Shown here in pieces: positions 1-36,232 of a DNA stretch of 36,232 bases. A program made the position numbers and the translations under genes. Source of the stretch: Bacteroidales bacterium. Lineage in GTDB: Bacteria > Bacteroidota > Bacteroidia > Bacteroidales > JAAYUG01. Location of the stretch: contig JAAYUG010000091.1 of the NCBI GenBank assembly GCA_012517825.1, positions 1-36,232 of the forward strand, given 5' to 3'. Numbering within the stretch: position 1 is the stretch's first letter; the number at the start of each line of letters is the position of its first letter. The notes beneath the pieces were generated by a model. That model worked only from the letters and a program-made list of their open reading frames with translations, did no database searches and was not told the DNA's origin.

Positions 1-679
1 CAAGAATAATTTCCCCAGTGTCAAGCACATCCGTAAGACGGGCACGAAAAATTTCCCCTTCTGCACTATAGTCAAGAAATTCCTGATATCCCAGCAATCG
101 TGCTGTGTAATCCTTCTTCAGGCCGGATAAGTTTTTGTCAAGATGGGCAACCCTTGTTCTGAATGAATCATAGATGCTGTGAAAAATGGTTTCAACCGGC
201 CACGATTTTCCGGTAATTTGTGCAAGCGATATGGGATTGGGCAAATGATCAGGGAAACGGCTTTGATTTATATTGAGCCCGATTCCGGCAACGGAAGAGA
301 GAATCCTGCCATGGCCGATGGAATTCTCAATAAGAATGCCGCCAAGCTTCCGTTTCCTGAAGTAGATATCATTGGGCCATTTTATCTTCACCTCTGGCAC
401 AAGAGGAAGCAATGCGTCTGTAATGGCCAGCGAGGCTGCCATGGAGATAAAAAATGCCTTATCAGCTTCCATCTGCTCAGGCAAAAGAATGATGGAAGCA
501 AGAAGGTTCTTGCCTCGTTCACTTTCCCATGAACTGCCTTTTTGTCCTTTGCCGGCTGACTGAAAGTCAGTGCGGATCGTCTGAAGATGTTTAGCTTTTC
601 CGCTTTTCAGCAGTTCTGCAGCATAGTCGTTGGTTGATGAAACCTGCTCCAGGAAAATATAGTCAGCCCGATCAGACAT
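1..679 (-). CDS. birA: Biotin--[acetyl-CoA-carboxylase] ligase, C-terminus cut by window edge
   Basis: Biotin protein ligase makes biotinyl-AMP and transfers biotin to a lysine of acyl-CoA carboxylase carrier proteins in the cytoplasm. The frame is open from ATG at 679 to the window edge (226 codons). It shows the biotinyl-AMP loop QSAGKGQ near residue 40 and the catalytic-site signature KWPNDIY near residue 100, followed by GGILIE and VAGIGLNIN. There is no N-terminal helix-turn-helix, so this is the monofunctional type rather than the E. coli repressor-ligase. The small C-terminal domain is only partly present. It diverges from rsfS. A TATATTTG box just upstream of the start is a likely promoter. 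Identity is secure; the true 3' end is unseen. Confidence 0.93.
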   Translation of the reverse strand, partial: MSDRADYIFLEQVSSTNDYAAELLKSGKAKHLQTIRTDFQSAGKGQKGSSWESERGKNLLASIILLPEQMEADKAFFISMAASLAITDALLPLVPEVKIKWPNDIYFRKRKLGGILIENSIGHGRILSSVAGIGLNINQSRFPDHLPNPISLAQITGKSWPVETIFHSIYDSFRTRVAHLDKNLSGLKKDYTARLLGYQEFLDYSAEGEIFRARLTDVLDTGEIIL

Positions 680-694
680 TTTGTTTCTTTTGTG

Positions 695-702
695 CAAATA
701 TA
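695..702 (-). promoter_or_regulatory. Putative -7 element for birA
   Basis: On the minus strand the bases read TATATTTG, an exact match to the Bacteroidota -7 consensus TAnnTTTG. It lies 15 bases upstream of the birA ATG, so the leader would be only about 10 nt. I see no good TTTG at the -33 position, which lowers confidence. Confidence 0.45.
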
Positions 703-1036
703 TGCTATTTGTTTTGTGCCGGGGGTTTCACAGATTTTGGTTTTTGGGCCCGGGCAGGAAAAAGGAATCGTGTGATGAACCCCGGTTACTGCACCAGATG
801 CACTGAATCTGACCTTTCAGGCGGTTTGTGTCGTCATTAACCGGTTTTTACTTAAAAATCCTGAATTTCCGGTAAAAGCAACAGGCTGGCGCTTTTGCCC
901 ATCAGATCAGCCGTATTCTGAGCCGTAAAATACGGATGCTTTTGGTGTGAGGATTTTGGAACAATTATTGATGCTAAAGTGTTAGTAAGTTGAAAATTAT
1001 TACATAGGTAAATAAAAGAAATCGTTAAGGATATTG

Positions 1037-1044
1037 TATTTTTG
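1037..1044 (+). promoter_or_regulatory. Putative -7 element for the rsfS-ftsH operon
   Basis: TATTTTTG matches the TAnnTTTG consensus exactly and lies 38 bases before the rsfS start. No TTTG occurs at the expected distance upstream, so only the -7 half is supported. Confidence 0.45.
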
Positions 1045-1082
1045 TAAAAGATTAAACAAAAAAACGCAGAGAGCATATATAC

Positions 1083-1457
1083 ATGGCAAAACGAAAGGTT
1101 CCCGGGTATGATGATATTGTACAGGCTGTAATTGCCGGGATTCAGGAGAAGAAAGGAAAGCAGATCGTAATCATTGATTTGCGTAAGAATGAAGGTGCCG
1201 TTTGTGATGCTTTCATTATTTGCCACGGGGATTCGTCACGTCAGGTAGATGCCATTGCTGATTCGGTGATGCGGTTTGCATGGGAAAAGCTGAGAATGCA
1301 CTCCCATCATGTTGAGGGGCTTGAAAATCTGCAGTGGGTTTTGGTTGATCTGGAAGGAATAGTAGTTCATATATTTCAGAAAAAATACAGGGATTTTTAT
1401 CAGCTGGAAGAGTTGTGGTCTGATAGTCATACCGTTACTCTGGCTGATGTTTATTAA
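1083..1457 (+). CDS. rsfS: Ribosome silencing factor RsfS
   Basis: RsfS (Iojap/YbeB family) binds ribosomal protein L14 on the 50S subunit and blocks 30S joining, which lowers translation when nutrients are scarce. The 124-residue product has the usual family length and the family's core features: IVIIDLR near residue 30, the CDAFIICHGDSSRQVDAIAD stretch, and WVLVDLEGIVVHIF followed by the YRDFYQLEELW end. It is the first gene of a co-directional run with ftsH (12-base gap). The same linkage, with birA diverging, is to my knowledge common in Bacteroidota. No Shine-Dalgarno is visible before the ATG. Identity is firm. Confidence 0.95.
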   Translation: MAKRKVPGYDDIVQAVIAGIQEKKGKQIVIIDLRKNEGAVCDAFIICHGDSSRQVDAIADSVMRFAWEKLRMHSHHVEGLENLQWVLVDLEGIVVHIFQKKYRDFYQLEELWSDSHTVTLADVY

Positions 1458-1469
1458 GAGGATGCATTC

Positions 1470-3596
1470 ATGACCGGGAATACTGAAAACAATAAAAATA
1501 ACCGAACGAACGGAAAGGAAAACGGGAACAAGGTGCCGCAGTTTCCGCGCCCAAAGTTTAGCATTTATTGGGTGTATGCAATTATTCTGCTGGGGTTCTT
1601 CATCTGGCCGTTTTTAACCAATTACTTTGGAGGAACACCCAGGCTGGTTGAGATTCAGCGTTTTGAAAACGACATGCTGCGGGCGGGCGATGTGGAAAAG
1701 GTCATTATTCAGAAATACAAGGAACAGGCTTATATTTTCATCCGGCAGGATAAGCTGAAAGACCCCAAGTATAAGGATCTTGAGAGCAACGGCAAACTGA
1801 TGGTTCCCAGGGAGGGGCCGCATTATTTTCTAAAAACGCTTGATGTACAGGGGTTTTATAATCGTGTGGTGGATTTGCAGAAAGATGCAAAGCATCCCGC
1901 CCAGATTGAAATCGACGACTCAAAAGATATTTTACGCGAGATTCTCGGGTGGATTCTGCCGATCATCATCATTGTTGCCATCTGGATGTTTATTTTCCGG
2001 CGCATGAGCGGGCAGGTGGGCGGAGGCAGTGCCGGTAACATTTTTAATGTTGGTAAGTCGAAGGCCATACTGTTTGACAAAGATTCGGGAGCGAAGATCG
2101 ACTTCAAGGATGTGGCAGGGCTTGATGAGGCTAAAACAGAAGTCAGGGAGATAGTTGATTTTCTTAAAAATCCCAAGAAATACACCGATCTGGGGGCCAA
2201 GATTCCCAAAGGAGTGTTGCTGGTAGGCCCTCCGGGAACCGGAAAAACTTTACTGGCAAAGGCTGTGGCAGGTGAAGCCAATGTGCCCTTTTTCTCCATG
2301 TCGGGTTCGGAATTTGTTGAGATGTTTGTTGGCGTAGGGGCTTCCCGTGTGCGCGATCTCTTCCGTCAGGCCAAGGAAAAAGCTCCCTGTATTGTGTTCA
2401 TCGATGAGATTGATGCCATTGGAAGGGCACGTGGCAGAAATCCAAATTTCGGGGCCAATGACGAACGCGAAAATACCCTGAACCAGTTGCTCACCGAGAT
2501 GGACGGTTTTGGAACCAACTCGGGTGTAATCATTATGGCTGCCACCAACCGGGCCGATATTCTTGACAGGGCGCTTCTGAGGGCGGGGCGCTTCGACCGC
2601 CAGATACATGTGGAACTTCCTGACCTGAAGGAACGGAAGGAAATCTTTAAAGTGCATTTGCGGCCTATCAAACTCGACAGCAAGGTGGACCTTGATTTTC
2701 TGGCCAAACAAACTCCGGGTTTTTCAGGCGCTGACATTGCCAATGTGTGCAACGAAGCAGCTCTGATTGCCGCCAGAAAAGGGAAAAAGGCAGTGGAAAA
2801 ACAGGATTTCCTCGATGCTGTTGACAGGATAGTAGGCGGTCTGGAACGGAAGAACAAAATCGTCACGGCCCTTGAGAAGAAAACAATAGCCTATCATGAA
2901 GCCGGACATGCCACCGTCTCATGGCTGCTGGAACATGCCAGCCCTCTGATGAAGGTGACCATTATTCCGCGGGGACGTGCCCTCGGCGCAGCATGGTATG
3001 TACCTGAAGAACGGCAGATTACTACACGGGAACAGATGCTCGATGAATTGTGCGCAACCCTTGGCGGAAGAGCTTCGGAAGAACTGAATTTCGGAAAGGT
3101 TTCCACCGGTGCCCTCAATGACCTGGAACGTGTTACCAAACAGGCCTATGCTATGGTGGCCTATTTTGGTATGAGCGAAAAACTCGGTAATTTGAGTTTC
3201 TATGATTCCACCGGACAGACCGAATATGCCCTTACCAAACCATACAGCGAAAAAACTGCTGAACTGATTGATGAGGAAGCAAAACGGATTGTGGAAGAAC
3301 AATACAGGAGAGCACTGAAAATACTTTCCGAGAACAAAGAAGGGCTGGTTAAACTGGCGGAACTTCTTCTGGAGAAAGAAGTCATCTTCAGTGAAGACCT
3401 GGAGCAGATTTTCGGCCCGCGCAAAAGTGCCGATGCAGAAGAACAGAAACTTCTTATCCAGCAAAATAATCATTCTCAAGAAACAGGCGCTGAGACTTCT
3501 CTTTCTGCCTCAGCAGAAAAACCGGAAGAAAAGAATGAACCCAACCCTCCCCGGATAGCGGATCAGGAAACCAGGCCGGGCGGGGATTCACAATAG
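1470..3596 (+). CDS. ftsH: ATP-dependent zinc metalloprotease FtsH
   Basis: FtsH is a membrane-anchored hexameric AAA+ protease that degrades misassembled membrane proteins and short-lived regulators. The 708-residue product begins with a polar N-terminus, then a first membrane span near residues 30-50, a periplasmic domain, and a second span near 155-175. The AAA module follows, with Walker A GPPGTGKT near residue 253, Walker B FIDEID, and the second region of homology RAGRFDRQ. The zinc site HEAGH lies near residue 476. The C-terminal tail (about 55 residues) is Glu/Ser/Pro-rich and low complexity. It sits 12 bases after rsfS and 8 bases before the DUF2007 gene, so is very likely co-transcribed. 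No key residue is missing. Confidence 0.97.
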
Positions 3597-3604
3597 TCCC
3601 TGAT

Positions 3605-3826
3605 ATGGAACCGGGATGGACACTGGTCTATTCAACCGATAAAGATTTTCATGCGCACGTGCTTCAGCAGATGCTGAACGACAACGATATACCGGTTGTA
3701 CTCCTCAATAAGAAAGATTCGGCCTATGTGATCCTCGGTGAGATTGAATTGTATGTTCCTTCCGAATTTGCTGTAAAAGCAATTCATCTTTTGCATAATT
3801 TTGACCTTTCAAACGAAACGATGTGA
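3605..3826 (+). CDS. DUF2007 family small protein
   Basis: This 73-residue protein matches the DUF2007 pattern (sometimes labelled putative signal-transducing protein): an N-terminal strand WTLVYSTDKDF, a helix around HAHVLQQML, and the motif NDNDIPVVLLNKKDSAYVILGEIELYVP split across two strands. The family has a small ferredoxin-like fold and no established function. It lies between ftsH and cdsA, and its TGA stop overlaps the GTG start of cdsA by four bases, so translation is probably coupled. It has no signal peptide or membrane segment, so it should be cytoplasmic. The family call is from sequence memory; a role is not inferred. Confidence 0.85.
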   Translation: MEPGWTLVYSTDKDFHAHVLQQMLNDNDIPVVLLNKKDSAYVILGEIELYVPSEFAVKAIHLLHNFDLSNETM

Positions 3827-4644
3827 AGAGTTTATTGACACGCACTCTGACCGGTGCCTTGTTCGTTGTGATTGTTGCGGGATCCCTCTGGTGCGGTTCG
3901 ATTTGGTATGGCCTGGTTTTCCTGCTGGTTACACTGTTTACCCTTCGTGAGTTTTATCATCTGATGAACCTTACCGGATACAAGCCCCAGAAATATACAG
4001 GACTGGTGCTGGGTGCCGCAATTTTTGCCGTAAGCTATGCGCATGCCTCGCATCATGCATCCCAACATATCTATTTTTTACTTTTGGTTCTTTTTCCGGC
4101 AGTTTACATTACTGAACTTTTTTACAGGCGTTCAGAACCTTTTCATCATATAGCCGTTACAGTTCTCGGTATTATTTATGTTGCCCTGCCCTTCTCCCTG
4201 ATGAATTACATGGTATTCATTCCCGGCACGGAAGGGTACAATCCCGCTCCTGTGCTTGCATTTTTCTTTCTTCTGTGGAGTTTTGACACAGGGGCATATC
4301 TTGCCGGAATTACGGCAGGAAGGCATTTGCTCTGGCCAAGTGTATCTCCCAGGAAAACCTGGGAAGGAATTATCGGAGGCCTTCTGCTTGCGGCGCTCAC
4401 TGCTGTTCTTATTGAGCGGTATTTTCTTCCGTCAGCCATCTGGGTCTGGCTGGTATCAGCCGTGATTGCCGGAGTGGCCGGCACATTCGGCGACCTTACC
4501 GAATCAACCCTGAAACGTAGCCTGGGTTTAAAAGACTCGGGAAATATTCTGCCCGGCCACGGTGGCCTGATGGATCGTTTCGATTCCACCCTCCTGGCAT
4601 TTCCCGTTTATTTTGCATGGTATATGTTGTCCAATGGATTTTGA
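3823..4644 (+). CDS. cdsA: Phosphatidate cytidylyltransferase
   Basis: CdsA makes CDP-diacylglycerol from phosphatidic acid and CTP, the branch point for all phospholipids, in the inner membrane. The 273-residue product is strongly hydrophobic with about seven or eight spans. It carries the family's C-terminal signature: SFDTGAYLAG, then SPRKTWEGIIGG, then GDLTESTLKR and the terminal PGHGGLMDRFDS block. The start is a GTG within the GTGA overlap with the upstream gene; no ATG lies nearby in frame. Its 3' end overlaps psd by 11 bases. The gene order suggests coordinated synthesis of CDP-diacylglycerol and phosphatidylethanolamine; the phosphatidylserine synthase is not in this window. Confidence 0.95.
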   Translation: MKSLLTRTLTGALFVVIVAGSLWCGSIWYGLVFLLVTLFTLREFYHLMNLTGYKPQKYTGLVLGAAIFAVSYAHASHHASQHIYFLLLVLFPAVYITELFYRRSEPFHHIAVTVLGIIYVALPFSLMNYMVFIPGTEGYNPAPVLAFFFLLWSFDTGAYLAGITAGRHLLWPSVSPRKTWEGIIGGLLLAALTAVLIERYFLPSAIWVWLVSAVIAGVAGTFGDLTESTLKRSLGLKDSGNILPGHGGLMDRFDSTLLAFPVYFAWYMLSNGF

Positions 4645-5317
4645 TAAATTTTACCTGCTTATGACTGTTCACAAGGAAGGAACGTATTTCCTGCTGTCAG
4701 TATTCGTTTTGCTCAGTATTATAGTACTGGCATCGTATTTTCTGTTGAGGCCCACCGGGCCATGGATGGTGCTTATTTCGCTGGTGGCTGTTCTTGTTTT
4801 TGTCTTCTTTCTGCGTTTTTTCAGGAAACCCGACCGGCCATTTACCCCGGTAAACAACCAGGTGGTTTCGGCGGCTGACGGAACCGTGGTGGTGGTTGAG
4901 GAAACTACCGAAGAGGAATATTTTCATGACCGTCGCATCCAGATTTCGGTCTTTATGTCGGTGTGGAATGTGCATATCAACTGGTTTCCTGTAAGCGGAA
5001 ACGTCGTCTATTACCGCTACCATCCGGGCGATTATATCGTGGCGAAATATCCCAAATCTTCACTGAAAAACGAACGAAACACCATCGTAATCAGACGAGA
5101 AGACGGAACCGAAATACTGGTACGCCAGATTGCGGGGTTTGTGGCCAGAAAGATTTCCTGCTACTGCCGGGAAGGAGATGAAGTAACCCAGGGGGAAGAA
5201 CTGGGCTTCATCAAGTTTGGTTCCCGGGTCGACATTTTCCTTCCTCTGAATGCCAGCATAAAAGTTGCACCAGGAGATAAGGTAAGAGGAAAAATTTCCA
5301 TCCTGGCCGAGATATAG
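4634..5317 (+). CDS. psd: Phosphatidylserine decarboxylase family protein
   Basis: Psd converts phosphatidylserine to phosphatidylethanolamine using a pyruvoyl group formed by self-cleavage. The protein (227 residues from MDFDKFY) is the short type, with two hydrophobic segments near the N-terminus (about residues 15-65). The ADGTVV motif follows, then the HxNW segment NVHINWFPVSG, and near the C-terminus the KFGSRVD cleavage site, where the Gly-Ser bond is expected to break and leave a small alpha chain. I chose ATG 4634 rather than the upstream 4613, because the extra residues there come from inside cdsA and add no conserved sequence. It overlaps cdsA by 11 bases and is probably the last gene of the operon. 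Confidence 0.92.
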   Translation: MDFDKFYLLMTVHKEGTYFLLSVFVLLSIIVLASYFLLRPTGPWMVLISLVAVLVFVFFLRFFRKPDRPFTPVNNQVVSAADGTVVVVEETTEEEYFHDRRIQISVFMSVWNVHINWFPVSGNVVYYRYHPGDYIVAKYPKSSLKNERNTIVIRREDGTEILVRQIAGFVARKISCYCREGDEVTQGEELGFIKFGSRVDIFLPLNASIKVAPGDKVRGKISILAEI

Positions 5318-5363
5318 GATAAAAATATATAAATATCTTTTTATATTTAACATTTTTTAACAT

Positions 5364-5391
5364 TTTGGTTTTCAATAATCAATTAGATTTG
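5364..5391 (+). promoter_or_regulatory. Putative promoter of the Cys-rich protein gene
   Basis: TTTG at 5364-5367 and TAGATTTG at 5384-5391 match the Bacteroidota -33/-7 pattern. The 16-base spacing is shorter than the 18-20 seen at the better promoters in this window. The start codon follows 29 bases later. Confidence 0.45.
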
Positions 5392-5420
5392 TGTTTGGAA
5401 TAAACACAAAAATGCTCCGT

Positions 5421-5687
5421 ATGAAAAAAATCATCGTTCTTTTTTCCCTTCTGGTTTTTATGACCGGAGGAACAGTAACCCTGGTTGCTTCACCCGTTGT
5501 TTCAATGGTACAGGTAACCGACAAAGATCCCAAGAAAGCTCCTGCCACCGGTGAAAAAAAGGCGGCAACTTCGTCCGAGAGGAAAGATGCTTCCTGTGCT
5601 GAGAAAAAGGACGCTAACTGCCCTGATAAGTGCGCTTCCTCCTGTGAAGAAAAAAAATCGTGCTGCAACGACAAAGAAAAGAAGTAG
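5421..5687 (+). CDS. Small exported cysteine-rich protein
   Basis: I do not recognise this 88-residue protein. Residues 1-24 form a typical signal peptide (MKKIIVLFSL followed by a hydrophobic run to VAS). The mature part is dominated by Lys, Glu, Asp and Ala and carries six Cys at residues 59, 67, 71, 75, 81 and 82 (spacing C-x7-C-x3-C-x3-C-x5-CC). The tail is lysine-rich. Export plus six clustered Cys suggests metal binding or disulfide-rich packing, but that is inference. ATG 5421 was chosen over an upstream in-frame start at 5391 because the signal peptide begins there. It stands alone between a promoter-like element and a strong terminator. Confidence 0.65.
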   Translation: MKKIIVLFSLLVFMTGGTVTLVASPVVSMVQVTDKDPKKAPATGEKKAATSSERKDASCAEKKDANCPDKCASSCEEKKSCCNDKEKK

Positions 5688-5715
5688 CAGTTTTTGTGGT
5701 TGGCAATGTAGAAAA

Positions 5716-5745
5716 GGGGGGGATGTCTCGTTTGACATCCCCTTC
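5716..5745 (+). terminator. Rho-independent terminator after the Cys-rich protein gene
   Basis: GGGGATGTC at 5719-5727 pairs with GACATCCCC at 5734-5742 around a 6-base loop. Two G-U pairs and one G-C pair extend the stem to 12 bp. The T-rich stretch TGTTTTCT follows. It separates the Cys-rich gene from the flavodiiron gene. Confidence 0.8.
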
Positions 5746-5825
5746 CTGTTTTCTAAAGCAGGCTGATGATTTACTGCAAGGGCAAGTTGGTAAGTTTTTG
5801 ACAGCTTTCTTTCTTTACTTCCGTT

Positions 5826-5857
5826 TTTGAGAACCTGCGAACGGTTTATTACCTTTG
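5826..5857 (+). promoter_or_regulatory. Promoter of the flavodiiron protein gene
   Basis: TTTG at 5826-5829, a 20-base spacer and TACCTTTG at 5850-5857 match the Bacteroidota housekeeping promoter on both halves. The ATG follows 16 bases downstream, so the leader is about 10 nt. Confidence 0.72.
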
Positions 5858-5873
5858 CAAAAAACAAAACGGT

Positions 5874-7106
5874 ATGAGCGATAATTCAGTTTTACAGGTC
5901 AGTGAGCATGTTCACTGGGTTGGTGTGCTTGATTATGATATCGTTACATTCGATATTGTGATGGAAACCCAGTACGGAACGACGTATAATGCTTACCTTA
6001 TTAATGGTGAGAAAAAGGCGCTGATTGAAACAGTGAAGGACGCATTTCACGAGACATTTTTTGAGAAGGTTGCCAGTTTAACTGATTTGTCGTCAATAGA
6101 TTATGTGGTTCTTAATCACACAGAACCCGATCATTCAGGCAGTCTGAAATATCTGATTGAAAAAGTGCCCGGCATAACCGTTGTGGGGAGCGGGCAGGCT
6201 ATTAATTATCTGCAGGAAATGACCGATAAGCCCTTCAAATCGCTAAGAGTTAAGGACGGGGATACCCTTTCTCTCGGCAATCTGACGCTCCGGTTTATTG
6301 GTGCACCCAACCTTCACTGGCCTGATTCGATGTACACGTTTCTGGAGGAAGAAGGCATTCTTTTTACCTGCGATTCTTTTGGTGCGCATTATTGTCATGA
6401 GGCGGTGTTCAATGATCTCACCGGGCTCTATGATGATGCCTTTAAATATTACTTTGATGTGATACTGAAGCCTTTCAGCAAGTTTATGCTGAAGGCCATC
6501 GAAAAGATCCGTCCCCTGCCTGTTAAGACAATCTGTCCGGGGCATGGTCCTGTTCTGAGGAAAGACTGGAAAAAGTATGTAGATCTTTCGGCGAAATGGT
6601 CGGAGGAATACCTGCAAACCATTGCCTCGGGCGCAAAGCATGTGCTGATTACCTACGTATCGGCATATGGGTATACCGGCGAAATGGCCCGTCATATTGC
6701 CCGGGGAATTGTGGATTCATCACCCGATTTTAGTGTTGAGGTGATTGATATTGAAAAAATGCTGCCCGGGGAACTGGAAGAGAAGCTGGTGAGGTCGCAG
6801 GCCCTGCTGGTAGGTTCTCCTACAATAAATCAGAATACCCTGTTGCCTGTATACCGGTTGTTTTCGGTTGTCAATCCGATCCGTGACAAAGGGAAACTGG
6901 CCGCTGCCTTTGGTTCTTATGGCTGGAGCGGAGAAGCCGTGAAGCTCATCACCGGCCACCTGCGCAATCTGAAATTCAACGTGCCTTTAGAGGGCATGGC
7001 AGCCAAGTTCTTCCCATCGAACGGCAAAGCGAATGATTTTTATGAGTTTGGAAAGAGATTCGGGGAAGCATTGCTTTCAGCCACGACTGGTCAGCAGGAT
7101 GAGTAA
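5874..7106 (+). CDS. A-type flavoprotein (flavodiiron protein, FprA family)
   Basis: Flavodiiron proteins reduce O2 to water and/or NO to N2O at a non-haem di-iron site fed by FMN, protecting anaerobes from both gases. The N-terminal metallo-beta-lactamase domain carries the di-iron ligands: H82-x-E84-x-D86-H87 in NHTEPDH, then H148, D167 in TCDSFG, and H224 in PGHGP. The flavodoxin domain starts near residue 255, with the FMN phosphate loop around SAYGYTGEMA. At 410 residues it is the minimal class A form with no rubredoxin or reductase extension, so electrons must come from a separate rubredoxin or similar carrier not seen here. Its own promoter and upstream terminator suggest a single-gene unit. 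Confidence 0.93.
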   Translation: MSDNSVLQVSEHVHWVGVLDYDIVTFDIVMETQYGTTYNAYLINGEKKALIETVKDAFHETFFEKVASLTDLSSIDYVVLNHTEPDHSGSLKYLIEKVPGITVVGSGQAINYLQEMTDKPFKSLRVKDGDTLSLGNLTLRFIGAPNLHWPDSMYTFLEEEGILFTCDSFGAHYCHEAVFNDLTGLYDDAFKYYFDVILKPFSKFMLKAIEKIRPLPVKTICPGHGPVLRKDWKKYVDLSAKWSEEYLQTIASGAKHVLITYVSAYGYTGEMARHIARGIVDSSPDFSVEVIDIEKMLPGELEEKLVRSQALLVGSPTINQNTLLPVYRLFSVVNPIRDKGKLAAAFGSYGWSGEAVKLITGHLRNLKFNVPLEGMAAKFFPSNGKANDFYEFGKRFGEALLSATTGQQDE

Positions 7107-7120
7107 TACGAAACATTGAA

Positions 7121-7159
7121 CCGGAAGGCGAAAAAGAGGTATAGTTTAATCCTTTCCGG
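7121..7159. terminator. Possible bidirectional terminator between converging genes
   Basis: CCGGAAGG at 7121-7128 can pair with CCTTTCCGG at 7151-7159, with one bulged base and a 22-base loop. It lies between the flavodiiron gene and the converging aroK, and includes the aroK stop codon. No strong T-tract follows on the plus strand, so the call is weak. Confidence 0.3.
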
Positions 7160-7670
7160 CCAGTTCTAATCCTTTCCAGATAAGCCACGCCGCATCTTCG
7201 GCTGATTTATTTGCAGCATCAACAATGAGGGCAGCCTTGTTATAGTAAGGTTCTCTTTTTCTCAGGGTTTCTGCTACATACAGGGAAATTTCTTCCGGCG
7301 TTTTGTTCTGAAGCAAAGGCCTTTCCCTGTAACCATGCAGCAAACGGTCTGAAAGTACTTCCGGAGGCAGGCGAAGGTAAACGGTAATGCCGGTGCGGTT
7401 CATCATTTCCATGTTATCGGCAAAGCAGGGCATTCCGCCACCGGTAGCAATTACGGTATTATCCTTTGAGAGAAGGGACAGGAGAATTTCTCTTTCTTTT
7501 TCCCTGAACCATGGTTCCCCGTGGCGGGTAAATATTTCAGGTATTGACAGACCGGTTTGAAACGCAATGATTTTGTCGGTGTCTGCAAAATCCCACCCCA
7601 GTTGCCTGGACAGGTGATGACCAATGGTGCTTTTACCACTGCCCATGAACCCTATGAGAAAAATGCGCAT
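7146..7670 (-). CDS. aroK: Shikimate kinase
   Basis: Shikimate kinase phosphorylates shikimate at the 3-hydroxyl, the fifth step of chorismate synthesis. The 174-residue product has the usual length. It shows the Walker A loop GFMGSGKST at residues 7-15, the shikimate-binding DTDK near residue 31, the FREKE segment that contacts substrate, TGGGMP near residue 76, and the lid region RERPLL with its ATP-binding Arg. It starts 8 bases after parC stops and is read in the same direction, so it is probably the third gene of the parE-parC-aroK run. Nothing unusual is seen in the catalytic residues. Confidence 0.94.
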   Translation of the reverse strand: MRIFLIGFMGSGKSTIGHHLSRQLGWDFADTDKIIAFQTGLSIPEIFTRHGEPWFREKEREILLSLLSKDNTVIATGGGMPCFADNMEMMNRTGITVYLRLPPEVLSDRLLHGYRERPLLQNKTPEEISLYVAETLRKREPYYNKAALIVDAANKSAEDAAWLIWKGLELAGKD

Positions 7671-7678
7671 GAATCCGG

Positions 7679-10312
7679 TTATTTTGATTCATCATCAAAT
7701 CCCAGGCTCATCTGGATACCTGTTGCCGGGTTATCGGCAGAACCAGTGTTTTCTGAAGCAGAAACCGAATGTTCAGGCCCTGGAGAAGCCGGAGGCGGCA
7801 GAGGTTCCAACTCAATAATTTCATCCACCTTATGGGTTGTAAGCCGTTTCCCTTTGGCTTTTATGCTTTTTACGCCAATGAATTCTGCCACATTCACCAC
7901 AAGCGGGGGTCTGAATTTGTCTTTTCCGCCAAACCTCACTTCAATACGGGGCAGGGGAGCGTCCAGAAGAAAAACCACATGGGAAGCCTCATGCTCGTCG
8001 ATGAAGCGGGCAGGTTTTTCGCCGGCTTCGGCAGGGAAACGCTTCAGATAGTAATATTTCTGGCCGGCATCATAATAGACCGCTGAAAGCACTTTCGAGG
8101 GTGCATATTTTTCAATCCGTATCAGATCATCTTCGAAATGGTTTGACAGGTCATAGCTGGTGGTGCGGCAATACCCGCTGCGGGTATAAACCACAATTTT
8201 GTCGCCGTTAAAAAATTCCCCAAGATATTGTCCCCGTTCCTCGGTGTTCAGTCTTCCCACTTCCGGATCGAACCATATGTGGGTACCGCCCAGGGTTGAT
8301 GCCCCTTTTTCTTTCATCACAATTTTGTGGATGGCATGCCGGGTAAGTACGTTCCCGATGGATGAGCGCCCTTTGATGGCCAGGGTGGAAAAATCGAACT
8401 CAAAGACCAGATTTCGCAAACGCGGTTTGGGATTAAGCGTGACACGAATTACCTCGGCTTCTCCTTCCGGGTTGACGCTCAGGTAAAGAATACGTGAATC
8501 GGGCGTTCCTTTTGTAAGGGTATATTCCTTGTCGCGTGTAAGGCCTGTAAGGGCGCAACGTTTGACCATATTGTAGCCGTTTTTTCCGTCGCGGTAAACG
8601 AGGTTGTAAATGGTTCGTGTATCGTTGCGGTTAAATACCCCTGCGTAAAGTATGTCTTTCCCGACAAAAGCCTTTTCCTGCACTTTCGTTACCAGATAAT
8701 GCCCGTCGCGGCGGATCACAATAATATCGTCGATATCACTGCAGTCGCATACGTATTCGTCTTTACGGAGGCCGGTTCCGATAAAACCTTCTTCGCGGTT
8801 CACATAAAGTTTTTCATTGGCAATTACCACACGCGAGGCTTCAATGTTGTCGAAACTGCGAAGTTCGGTGCGGCGTTTCCAGTTGTCCCCGTATTTCTTC
8901 TTTATCTGCCTGAAATACTGAATTGTGTAATCGGTAATATGGGCCAGGTTTTCTTCCGTGGCGGCCAGTTCTTCATTGAGTTTCCGCATCAATTCTTCAG
9001 CCCGCGAAACGTCGTATTTTGAGATCCTTTTTATTCTGATTTCAGTCAGCTTCAGAATATCGTCGCCTGTTACCGGCCTGAAAAGTTGCTTTTCAAATGG
9101 TTTTAGCCCTTTGGCAATGGTTTCGAGCACTGCCTCCCAGGTTTCACATTCTTCAATTTTGCGGTATATCTTGTGCTCGATGAATATTCTCTCCAGCGAG
9201 GCCATAAAGAGTTCCTCCTGAAGTTCGTTTTTCCTTATTTCCAGTTCCTTTTTCAGGAGGCTGACCGTACGGTCAACCGATATTTTGAGAAGGTCGGAGA
9301 CGGAAAGGAATTTAGGACTGGTTTCATCAACCACGCAGCAATTGACGGAGATGGAAGACTCGCAGTCGGTAAATGCATACAGGGCATCAATGGTTTTGTC
9401 GGGCGAGATCCCGGGAGCAAGGTGGATGACAATTTCGACATTACCGGCCGTGTTGTCATCAATTTTTCTGATTTTGATTTTTCCCTTGTCGTTTGCTTTT
9501 ATGATGGATTCGATGAGAGATGAAGTCGTTTGACCAAACGGAAGTTCGGTAATAGTGAGGGTTTTGTTGTCGGTTTTGACTATGCGTGCCCTTACGCGCA
9601 CCGAGCCGCCTCTGGCTCCGTCGTTATAGCGTGAGCAATCGGCAAGGCCGCCTGTGGGGAAGTCGGGATATAGTTCAAACGGTTTCCCGCGGAGGTAGCT
9701 GATAGCTGCTTCAATAAGTTCATTGGGGTTATGGGGTAGTATTTTGGAAGCAAGGCCCACGGCGATTCCTTCTACTCCCTGTGCCAGAAGGAGAGGAAAC
9801 TTTACCGGAAGGATAATGGGTTCTTTGTTTCGTCCGTCGTAGGAAGGTTTCCATTCCGTAGTTTTGGGGTTAAATACTACATCGAGGGCAAATTTTGAAA
9901 GGCGTGCCTCGATGTACCTGGGGGCTGCGGCACTGTCGCCGGTGAGAATATTGCCCCAGTTGCCCTGGGCGTCGATCAGCAGATCTTTTTGTCCGAGCTG
10001 AACAAGAGCTTCCCCGATGGATGCATCGCCATGGGGGTGAAACTGCATGGTATAGCCTATAATATTGGCTACTTTATTGTACCGGCCGTCGTCGAGCAGT
10101 TTCATGGCATGAAGTATCCGGCGCTGGACCGGTTTGAGGCCGTCATAAAGATTGGGAACTGCCCGTTCCAGGATTACATAGGAAGCGTAATCCAGAAACC
10201 AGTCCTTGTACATTCCTTTCAGATGCAGCACCCGTCCCGTGCTTTCAGCCTCTGCTTCAGGCCGGGGAGCTTCCCTTCCTCCATCCATTTCAACAGGATC
10301 CATTGCTTCCAT
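7679..10312 (-). CDS. parC: DNA topoisomerase IV subunit A (type IIA topoisomerase)
   Basis: The A subunit cuts and rejoins DNA through a covalent tyrosine, unlinking daughter chromosomes together with ParE. The 877-residue product has the breakage-reunion core starting near residue 30 (DYASYVILERAVP, GLKPVQRRIL, FHPHGD), with the active tyrosine at 133 in AAPRYIE. A coiled-coil tower region lies near residues 350-480. Beyond it, the C-terminal part has weak beta-propeller-like repeats, and the tail after residue 850 is Pro/Ser/Glu-rich. Pairing with parE 44 bases upstream and the propeller divergence favour ParC over GyrA; I cannot exclude the GyrA label without a tree. It is followed closely by aroK. 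Confidence 0.9.
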   Translation of the reverse strand: MEAMDPVEMDGGREAPRPEAEAESTGRVLHLKGMYKDWFLDYASYVILERAVPNLYDGLKPVQRRILHAMKLLDDGRYNKVANIIGYTMQFHPHGDASIGEALVQLGQKDLLIDAQGNWGNILTGDSAAAPRYIEARLSKFALDVVFNPKTTEWKPSYDGRNKEPIILPVKFPLLLAQGVEGIAVGLASKILPHNPNELIEAAISYLRGKPFELYPDFPTGGLADCSRYNDGARGGSVRVRARIVKTDNKTLTITELPFGQTTSSLIESIIKANDKGKIKIRKIDDNTAGNVEIVIHLAPGISPDKTIDALYAFTDCESSISVNCCVVDETSPKFLSVSDLLKISVDRTVSLLKKELEIRKNELQEELFMASLERIFIEHKIYRKIEECETWEAVLETIAKGLKPFEKQLFRPVTGDDILKLTEIRIKRISKYDVSRAEELMRKLNEELAATEENLAHITDYTIQYFRQIKKKYGDNWKRRTELRSFDNIEASRVVIANEKLYVNREEGFIGTGLRKDEYVCDCSDIDDIIVIRRDGHYLVTKVQEKAFVGKDILYAGVFNRNDTRTIYNLVYRDGKNGYNMVKRCALTGLTRDKEYTLTKGTPDSRILYLSVNPEGEAEVIRVTLNPKPRLRNLVFEFDFSTLAIKGRSSIGNVLTRHAIHKIVMKEKGASTLGGTHIWFDPEVGRLNTEERGQYLGEFFNGDKIVVYTRSGYCRTTSYDLSNHFEDDLIRIEKYAPSKVLSAVYYDAGQKYYYLKRFPAEAGEKPARFIDEHEASHVVFLLDAPLPRIEVRFGGKDKFRPPLVVNVAEFIGVKSIKAKGKRLTTHKVDEIIELEPLPPPASPGPEHSVSASENTGSADNPATGIQMSLGFDDESK

Positions 10313-10356
10313 ATAATGATACTTCCTTCAGACAGATTCGCATGAATTTAAACAGG

Positions 10357-12186
10357 TTACACTTCCTCATCAACGCGAAGGTTTTCGATAATGAATTTTT
10401 GCCGTTCCGGAGTATTCTTACCCATGTAAAAGTCCAGGAGTTCAGCGATGGAATCTTCACGGGTAAGCCGGACGGGCTCCAGACGAATGTCTTTGCCTAT
10501 AAAATGCCGGAATTCGTCAGGCGAAATTTCTCCGAGGCCTTTAAAACGCGTTATTTCAGGATTGCTTCCAAGTTCTCTGATAGCCGCTTCCTTTTCCGCT
10601 TCCGAATAACAGTAGATGGTTTTTTGTTTGTTGCGCACCCTGAACAAGGGAGTTTGAAGGATGTACAGATGCCCTTTTCTTACGAGTTCGGGGAAAAACT
10701 GAAGGAAAAAGGTAATCAGAAGAAGCCGGATGTGCATCCCATCCACGTCGGCATCAGTGGCTATGACTACCTGGTTGTAGCGTAAATTTTCCAGTCCGTC
10801 TTCAATATTGAGAGCTGACTGAAGCAGGTTAAATTCTTCGTTTTCGTAAACAATTTTCTTTGTCAGTCCAAATGTATTCAGGGGTTTTCCTTTCAGGCTG
10901 AAGACGGCCTGAACAGCTACATCACGGCTTTTTGTAATACTGCCGCTGGCAGAATCTCCTTCGGTGATAAACAAGGTTGTTTCCAGCCGGCGCTCATCAT
11001 CGGAATTGTAATGAATTTTGCAGTCGCGGAGCTTGCGATTATGAAGGCTTGCTTTCTTGGCCCGCTCACGGGCAAGTTTCTGAATGCTCGATATGGCTTT
11101 TCGTTCTTTTTCCGATTCCAGGATTTTCTTAAGCAGGATATCGGCCGTGGAAGGGTTTCTGTGAAGGTAATTGTCGAGTTGTTCCTTCACGAAATCGTTG
11201 ATGAATTTGTTCACCGAAGGTCCTTCCGGTCCCATATCCTTGCTGCCCAGTTTGGTTTTTGTTTGCGATTCAAAAACAGGATCTTCAATCTTGATGCTGA
11301 GGGCTGCTATGATGGAACTGCGGATATCGGAAGCATCATAATCTTTGCGGTAAAATTCCCTGACAGTTTTTACGATGGCTTCGCGGAAGGCAGTAAGATG
11401 CGTACCTCCCTGAACGGTATGCTGGCCATTTACAAAGGTATAGTAGTCTTCGCCATATTGGTTGCCATGGGTCATGGCAATTTCGATGTCGTCACCCTTC
11501 AGATGGATGACCGGATAGAGGATATCGGTTGTAATATTTTCGGCCAGCAGGTCGAGAAGGCCGTTTCGCGAAATGTAGGGTTTCCCGTTGTAAATGATGG
11601 TGAGACCGGAATTCAGATAGGTATAATTCCGGACCATGGATTCGACATACTCGTCAATGAAACGGAAATGCCCGAACATTTTGTCATCCGGGTAGAAGAT
11701 GACAAGAGTTCCGTTAGGCTGGGAGGCCGGCATTTCAGGTTGATCAGCAATCAGAATACCCTCGGCGTATTCAAGGCTTTTGACCTTTCCTTCGCGGAAC
11801 GACTGAATGATAAACTTTGACGAGAGGGCATTGACAGCCTTGATACCTACGCCGTTCAGGCCTACCGACTTCTTAAATACCTTGGAATCGTACTTGGCGC
11901 CGGTGTTCATCCTGGAAACCACATCGGCCAGTTTACCAAGGGGAATGCCACGTCCGTAATCACGCACCCGCACCATCCTTTCCTGGATGGTAAGTTCAAT
12001 GGTGTTTCCAAAGCCCATCATGAACTCATCAACGGAATTGTCAAGCACCTCCTTGAGCAGAACATAAATCCCGTCATCGGTTGAGGAGCCATCTCCCAGC
12101 TTCCCGATATACATTCCGGGCCTGCGGCGAATATGCTCCCGCCAGTCCAGGGTTCTGATCGATTCTTCCGTATAGGCAGCCGTCAT
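10357..12186 (-). CDS. parE: DNA topoisomerase IV subunit B (ATPase subunit)
   Basis: ParE is the ATPase partner of ParC. The 609-residue protein has the GHKL ATP site ([12 protein letters not shown], then DYGRGIPLG, then [14 protein letters not shown]). The transducer domain carries the [10 protein letters not shown] loop, and the Toprim metal site shows TEGDSASG and [12 protein letters not shown]. The C-terminal IIA segment [13 protein letters not shown] is also present. Its length fits ParE and short GyrB types without the E. coli-specific insertion. It begins a minus-strand run with parC and aroK. A TTG-N18-TATCTTTG promoter lies just upstream of the ATG. Confidence 0.93.
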
Positions 12187-12209
12187 ACTACTTTTTCTCT
12201 TTCAGAGTT

Positions 12210-12238
12210 CAAAGATACGTAAATTGCTTCCGGCGCAA
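12210..12238 (-). promoter_or_regulatory. Promoter of parE-parC-aroK
   Basis: On the minus strand TTG (12238-12236), an 18-base spacer and TATCTTTG (12217-12210) fit the Bacteroidota consensus. The parE ATG is 23 bases downstream. Confidence 0.6.
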
Positions 12239-12284
12239 TGACTATCTTTTCAACAGGAATGTTTATAAATAGAGGAGAATTGTT

Positions 12285-12360
12285 AAAAAATCACCTGCAC
12301 AGACCAGTAAGCGAACCGCCTGCCTGCATCGCCGGCAGTTGATTTGAATGAAAACAGGTG
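12285..12360 (-). terminator. Nested hairpin and T-tract downstream of the Rossmann-like gene
   Basis: On the minus strand an outer stem CACCTG/CAGGTG (12360-12355 with 12297-12292) encloses an inner stem CTGCC/GGCAG (12338-12334 with 12324-12320). The strand then continues as ATTTTTT. This could end transcription of the preceding gene before the parE promoter. The long loop makes it an atypical terminator; a small structured RNA is an alternative. Confidence 0.4.
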
Positions 12361-12377
12361 TTTCTGGAAAATTCCCT

Positions 12378-13178
12378 CTAAATAACCATTGCTTTCATGT
12401 TCAGATGCACGTTGTAACCAGGTATGTAGGAACCGGTGGTATCAAAAATCCAGGTCCATTCCCTCAGGGAATTTCCTTCGTTGAGGTCAATTGCCAGCGA
12501 AGGGGTTGTTACTGTATTGCCCTCTTTCCTTGGGTAATGGATTTCACTTACATCGGTTATAAGGCAGGAGGGTGAAAAGTATTTAAGCAGGCTTATATGC
12601 TGATTTTGAATGGTTTGACGAAATGCTTCCGTCTGGTTTTTTTCAAGTGAACAGTGTTTTCTCAGGTAGTCAAGGATAAATGCGTCAAGCTGGCTGAGGA
12701 TGTTTAATGAGACGGCCGATGTGTCGGAAGGGGAGTGTGCTTTTTTCAGCGTATCAAGGATGGGCGAGATGTCGGGTGTAAATAACACGGAAGGCGTGCT
12801 TCCGGCATAATTTTCAACAAAATCATGGGATAGAAGGATTCCGTTTCCTGTGATATCAGCTTCAAGCAGGCTTACATTGTTGTATTTCTGCACTTTATGC
12901 TGTACCTGGGCTGGGTGGTGGATGTCAACCAGGGTTATTCTCCGGAATCGTCCTGACAGTTCTTCCAGAGGGAAGTCAAGCAGCCACCCGCTGCCGAAAA
13001 CAATCAGATTGTCTTTTCCTTTCAGTGATTCAGCAAATTCAATAATATACTGATGGGCATTGAACAAATGAGACTGCCAGTTATGTGCTTCCCGCAGATA
13101 ACGGTTCATAATTCCCTGCTGATCAGAAGGGAAATTCATTTTGCGAACCATGTTTTGCAAGGTGTTCTGGGCAGACAT
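12378..13178 (-). CDS. Uncharacterised Rossmann-like protein, possible class I methyltransferase
   Basis: I cannot name this 266-residue protein. The middle looks like the first half of a nucleotide- or SAM-binding Rossmann fold. LIVFGSGWLLDFP at residues 58-70 resembles motif I with a reduced glycine loop. ITLVDIHHP at 81-89 supplies an acidic residue ending strand 2, and VSLLEADITG at 102-111 resembles motif III. The N-terminal 50 residues look helical with many aromatic and His residues; the end contains a TWIFDTTGSYIPGYNVHLN segment. There is no signal peptide. It starts 5 bases after plsC stops, so is almost surely co-transcribed with it. Whether it methylates anything is unproven. Confidence 0.7.
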   Translation of the reverse strand: MSAQNTLQNMVRKMNFPSDQQGIMNRYLREAHNWQSHLFNAHQYIIEFAESLKGKDNLIVFGSGWLLDFPLEELSGRFRRITLVDIHHPAQVQHKVQKYNNVSLLEADITGNGILLSHDFVENYAGSTPSVLFTPDISPILDTLKKAHSPSDTSAVSLNILSQLDAFILDYLRKHCSLEKNQTEAFRQTIQNQHISLLKYFSPSCLITDVSEIHYPRKEGNTVTTPSLAIDLNEGNSLREWTWIFDTTGSYIPGYNVHLNMKAMVI

Positions 13179-13183
13179 CCGGT

Positions 13184-13930
13184 TTATTGATTTGCACGGA
13201 GTTTATTCAATTCTGATTCCATCAGGTTCTGGAAAATCTGCATCAGCTGTCCGGGCTCCTCTGTACCCCATGAAGAGGGAGGTACAGGAGATAGCACCCT
13301 TACAATTATCTTCTTTCGTTTTTTGAACATAAAACCTTTCTTTGGAAGGGCTTCATGCGTTCCGTCAATGATTACCGGTACGATGGGTACTTTTACCCTG
13401 ACGGCCAGGCGAAAGGCTCCTTCGCGGAAACGATGCATTTTGCCGTCGGGAGAACGGGTTCCTTCAGGAAATATCAGAACCGAATTACCCCGCCGTATTT
13501 CCTCTTCACAGCGGGCCAGCATTTTCAAATAGCTGCGGCCTTTCATCCGGTCAACCTCAATATACCGGTTCAGGCGCATGACGATCCCTAAAAAGGGAAT
13601 CCGGAAATTCTGAATCTTTGATACCCATTTAAAGTTTCTCAACAGTCCGTATAGCACCATGATATCAGCCAGTGACTGGTGATTGGAAATGATAATGCAT
13701 GGCTGGTCATCGCGGATGTTGTTCCGTCCTTCAAAACGAATGGTCCAGTATGGATTCACCAATGCATACATATAGCCCCATAAGGACGATGCATAGTGCA
13801 GCACCAGGCCCCGGCTGTCGAAGGGAAGCGTAATGAGCCAGACAGGAACAGCAATAAAAGCAAAAAGGATTGTGGCTGCTGCCCAGAAAGCCCATATAAT
13901 CAGCGACATTATCAGATGAAATACTCTCAT
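13184..13930 (-). CDS. plsC: 1-acyl-sn-glycerol-3-phosphate acyltransferase
   Basis: PlsC-type enzymes add the second acyl chain to lysophosphatidic acid at the inner membrane. The 248-residue protein starts with a hydrophobic anchor (residues 5-35). It then shows the acyltransferase motifs: NHQSLADI near residue 82 (the HX4D-like catalytic block), RMNRYIEVDR (motif II), FPEGTRSPDG near residue 154 (motif III), and VPIVPVIIDGTHEALP (motif IV). Motif I here is H-Q-S-L-A-D, where the catalytic His and Asp are four residues apart as usual. It is co-directional with the Rossmann-like gene. Substrate choice within the family cannot be fixed by sequence alone. Confidence 0.9.
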   Translation of the reverse strand: MRVFHLIMSLIIWAFWAAATILFAFIAVPVWLITLPFDSRGLVLHYASSLWGYMYALVNPYWTIRFEGRNNIRDDQPCIIISNHQSLADIMVLYGLLRNFKWVSKIQNFRIPFLGIVMRLNRYIEVDRMKGRSYLKMLARCEEEIRRGNSVLIFPEGTRSPDGKMHRFREGAFRLAVRVKVPIVPVIIDGTHEALPKKGFMFKKRKKIIVRVLSPVPPSSWGTEEPGQLMQIFQNLMESELNKLRANQ

Positions 13931-13989
13931 TCCTGAAAAAGCTTGTGCGTTTTATTCATGCCGGACAAATTGATGACAGGTTCTGTTTT

Positions 13990-13997
13990 CAAAAATA
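13990..13997 (-). promoter_or_regulatory. Weak -7 candidate for plsC
   Basis: The minus strand reads TATTTTTG, an exact TAnnTTTG match 60 bases upstream of the plsC ATG. No -33 partner is visible, so this may be chance in AT-rich DNA. Confidence 0.3.
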
Positions 13998-14109
13998 CTC
14001 CATTGGCATAATAGTTGCTTAACCGAACAATGAAGATTTTTACTTTCCTGATACTTGCGTTAAATTTATACAATAATTTTATTACAATTCGTTTGATAAT
14101 TAACACATT

Positions 14110-14694
14110 ATGGAAAAGTGGCGTCAGACAGTGATTGTGCTGATTTTTTCCGCACTGGTTTATTCCGCAGGATTTCCTGTAATTGCCCAGCCTGCGGCTC
14201 ATGATACCATTGTGCGTCTCGGAGGGAGGCGGATGATAGTGGATGTCATTTCTGTTTCAGCATCGGATGTGTCGTATAAAGATATTGGATCGGAAGAACT
14301 GCAGCAACTCAATCATAAGTATATTGAACGGATCATATACCGGAGCGGAAAAGTGGATATTTTCAATAAACCCGTCGTACAGCTCATTGATGAAAACAGG
14401 TGGGAAGCAGTTCTGATTACAGAAAATAAGGCCGATGTGGAAGGAATGTATGAGTATGGTCTGGTGCGTTCCTCTTCAAGTTCTGATGCCAGAAATATGA
14501 AGGCGGCCAAAAAGAGCGCCACCATCCGGCTTCAGAAGAGGGCTGCCAATATGGGAGCCAACGTGGTGCTGATCACAAAGTCCATTGCAGTTGGTGGATA
14601 CGGCGAAACACCCGGTTATAACATGGAAGGAATTGCTTATGGTTTCCGGCCGCCTGCTGAAAAGAAACAGCAGGAAGAAAACAAATCCGAATAG
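14110..14694 (+). CDS. Uncharacterised exported protein
   Basis: I do not recognise this 194-residue protein. Residues 1-27 form a signal peptide ending in VIAQ before PAAHDT; there is no lipobox Cys. The first half of the mature region (TIVRLGGRRMIVDVISVS, then KYIERIIYRSGKVDIF) looks like small beta strands. The second half contains LQKRAANMGANVVLITKS followed by a Gly-rich stretch and GIAYG. This resembles the helix-then-GAN pattern of RcsF/YbjQ-like folds, but only loosely. The C-terminus is Lys/Glu-rich. Export to the periplasm is the only firm statement. It stands alone between divergent plsC and convergent lplA. Confidence 0.72.
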   Translation: MEKWRQTVIVLIFSALVYSAGFPVIAQPAAHDTIVRLGGRRMIVDVISVSASDVSYKDIGSEELQQLNHKYIERIIYRSGKVDIFNKPVVQLIDENRWEAVLITENKADVEGMYEYGLVRSSSSSDARNMKAAKKSATIRLQKRAANMGANVVLITKSIAVGGYGETPGYNMEGIAYGFRPPAEKKQQEENKSE

Positions 14695-14717
14695 CCTCTA
14701 ATTTTCTCGTCCGGATA

Positions 14718-15683
14718 TCAGAATAAGGCGGGCAGTAGAGTATTGAAAACCTCCGATGAAAGCGATGAAGGCAATTTATCTGCAATGGTTTTAAGGAGGT
14801 AATTTTCTTCCAGTCGGGCACCCTGCAGAGCCCCCGAAATAAGGTCAAGTTCTTTCTGAACATTGGTTCCGGTAAGTCGGATCTGGTTTATGTAGCCTTT
14901 TGCAACAGAAAGCTTAATGTGTACGGTTCCATAGGGAGTTTCTACCTCTCTTTCGAGCTGATAATCAGGCGAATAGGCGTAAATCCATTCCCAGGTATTA
15001 AATTTTGCGGCTGACAGCTCAATTATTTTTCTCTTGTCTTCGTCAGTCAGACTGTAAATGACTGCCCGGAAATGCTGAACAACAAAGGAGAACAGAAACT
15101 TTCTGAATGCATCCCTGTCGGGATTACTTAGAAAGGAAGCTATGTTCACAACCTCACTCCGGCGGGAATTCACTCCTTTGTGCGTATATTTTCCCGAAGG
15201 ATGGAGTACCTGCTTCAGGTGTTCAAGATCAGAATCAAAAAGTAAGGTTCCATGGTGCAAGGTTCTCTGATGATATACATGTTCGGCATTCCCTGAAATC
15301 TTTTTTCCGTAGATCAGCAGATCATTTTTGTCACCTCTTTCGGCAGGAATGTGCAGTTCATTCAGTGCGAGAAGAACAGGGGCTGTACATGCTTCGAACT
15401 GAACCAGTGCACCTTCAGAACCGTTTCGTATGAAGGTGAAATTGAGATTTCCAGCGTCGTGATAAACGGCACCCCCGCCTGAAAGCCTTCGTGCAATGCG
15501 GATGTTGTTTTCTCCGGCAAAGAGGTAGTTAACTTCGGCAAGAGTAACCTGGTGTTTTCCGACAATAACCGACGGCTTGTCGGAATAAAGGAAGAAAACT
15601 TCATCCTCCATTTCTTTCAGGAGATATTCTTCTGCAGCGAGATTGAGGTAGGGGTCGGTAAAAGGACTGTCAATGGCCAGCAT
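14718..15683 (-). CDS. lplA: Lipoate--protein ligase
   Basis: LplA activates free lipoate with ATP and attaches it to lipoyl domains of 2-oxoacid dehydrogenases and GcvH. From MLAIDSP the protein has 321 residues. The family signatures are RRLSGGGAVYHD near residue 72, followed by GNLNF, and the catalytic lysine in KKISGNAE near residue 130. A C-terminal accessory domain (about residues 240-320) is present. I chose ATG 15683 over an in-frame start at 15803, because the additional 40 residues are encoded inside the upstream PAP2 gene and are not family-like. The start overlaps the end of the PAP2 gene by 14 bases. Confidence 0.91.
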   Translation of the reverse strand: MLAIDSPFTDPYLNLAAEEYLLKEMEDEVFFLYSDKPSVIVGKHQVTLAEVNYLFAGENNIRIARRLSGGGAVYHDAGNLNFTFIRNGSEGALVQFEACTAPVLLALNELHIPAERGDKNDLLIYGKKISGNAEHVYHQRTLHHGTLLFDSDLEHLKQVLHPSGKYTHKGVNSRRSEVVNIASFLSNPDRDAFRKFLFSFVVQHFRAVIYSLTDEDKRKIIELSAAKFNTWEWIYAYSPDYQLEREVETPYGTVHIKLSVAKGYINQIRLTGTNVQKELDLISGALQGARLEENYLLKTIADKLPSSLSSEVFNTLLPALF

Positions 15684-16257
15684 CCCGGGTAGTGTTATTT
15701 CGGTAAACGACGAACACGAATTTTCTGTACAACGCAAAAAAGGCAAATGCCAGCAGAACGCCCCATAACGCTCCGCAAACAACATCTCCGGGGTAATGAA
15801 CACCCAGGTAAATTCTGCTGTATGACACGATTCCTGCCCAAATTAAAATGGCCCATGAGAACCATTTTCTGCGGAACAGCAGGGAAAGAAAGGTGGCCAG
15901 GGCAAAGACATTGGAAGCATGTGATGAGATAAAACCGTAGAGTCCTCCGTGGTAGTTGTGTACAAAATGAAGAAGGCCCTGCAGGGAAGGCTCATGGGAA
16001 GGGCGCAGACGATGAAACAGGTTTTTGAAAAGATGCACGGAAGTCTGGTCAGAGCATGCAATCAGCAAAACAACAAAGAGAATGATCAGCCAGGATTTTT
16101 TCTTAAAAGTCAGAATGATGAAAACGATCAGCAGAACATAAAGGGGAATCCATACGGGGATACGGGAGAAAAACCACATGATTTCATCCATCAGGGGAGA
16201 GTGCATTCCGTTAAGGAATAAAAGGATTTCTTTGTCGATTTCCAGCAGGGAATTCAT
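15670..16257 (-). CDS. Phosphatase PAP2 family membrane protein
   Basis: PAP2 enzymes remove phosphate from lipid phosphates such as undecaprenyl pyrophosphate, lipid A or phosphatidate. The 195-residue protein has about five or six membrane spans and the three catalytic blocks. KNLFHRLRP (C1) is near residue 74, and SSHASNVF (C2, with Ser-Ser in place of the common Pro-Ser-Gly) is near residue 111. SRIYLGVHYPGD (C3) is near residue 146. All catalytic Arg and His residues are present, so activity is expected. It follows obg by 11 bases and overlaps lplA. The lipid substrate is not determined by sequence. Confidence 0.9.
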   Translation of the reverse strand: MNSLLEIDKEILLFLNGMHSPLMDEIMWFFSRIPVWIPLYVLLIVFIILTFKKKSWLIILFVVLLIACSDQTSVHLFKNLFHRLRPSHEPSLQGLLHFVHNYHGGLYGFISSHASNVFALATFLSLLFRRKWFSWAILIWAGIVSYSRIYLGVHYPGDVVCGALWGVLLAFAFFALYRKFVFVVYRNNTTRDAGH

Positions 16258-16268
16258 GGATATTGGAT

Positions 16269-17267
16269 TTAGTCTGATTCATTCAGGGTTTCCCAGAGAA
16301 TATCCTTGAGCCGGTCAATATTGTATCCTGTTACTGATGAGATAAAAACCGTCTTTATTCCCGGAGGCAGATTCCGGCTGGTTTCGGTAATAATTTCGCG
16401 GTCGGCCAGGTCGGATTTTGTGATCGCCAGCACCCTTTTTTTGTCGAGCAGTTCAGGGTTGTATTTTTCCAGTTCGCCCAGAAGGATGTGGTATTCTTTT
16501 ACAATATCAGACGAATCAACGGGTATCATGAACAGGAGAACAGAGTTCCTTTCAATATGGCGGAGGAAGCGCAAACCCAGGCCCTTTCCTTCGGCAGCAC
16601 CTTCGATGATGCCGGGAATGTCGGCCATGACAAAAGAACGGTTATCGCGGTACGAAACAATGCCCAGGTTAGGAACCAGTGTGGTAAAAGGGTAGTCGGC
16701 AATTTTGGGTTTAGCTGCTGAAACGACGGAGAGGAGAGTGGATTTACCGGCATTGGGAAATCCAACCAGACCCACGTCGGCCAGCAGTTTGAGTTCGAGT
16801 ATGAACCATCCTTCTTCTCCGGGTTCTCCCGGTTGGGCATACTTAGGAGCCTGATTTACCGGCGATTTAAAGTGGTCGTTTCCAAGGCCGCCTCTTCCGC
16901 CCCGGAGCAGAATTTTTTCTTCTCCGTCTTTGGTAATTTCGGCGAGGATTTCATCACTGCCATCCCTGCGGGCAATGGTTCCAAGCGGAACTTCGATAAC
17001 AACGTCTTTTCCGTCGGCTCCATGCTGGAGGGCGCCGCGTCCCGGTTCCCCGTCGCCGGCTCTTATGTGCCGCTGGTACTTCAGGTGAAGAAGTGTCCAT
17101 AGCTGGGCATTCCCTTTTAAAATAATATGTCCTCCCCGGCCTCCGTCTCCTCCATCCGGACCACCACGGGGGATGTATTTTGCCCTGAGAAAATGCACAC
17201 TTCCCGCCCCTCCTTTACCTGAGCGGAGATGAATCTTTACGTAATCGATGAAATTAGACTCTGCCAA
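16269..17267 (-). CDS. obg: GTPase Obg (CgtA), TTG start
   Basis: Obg is a ribosome-associated GTPase needed for 50S assembly and linked to the stringent response. The 332-residue protein has the Gly-rich Obg fold (residues 1-158, with [16 protein letters not shown] and [12 protein letters not shown]). The G domain follows: G1 GFPNAGKST near residue 168, G2 [12 protein letters not shown]3 [10 protein letters not shown]4 TKSD, and G5 SSVTG. No other complete domain follows, so it is the short form. The natural N-terminus ([12 protein letters not shown]) begins with TTG at 17267-17265. No in-frame ATG lies in the roughly 70 upstream bases I read, so a rare start codon is likely. An adk terminator lies just upstream. 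Confidence 0.95.
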
Positions 17268-17323
17268 TATCAGATTAAATTAACCGTTTTGCCAAGCGCA
17301 AGGTGTTTCTCATCATCCGGGTA

Positions 17324-17370
17324 AAAAAAGAGCACAAAGCCTGGTAGAAAACCAAAATCTTTGCGCTCTA
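17324..17370 (-). terminator. Rho-independent terminator after adk
   Basis: On the minus strand AGAGCGCAAAG (17370-17360) pairs with CTTTGTGCTCT (17340-17330), an 11-bp stem with a single G-U pair. The loop holds a further small TGGT/ACCA stem. Seven T residues follow. It isolates hpt-adk from obg. Confidence 0.85.
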
Positions 17371-17379
17371 TGTATCGTA

Positions 17380-17955
17380 TTATTTATGCTGGTCAATTAC
17401 ATCACAAAGCCTTTGAAAGATTTCGTCAATGGAACCTACACCATTGACGGGAAAGAATTTTTTCTGGGCTTCGTAATACCGGATTACAGGAGCGGTTTCC
17501 CGGTGGTATACACGGATCCGGTTTTCAATAACTTCAACATTCTGATCATCGGCCCTTCCTGATTCTTTTCCGCGGTTAAGAAGGCGTTTAACCAGTTCCT
17601 CATGCGGCACTTCAAGGGCAACCATCAGGGTTATGGAAGTATTTTTGCCTGTCAGCAGGGTATCAAGAGCCTCTGCCTGCGAGGTTGTGCGGGGGAACCC
17701 GTCGAAAATAAACCCGTTCACCTTCCCGTTTTCATCAAGTTTACGGCCTATCATTCCAATGACAACGTGATCGGGAACAAGTTCGCCCTTATCCATATAC
17801 CGTTTTGCTTCCTTTCCAAGTTCCGTCTGTGCAGCCAGTTCTGCGCGAAGAATATCGCCGGTGGAAAGATGGACAAGACCATACTTGTCAATCAGTTTTG
17901 CACTTTGTGTTCCCTTTCCTGACCCCGGAGGGCCGAACAATACTACATTCAACAT
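17380..17955 (-). CDS. adk: Adenylate kinase
   Basis: Adenylate kinase interconverts 2 ADP and ATP + AMP. The 191-residue protein shows Walker A FGPPGSGKGTQ at residues 7-17, the AMP-binding STGDILR near residue 32, FDGFPRT near residue 84, and the Arg pair in the LID/catalytic segment (RADDQNVEVIENRIRVY). The LID is the short form without the Cys4 zinc motif, typical of 190-residue types. It starts 12 bases after hpt stops and is followed by a strong terminator, so hpt-adk form a purine nucleotide unit. No missing residue seen. Confidence 0.95.
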   Translation of the reverse strand: MLNVVLFGPPGSGKGTQSAKLIDKYGLVHLSTGDILRAELAAQTELGKEAKRYMDKGELVPDHVVIGMIGRKLDENGKVNGFIFDGFPRTTSQAEALDTLLTGKNTSITLMVALEVPHEELVKRLLNRGKESGRADDQNVEVIENRIRVYHRETAPVIRYYEAQKKFFPVNGVGSIDEIFQRLCDVIDQHK

Positions 17956-17967
17956 ACCAAAACAGTT

Positions 17968-18516
17968 TTAACGTTTTTTTGATTCACTTTCAATATAAAC
18001 ATCAGGATGATTCCTTCCAAACCGGTTGTAATCAAGCCCGTACCCAACAATGAACTGCGGTGGAATTTCGAGCCCTACATAATCGGGCCGGAAACCCGGT
18101 TTACAGGCTTCCTTCTTAAAGAAGAGGGTGGCAATCTTAACTTCAGCGGGGTGATACGATTGCACAGCGGCCAGAATATGTTCAATGGTAATGCCGGTAT
18201 CAATGATGTCTTCCAGGATAACCACCGTTCTGTTGCTCAGGTCTTCATTGATTCCGATCAGGTCGTAAACTTCGCCGGTAGTTGATGAGGCAGAATACGA
18301 TGCCAGTTTAACAAACGAAATCTGGCAGGGTATGGTGAGATGCCGGCTCAGATCTGCAATAAACATGTAGCAACCGTTCAGCACTCCCAGAAAAATCACA
18401 TCCTTGCCTTTAAGGTCTTTGTTGAGCTGGCGGGCCATTTTTGATACGGCTCTCTGAATTCTGGCTGAAGGGATAAAAAGCCTGAACTCTTTATCCTGGA
18501 TATGGATTTTTTTCAT
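17968..18516 (-). CDS. hpt: Hypoxanthine phosphoribosyltransferase
   Basis: This enzyme salvages hypoxanthine and guanine with PRPP to IMP and GMP. The 182-residue product has LGVLNGCYMFIADL near residue 43, SFVKLASY in the flexible loop near residue 68, and the PRPP motif VVILEDIIDTGIT near residue 94. The base-contacting segment KPGFRPDYVGLEIPPQFIVGYGLDYN lies near the end. The start ATG is at the divergent junction with purE, 75 bases away. It is followed at 12 bases by adk. The identity as hypoxanthine rather than xanthine enzyme follows from the overall family, so symbol hpt is used. Confidence 0.94.
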   Translation of the reverse strand: MKKIHIQDKEFRLFIPSARIQRAVSKMARQLNKDLKGKDVIFLGVLNGCYMFIADLSRHLTIPCQISFVKLASYSASSTTGEVYDLIGINEDLSNRTVVILEDIIDTGITIEHILAAVQSYHPAEVKIATLFFKKEACKPGFRPDYVGLEIPPQFIVGYGLDYNRFGRNHPDVYIESESKKR

Positions 18517-18591
18517 ATTTTAGGCATTGTAATTTTTCCGTTGCGAAAATACGAATTCTGCCGAATTAACGGCTAACATAATTCTGATGCT

Positions 18592-19104
18592 ATGCAACCG
18601 CTGGTGAGTATAATAATGGGAAGTACAACGGACTATCCGGTGATGGAGGAAGCTGCCAAAGTGCTGAATGATCTGAAGATTCCCTTTGAAATCAATGCAT
18701 TGTCGGCGCACCGTACCCCTCTGCAGACCATTGAGTTTGTAAAGAATGCCTCGGGGAGGGGAGTGAGGGTTTTTATTGCCGGAGCAGGCGGCGCGGCTCA
18801 TCTTCCCGGAGTTGTTGCAGCCGTTACCCCCCTGCCCGTAATAGGTGTCCCGATTAAGTCGTCTATTTCACTTGACGGATGGGATTCGGTGCTTTCCATT
18901 CTTCAGATGCCTCCGGGCGTACCGGTCGCCACCATGGCACTGAACGGAGCAAGAAATGCGGGGATTTTTGCAGCCCAGATTCTTGCGCTCACCGACGGGG
19001 AGATCATGCAGCGGATGATTGCCTTCAAGGCCGACCTCGAGAAAAAGATCATCAAGGCCAACCAGGATCTGTCACAGATCAAATTTGATTACAAGGTGGG
19101 CTGA
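18592..19104 (+). CDS. purE: N5-carboxyaminoimidazole ribonucleotide mutase
   Basis: PurE (class I) moves the carboxyl group of N5-CAIR to give CAIR in de novo purine synthesis. The 170-residue protein has MGSTTDYPVMEEA at residues 9-21, SAHRTP near residue 38 (catalytic His), and GAGGAAHLPGVVA near residue 62. GVPIKSSISLDGWDSVLSI near residue 86 and MALNGARNAG complete the active site. It lies divergent from hpt, so the two purine routes are transcribed apart. A 16-base palindrome follows directly after the stop, then a gene for an outer-membrane protein in the same direction. Confidence 0.96.
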   Translation: MQPLVSIIMGSTTDYPVMEEAAKVLNDLKIPFEINALSAHRTPLQTIEFVKNASGRGVRVFIAGAGGAAHLPGVVAAVTPLPVIGVPIKSSISLDGWDSVLSILQMPPGVPVATMALNGARNAGIFAAQILALTDGEIMQRMIAFKADLEKKIIKANQDLSQIKFDYKVG

Positions 19105-19120
19105 TCCGCCGGCCGGCGGA
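19105..19120. repeat. Perfect 16-base GC-rich palindrome between purE and the barrel gene
   Basis: TCCGCCGG followed by CCGGCGGA is self-complementary without a spacer and begins directly after the purE stop. No T-tract follows, so it is not a classic terminator. It could be a mobile palindromic unit, a processing site, or an operator. Confidence 0.75.
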
Positions 19121-19140
19121 CTCCGGTTCACCGCACTGGT

Positions 19141-19956
19141 ATGGGCCGGAAAATTACTTTTCTGTTGTTTTTCTTTTGTGCAGTATGTATTCTGATACCT
19201 GCATACAGCCAGTATTTTCCTGCAGGTGCCCGTATCAGGGGAATGGCCGGTGCCGGGCTTCTGCTGGAAGATCCGTTCAGCGGATTCTGCAATCCGGCCG
19301 GACTGGCAGGGCTTAAAAATGCTGAAATTGCCGCATCGCATGAGATGCCTTACCTGATGAATGACTTGTCGGTAAGCAGTTTGACTTTCGCTTTCCCTGC
19401 AAGCCCCGGAGTGTTTGGATTCAATGGCTCCTCAGCAGGTTTTTCCCTCTGGAGAGAAACCAGGACAGGGGTTTCTTTTGCACGGAAATTTGGTTCCCGG
19501 TTCAGCGCCGGACTGCAAATCGACGGCTTTTTTGCAAGGGTTCCGGATGATATTCCTGTGCGGCCTGTATTTACCTGGGAGGCTGGCCTGCTCAGTCAGC
19601 CTGTAGCCGATCTGCTGGTAGGAGTTCATCTCTTCAATCCTTTACATGCCGACTATCCCGATACGCGAAACCAGCGTTTACCGGTAAGTTTTGCTTTCGG
19701 GGCGGGCTACAGGTTTGCAAAAAAATTCTTGCTGGCCGCTGAGGCAGAAAAAGACCTTCTATATCCCATTGCATTTCGTATTGGCATCGAGTACGAACCG
19801 GTTAAAAATGTCTTCCTTCGGTATGGTTATAATTCGGTAAACGGTTATGCCGCGGGCTTTGGGCTCCGCATCAGCCATTTTGTAATTGATGCGGCTTTTA
19901 CAAGGCATCTGCAACTGGGTTATACACCCTCTTTGTCTCTGGGTTATGTTTTTTAA
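19141..19956 (+). CDS. PorV/PorQ-like outer membrane beta-barrel protein
   Basis: The 271-residue protein starts with a signal peptide (residues 1-24, ending AYSQ). The mature N-terminus carries the PorV/PorQ-type motif: GARIRGMAGAGLLLEDPFSGFCN split over two elements, followed by PAGLAGL. This is the pattern in which a short helix plugs the barrel. Alternating aromatic/hydrophobic strands run to the C-terminal YVF, which ends in Phe as expected for BAM-dependent barrels. Families with this motif include FadL-like and type IX secretion partners, but no type IX genes are nearby, so a transport or structural role is only a guess. It follows purE by 36 bases and precedes the next barrel gene by 1 base. 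Confidence 0.78.
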   Translation: MGRKITFLLFFFCAVCILIPAYSQYFPAGARIRGMAGAGLLLEDPFSGFCNPAGLAGLKNAEIAASHEMPYLMNDLSVSSLTFAFPASPGVFGFNGSSAGFSLWRETRTGVSFARKFGSRFSAGLQIDGFFARVPDDIPVRPVFTWEAGLLSQPVADLLVGVHLFNPLHADYPDTRNQRLPVSFAFGAGYRFAKKFLLAAEAEKDLLYPIAFRIGIEYEPVKNVFLRYGYNSVNGYAAGFGLRISHFVIDAAFTRHLQLGYTPSLSLGYVF

Positions 19957-19957
19957 A

Positions 19958-22027
19958 ATGTATTCAATCCGGTTATTGTGCTTCAGAATATGTGTTGCCA
20001 TATCCTTATGGCTGCTTTCTCCGGTTATGGGGTCTTCCCAGGAAATAAACGATGTACCGGATGAAACAACGGAAAATGCAGCAGTTGAATCAACGGAGCG
20101 ATGGGAAGAATTTGAAGAAAATGAAGCCTTTGCAGGGAAGCTGGCCGATCTGCGTCTTCACCCGGTTCGAATCAATCAGGCTGATAAAGAGGAACTCGAA
20201 CGATTGTTCATGCTGAACGAGTTTCAGGTGCTGGCTCTTCTCGATTACCGCAAAACGTACGGGTCTTTTTCAAGTCCTTATGAACTGGCCAATGTTCCAG
20301 GTTTCTCAACAGATCTGGCAAGGCAGGTCAGCGGATTTGTAATAATTGAACCAGACAAATGGGATGTGCCCTCTGTAAAGGAAGCGTTTATGCAGGGGAA
20401 ACACACCCTGATTCTCCGGTTGCAGGAACCCATGCAGAAGCAGGCGGGTTACCGGGATGGATATTATCAGGGAAGTCCGCTGAAGTTTTACTTACGGTAT
20501 GCTTACCGGTACAATACATCTTTTTCAGCAGGGTATACCATGGAAAAGGATCCCGGAGAGCCGTTTCCTTATTTTCCGGCCGGAAGTCTGGCCGATTTTA
20601 CATCAGCCTATATAAGGACGGATCAGAACGGAATCCTGCGTCGTTTTGTTGCCGGAGATTATCAGCTTGCTTTCGGACAGGGACTTGTCATGTGGAATAG
20701 TTATGCAACAGGGAAAGGCAGCGGGCTTATTGACTTCCGGAGAAGGGCTGAAGGCATTTGCCGGTTTTCTTCAGCCGAAGAGAACAGATTCTTTCGGGGC
20801 GCAGCAGGAACTTTGGGGTTGGGAAATACGCAATTCTCCTTCTTTTTTTCCAGCAAGCCGGTTGATGCCAATGTTACCCGGTTTGACAGTTACAGCAATC
20901 AGGTACTCGAGTTTTCCAGTCTTCTGACGACAGGGTATCATGCAGCACCTGATGAAATACGTAACCGGAAAAGTGTGGATCAGACAGTAATCGGCATGAA
21001 TGCAACTGCCGCTTTTAGTGATTTCCGAATCGGGACAACATGGGTGCATTACAGCTTTGATGGTTTCTGGAGGCCTTATCCTGAGCCCTACAGACTGTAT
21101 GTTTTCCGGGGCCGAGAAAATACCGTTGGCGGAATCGACTGGCAATTTCAGCGCGGCGATTTTTTTCTGTTTGGTGAATGGGCTATGACATCGAACAAAG
21201 CAGCAGCGTGGAATGCGGGTTTTCTCCTGAAGCCTGACCCTGCTGTCATGGCTTCGGCAGGCTTAAGAAAATATGCTCCTGCGTTCAATAATTTGTTTGC
21301 AAGACCGTTCGGAGAAACATACAATGGTTCCAACGAGGAGGGAATCTATTGCGGCTTAGAGCTTCAGATTTTCCGGAATATCACTGTTAAAGGATACATT
21401 GACGTTTTTGCTTTTCCATGGCTGAAATATGAGGTTGATGCACCTTCGGAAGGATCGGAAAAAATGCTTCAGGTATCATGGAATCCCGAAAAAATGCTTT
21501 CCATGTCTTTAAGGTTCTCTGTTGAATCAAAAGAAAAAAACGGCATCTCAGACAAAAATGGTTTAACAGCTCTGAGTACTTACAATACCCGGAATGTCCG
21601 GTACTATCTGGAGCTCAATCCTTCAGAGGAGTGGAGTTTCAGAACAAGAATGTATGCCGGGATGTTTCATACGAACAACAGCAATGCAAAAATTTCAACC
21701 ATGTTGGCTGAGGATGTTCTCTGGAACCTTACGGGCAGGAAAGTGAGAATAACCATGCGATACGCCCTGTTCGATATTCCTGATTACGAGAGCCGTCTGT
21801 ATGCATACGAAAATGATGTACCTATGGTTTATTCCGTGCCTTCTTTTTACGGTAAGGGAACACGTATTTACATTCTGGGCCTTTTCAGGCCGGTTCGGTG
21901 GCTGGAAGCAGGCATCAAGATAGCCGGCACGTCGTTTTTGAACAGGTACGAAATAGGAAGCGGAGAAACCCGCATCGGAGGAAACAGAAAGACAGACCTG
22001 GGTTTTCAATTGCGCCTTTCCCTCTGA
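19958..22027 (+). CDS. Helix-hairpin-helix domain outer membrane protein
   Basis: The protein has 689 residues from MYSIRLLC. A signal peptide (about 28 residues, ending VMGSSQ) is followed by an acidic linker, then a ComEA-like helix-hairpin-helix region (INQADKEELERLF, then LLDYRKTYGSF, then LANVPGFS). The remaining 550 or so residues are rich in alternating aromatic strands and end in LRLSL, as in a large barrel. Proteins of this architecture are found in Bacteroidota and are unassigned to my knowledge. I used ATG 19958; in-frame alternatives at 19946 and 19886 lie inside the upstream gene. The one-base gap to that gene indicates co-transcription. DNA binding is suggested by the domain, not shown. 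Confidence 0.75.
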   Translation: MYSIRLLCFRICVAISLWLLSPVMGSSQEINDVPDETTENAAVESTERWEEFEENEAFAGKLADLRLHPVRINQADKEELERLFMLNEFQVLALLDYRKTYGSFSSPYELANVPGFSTDLARQVSGFVIIEPDKWDVPSVKEAFMQGKHTLILRLQEPMQKQAGYRDGYYQGSPLKFYLRYAYRYNTSFSAGYTMEKDPGEPFPYFPAGSLADFTSAYIRTDQNGILRRFVAGDYQLAFGQGLVMWNSYATGKGSGLIDFRRRAEGICRFSSAEENRFFRGAAGTLGLGNTQFSFFFSSKPVDANVTRFDSYSNQVLEFSSLLTTGYHAAPDEIRNRKSVDQTVIGMNATAAFSDFRIGTTWVHYSFDGFWRPYPEPYRLYVFRGRENTVGGIDWQFQRGDFFLFGEWAMTSNKAAAWNAGFLLKPDPAVMASAGLRKYAPAFNNLFARPFGETYNGSNEEGIYCGLELQIFRNITVKGYIDVFAFPWLKYEVDAPSEGSEKMLQVSWNPEKMLSMSLRFSVESKEKNGISDKNGLTALSTYNTRNVRYYLELNPSEEWSFRTRMYAGMFHTNNSNAKISTMLAEDVLWNLTGRKVRITMRYALFDIPDYESRLYAYENDVPMVYSVPSFYGKGTRIYILGLFRPVRWLEAGIKIAGTSFLNRYEIGSGETRIGGNRKTDLGFQLRLSL

Positions 22028-22061
22028 TGCGCAATGTAGGTCAAATCCATAGTTCTTGGGT

Positions 22062-23474
22062 TTACTGCAAATCGCCCCGGGAACGCATTACATTAAAAAG
22101 AGTTTGCTGAAAGTTTTCAGCCGGAGAAGGTGCCGGCGAAAGGATCAGCTTTCCGTCGGGCCCGATAAGAAAATATGTTGGGAAAGCCCTGATGTCATAC
22201 TCTTTTAGAATGTCAGGCTGTTGTCCGTAGTGAAGAAAGGTCCAGGAATAATCATTTTGGTTCAGAAAATCCGTCACTTTCTGAAGTGTCGGATCGGCCA
22301 GAATGGTGACGATTTCAAAATAGCCTTTCAGCTTTTTGTAGAGGGTATTCAGCATTTCAAATTCTTTAAGGCAACTGTAGCTGGAGCAGTAGCAAAAATT
22401 GAGATAGACATACCTCCCCTTAAAATCTTCGAGTGATTTGAAATTTCCCTGGCTATCCTGCAGCCGGAAGGAAGGAGGAGGGTAACCGGCCATCAGCCGG
22501 GTTACTTTTTTCAGGATGTTGGCCGCAACCGGGCGGAACATTACAACCTGTCCTTGCAACCTGAAGGAATCGAGGACATGAATTATGGCATTCCTGTTAA
22601 AACTGTTCCGGTAAAATTCATCATGGAGATTTTTCAGGATGACAAGGTCGCGCAAGGTGTCTCCTTTAAATACGTCATCGGCTGCAAGGATTCTTCGGAG
22701 TGTGGTATAGCTCTGCTTACGGTTTATAACATCGTAAATAGCTTTCCCGGTATCGGTTCTGCCAAAATAGGAAAAGTAGGAATCGTAAATTCTGTGAAAC
22801 AATTCCATGTATGCCGGGTTTTCAAACAGAACAGGATGATTCCTGAAATACATGGCCGAAAGGCTCCGGGCTTTGTACTGACTGGCAATACACCTGAGAA
22901 TAGCGGTCTTATATAAAAGGTAATCGGAAAAGTACGGATGGTTGATCCCATTAAAATGCCTGAGAATGGTTTCGACGGCTGTATCGGCTGATGCCGGATC
23001 GGGTGGACCGTAAACCGAAAGCGCAAACTGGCTGTAATAAGGGCCGTAAATACTGTCAAAACGGGTGATCAGGTGGTTCAGTTCGCGGGAATCTCCGGTC
23101 ACCGGCAGAAGATGCACTTCTTCCTCGGTAAAATACGGATTGAGCCGGTCTGCTTCCGTCTTATCAGCCCTGGGAGGGAGATTGATATGGTAGTCTTTTC
23201 CCGGTTCGGCATATAAATAAACAAAATATTTCCCCAGATGCCAGAAAACCAGGGAGGTTCGTTCCAATTGAAATTCCAGTGAGAAGCATCCATTGGCATC
23301 GGCAGTTGCTTCCGCCAGGATTTTTTCCTGATACGTGATATATTCCTCATAGGTTCTGAGGGAAATTTTGGAACCGGCATAACTGACTTCACATCCCGAA
23401 ATCTGCACGTTTCCGCCATATACAATAGCGACAGAAGCAAAACCTAACGACAGCACCAGCAGGAATCGGCTCAT
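22062..23474 (-). CDS. Exported thioredoxin-like (TlpA-type) protein with altered active site
   Basis: The 470-residue protein has a signal peptide (residues 1-20), a beta-rich N-terminal half (residues 21-120), a helical middle and a C-terminal thioredoxin fold (about residues 325-465). The fold shows PPSFRLQDSQGNF, YVYLNFCYC near 355-363, the cis-proline in IRAFPTYFLIGPDGK, and a final helix. In the place of CxxC it has S365-Y-S-C368. Only the second Cys is kept, while two other Cys lie just before (C361, C363). Classical disulfide exchange may be altered. It starts 6 bases after coaD stops and converges with the barrel gene. Confidence 0.82.
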   Translation of the reverse strand: MSRFLLVLSLGFASVAIVYGGNVQISGCEVSYAGSKISLRTYEEYITYQEKILAEATADANGCFSLEFQLERTSLVFWHLGKYFVYLYAEPGKDYHINLPPRADKTEADRLNPYFTEEEVHLLPVTGDSRELNHLITRFDSIYGPYYSQFALSVYGPPDPASADTAVETILRHFNGINHPYFSDYLLYKTAILRCIASQYKARSLSAMYFRNHPVLFENPAYMELFHRIYDSYFSYFGRTDTGKAIYDVINRKQSYTTLRRILAADDVFKGDTLRDLVILKNLHDEFYRNSFNRNAIIHVLDSFRLQGQVVMFRPVAANILKKVTRLMAGYPPPSFRLQDSQGNFKSLEDFKGRYVYLNFCYCSSYSCLKEFEMLNTLYKKLKGYFEIVTILADPTLQKVTDFLNQNDYSWTFLHYGQQPDILKEYDIRAFPTYFLIGPDGKLILSPAPSPAENFQQTLFNVMRSRGDLQ

Positions 23475-23480
23475 TCTCTT

Positions 23481-23945
23481 TTACTCTTTCAGATTGATGG
23501 CTTTTGGCACAAAGGGGGAAGCATCGCCTCCGTTGCGGATGATATCCCGCACAATGGATGAATTAATGGAACTGTGTTCCGGCATGGTAAGGAGAAAAAC
23601 AGTCTCAATTTCGGGGTGCAGGGCTTTGTTAACCTGAGCAATGGCCCTTTCATATTCAAAGTCAGCAGCTGTCCTCAGGCCCCTGAGGAGGTAACGGGCT
23701 TTCCGCTGCCGGCAAAAGTCGACTGTGAGGCCCGTATAGGTTGTAACTTCCACTTTGGGTTCATCCTGAAATACCTGCCGGATCCATTTCATTTTCTTTT
23801 CCAGAGGAAAGTAGCTGTCTTTCAGAACATTCTGGCCTACTGCGATGATGATTTTGTCGAACAATGGCAATGCTCTTCGCACGATGGATTCATGGCCGAT
23901 GGTAAACGGATCAAAGGATCCCGGAAATACAGCTATTTTTTCCAT
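23481..23945 (-). CDS. coaD: Phosphopantetheine adenylyltransferase
   Basis: CoaD transfers AMP from ATP to 4'-phosphopantetheine, the penultimate step in coenzyme A synthesis. From MEKIAVFPG the protein has 154 residues, the normal length. It shows GSFDPFTIGH (the T/HxGH nucleotidyltransferase motif) at residues 8-17, LLRGLRTAADFEYE near residue 86, and SSINSSIVRDI near residue 121, a slight variant of the SSSxVRE motif. ATG 23945 is preferred over 23966, which would add seven non-conserved residues. The downstream gene begins 6 bases later. Confidence 0.94.
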   Translation of the reverse strand: MEKIAVFPGSFDPFTIGHESIVRRALPLFDKIIIAVGQNVLKDSYFPLEKKMKWIRQVFQDEPKVEVTTYTGLTVDFCRQRKARYLLRGLRTAADFEYERAIAQVNKALHPEIETVFLLTMPEHSSINSSIVRDIIRNGGDASPFVPKAINLKE

Positions 23946-23999
23946 ACCATTAAAAATTAAAAGCACGTGTTGCAGAAACCGTATTATAATGATACAAAC

Positions 24000-24030
24000 C
24001 AGACGGTTAGCTTACACAGCCGGCCGTCTG
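24000..24030 (-). terminator. Hairpin after the LiaF-like gene
   Basis: CAGACGG (24000-24006) pairs with CCGTCTG (24024-24030) around a 17-base loop that may hold a short GCT/AGC stem. It lies between the LiaF-like gene and coaD. The minus-strand bases after it are GTTTGTAT, only weakly T-rich, so termination is uncertain. Confidence 0.4.
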
Positions 24031-24095
24031 ATCTGATATTGCCCTGCCTGATCGAACTTCGGTAAGGTTCTTTCAGGAATTCATCCGAAAGGTAG

Positions 24096-24635
24096 TTAAT
24101 ATTCCCTAATCTGCAAACCTCCAAAGACCACGTCGGCCTTGATAAAGAGGTGGGCAGAATCCTTTACGAAAGCCGGACTTTCATATTTAACGGAACCAAA
24201 AGCTGCATTATTGCCATTGGGCATTTCGGCTCCTCCAAATACGGCGTTGGCTTCAATACGAAGGGGAATGTCTTTGGATACCTTGATTTCCGTTGCTCCA
24301 AAAACTGTATGAATCTGCACAAGCATAGGTTCTGTGCCTTCGGGTTTAATGTCACGAAGATCAAATACGCCTTTTCCGAAGATAATGTTGTATTCTCCCG
24401 AGCCAACTTCCTCTCCTGTCCATCGTTTTTCACCGAAAATGACGTTATGCTCGCCTTCGGAATGAGTGGAAAGCACGTTGGTTCCCAGCATAATCCGGAT
24501 GCCGATCCAGATGAAGAGAAAGGCAAACAGAAACTTGAAAAGCGGAAAATCCACATTAAATATAACGCGGATAACAATTGAAATTCCAATGAGGATGAAC
24601 AATATCCCCCAAAATAATCCGGCACTCATTTTCAT
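24096..24635 (-). CDS. LiaF-like membrane protein (cell-envelope stress family)
   Basis: This 179-residue protein has two or three hydrophobic segments in residues 5-55 (LFWGILFILIGISIVI, then FKFLFAFLFIWIGI), followed by a soluble C-terminal domain. The domain has short strands marked by FG: NVIFGEKRW, YNIIFGKG, HTVFGATEIKV, NAVFGGAEM, and VVFGGLQI at the end. That is the repeating pattern of the LiaF C-terminal/DUF2154-like fold, which forms a right-handed beta structure. In Firmicutes LiaF damps an envelope-stress two-component system; no such kinase or regulator is near here, so the role is open. It follows lon by 182 bases in the same direction. The start could also be the ATG at 24629. 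Confidence 0.8.
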   Translation of the reverse strand: MKMSAGLFWGILFILIGISIVIRVIFNVDFPLFKFLFAFLFIWIGIRIMLGTNVLSTHSEGEHNVIFGEKRWTGEEVGSGEYNIIFGKGVFDLRDIKPEGTEPMLVQIHTVFGATEIKVSKDIPLRIEANAVFGGAEMPNGNNAAFGSVKYESPAFVKDSAHLFIKADVVFGGLQIREY

Positions 24636-24817
24636 GGTTTTTTAAGTTTATACGTTTGTCAGTAAATTTTATGGTGCTAAGATAGGGGATCCCTGCAACG
24701 GGATGCAATTGAATTCCGGTAAAACGGCGGTAGTAACCGGTAAACCAGATGTCCTGAAAGACCAACGTGCAAAATGCAGAAACGGGGATGCAAGAACAGG
24801 CCTGATGCGGGGGTAAT

Positions 24818-27244
24818 TTAATCCATGAGTGCCAGCTTAAATACTTCCATTATATTGCTTACATAATGGAAGGTGATTCCTCTCAGGTATATCTCGTTGA
24901 TTTCACTTATATCTTTGCGGTTTTCTTCGGAGAGAATAATGTCTGTAATCCCGGCGCGTTTGGCTGCCAGTATTTTTTCCTTGATACCGCCCACGGGCAA
25001 TACTCTTCCCACCAGGGTAATTTCACCTGTCATGGCCAGGAAGGGCTTAACTTTACGCTGGGTAATTGCCGAAGCGATGGATGTGGCCATGGTGATCCCG
25101 GCCGAAGGGCCGTCCTTTGGAATGGCTCCTTCAGGAACATGCACGTGAAGATCATGGTTTTCGAAAAAGTCGGCCGGAATGGAAAGTGACTCGGCATGCG
25201 CTCTTACATATTCCAGGGCTATGGTAGCCGATTCCTTCATCACATCACCCAGGTTCCCGGTAAGGGTGAGTTTACCTTTTCCTTTGCTGATACTTGTTTC
25301 AACAAAAAGGATTTCTCCTCCCACCGATGTCCAGGCCAGCCCACAAACCACTCCGGGAATTTCGTTCCCGATGTACTTTTCTTTGATGTATTTCGGAGGG
25401 CCCAGAATTTTTTCAATGGTGGCTATATCGGGCGAAGAATCGGGTTTTCTTCCGAAGGCAATTTCACGGGCATAATGGCGCATGATTTTAGCCAGGGTCT
25501 TATCAAGCTCGCGGACGCCTGATTCCCGCGTATACTTTTCAATAATGTACTCCAGCACCTCCGGTTTAATGTCAACCTGTTTTTTCTTCAGACCATGGGC
25601 TTCAAGCTGCTTGGGAATCAGATGCCGGCGGGCAATTTCTATCTTTTCTTCCACAATATATCCGCTCACTTCAATCAGTTCCATGCGGTCGAGCAAAGCA
25701 GGCTGAATGGTTGCAGTAGTATTGGCCGTAGCAATGAAAAGCACCTTCGACAGATCATATTCCATTTCAAGGTAGTTGTCGTAGAAGGCATTGTTCTGTT
25801 CCGGATCGAGCACTTCAAGCAAAGCAGAAGATGGATCCCCGCGGAAATCCTGCCCTACCTTATCCACCTCATCGAGGACAAAAACCGGATTGGAGGATTT
25901 GGCCTTTTTAATGTTCTGGATAATTCGTCCGGGCATAGCACCGATATAGGTTTTTCTGTGCCCCCGTATTTCTGCCTCATCATGAAGTCCGCCAAGTGAC
26001 ATTCTGACATATTTTCTGCCAAGGGCACGTGCAATGGATTTGCCCAGTGAAGTTTTACCCACGCCGGGAGGACCGTAAAGGCAGAGAATGGGTGATTTCA
26101 TATCTCCTTTGAGCTTCAGCACGGCCAGGTGTTCAAGAATCCTTTCCTTTACCTTTTCCAGGCCGAAATGATCCTGATTGAGAATCTGTTCTGCCTTTGC
26201 CAGGTCAAAACGGTCTTTGGTATAATATTGCCAGGGAAGTTCCAGCAGGGTGTACAGGTAGTTCAACTGGACGGAATACTCGGCAGATGCCGGATTGATT
26301 CGCTGCAGTTTATCCAGTTCTTTTTCAAATGTTTCAGCGACTTCGCGGCTCCATTTCTTACGTGCCGCTTTCTTCTGCATTTCTTCAATTTCCTGTTCAA
26401 GAGGATTTCCGCCCAGTTCGTTCTGGATGGTTTTCATCTGCTGGTGCAGAAGGTATTCTCTCTGCTGCTGGTCGAGTTCTGATTTAACTTTTGCCTGGAT
26501 ATCGTTTTTCAGTTCGAGCATTTGCACCTGCCGGTTAAGATATTCCAGCAGGCGGTGCGCCCGTTTCTTCAAATCGTTTATTTCCAGCAGTCTCTGTTTT
26601 TCCTGTGTGGTGAGTTCGCTGTTGGAACTGATAAAGTTGATCAGAAACGAAGAGCTTTCGATATTTTTAACTGCAAACGAAGTTTCCGGAGGAATGTTTG
26701 TCGAAAGCTGGATTATCCGGAGAGCAGTTTCTTTAAGGCTTTCTACCAGCGCCTGGTATTCGGCATTGTTCGGGCTGGGGTGTACATCTTTCAATTCATG
26801 CACCCTGGCTGTAATATACGGCTCTTCCGAAAGGATTTCATCAATGGCAAACCGTTTTTTTCCCTGGATAATCACCGATGTGCCTCCATCGGGCATTTCA
26901 AGAATTTTCACCAGCTGGGCTACAGTGCCAATTTTATAGAGATCGTCATGATGGGGCTCCTCGGCATCGGGGTCTTTCTGGGCAACCGTTCCGATAATCC
27001 GGTCTTTCTTATACACTTCACGGATGAGGCGGATGCTTTTTTCCCTTCCTACCGTTATAGGAAGAACGACCCCGGGGAAAAGCACGGTATTGCGGAGAGG
27101 CAAAATCGGCAATTGTTCAGGAACTTGCGATTTGTTCAGATGATTCTCATCCTCTTCGGCAATCAGGGGTATGAAGTCGGAGTTTTCGTCAACAGGTCCG
27201 GAGATATAAATGTTTTTAAAACGCTGGTCAATACTATCACTCAT
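24818..27244 (-). CDS. lon: ATP-dependent protease Lon
   Basis: LonA degrades misfolded and short-lived proteins in the cytoplasm. The 808-residue product has the N-domain (residues 40-240, [19 protein letters not shown]), a coiled-coil linker, the AAA module with Walker [12 protein letters not shown] near residue 390 and Walker B FVLDEVDK, and the Ser-Lys protease domain. Its catalytic serine is in [11 protein letters not shown], with lysine in [11 protein letters not shown]. The N-terminal 35 residues are an acidic lead. An AGGAGG sits 11 bases before the ATG, uncommon in this window. A TAACTTTG box at 27332-27325 may be the promoter. Catalytic residues are intact. Confidence 0.97.
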
Positions 27245-27255
27245 ACTATTTTTTT

Positions 27256-27261
27256 CCTCCT
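27256..27261 (-). promoter_or_regulatory. Shine-Dalgarno sequence of lon
   Basis: The minus strand has AGGAGG 11 bases before the lon ATG. Most genes in this window have no such site, consistent with Bacteroidota initiation that relies little on it. The spacing is somewhat long. Confidence 0.5.
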
Positions 27262-27324
27262 GCTATGTCAGTTTGTCGTAAAGGAATACCAACAAGCATT
27301 ATGTCAATAATTATGCCATTCATA

Positions 27325-27332
27325 CAAAGTTA
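27325..27332 (-). promoter_or_regulatory. Possible -7 element for lon
   Basis: On the minus strand the bases read TAACTTTG, a full TAnnTTTG match 80 bases before the lon ATG and overlapping the stop codon of the GlmU-like gene. No clear -33 TTTG is found within the expected distance. Confidence 0.35.
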
Positions 27333-28529
27333 AAGAATACCGGCTTTTTGCCGATACTTTCCGGTAAGGTTAAACACGTCATGAAGAATCTGCTCATCGA
27401 TAGCGGTCATGGTTCTATTCCTTCGTTCCATCATCCTCCGGGCCGTTTCAATTGCCTTTTCCGGCTGAAAGGTTTTCCAATCTGAGGGTCCGCCCCAGCT
27501 GAAAGAAGGAATAAACTTGGGAAGAAACCCGGCACCAAATGCATTTACACTCACTCCTGCCACGGTACCGGTATTAAACATGGAAGAAATACCGCATTTG
27601 CTGTAATCTCCCATCATGAGGCCACAGAACTGCAAGCCTGTTTCGGTGAATTCTTCCTCTGCATAACTCCAGACGCGCACAGGAGCATAGTTGTTTTTGA
27701 GATTGGAGCAGTTGGTGTTGGCTCCCATGTTTACCCATTCGCCAATTACTGCATTACCGATGAACCCGTCATGGGCTTTGTTGGAATTGCCAAATACAAT
27801 GCAGTTATTCACTTCCCCTCCGATTTTGCACCCCGGGCCGAATGTGGTAGCACCATAAATGCGTGCTCCCATTTTGATGACAGAGTGTTCGCCAAGGTAA
27901 AGCGGGCCGCGGATCAGCGCTCCCTCCATGATTTCTGCATGCCGGGAAATATAAATCGGGCCGGTCTCCGTATTCATGATGCAGGGTGCCACAATCGCAC
28001 CTTCCTCTATGAAAATCTGTTGTCCGATGCAGGTTACGTGCGAAGGGAGGGTAGCAGACACTTTGTTGCTGGTAAAAAGGGTGAAATCGGAAAGAAAAAC
28101 ATCCCTGTTCATGCGATAAAGTTCCCAGGTGCGGTGCATAATGAGCGGATTGCCATCAAATTGCAGGGTCCTGAAAGGAGGAATTTTTCCCTGGACAAAT
28201 TGTTCGGCATCGTATCCGTTCAGGCGAAGAGCCAGTATTTTCTGATCCTTCATCAGGGCTTCCCTTTTTCCGAGACTGGCGAGCCGTTCAGCCAGGCCGT
28301 TATACGGCAATACGGCGCTGTTAATCAGTATGTTGTCGTCAGTAAGTTCCAGCGGATATTTTTTCTGCAGGTGATTTTCAGCGGCGATGGAACAGGTTTT
28401 TCCGAGGATTTTTTCCCAGCGCATGCGGTTAGAAGCCATACCCAGCCAGATTTCAGCAACTGGCCTGGTAAAGGTAAAAGGCCGCAGGTGAATCCGCGCA
28501 TCATCCTCAAAAAGAACCGGATGCATATT
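27330..28529 (-). CDS. GlmU-like nucleotidyltransferase/acyltransferase family protein
   Basis: The 399-residue protein (from MNMHPVLFED) fits the Bacteroidota GlmU-like family (TIGR03991), proposed to make UDP-N-acetylglucosamine from glucosamine-1-phosphate. The N-terminal half carries LRPFTFTRPVAEIWLG, a divergent nucleotidyltransferase start that lacks the standard GxGTRM loop. The C-terminal half has hexapeptide turns typical of a left-handed beta helix (IYISRHAEIMEGALIRG, IKMGARIYGATTFGPG, GEVNNCIVFGNSNKAHDG, VINMGANTNCSN-like). Activity in the window is not shown. ATG 28541 would leave only two bases after the rpmE2 hairpin, so 28529 is preferred. It is followed by lon after 85 bases. 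Confidence 0.83.
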   Translation of the reverse strand, partial: NMHPVLFEDDARIHLRPFTFTRPVAEIWLGMASNRMRWEKILGKTCSIAAENHLQKKYPLELTDDNILINSAVLPYNGLAERLASLGKREALMKDQKILALRLNGYDAEQFVQGKIPPFRTLQFDGNPLIMHRTWELYRMNRDVFLSDFTLFTSNKVSATLPSHVTCIGQQIFIEEGAIVAPCIMNTETGPIYISRHAEIMEGALIRGPLYLGEHSVIKMGARIYGATTFGPGCKIGGEVNNCIVFGNSNKAHDGFIGNAVIGEWVNMGANTNCSNLKNNYAPVRVWSYAEEEFTETGLQFCGLMMGDYSKCGISSMFNTGTVAGVSVNAFGAGFLPKFIPSFSWGGPSDWKTFQPEKAIETARRMMERRNRTMTAIDEQILHDVFNLTGKYRQKAGIL

Positions 28530-28543
28530 CATAGAATACAAAA

Positions 28544-28574
28544 GGGTGTCATGCCCCTCAGGCCGATGACACCC
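28544..28574 (-). terminator. Rho-independent terminator after rpmE2
   Basis: On the minus strand GGGTGTCAT (28574-28566) pairs with ATGACACCC (28552-28544), with a short inner GCC/GGC stem in the 13-base loop, then TTTTG. It ends 15 bases before the start of the GlmU-like gene, close enough to affect its transcription. Confidence 0.8.
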
Positions 28575-28596
28575 CGGTTATGAAAAGTAAGTTCTC

Positions 28597-28860
28597 CTAT
28601 TTGTTTTTCTTTTCCAGATGGTTCTTGTAACGGTTCATGAACTTGTCAACACGTCCGGCTGTGTCAACCAGCTTCATCTTACCCGTGTAAAAGGGATGGG
28701 AAGTATTGGAAATTTCCAGCTTTACCAGCGGATATTCCACACCGTCAATCTCAATGGTTTCCCTTGTGGCAACAGTTGACTTGCTGATAAACGTAGTGCC
28801 GTTCGACATGTCTTTGAACACAACCAGCCGGTAGTTCTTCGGATGAATATCCTTCTTCAT
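28597..28860 (-). CDS. rpmE2: 50S ribosomal protein L31 type B
   Basis: L31 bridges the ribosomal subunits. The 87-residue product starts [19 protein letters not shown] and continues with [13 protein letters not shown], then the conserved [11 protein letters not shown] and [10 protein letters not shown]. It has no Cys, so it is the zinc-free (C-minus) type B. In Bacteria this form can replace zinc-binding L31 when zinc is scarce; whether another copy exists is not visible here. It has its own TTTG-N18-TATCTTTG promoter and a terminator, so it is a single-gene unit. The end is Lys-rich, as in other type B proteins. Confidence 0.96.
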
Positions 28861-28887
28861 AAAATCAGCTCTTTAATTTTTGGCTTG

Positions 28888-28917
28888 CAAAGATAATGAA
28901 AAAAACAATATTTCAAA
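28888..28917 (-). promoter_or_regulatory. Promoter of rpmE2
   Basis: The minus strand has TTTG (28917-28914), an 18-base spacer, and TATCTTTG (28895-28888), an exact match to TAnnTTTG. The rpmE2 ATG is 27 bases beyond. The -33 element sits just two bases from the stop of the preceding GNAT gene. Confidence 0.68.
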
Positions 28918-28918
28918 T

Positions 28919-30136
28919 TCATTCTTCAACATGATGTTGACGGATATCAAATCTGGAAGCTTTTTCAACCGCCTCGGGCATAAACCTTTTGAAGGGTCTG
29001 GTTGGGTCGAAAAGATACCGGTAGGTAACGTGGATTTTGGCCAGTCTTGCTCCGACGGCTTCGTAAAGGGAGCGCATTTTGGGATTAAAGTCGCCCACCC
29101 ATGATAATTCAATTTCCTTATAGTGAAGATAAGGTTTGCTGAAAAAAACCTTTTCAAGTTGCCGGAAGATGGCCGATTCCACGCCCGTATTCTGGAATCG
29201 CGGCACTACGCCCGCCACCATGGCCCTTACCCGGTTGATTTTTTTGGTTTTCTTGTAATAAAAGAACCTGATCATATTCCAGAGGTTCATTTTTCCGTTG
29301 AAATGTTTCAGGATCTGGTTGATATCGGGAAACATGATGAAGAATCCTATGGGTTCATCATCGTGATAGGCAAACCAAACCAGATTTTCATCTATAACAA
29401 ATCGGGCTTTGTTAATGGTATTGCGTACGGTCTGGGGATCAAGAGGCGTATAGTCTTCCTTGAACACCGCCCAGGCTTCGTTGTAAATCTTCACCATGTC
29501 GGCAATGAACTTATCCTGTTCCCTGAAAGTGAAGTGTTTGAAGCGGAAATTCTGCCGGCGGCTGATCCAGTCAGCTATTTTCCAGAATCGTTCCGGGAAA
29601 GGTTTGCGTATATCAAGGTGGTAGCTGAACTGCCGGAAATATTCTTTAAAGCCGTACTCTTCGAAAAGGTTTCGGTAATAAGGAAGGTGGTAAGGCATGC
29701 CCATGCCGGGATGGGTGAATCCTTCAATGAGCAGTCCCCAGTTGCTGTCGTTTTCACCGAAATTGATGGGGCCGTCCATGGCTTCCATTCCTTTTGACCG
29801 GAGCCATTCGCGGGCGGTGTCAAACAAAAGGCGGGAAGCTTCTGTGCTGTTGATGCATTCAAACATTCCAATTCCGCCGGTAGGCTGGTCATTTTCGTAT
29901 GCTTTAATGCGGTTGTAAAAGGCGGCAATTCTGCCAACAGGGTTGCCTTTGTCGTCCAGCAGAATCCATCGGTCGGCTTCTCCGTCCTTAAGAAAATTAT
30001 TCTCTTCCGGATTGAACCGTGATTCAGTTTCCGAATCAAGCGGACAAACCCACCAGGGGTCGTTTTTGTATATGATTCTGGGCACCTCCAGAAAAAGAGA
30101 ACGTGTCTTCCTGTCGCGTACCGGTAATATTTTCAT
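28919..30136 (-). CDS. GNAT-like N-acetyltransferase family protein (uncharacterised)
   Basis: The 405-residue protein begins MKILPVRDRKTRSLFLEVPRIIY, then NDPWWVCPLDSE. These are marks of a Bacteroidota family in the GNAT superfamily, annotated only as hypothetical or N-acetyltransferase. Residues 55-75 (DRWILLDDKGNPVGRIAAFY) and 205-345 (FIADMVKIYNEAW, FAYHDDEPIGFFIMFPD, ARAMVAGVVPRFQNTGVESAIF-like) look like two halves of a GNAT fold. The A/G-rich CoA loop is VVPRFQNTGV. The substrate is unknown. It follows the SufS-like gene by 54 bases on the same strand. Confidence 0.78.
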   Translation of the reverse strand: MKILPVRDRKTRSLFLEVPRIIYKNDPWWVCPLDSETESRFNPEENNFLKDGEADRWILLDDKGNPVGRIAAFYNRIKAYENDQPTGGIGMFECINSTEASRLLFDTAREWLRSKGMEAMDGPINFGENDSNWGLLIEGFTHPGMGMPYHLPYYRNLFEEYGFKEYFRQFSYHLDIRKPFPERFWKIADWISRRQNFRFKHFTFREQDKFIADMVKIYNEAWAVFKEDYTPLDPQTVRNTINKARFVIDENLVWFAYHDDEPIGFFIMFPDINQILKHFNGKMNLWNMIRFFYYKKTKKINRVRAMVAGVVPRFQNTGVESAIFRQLEKVFFSKPYLHYKEIELSWVGDFNPKMRSLYEAVGARLAKIHVTYRYLFDPTRPFKRFMPEAVEKASRFDIRQHHVEE

Positions 30137-30190
30137 AGCATCCTGTTTTGTCTGCCGCCGGCTGAACCTGATTTTCGCCTGAACTTGCCA

Positions 30191-31672
30191 TCAGAGGGTG
30201 TACCATTTTTTCAGATAATCAGGCTGCGCTTCAGCGTGTTTCACATGAAAAAACTCGTTTTTCCTTGGATTGTAAATATAATCTTTTTTCCAGGCATCAA
30301 TGTTTTGAATAACGGCACGAAGGCTGTCGGTGAAATAGACGATTTCTTCGTTGGTGGTAGTAGGATGCAGAGACCATCTCACCCATCCCGGCTTTTTGGA
30401 AAGATCGCCTGAATTGATGAGCTGGGTAATTTCACGGGATTTTTCATAGCTCACTTCCAGCAGATAATGGCCGTAAGTTCCTGCACAGGCACATCCTCCC
30501 CTTACCTGAATTCCGAACCGGTCGTTTAAAAGTCGTACAATCAGGTTAAAATGAATTTCGGGATGATAGAAGGAAAAAATGGGCAGTCGTTCTTCCACCT
30601 TGTCGGCAAGAATTTTTATTCCGGGCACTTTGCGAAGTTCATTCAGGGCAAGCCGGGTAATTTCCTTTTCTCTTGCGGCCATGATCACCGGGTTCATTTG
30701 TTCTTTCAACCGTATGGCGAGGGCTGCGCGTATTGCCTGCAGAAAGCCCGGCGTGCCACCGTCTTCCCTTGCCTCAATGTCATCCACATACTTGTAGCTT
30801 CCCCAGGGATTGGTCCAGTCAACCGTACCGCCACCCGGCTGGTCAGGTACTTCGGAATGGTAGAGGCTTCGGTCAAATATCAGAACGCCTGAAGAACCGG
30901 GGCCACCAAGAAATTTATGCGGGGAGAAATAGATGGCATCGAGTTTTTCCATGGGATCGGAAGGATGCATGTCGATGATATCGTATGGGGCCGAAGCGGC
31001 AAAGTCAATAAAAACTATTCCTCCGTTTTCGTGCATGATGCGCGCCAGTTCCCGGTAAGGCGGCCGGATCCCCGTAACATTTGAACAGGCGGTAAATGCT
31101 CCGATCTTAAATGGCCGGTCTTTGTATTTTCTTATTTCTTCCCGCAAAACATCCGGATTTACAAGCAGGTCGGGTGTAGGCGGAAGAATGACCACGTCAG
31201 CCATGGTCTCATACCACGAGGTGTGGTTCGAATGGTGCTCCATGTGGGTTATGAAAACAACCGGACGATCCGGCAGTTTGAAACATTCCTTTACATGCAC
31301 CCGGGAACACCCTTTGAGGGAAAGAATCCGCTGAAGCTTGTTCACTACTGTTGTCATTCCTGAACCGGCAGTGATGATAACATCGTTTGGTCCGGCATGA
31401 ACATGCTCCTTAATAATACGGTGTGCCTCATGATATGCCAGAGTCATCCTTGTACCGGTTTCCGTGGTCTCTGAATGCGTGTTGCCGACAAAAGGGCCGA
31501 ATTCTTCCAGAAGTTTCTGTTCAATCGGATGATAAAGGCGTCCGCTGGCCGTCCAGTCGGCATAAACCACCTTTTGCCTTCCATACGGCGATTCAAAGCT
31601 GGCATCAATGCCCACAATCTTTTCCCGGTACGGTCTGAAATACTCTTCGAGGTTTCCTTCTTCCCGGTTCAT
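30191..31672 (-). CDS. Class V aminotransferase-fold PLP enzyme, SufS/cysteine desulfurase-like
   Basis: The 493-residue protein has the fold type I features of the NifS/SufS class: HMEHHSNHTSWYE near residue 142, then FIDFAASAPYD with the PLP Asp. The PLP lysine is in SPHKFLGGPGSSG near residue 253, and a cysteine-rich loop RGGCACAGTYG near residue 400 could hold the persulfide Cys. It may therefore be a cysteine desulfurase or selenocysteine lyase. No sufBCDE or iscU genes are near, and it is longer than SufS (about 405 residues), with an N-terminal stretch of about 30 and a C-terminal extension of about 60 residues. The start ATG 31672 (MNREEGN) is used; 31693 would add seven residues. Confidence 0.87.
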   Translation of the reverse strand: MNREEGNLEEYFRPYREKIVGIDASFESPYGRQKVVYADWTASGRLYHPIEQKLLEEFGPFVGNTHSETTETGTRMTLAYHEAHRIIKEHVHAGPNDVIITAGSGMTTVVNKLQRILSLKGCSRVHVKECFKLPDRPVVFITHMEHHSNHTSWYETMADVVILPPTPDLLVNPDVLREEIRKYKDRPFKIGAFTACSNVTGIRPPYRELARIMHENGGIVFIDFAASAPYDIIDMHPSDPMEKLDAIYFSPHKFLGGPGSSGVLIFDRSLYHSEVPDQPGGGTVDWTNPWGSYKYVDDIEAREDGGTPGFLQAIRAALAIRLKEQMNPVIMAAREKEITRLALNELRKVPGIKILADKVEERLPIFSFYHPEIHFNLIVRLLNDRFGIQVRGGCACAGTYGHYLLEVSYEKSREITQLINSGDLSKKPGWVRWSLHPTTTNEEIVYFTDSLRAVIQNIDAWKKDYIYNPRKNEFFHVKHAEAQPDYLKKWYTL

Positions 31673-31736
31673 AATACACCTGTTTAGGTTCAAAGATCAT
31701 TAAAAAAACGTAAACAGAAAGTGTTATATATCACCA

Positions 31737-33077
31737 TCAGTAGGTAGGAATGATTCTCCGGTCAATCAGTACGAACAAAATAATGATCAGGGCAGAATAC
31801 ATCAGGTGCAATTTAACAGGTATATAGGATTGGGGAGGTATTTTCAGGTGGAAGTAGTTATAGGCTATCAGAACAATTTTTTCGAGGACAAAAATGATCA
31901 CCGTGGCCAGAGGAACTCCCTGAAGGCCGTAAAACTGAATCAGGAAAAGACTCAATGCTACATTCAGAAAAATTTCCACCACGGAAACCCACATCATCAC
32001 ACTGGTTTTGCGCAGTCCGATGAGAATGGTCTGTGGGAAAACCAAGCGGCTGATTATCAGCAAAAGATAAATCATAAAAATATCTGACCCACGTCGGAAG
32101 GCCGGATTGAAAAGATGGATAAACAGCCAGTTGCTGAAAAGGAGCAGAACCATGGATAGAGGAAAGAGCGCATTGATGAGCCGGATGGATTTGTGCCTGA
32201 TTTTTTTCAGCACTTCTGAAATGTTGCCCGTGGTGGAAAATTCAGGAATCATGGCGGCATGCAGACCGTTGGCCAGCATGACGACCAGGGGGAATTCCTT
32301 GGCACCATAACGGAAATAGGCAAAATCTTTTGCATTGAATTTGTTGGCCACAATGAACCCATCAATATACTGTGCCGAACCGCTGAGCAGGGTGCTGATA
32401 ATCAACGGCCAGGCATAATGCAGATGGGTCTTCATGAATTCCCATGAAAAAACCGGTTCAGCATATTTAACCAGCAAAAAAACCAACCAGATTACCCTTG
32501 GAATAGTAGCAATAATAAGTCCTGTAAATGCTTCCTTTATTCCCATGCCCAGCCAGACCGGAATCAAAGTGCCGGCCAGAATAAGGGCATGGCTCAGAAA
32601 ACCATACAGCAAAACCAGGGATGATTTATTCCGGAGGATATAAATGTATTCAATCAGGTTTGAAGGGTTGCTGATCAGGAAATAGATAAGCACCAGACCA
32701 AAATAAGGGACTTTCTTTGCTTCACTGAAAACATGCAGGTTCCCCTGGAGGGTCAGCCCGAAAATGACGAAGAGCAGACTGAACAGGCACAACAGCAGGA
32801 ATGCGTTCCAGATTTCCGGAGATTTGCGGTCGGTTTTGATTCCGGGGAAAACGGGATTGCTGTTGTAGAGCGATAAAAACGACTGAATAATTCCGGTCAC
32901 CCAAAAGAAACTGGCAATATTCACCATAAACATCATGAGCTCAAAATCGCCGATATCTTTGGGGCTGTAAAACTTCGACAAGGCAATACTGACAAGCAGA
33001 AAGGTAGTAAAGCGCAACAGATTGTATATCTGCAGGCTGGAGATATTGTTGACGTATTTTCCTGCTTGAAATTTCAA
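31737..33077 (-). CDS. Oligosaccharide flippase/polysaccharide biosynthesis protein, TTG start
   Basis: This 446-residue integral membrane protein has about 12-14 hydrophobic spans and the MATE/MVF-type N-terminus (NNISSLQIYNLLRFTTFLLVS, then FYSPKDIGDFELMMFMVN). It resembles Wzx-like flippases that move lipid-linked glycans across the inner membrane. The first codon is TTG at 33077-33075. A stop lies two codons upstream, and the first in-frame ATG is near residue 48, past conserved sequence, so TTG is the likely start. No glycosyltransferase cluster accompanies it, so the substrate is not deducible. It lies upstream of the SufS-like gene by 64 bases. Confidence 0.85.
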   Translation of the reverse strand: MKFQAGKYVNNISSLQIYNLLRFTTFLLVSIALSKFYSPKDIGDFELMMFMVNIASFFWVTGIIQSFLSLYNSNPVFPGIKTDRKSPEIWNAFLLLCLFSLLFVIFGLTLQGNLHVFSEAKKVPYFGLVLIYFLISNPSNLIEYIYILRNKSSLVLLYGFLSHALILAGTLIPVWLGMGIKEAFTGLIIATIPRVIWLVFLLVKYAEPVFSWEFMKTHLHYAWPLIISTLLSGSAQYIDGFIVANKFNAKDFAYFRYGAKEFPLVVMLANGLHAAMIPEFSTTGNISEVLKKIRHKSIRLINALFPLSMVLLLFSNWLFIHLFNPAFRRGSDIFMIYLLLIISRLVFPQTILIGLRKTSVMMWVSVVEIFLNVALSLFLIQFYGLQGVPLATVIIFVLEKIVLIAYNYFHLKIPPQSYIPVKLHLMYSALIIILFVLIDRRIIPTY

Positions 33078-33140
33078 CCTTTATCTGTCAGAAAAACAAG
33101 GGCATAAAGATACACATTTTCCTGAGACCTTTTTCCCTGG

Positions 33141-33172
33141 TTTGTACACTAAAAAATTAATTCTTAATTTTG
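33141..33172 (+). promoter_or_regulatory. Promoter of tRNA-His
   Basis: TTTG at 33141-33144, a 20-base spacer and TAATTTTG at 33165-33172 match both halves of the Bacteroidota promoter. The tRNA gene begins 43 bases after. This is one of the two best promoter matches in the window. Confidence 0.72.
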
Positions 33173-33214
33173 CATTCCCTTTCAGGATGTTTAAGAAATT
33201 ATCCTGAAAACATG

Positions 33215-33288
33215 GTGGATGTAGCTCAGTTGGTTAGAGTGCCAGATTGTGGCTCTGGAGGTCGCCGGTTCGAGCCCGGTCTTCCACC
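33215..33288 (+). tRNA. tRNA-His (anticodon GTG)
   Basis: The 74 bases fold into a cloverleaf. The D arm is GCTC/GAGT, and the anticodon stem CCAGA/TCTGG (33242-33246 with 33254-33258) has loop TTGTGGC and anticodon GTG at 33249-33251. The variable loop is AGGTC, and the T arm is GCCGG/CCGGT with TTCGAGC. The acceptor stem GTGGATG/CTTCCAC has one T-T mismatch at pair 6-67. The base before the start is G (33214), matching the extra G-1 found in tRNA-His, opposite C73. CCA is not encoded. A perfect 13-bp terminator follows. Confidence 0.96.
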
Positions 33289-33311
33289 CTTACGGAAGTA
33301 AGAAAACACGA

Positions 33312-33351
33312 ACAGACGGTTGACGAACATTGTCAACCGTCTGTCGCTTTT
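33312..33351 (+). terminator. Rho-independent terminator after tRNA-His
   Basis: ACAGACGGTTGAC (33312-33324) pairs perfectly over 13 bp with GTCAACCGTCTGT (33332-33344) around a 7-base loop, followed by CGCTTTT. It lies 23 bases after the end of the tRNA. Confidence 0.88.
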
Positions 33352-33400
33352 GAAGGGCCTCGGGTTCCTGCTTCGTACAGCTAATTCCTCTAATAAAACT

Positions 33401-33435
33401 GAAGGGATTACAGAAAATCTTTCTGCAACCCCTTC
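33401..33435 (-). terminator. Rho-independent terminator after the VExWML-repeat gene
   Basis: On the minus strand a 16-bp stem with two G-U pairs and only a 3-base loop (GAAGGGGTTGCAGAAA paired with TTTCTGTAATCCCTTC) is followed by AGTTTTATT. It stands back to back with the tRNA-His terminator, 56 bases away. Confidence 0.85.
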
Positions 33436-33479
33436 ATCAACCCAAAACTAACCAACCAACTAACCTAAATCCAACCTAT
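33426..33479 (+). repeat. G-free A/C/T tract of 54 bases with CCAAC-like units
   Basis: No G occurs on the plus strand between 33426 and 33479, and the part after 33437 is made of related units such as AACTAACC and AACCAACT. It ends in an ATG followed by only two codons and a stop. It lies in the 3' untranslated part of the VExWML-repeat gene on the other strand. Confidence 0.6.
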
Positions 33480-33485
33480 GAGAGT

Positions 33486-33851
33486 TTAAATCCATTCTTT
33501 ACTTAGCATCCATGGTTCAACAGCCATGGGTTCTTCCTTATCGGAGACCGGAAGCCCTGTGAAGTATTCCCCGAGCATCCATGCTTCCACTTCCTGAACA
33601 GGCTCGTAGGAGACATCTCCCATAAACAGTTCCGGACAAAGCATCCACGATTCTACCGTCACAACTTCCGAAGCAACTGATGCCGGAGAAAAGATTTCAA
33701 GCATCCAGGCTTCGACTTCAGCAACCGGCTCACTGTAAACCATGGTGAGGTCTTCCTTTACCGGTGCAAGACTGCGAGGTTTTTCACCGGCATATAGCGC
33801 TGTCATTGCGCTTATCAGCATTAATCCTACCACAACAATTCCTTTTTTCAT
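33486..33851 (-). CDS. Small exported protein with four VExWML repeats
   Basis: I do not know a function for this 121-residue protein. Residues 1-21 form a signal peptide (MKKGIVVVGL onward, ending ALYA). The mature part carries four copies of V-E-x-W-M-L at residues 46-51 (VEAWML), 66-71 (VESWML), 88-93 (VEAWML) and 111-116 (VEPWML). They are spaced 20, 22 and 23 residues apart, each usually preceded by EP or EV and followed by an acidic/aromatic segment. Only one Cys (residue 72) is present. The protein ends in KEWI. It has its own terminator; upstream lie two 12-base repeats and an inverted repeat. Short secreted proteins with similar Trp-Met repeats appear in Bacteroidota from memory, but I cannot confirm. 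Confidence 0.75.
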   Translation of the reverse strand: MKKGIVVVGLMLISAMTALYAGEKPRSLAPVKEDLTMVYSEPVAEVEAWMLEIFSPASVASEVVTVESWMLCPELFMGDVSYEPVQEVEAWMLGEYFTGLPVSDKEEPMAVEPWMLSKEWI

Positions 33852-33944
33852 AGCTTTAGTGTTTTGTTACGTCATATTAACAACTGATATGCCAAAATTG
33901 TTCAAACATTATAAATCAATGATTTAGACAGAAATTATTTTTGT

Positions 33945-34013
33945 CATACTCTGAAAAAATGACCATATCCGTACGTAAGGTGTACGAAAACGGTCAAATA
34001 CCATACTCTGAAA
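33945..34013. repeat. Direct repeats flanking an inverted repeat upstream of the VExWML gene
   Basis: The 12-mer CATACTCTGAAA occurs at 33945-33956 and 34002-34013, 57 bases apart, with further partial agreement just after. Between them is an inverted repeat CGTAC-N7-GTACG (33970-33986). The layout suggests an operator or a regulatory region, but no regulator is identified. Confidence 0.55.
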
Positions 34014-34028
34014 TAAGGTCAGGAATTG

Positions 34029-34069
34029 GAAAAAGAAATTCGTTCCGGAGGAGTTTGCTCTCCGGGACG
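34029..34069 (-). terminator. Rho-independent terminator after the DUF2147 gene
   Basis: A 9-bp outer stem (CGTTCCGGA at 34041-34049 with TCCGGGACG at 34061-34069, one G-U pair) encloses a GAG/CTC inner stem. On the minus strand it is followed by AATTTCTTTTT. It ends the thyA-folA-DUF2147 unit. Confidence 0.75.
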
Positions 34070-34094
34070 ATTTAAGGTAGCTATAAACGAAGGA

Positions 34095-34547
34095 TTATTC
34101 GCGGAGTTTTTCTTCCCTGATCCACGAAGATTCCCGTCCCAGCCAGCGCATGCCCAGCACATATCCTTTCAACTGGAGGATGCTGGGATCTTTTTCATCG
34201 AACCAAAGGTAGCAGTCGTAGGTTTTCCCGTTGTCAGGGTCATAAATTGTTCCGCCCGACCACTGTTTTTTATCGGCATCATACTTCAGTCCCCGCAAAA
34301 TCACCAACCCAAGTATCGGTTCATTTCTTTTGGCGGGATCAGGATTGTTAACATCTTTCTTGTCTTTGTCTTTTTCAAGCCATGCAACTTTTCCATAGTA
34401 CTTGCCGTCAGTTGCCTTAAAGATGCGGACCTGGGAGGTTTTTTTTGCCGTCAGGTAAACGCCGACAATCTTATCGGCAGGATATTGCGCTGAAACAGCA
34501 GAAACTAACATGACGCAGGCGGTCAGGAGAAGGAGTTTTCTTTTCAT
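34095..34547 (-). CDS. DUF2147 domain exported protein
   Basis: From MKRKLLLLTACVMLVS the protein has 150 residues, with a signal peptide of about 20 residues ending VSAQ. The mature domain shows the DUF2147 marks: KIVGVYLTAKKTSQVRIFKA near residue 26, a KYYGKVAWLEK strand, DPAKRNEPILGLVIL, and then WSGGTIYDPDNGKTYDCYLWF, with WLGRESSWIR near the end. The family forms a small beta barrel in the periplasm and has no fixed function. ATG 34547 is used; a longer frame to 34709 would run into folA. It follows folA by 34 bases. Confidence 0.88.
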   Translation of the reverse strand: MKRKLLLLTACVMLVSAVSAQYPADKIVGVYLTAKKTSQVRIFKATDGKYYGKVAWLEKDKDKKDVNNPDPAKRNEPILGLVILRGLKYDADKKQWSGGTIYDPDNGKTYDCYLWFDEKDPSILQLKGYVLGMRWLGRESSWIREEKLRE

Positions 34548-34581
34548 AGGATTCCGGTTTTTCAGGCGAAAAATAGAAATT

Positions 34582-35106
34582 TTATTTGTAAATACGGCTA
34601 TATATTTCATAGGTATATTCAAATCCGAGCGAAGGGTCTTCAGGCCCCTGTTCGGAAGAAATGCACTGCCAGTCTTTGGTTGATATTTCAGGGAAAAAAG
34701 TGTCGGCATGGAATGCTTTATGCACCCGCGTCAAATAGAGCATGTCGGCCAGAGGAAGAAACTGTCGATAAATGGAAGCTCCGCCAATGATGAAATTCAT
34801 TTTATGCGGGTCGCACAGCGAAATAGCTTCTTCAACAGAGTGGGCCGTCAGGCATCCTTCAAACGCATCTTCAGGCGAATCGCTGATAACAATGTTTCTG
34901 CGGTTTTTCAGCGGGCGAACTGGTAAGGATTCATAGGTTTTTTTGCCCATTACCACCGTATGACCTTCGGTAATCCTTTTGAACCGCTTGAGGTCATCGC
35001 TGATGTGCCAGAGCAGGCGGTTATTGAGGCCTATGGCATTGTTTTCAGCTATGGCCACAATAATGGCGAGGGGTTTTCCGCTGATCCAGTTTTGTTTATC
35101 GTTCAT
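34582..35106 (-). CDS. folA: Dihydrofolate reductase
   Basis: DHFR reduces dihydrofolate to tetrahydrofolate with NADPH. The 174-residue protein shows [29 protein letters not shown] split over the first 45 residues (Asp of the SDDL segment is the catalytic acid). [10 protein letters not shown] near residue 53, NIVISD, and [13 protein letters not shown] near residue 107 follow, with the [16 protein letters not shown] segment. The N-terminal extension of about 12 residues ([12 protein letters not shown]) may be real, since its ATG overlaps the thyA stop in ATGA. Co-translation with thyA is expected: thymidylate synthase produces the dihydrofolate that FolA recycles. Confidence 0.95.
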
Positions 35107-35897
35107 ACGGAAATGTCGGCTTTAATGTGCGGGTGCGGGTCGTAACCTTCTATAATAAAATCCTCGTAGCGGAAAGAAAAGATGTCTTTGACATCCGGAT
35201 TCAGCCGCAGGGTGGGTAGTTTTCTGGGCGTGCGGGTAAGTTGCAGTTTTGCCTGTTCAATATGATTCAGGTAAAGATGAGCATCGCCGAGGGTGTGAAT
35301 GAATTCTCCGGGCTGAAGCCCTGTAACCTGAGCCATCATGCAGGTAAGAAGGGAGTAAGAGGCGATGTTGAACGGAACACCGAGAAAAATATCGGCACTC
35401 CTCTGGTAAAGCTGGCACGAGAGTTTTCCTCCGGCAACATAAAACTGGAAGAGGATATGACAGGGAGGGAGGGCCATTTTGTCAATTTCGCCCACATTCC
35501 AGGCTGACACAATATGGCGGCGGGAATCGGGGTTGTTGCGCAGGGAATCAACAACCTGGCTGATCTGGTCAATATATTTGCCGTTGGCGGCAGGCCAGCT
35601 TCGCCACTGATAGCCGTACACCGGGCCCAGATTACCGTATTCATCGGCCCATTCATTCCAGATGGTTATGCCATGATCGGTAAGAAATTTAATGTTGGTG
35701 TCGCCTCTGAGGAACCAGAGCAGTTCATATGCAATGGACTTAAAATGCAGCTTCTTTGTGGTGAGCAGAGGAAATCCCTCCTGGAGGTTGAAGCGCATCT
35801 GGTATCCGAAAACACTGATCGTACCGGTACCCGTTCTGTCACTTTTCCGGATGCCGGTCTGCAAAACATGATTCAAAAGATCAAGGTATTGTTGCAT
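35103..35897 (-). CDS. thyA: Thymidylate synthase
   Basis: ThyA methylates dUMP to dTMP with methylene-tetrahydrofolate. From [15 protein letters not shown] the protein has 264 residues, the same as the E. coli enzyme. It shows [26 protein letters not shown], and [12 protein letters not shown]. The active-site cysteine is in [14 protein letters not shown], and [17 protein letters not shown] and HLYLNHIEQ follow. ATG 35897 was chosen over 35969, which would add 24 residues lacking family similarity. It is the first gene of thyA-folA-DUF2147, with a 4-base ATGA overlap with folA. No clear promoter is seen in the AT-rich region upstream. Confidence 0.95.
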
Positions 35898-36183
35898 TTT
35901 ATCAAGAAGATTTGCAATTAAATTCTTTTTAATGGTGTAAAAATCGTTATTATCTTTGAAAATTCCCAATAAAGAGTATATTTTTATAATTTACTTAGAT
36001 TTAGTGTTTTATGTTTTGTCTTTTTATATTATAACGAATTATATTATGCTGAAAGTCAGTTAAAGTTTGTATTTTATCTAAATTGCAAGTGAATTTTATA
36101 TTGTATGCAAATTATAGCTTTATTCAATCCAGGTTTATTCATAAGAAACACCATTACGATATGCATTAATGAATTAATAAGGT
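35898..36183. other. AT-rich intergenic region upstream of thyA
   Basis: I see no gene in these 286 bases; the composition is strongly AT-rich. TTATATTAT is repeated in direct orientation at 36024-36032 and 36039-36047. A plus-strand TATCTTTG at 35951-35958 fits the -7 consensus but faces away from thyA and has no downstream gene before the edge. The real thyA promoter is not identified. Confidence 0.5.
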
Positions 36184-36232
36184 TTACCCCTCTCGATCTT
36201 TCTGGAACCTTCTCAATTCAGCGAAAGCGAAG
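36184..36232 (-). CDS. Possible 3' end of an unidentified gene at window edge
   Basis: One minus-strand frame is open from the edge for 15 codons, reading FAFAELRRFQKDREG before a TAA. The composition (Arg/Lys/Glu-rich end) is plausible for a protein C-terminus and the base composition is less AT-rich than the neighbouring stretch. It is too short to identify, and an open frame of this length can be chance. Confidence 0.25.
   Translation of the reverse strand, partial: FAFAELRRFQKDREG

Follow-up and report, generated by a model that had tools for sequence, protein, structure and literature searches.

Exported acidic ExWM-repeat proteins of Bacteroidales and their putative pairing with a MacAB-TolC-type exporter

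Introduction

What might a small exported protein do when it carries four copies of one short motif and resembles no described family? A gene for such a protein lies in a 36,232-nucleotide contig from a Bacteroidales bacterium (GenBank assembly GCA_012517825.1, contig JAAYUG010000091.1), the whole of which we call the window; the genome it comes from is G000. A preliminary description, made from the sequence alone, proposed a secreted peptide precursor, an adhesion factor, or a lipid-interacting protein. The decisive evidence, which was invisible to that reader, is a sigma54/enhancer promoter common to the window gene and an exporter operon. MacB-type exporters are widespread, few of their natural substrates are known, and how these are recognized is an open question (PMC5985334).

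Results

The window gene encodes a signal peptide and four ExWM motifs

The gene and its parts are as follows.

33486..33851, minus strand: ExWM-repeat gene, 121 aa; ATG at 33851, stop codon ending at 33486
33786..33851, minus strand: signal peptide MKKGIVVVGLMLISAMTALYAG, approximately residues 1-22, read from the sequence; an N-terminal helix in the structural model
33699..33716, minus strand: repeat 1 core VEAWML, residues 46-51
33639..33656, minus strand: repeat 2 core VESWML, residues 66-71
33573..33590, minus strand: repeat 3 core VEAWML, residues 88-93
33504..33521, minus strand: repeat 4 core VEPWML, residues 111-116
33400..33436, minus strand: intrinsic-terminator-like hairpin 3' of the gene, from a consensus scan only

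The preliminary description had placed the gene correctly at 33486-33851 and left its strand unstated; it lies on the minus strand, and the plus strand of this interval has stops in the same frame in the open reading frame analysis. The signal peptide and the four VExWML motifs, which begin at residues 46, 66, 88, and 111, were confirmed, with the motifs 20, 22, and 23 residues apart, as described. To call the repeats almost the whole mature protein was slightly generous, since approximately 25 residues ahead of the first motif contain no repeat. The mature part, which has a net charge of −15, was shuffled 100,000 times, and no shuffle contained two or more VExWML motifs.

The four copies use different codons at synonymous sites, which shows that they are no recent DNA duplication and that selection acts on the protein. 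The orthologue in G001, a genome of the same genus (L003), is 83% identical and keeps 20 of 20 core residues. Between these two genes, a single pair, dN/dS was approximately 0.10 in the motif windows versus 0.38 in the remaining mature chain. Both lie in the gene order thyA, folA, DUF2147-type gene, ExWM gene, in which we take the first three names from reading the sequences rather than from a family search. A DUF2147-type exported protein gene immediately precedes ExWM genes in two families (34095-34561 in the window; L281:1396-1848). Just downstream of the window gene, at 33215-33289 on the plus strand, is a tRNA-His (gtg) gene.

The repeats behave as a multivalent short linear motif

Searches of Pfam, NCBIfam, and PDB sequences gave no consistent match to the window protein's family, in agreement with the earlier failure to assign one, and a literature search found no description of the motif. 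Judged by sequence, the window protein belongs to a family that no catalogue lists, made up of exported acidic proteins in which the consensus [ED]xxLx[LIV]ExWMx[DN]xxx[FW] occurs 2-8 times. Motif statistics were taken from 79 sequences with 349 motifs, in which the E, W, and M anchors are given by construction of the search. Conserved independently of these anchors were E/D at −6 (87%), L at −3 (51%), L/I/V at −1 (89%), D/N at +5 (50%), and W/F at +9 (54%). The 79 proteins have a median length of 158 aa and a median mature net charge of about −20; 71 begin with a strongly hydrophobic stretch, and a simple lipobox pattern matched none. The genes were called mechanically, the motif thresholds were chosen in the course of the analysis, several loci come from fragments of metagenome-assembled genomes (MAGs), and a few of the 71-79 members, such as L124, may be wrong.

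The preliminary description had asked whether repeat number varies between relatives and had treated conservation of number and spacing as a test. The motif core is invariant across the 79 sequences, whereas copy number (2 to 8) and spacing (mostly 16-31 residues) both vary. AlphaFold2 gave no fold for the window protein (signal helix at residues 3-21; pLDDT 70, pTM 0.23) or for a relative with six repeats (pLDDT 52, pTM 0.14), and in both models short helices form at the motifs of an otherwise disordered chain. With an invariant core but variable copy number and spacing, the family shows the pattern of a multivalent short linear motif rather than that of a fixed repeat fold. The general idea of a secreted protein built from a repeated recognition element is thus supported.

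ExWM proteins are patchily distributed in Bacteroidales

A pattern of two motifs 16-26 residues apart matched 36 of 295 Bacteroidales genomes, of which approximately six were chance matches by inspection; a reversed control pattern gave only scattered matches. With a three-motif pattern in the GTDB collection, true members among the matches listed were found in Bacteroidota only and were titled nearly all as Bacteroidales or its families, including Marinilabilia, Mariniphaga, Prolixibacter, Draconibacterium, Carboxylicivirga, and many MAGs. Matches in other phyla (Paenibacillus, Chamaesiphon, Jettenia, Planctomycetota, and others) were low-complexity, CRISPR-like, or out-of-frame chance matches. 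A phylum-wide sample of 395 genomes, mostly non-Bacteroidales, held no true members besides those of G000; of its two other matches, one was a simple repeat and the other arose by chance. Matches in open frames of approximately 1270 aa, presumably RNA polymerase beta, were short local resemblances. As far as pattern matches indicate, the distribution of the family is patchy inside Bacteroidales.

An enhancer palindrome and a sigma54-type promoter precede the window gene

Three elements were read upstream of the gene, which carries the enhancer palindrome TGACCGTTTTCGTACA.

33879..33894, minus strand: sigma54-type −24/−12 element TGGCATATCAGTTGTT, 43 bp before the ATG; identical in G001
33977..34000, minus strand: enhancer palindrome TATTTGACCGTTTTCGTACACCTT, score 17.6; core end 87 bp before TGGCA
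33956..33979, minus strand: weaker second palindrome-like site CTTACGTACGGATATGGTCATTTT, score 5.9

The −24 element and the spacing fit TGGCA-N6-TTGCW, whereas the −12 element deviates (TTGTT); in ExWM genes most −12 elements read TGT or TGA and not TGC. Kept between the window and G001 promoters are TTTTGGCA-N6-TTGTT and an upstream CCGTTTTCGTACAC block.

The palindrome TGTNCGN4CGNACA occurs in about half of 71 ExWM upstream regions. With cut-offs that were picked after the data had been seen, its strict form precedes 19 of 71 ExWM genes versus 3 of 285 neighbor genes (p ~1e-10). TGGCA-N6-NTG[CT] was likewise enriched, at 16/71 upstream of ExWM genes compared with 2/285 in control regions (p ~1e-10), and in 30 of the 34 palindrome-bearing genes, TGGCA starts 86-90 bp (99 once) after the palindrome core. 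As read from these promoters, this layout is that of a sigma54 promoter to which an enhancer protein binds. An rpoN gene is present in the genome of the window, at C203.

The same promoter architecture precedes an exporter operon

When all of G000 was scanned with the combined palindrome and sigma54 pattern, the architecture was present at exactly three places: before the window gene, before a paralogue of 287 aa with seven repeats (C76), and before an exporter operon (C29). The last site separates a gene for a sigma54 response regulator, which is followed by that of its histidine kinase, from a divergent operon for an HlyD-type membrane fusion protein (MFP), an ABC ATPase, a 100-aa protein, and a TolC-type outer-membrane protein (OEP). 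The response regulator carries Sigma54_activat and a Fis-type HTH. We infer from these promoters that transcription depends on sigma54 and that the palindrome is bound by the exporter-adjacent regulator.

The arrangement recurs in relatives, with the same three places in G001, two ExWM genes and the pump in G223, and the pump site together with ExWM sites in G009 and G126. A looser pattern gave 24 readable intergenic sites in ten genomes: 8 before ExWM genes, 9 before exporter parts (six MFP, one MacB permease, one ABC ATPase, and one TolC), 4 before small exported proteins of G002, and 3 others. Since ExWM genes were the source of the pattern, the ExWM matches in this count carry some circularity, and independent evidence comes from the exporter and sister-repeat matches alone. 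Six further matches, all inside genes, were dismissed as chance. Taken together, the promoter evidence makes it very probable that the window gene belongs to the exporter regulon.

G002 belongs to a genus, in the same family, that has no ExWM proteins. Three of its four promoter-linked exported proteins carry LExxMxxAAG[IL]Y, strictly or more loosely matched, a sister repeat built on the LExxM skeleton of ExWM.

L358, G002: sister-repeat protein, 257 aa, six copies, behind the same enhancer/sigma54 promoter
L270:5543-6244, G002: sister-repeat protein, behind the same promoter
L270:6685-7127, G002: sister-repeat protein, behind the same promoter

One of these genes follows rsmI, where G009, G126, and G223 have ExWM genes. 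The G002 proteins are possibly a second version of the ExWM system. In genomes of family f15 (L285:1221-1511, L282, L273:149-334), the enhancer/sigma54 pattern also lies before a small membrane-protein open reading frame that is divergent from a dihydroxy-acid dehydratase-like gene.

In other lineages an ECF promoter joins the same partners

The palindrome is missing from 37 ExWM genes, of which 20 have the ECF-type promoter TGTAAC-N16-[CA]GTC, which was found in 1 of 285 controls, and 17 have neither. The window gene falls in the palindrome class and lacks TGTAAC-N16-CGTC; ECF promoters belong to other lineages. In families f23 and f72, a strict ECF promoter precedes ExWM genes, an ECF sigma/anti-sigma pair, and MacB ATPase/permease genes. 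The f23 MFP orthologue, 48% identical over 415 residues to the MFP of G000, has the promoter TGTAAC-N16-CGTC, as do most f23 ExWM genes, and in f72 the ECF promoter is common to the MacB ATPase/permease genes and the ExWM genes. The MFP promoter is of the sigma54 type in f1, f8, f15, f39, and f97 and of the ECF type in f23. Overall, the promoter classes of ExWM genes and exporter agree in all seven typed families, five with sigma54 and two with ECF promoters (Fisher p 0.048). The strongest argument for a functional pairing is that it persists when the regulator changes.

The ECF regulons also include other envelope genes. At L299 and L302, an ECF sigma/anti-sigma pair has its own TGTAAC-N16-CGTCWTA promoter, which also stands before MacB-type and other envelope genes. 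An ExWM match in an ECF anti-sigma looks like chance.

ExWM genes adjoin exporter genes and co-occur with them

Physical linkage was seen in G176, where an ExWM open reading frame lies between histidine kinase/response regulator genes and TolC-MFP-ABC-permease genes, and at L084 and L101, where ExWM genes adjoin an ABC ATPase (at L084, 73% identical to that of G000), MacB permeases, and the same 100-aa gene. In G176 (C43, L343:3262-3600 onward), a TGA interrupts the second motif, indicating either a decaying gene or an assembly error. The protein of approximately 100 aa, with IPLP near its N-terminus, is kept next to the exporter ABC ATPase (L265:5779-6081, L084, L101) at approximately 50% identity and gave no Pfam match.

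Orthologues of the MFP were present in 21 of 30 ExWM-positive versus 8 of 30 ExWM-negative genomes (p 0.002). Counted by family, the figures were 10/14 and 7/29 (p 0.007), which is the more trustworthy comparison because genomes of one family are not independent. A close MFP orthologue is absent from nine of the 30 ExWM-positive genomes, so the link between ExWM proteins and the exporter is not absolute.

Some ExWM genes keep other company. As in the PspC/PadR/Toastrack envelope-stress clusters reported previously (PMC11237479), several (L066, L086, L087, L109, L149, L303) lie in or beside PadR-PspC-DUF2807 clusters, and some lead PadR/PspC operons. This location was found for f23 and f72 relatives and not for the window gene or elsewhere in G000. 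The PadR-PspC cluster of G000 (C84) has no ExWM gene, and the presence of PspC does not track that of ExWM: we rejected PspC as a genome-wide partner because it is near-universal (25/30 ExWM-positive and 24/30 negative genomes). A cluster of the form PspC - PadR - PspC (~530 aa) is widespread in Bacteroidales (L231, L233, L234, L240, L241, L243); in some genomes it is led by a gene for a small exported protein, and in some lineages ExWM proteins are found there.

Discussion

Our results lead us to favor, with slightly less than even confidence, a model in which the ExWM protein works with a MacAB-TolC-type exporter, most likely as its cargo. A two-component system with a sigma54 activator as its output would turn on the ExWM gene together with a tripartite exporter (HlyD-type MFP, ABC ATPase, and TolC) of the MacB-like (type VII) kind, which takes periplasmic substrates. 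The window protein, predicted to be Sec-exported, acidic, and largely unstructured, with four copies of ExxLx[LIV]ExWMx[DN]xxx[FW], would be delivered to the periplasm by Sec. There, the exporter may recognize it through the repeated ExWM motifs, whose repetition would give avidity, and move it through TolC to the outside. We infer the role of the motif as recognition element from its conservation pattern. A Sec-exported protein that is made together with a pump, and again so under another regulator, is most simply that pump's cargo, although co-regulation as read from promoters is not proof of such a role.

There is a precedent for this model. The substrates of MacB-type pumps are periplasmic; in E. 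coli, MacAB-TolC secretes the enterotoxin STII, a small protein delivered by Sec (PMC5985334). Like STII, the window protein is small and predicted to be exported; it has a hydrophobic, Sec-type N-terminus and, to judge by promoters, is co-expressed with MFP, ABC, and OEP; across the family, the predicted partners are an MFP, an ABC ATPase, a MacB_PCD/FtsX permease, and a TolC-type OEP. Unlike STII (PMC5985334), the putative ExWM cargo is acidic, carries its motif in several repeats, and matches no described family; its export is a prediction from sequence. Unlike MacAB-TolC, the G000 operon as read consists of MFP, ABC ATPase, 100-aa protein, and TolC, and a MacB-like permease was not located.

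Alternatively, the protein may be a helper rather than cargo: a periplasmic protector that uses its acidic chain to bind envelope-damaging molecules of a cationic or hydrophobic kind, such as antimicrobial peptides, and either shields the cell or passes them to the co-induced exporter. A median mature charge of about −20 (−15 for the window protein) joined to aromatic and methionine-bearing motifs would suit that task, and MacB-type exporters are a class linked to antimicrobial-peptide resistance (PMC5985334). The PadR/PspC envelope-stress neighbors and the ECF control in some lineages point the same way. However, E, W, and M are invariant across very divergent proteins, beyond what a charge sponge would need, and the regulon-type promoter is present at only three places in G000. 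We consider the protector possible but doubtful.

A role in signaling is less easily reconciled with the data. The repeats could bind the periplasmic part of a sensor kinase, an ECF anti-sigma, or a PspC sensor and so report whether the exporter keeps up. The divergence of the exporter promoter from the response regulator and histidine kinase genes, the promoter that ECF sigma/anti-sigma genes share with ExWM genes, and the position of ExWM genes at the head of PadR/PspC operons in several lineages are all consistent with such feedback. Nonetheless, two to four divergent paralogues per genome with changing copy numbers would be unusual for a dedicated ligand, and the anti-sigma has only the one chance-like ExWM match, making a feedback ligand unlikely. 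The PadR/PspC/DUF2807 neighbors and the wider ECF regulons fit a broader envelope-stress role, whether as protector or as feedback ligand.

The idea of a precursor cut into several mature peptides goes back to the preliminary description; the peptides, one per repeat, could act as signals or like bacteriocins. Such a precursor would account for the repeat layout, the signal peptide, the co-regulation with an exporter, and the variation of repeat number between relatives, yet the idea finds little in the linkers: no cleavage site is conserved, 164 of 270 linkers contain no K/R, only 11 are dibasic, 8 have GG/GA, and their length and sequence vary freely. Since the recurrent neighbors include no genes for maturation or immunity, we regard a peptide precursor as improbable. 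A curli-like surface fiber or adhesin formed by stacking, which four repeats of approximately 20 residues in an exported protein might bring to mind, is very improbable given the non-periodic spacing (mostly 16-31), the strong acidity, the lack of a predicted fold, and the absence of csg-type genes from the neighbors' Pfam tables; neither an adhesin nor the lipid-binding role proposed earlier gained support. A type IX secretion substrate is not supported either, as Pfam and NCBIfam gave no match to a C-terminal sorting domain and only a short stretch follows the last motif.

Sigma54 control of FtsX/MacB permeases has been predicted in Bacteroidia (PMC12316311), and we likewise find sigma54-type promoters before MacB-type ABC permeases in this class. 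Unlike our analysis, that survey proceeds by COG category, and the sections drawn on here do not mention small exported repeat proteins or this enhancer palindrome. The regulator-pump half of our model is thus backed by the prediction in those sections, and the repeat proteins are the new half. As far as the literature and databases that we searched extend, the ExWM family and its enhancer/exporter pairing appear to be new.

More speculatively, and with low confidence, these observations may outline an undescribed export system of Bacteroidales, in which a two-component or ECF circuit makes a MacAB-TolC-type exporter together with its own multivalent repeat proteins, marked by a lineage-specific repeat code (ExWM in most, LExxMxxAAGIY in G002), for extracellular signaling or competition.

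In summary, the ExWM family, co-regulated with a MacB-type exporter under two regulators, offers both a candidate substrate and, in a motif present in up to eight copies, a candidate recognition element. Our work suggests a purpose for the sigma54-controlled ABC permeases of Bacteroidia, and it illustrates that an uncatalogued repeat protein may be placed by its promoter where homology fails.
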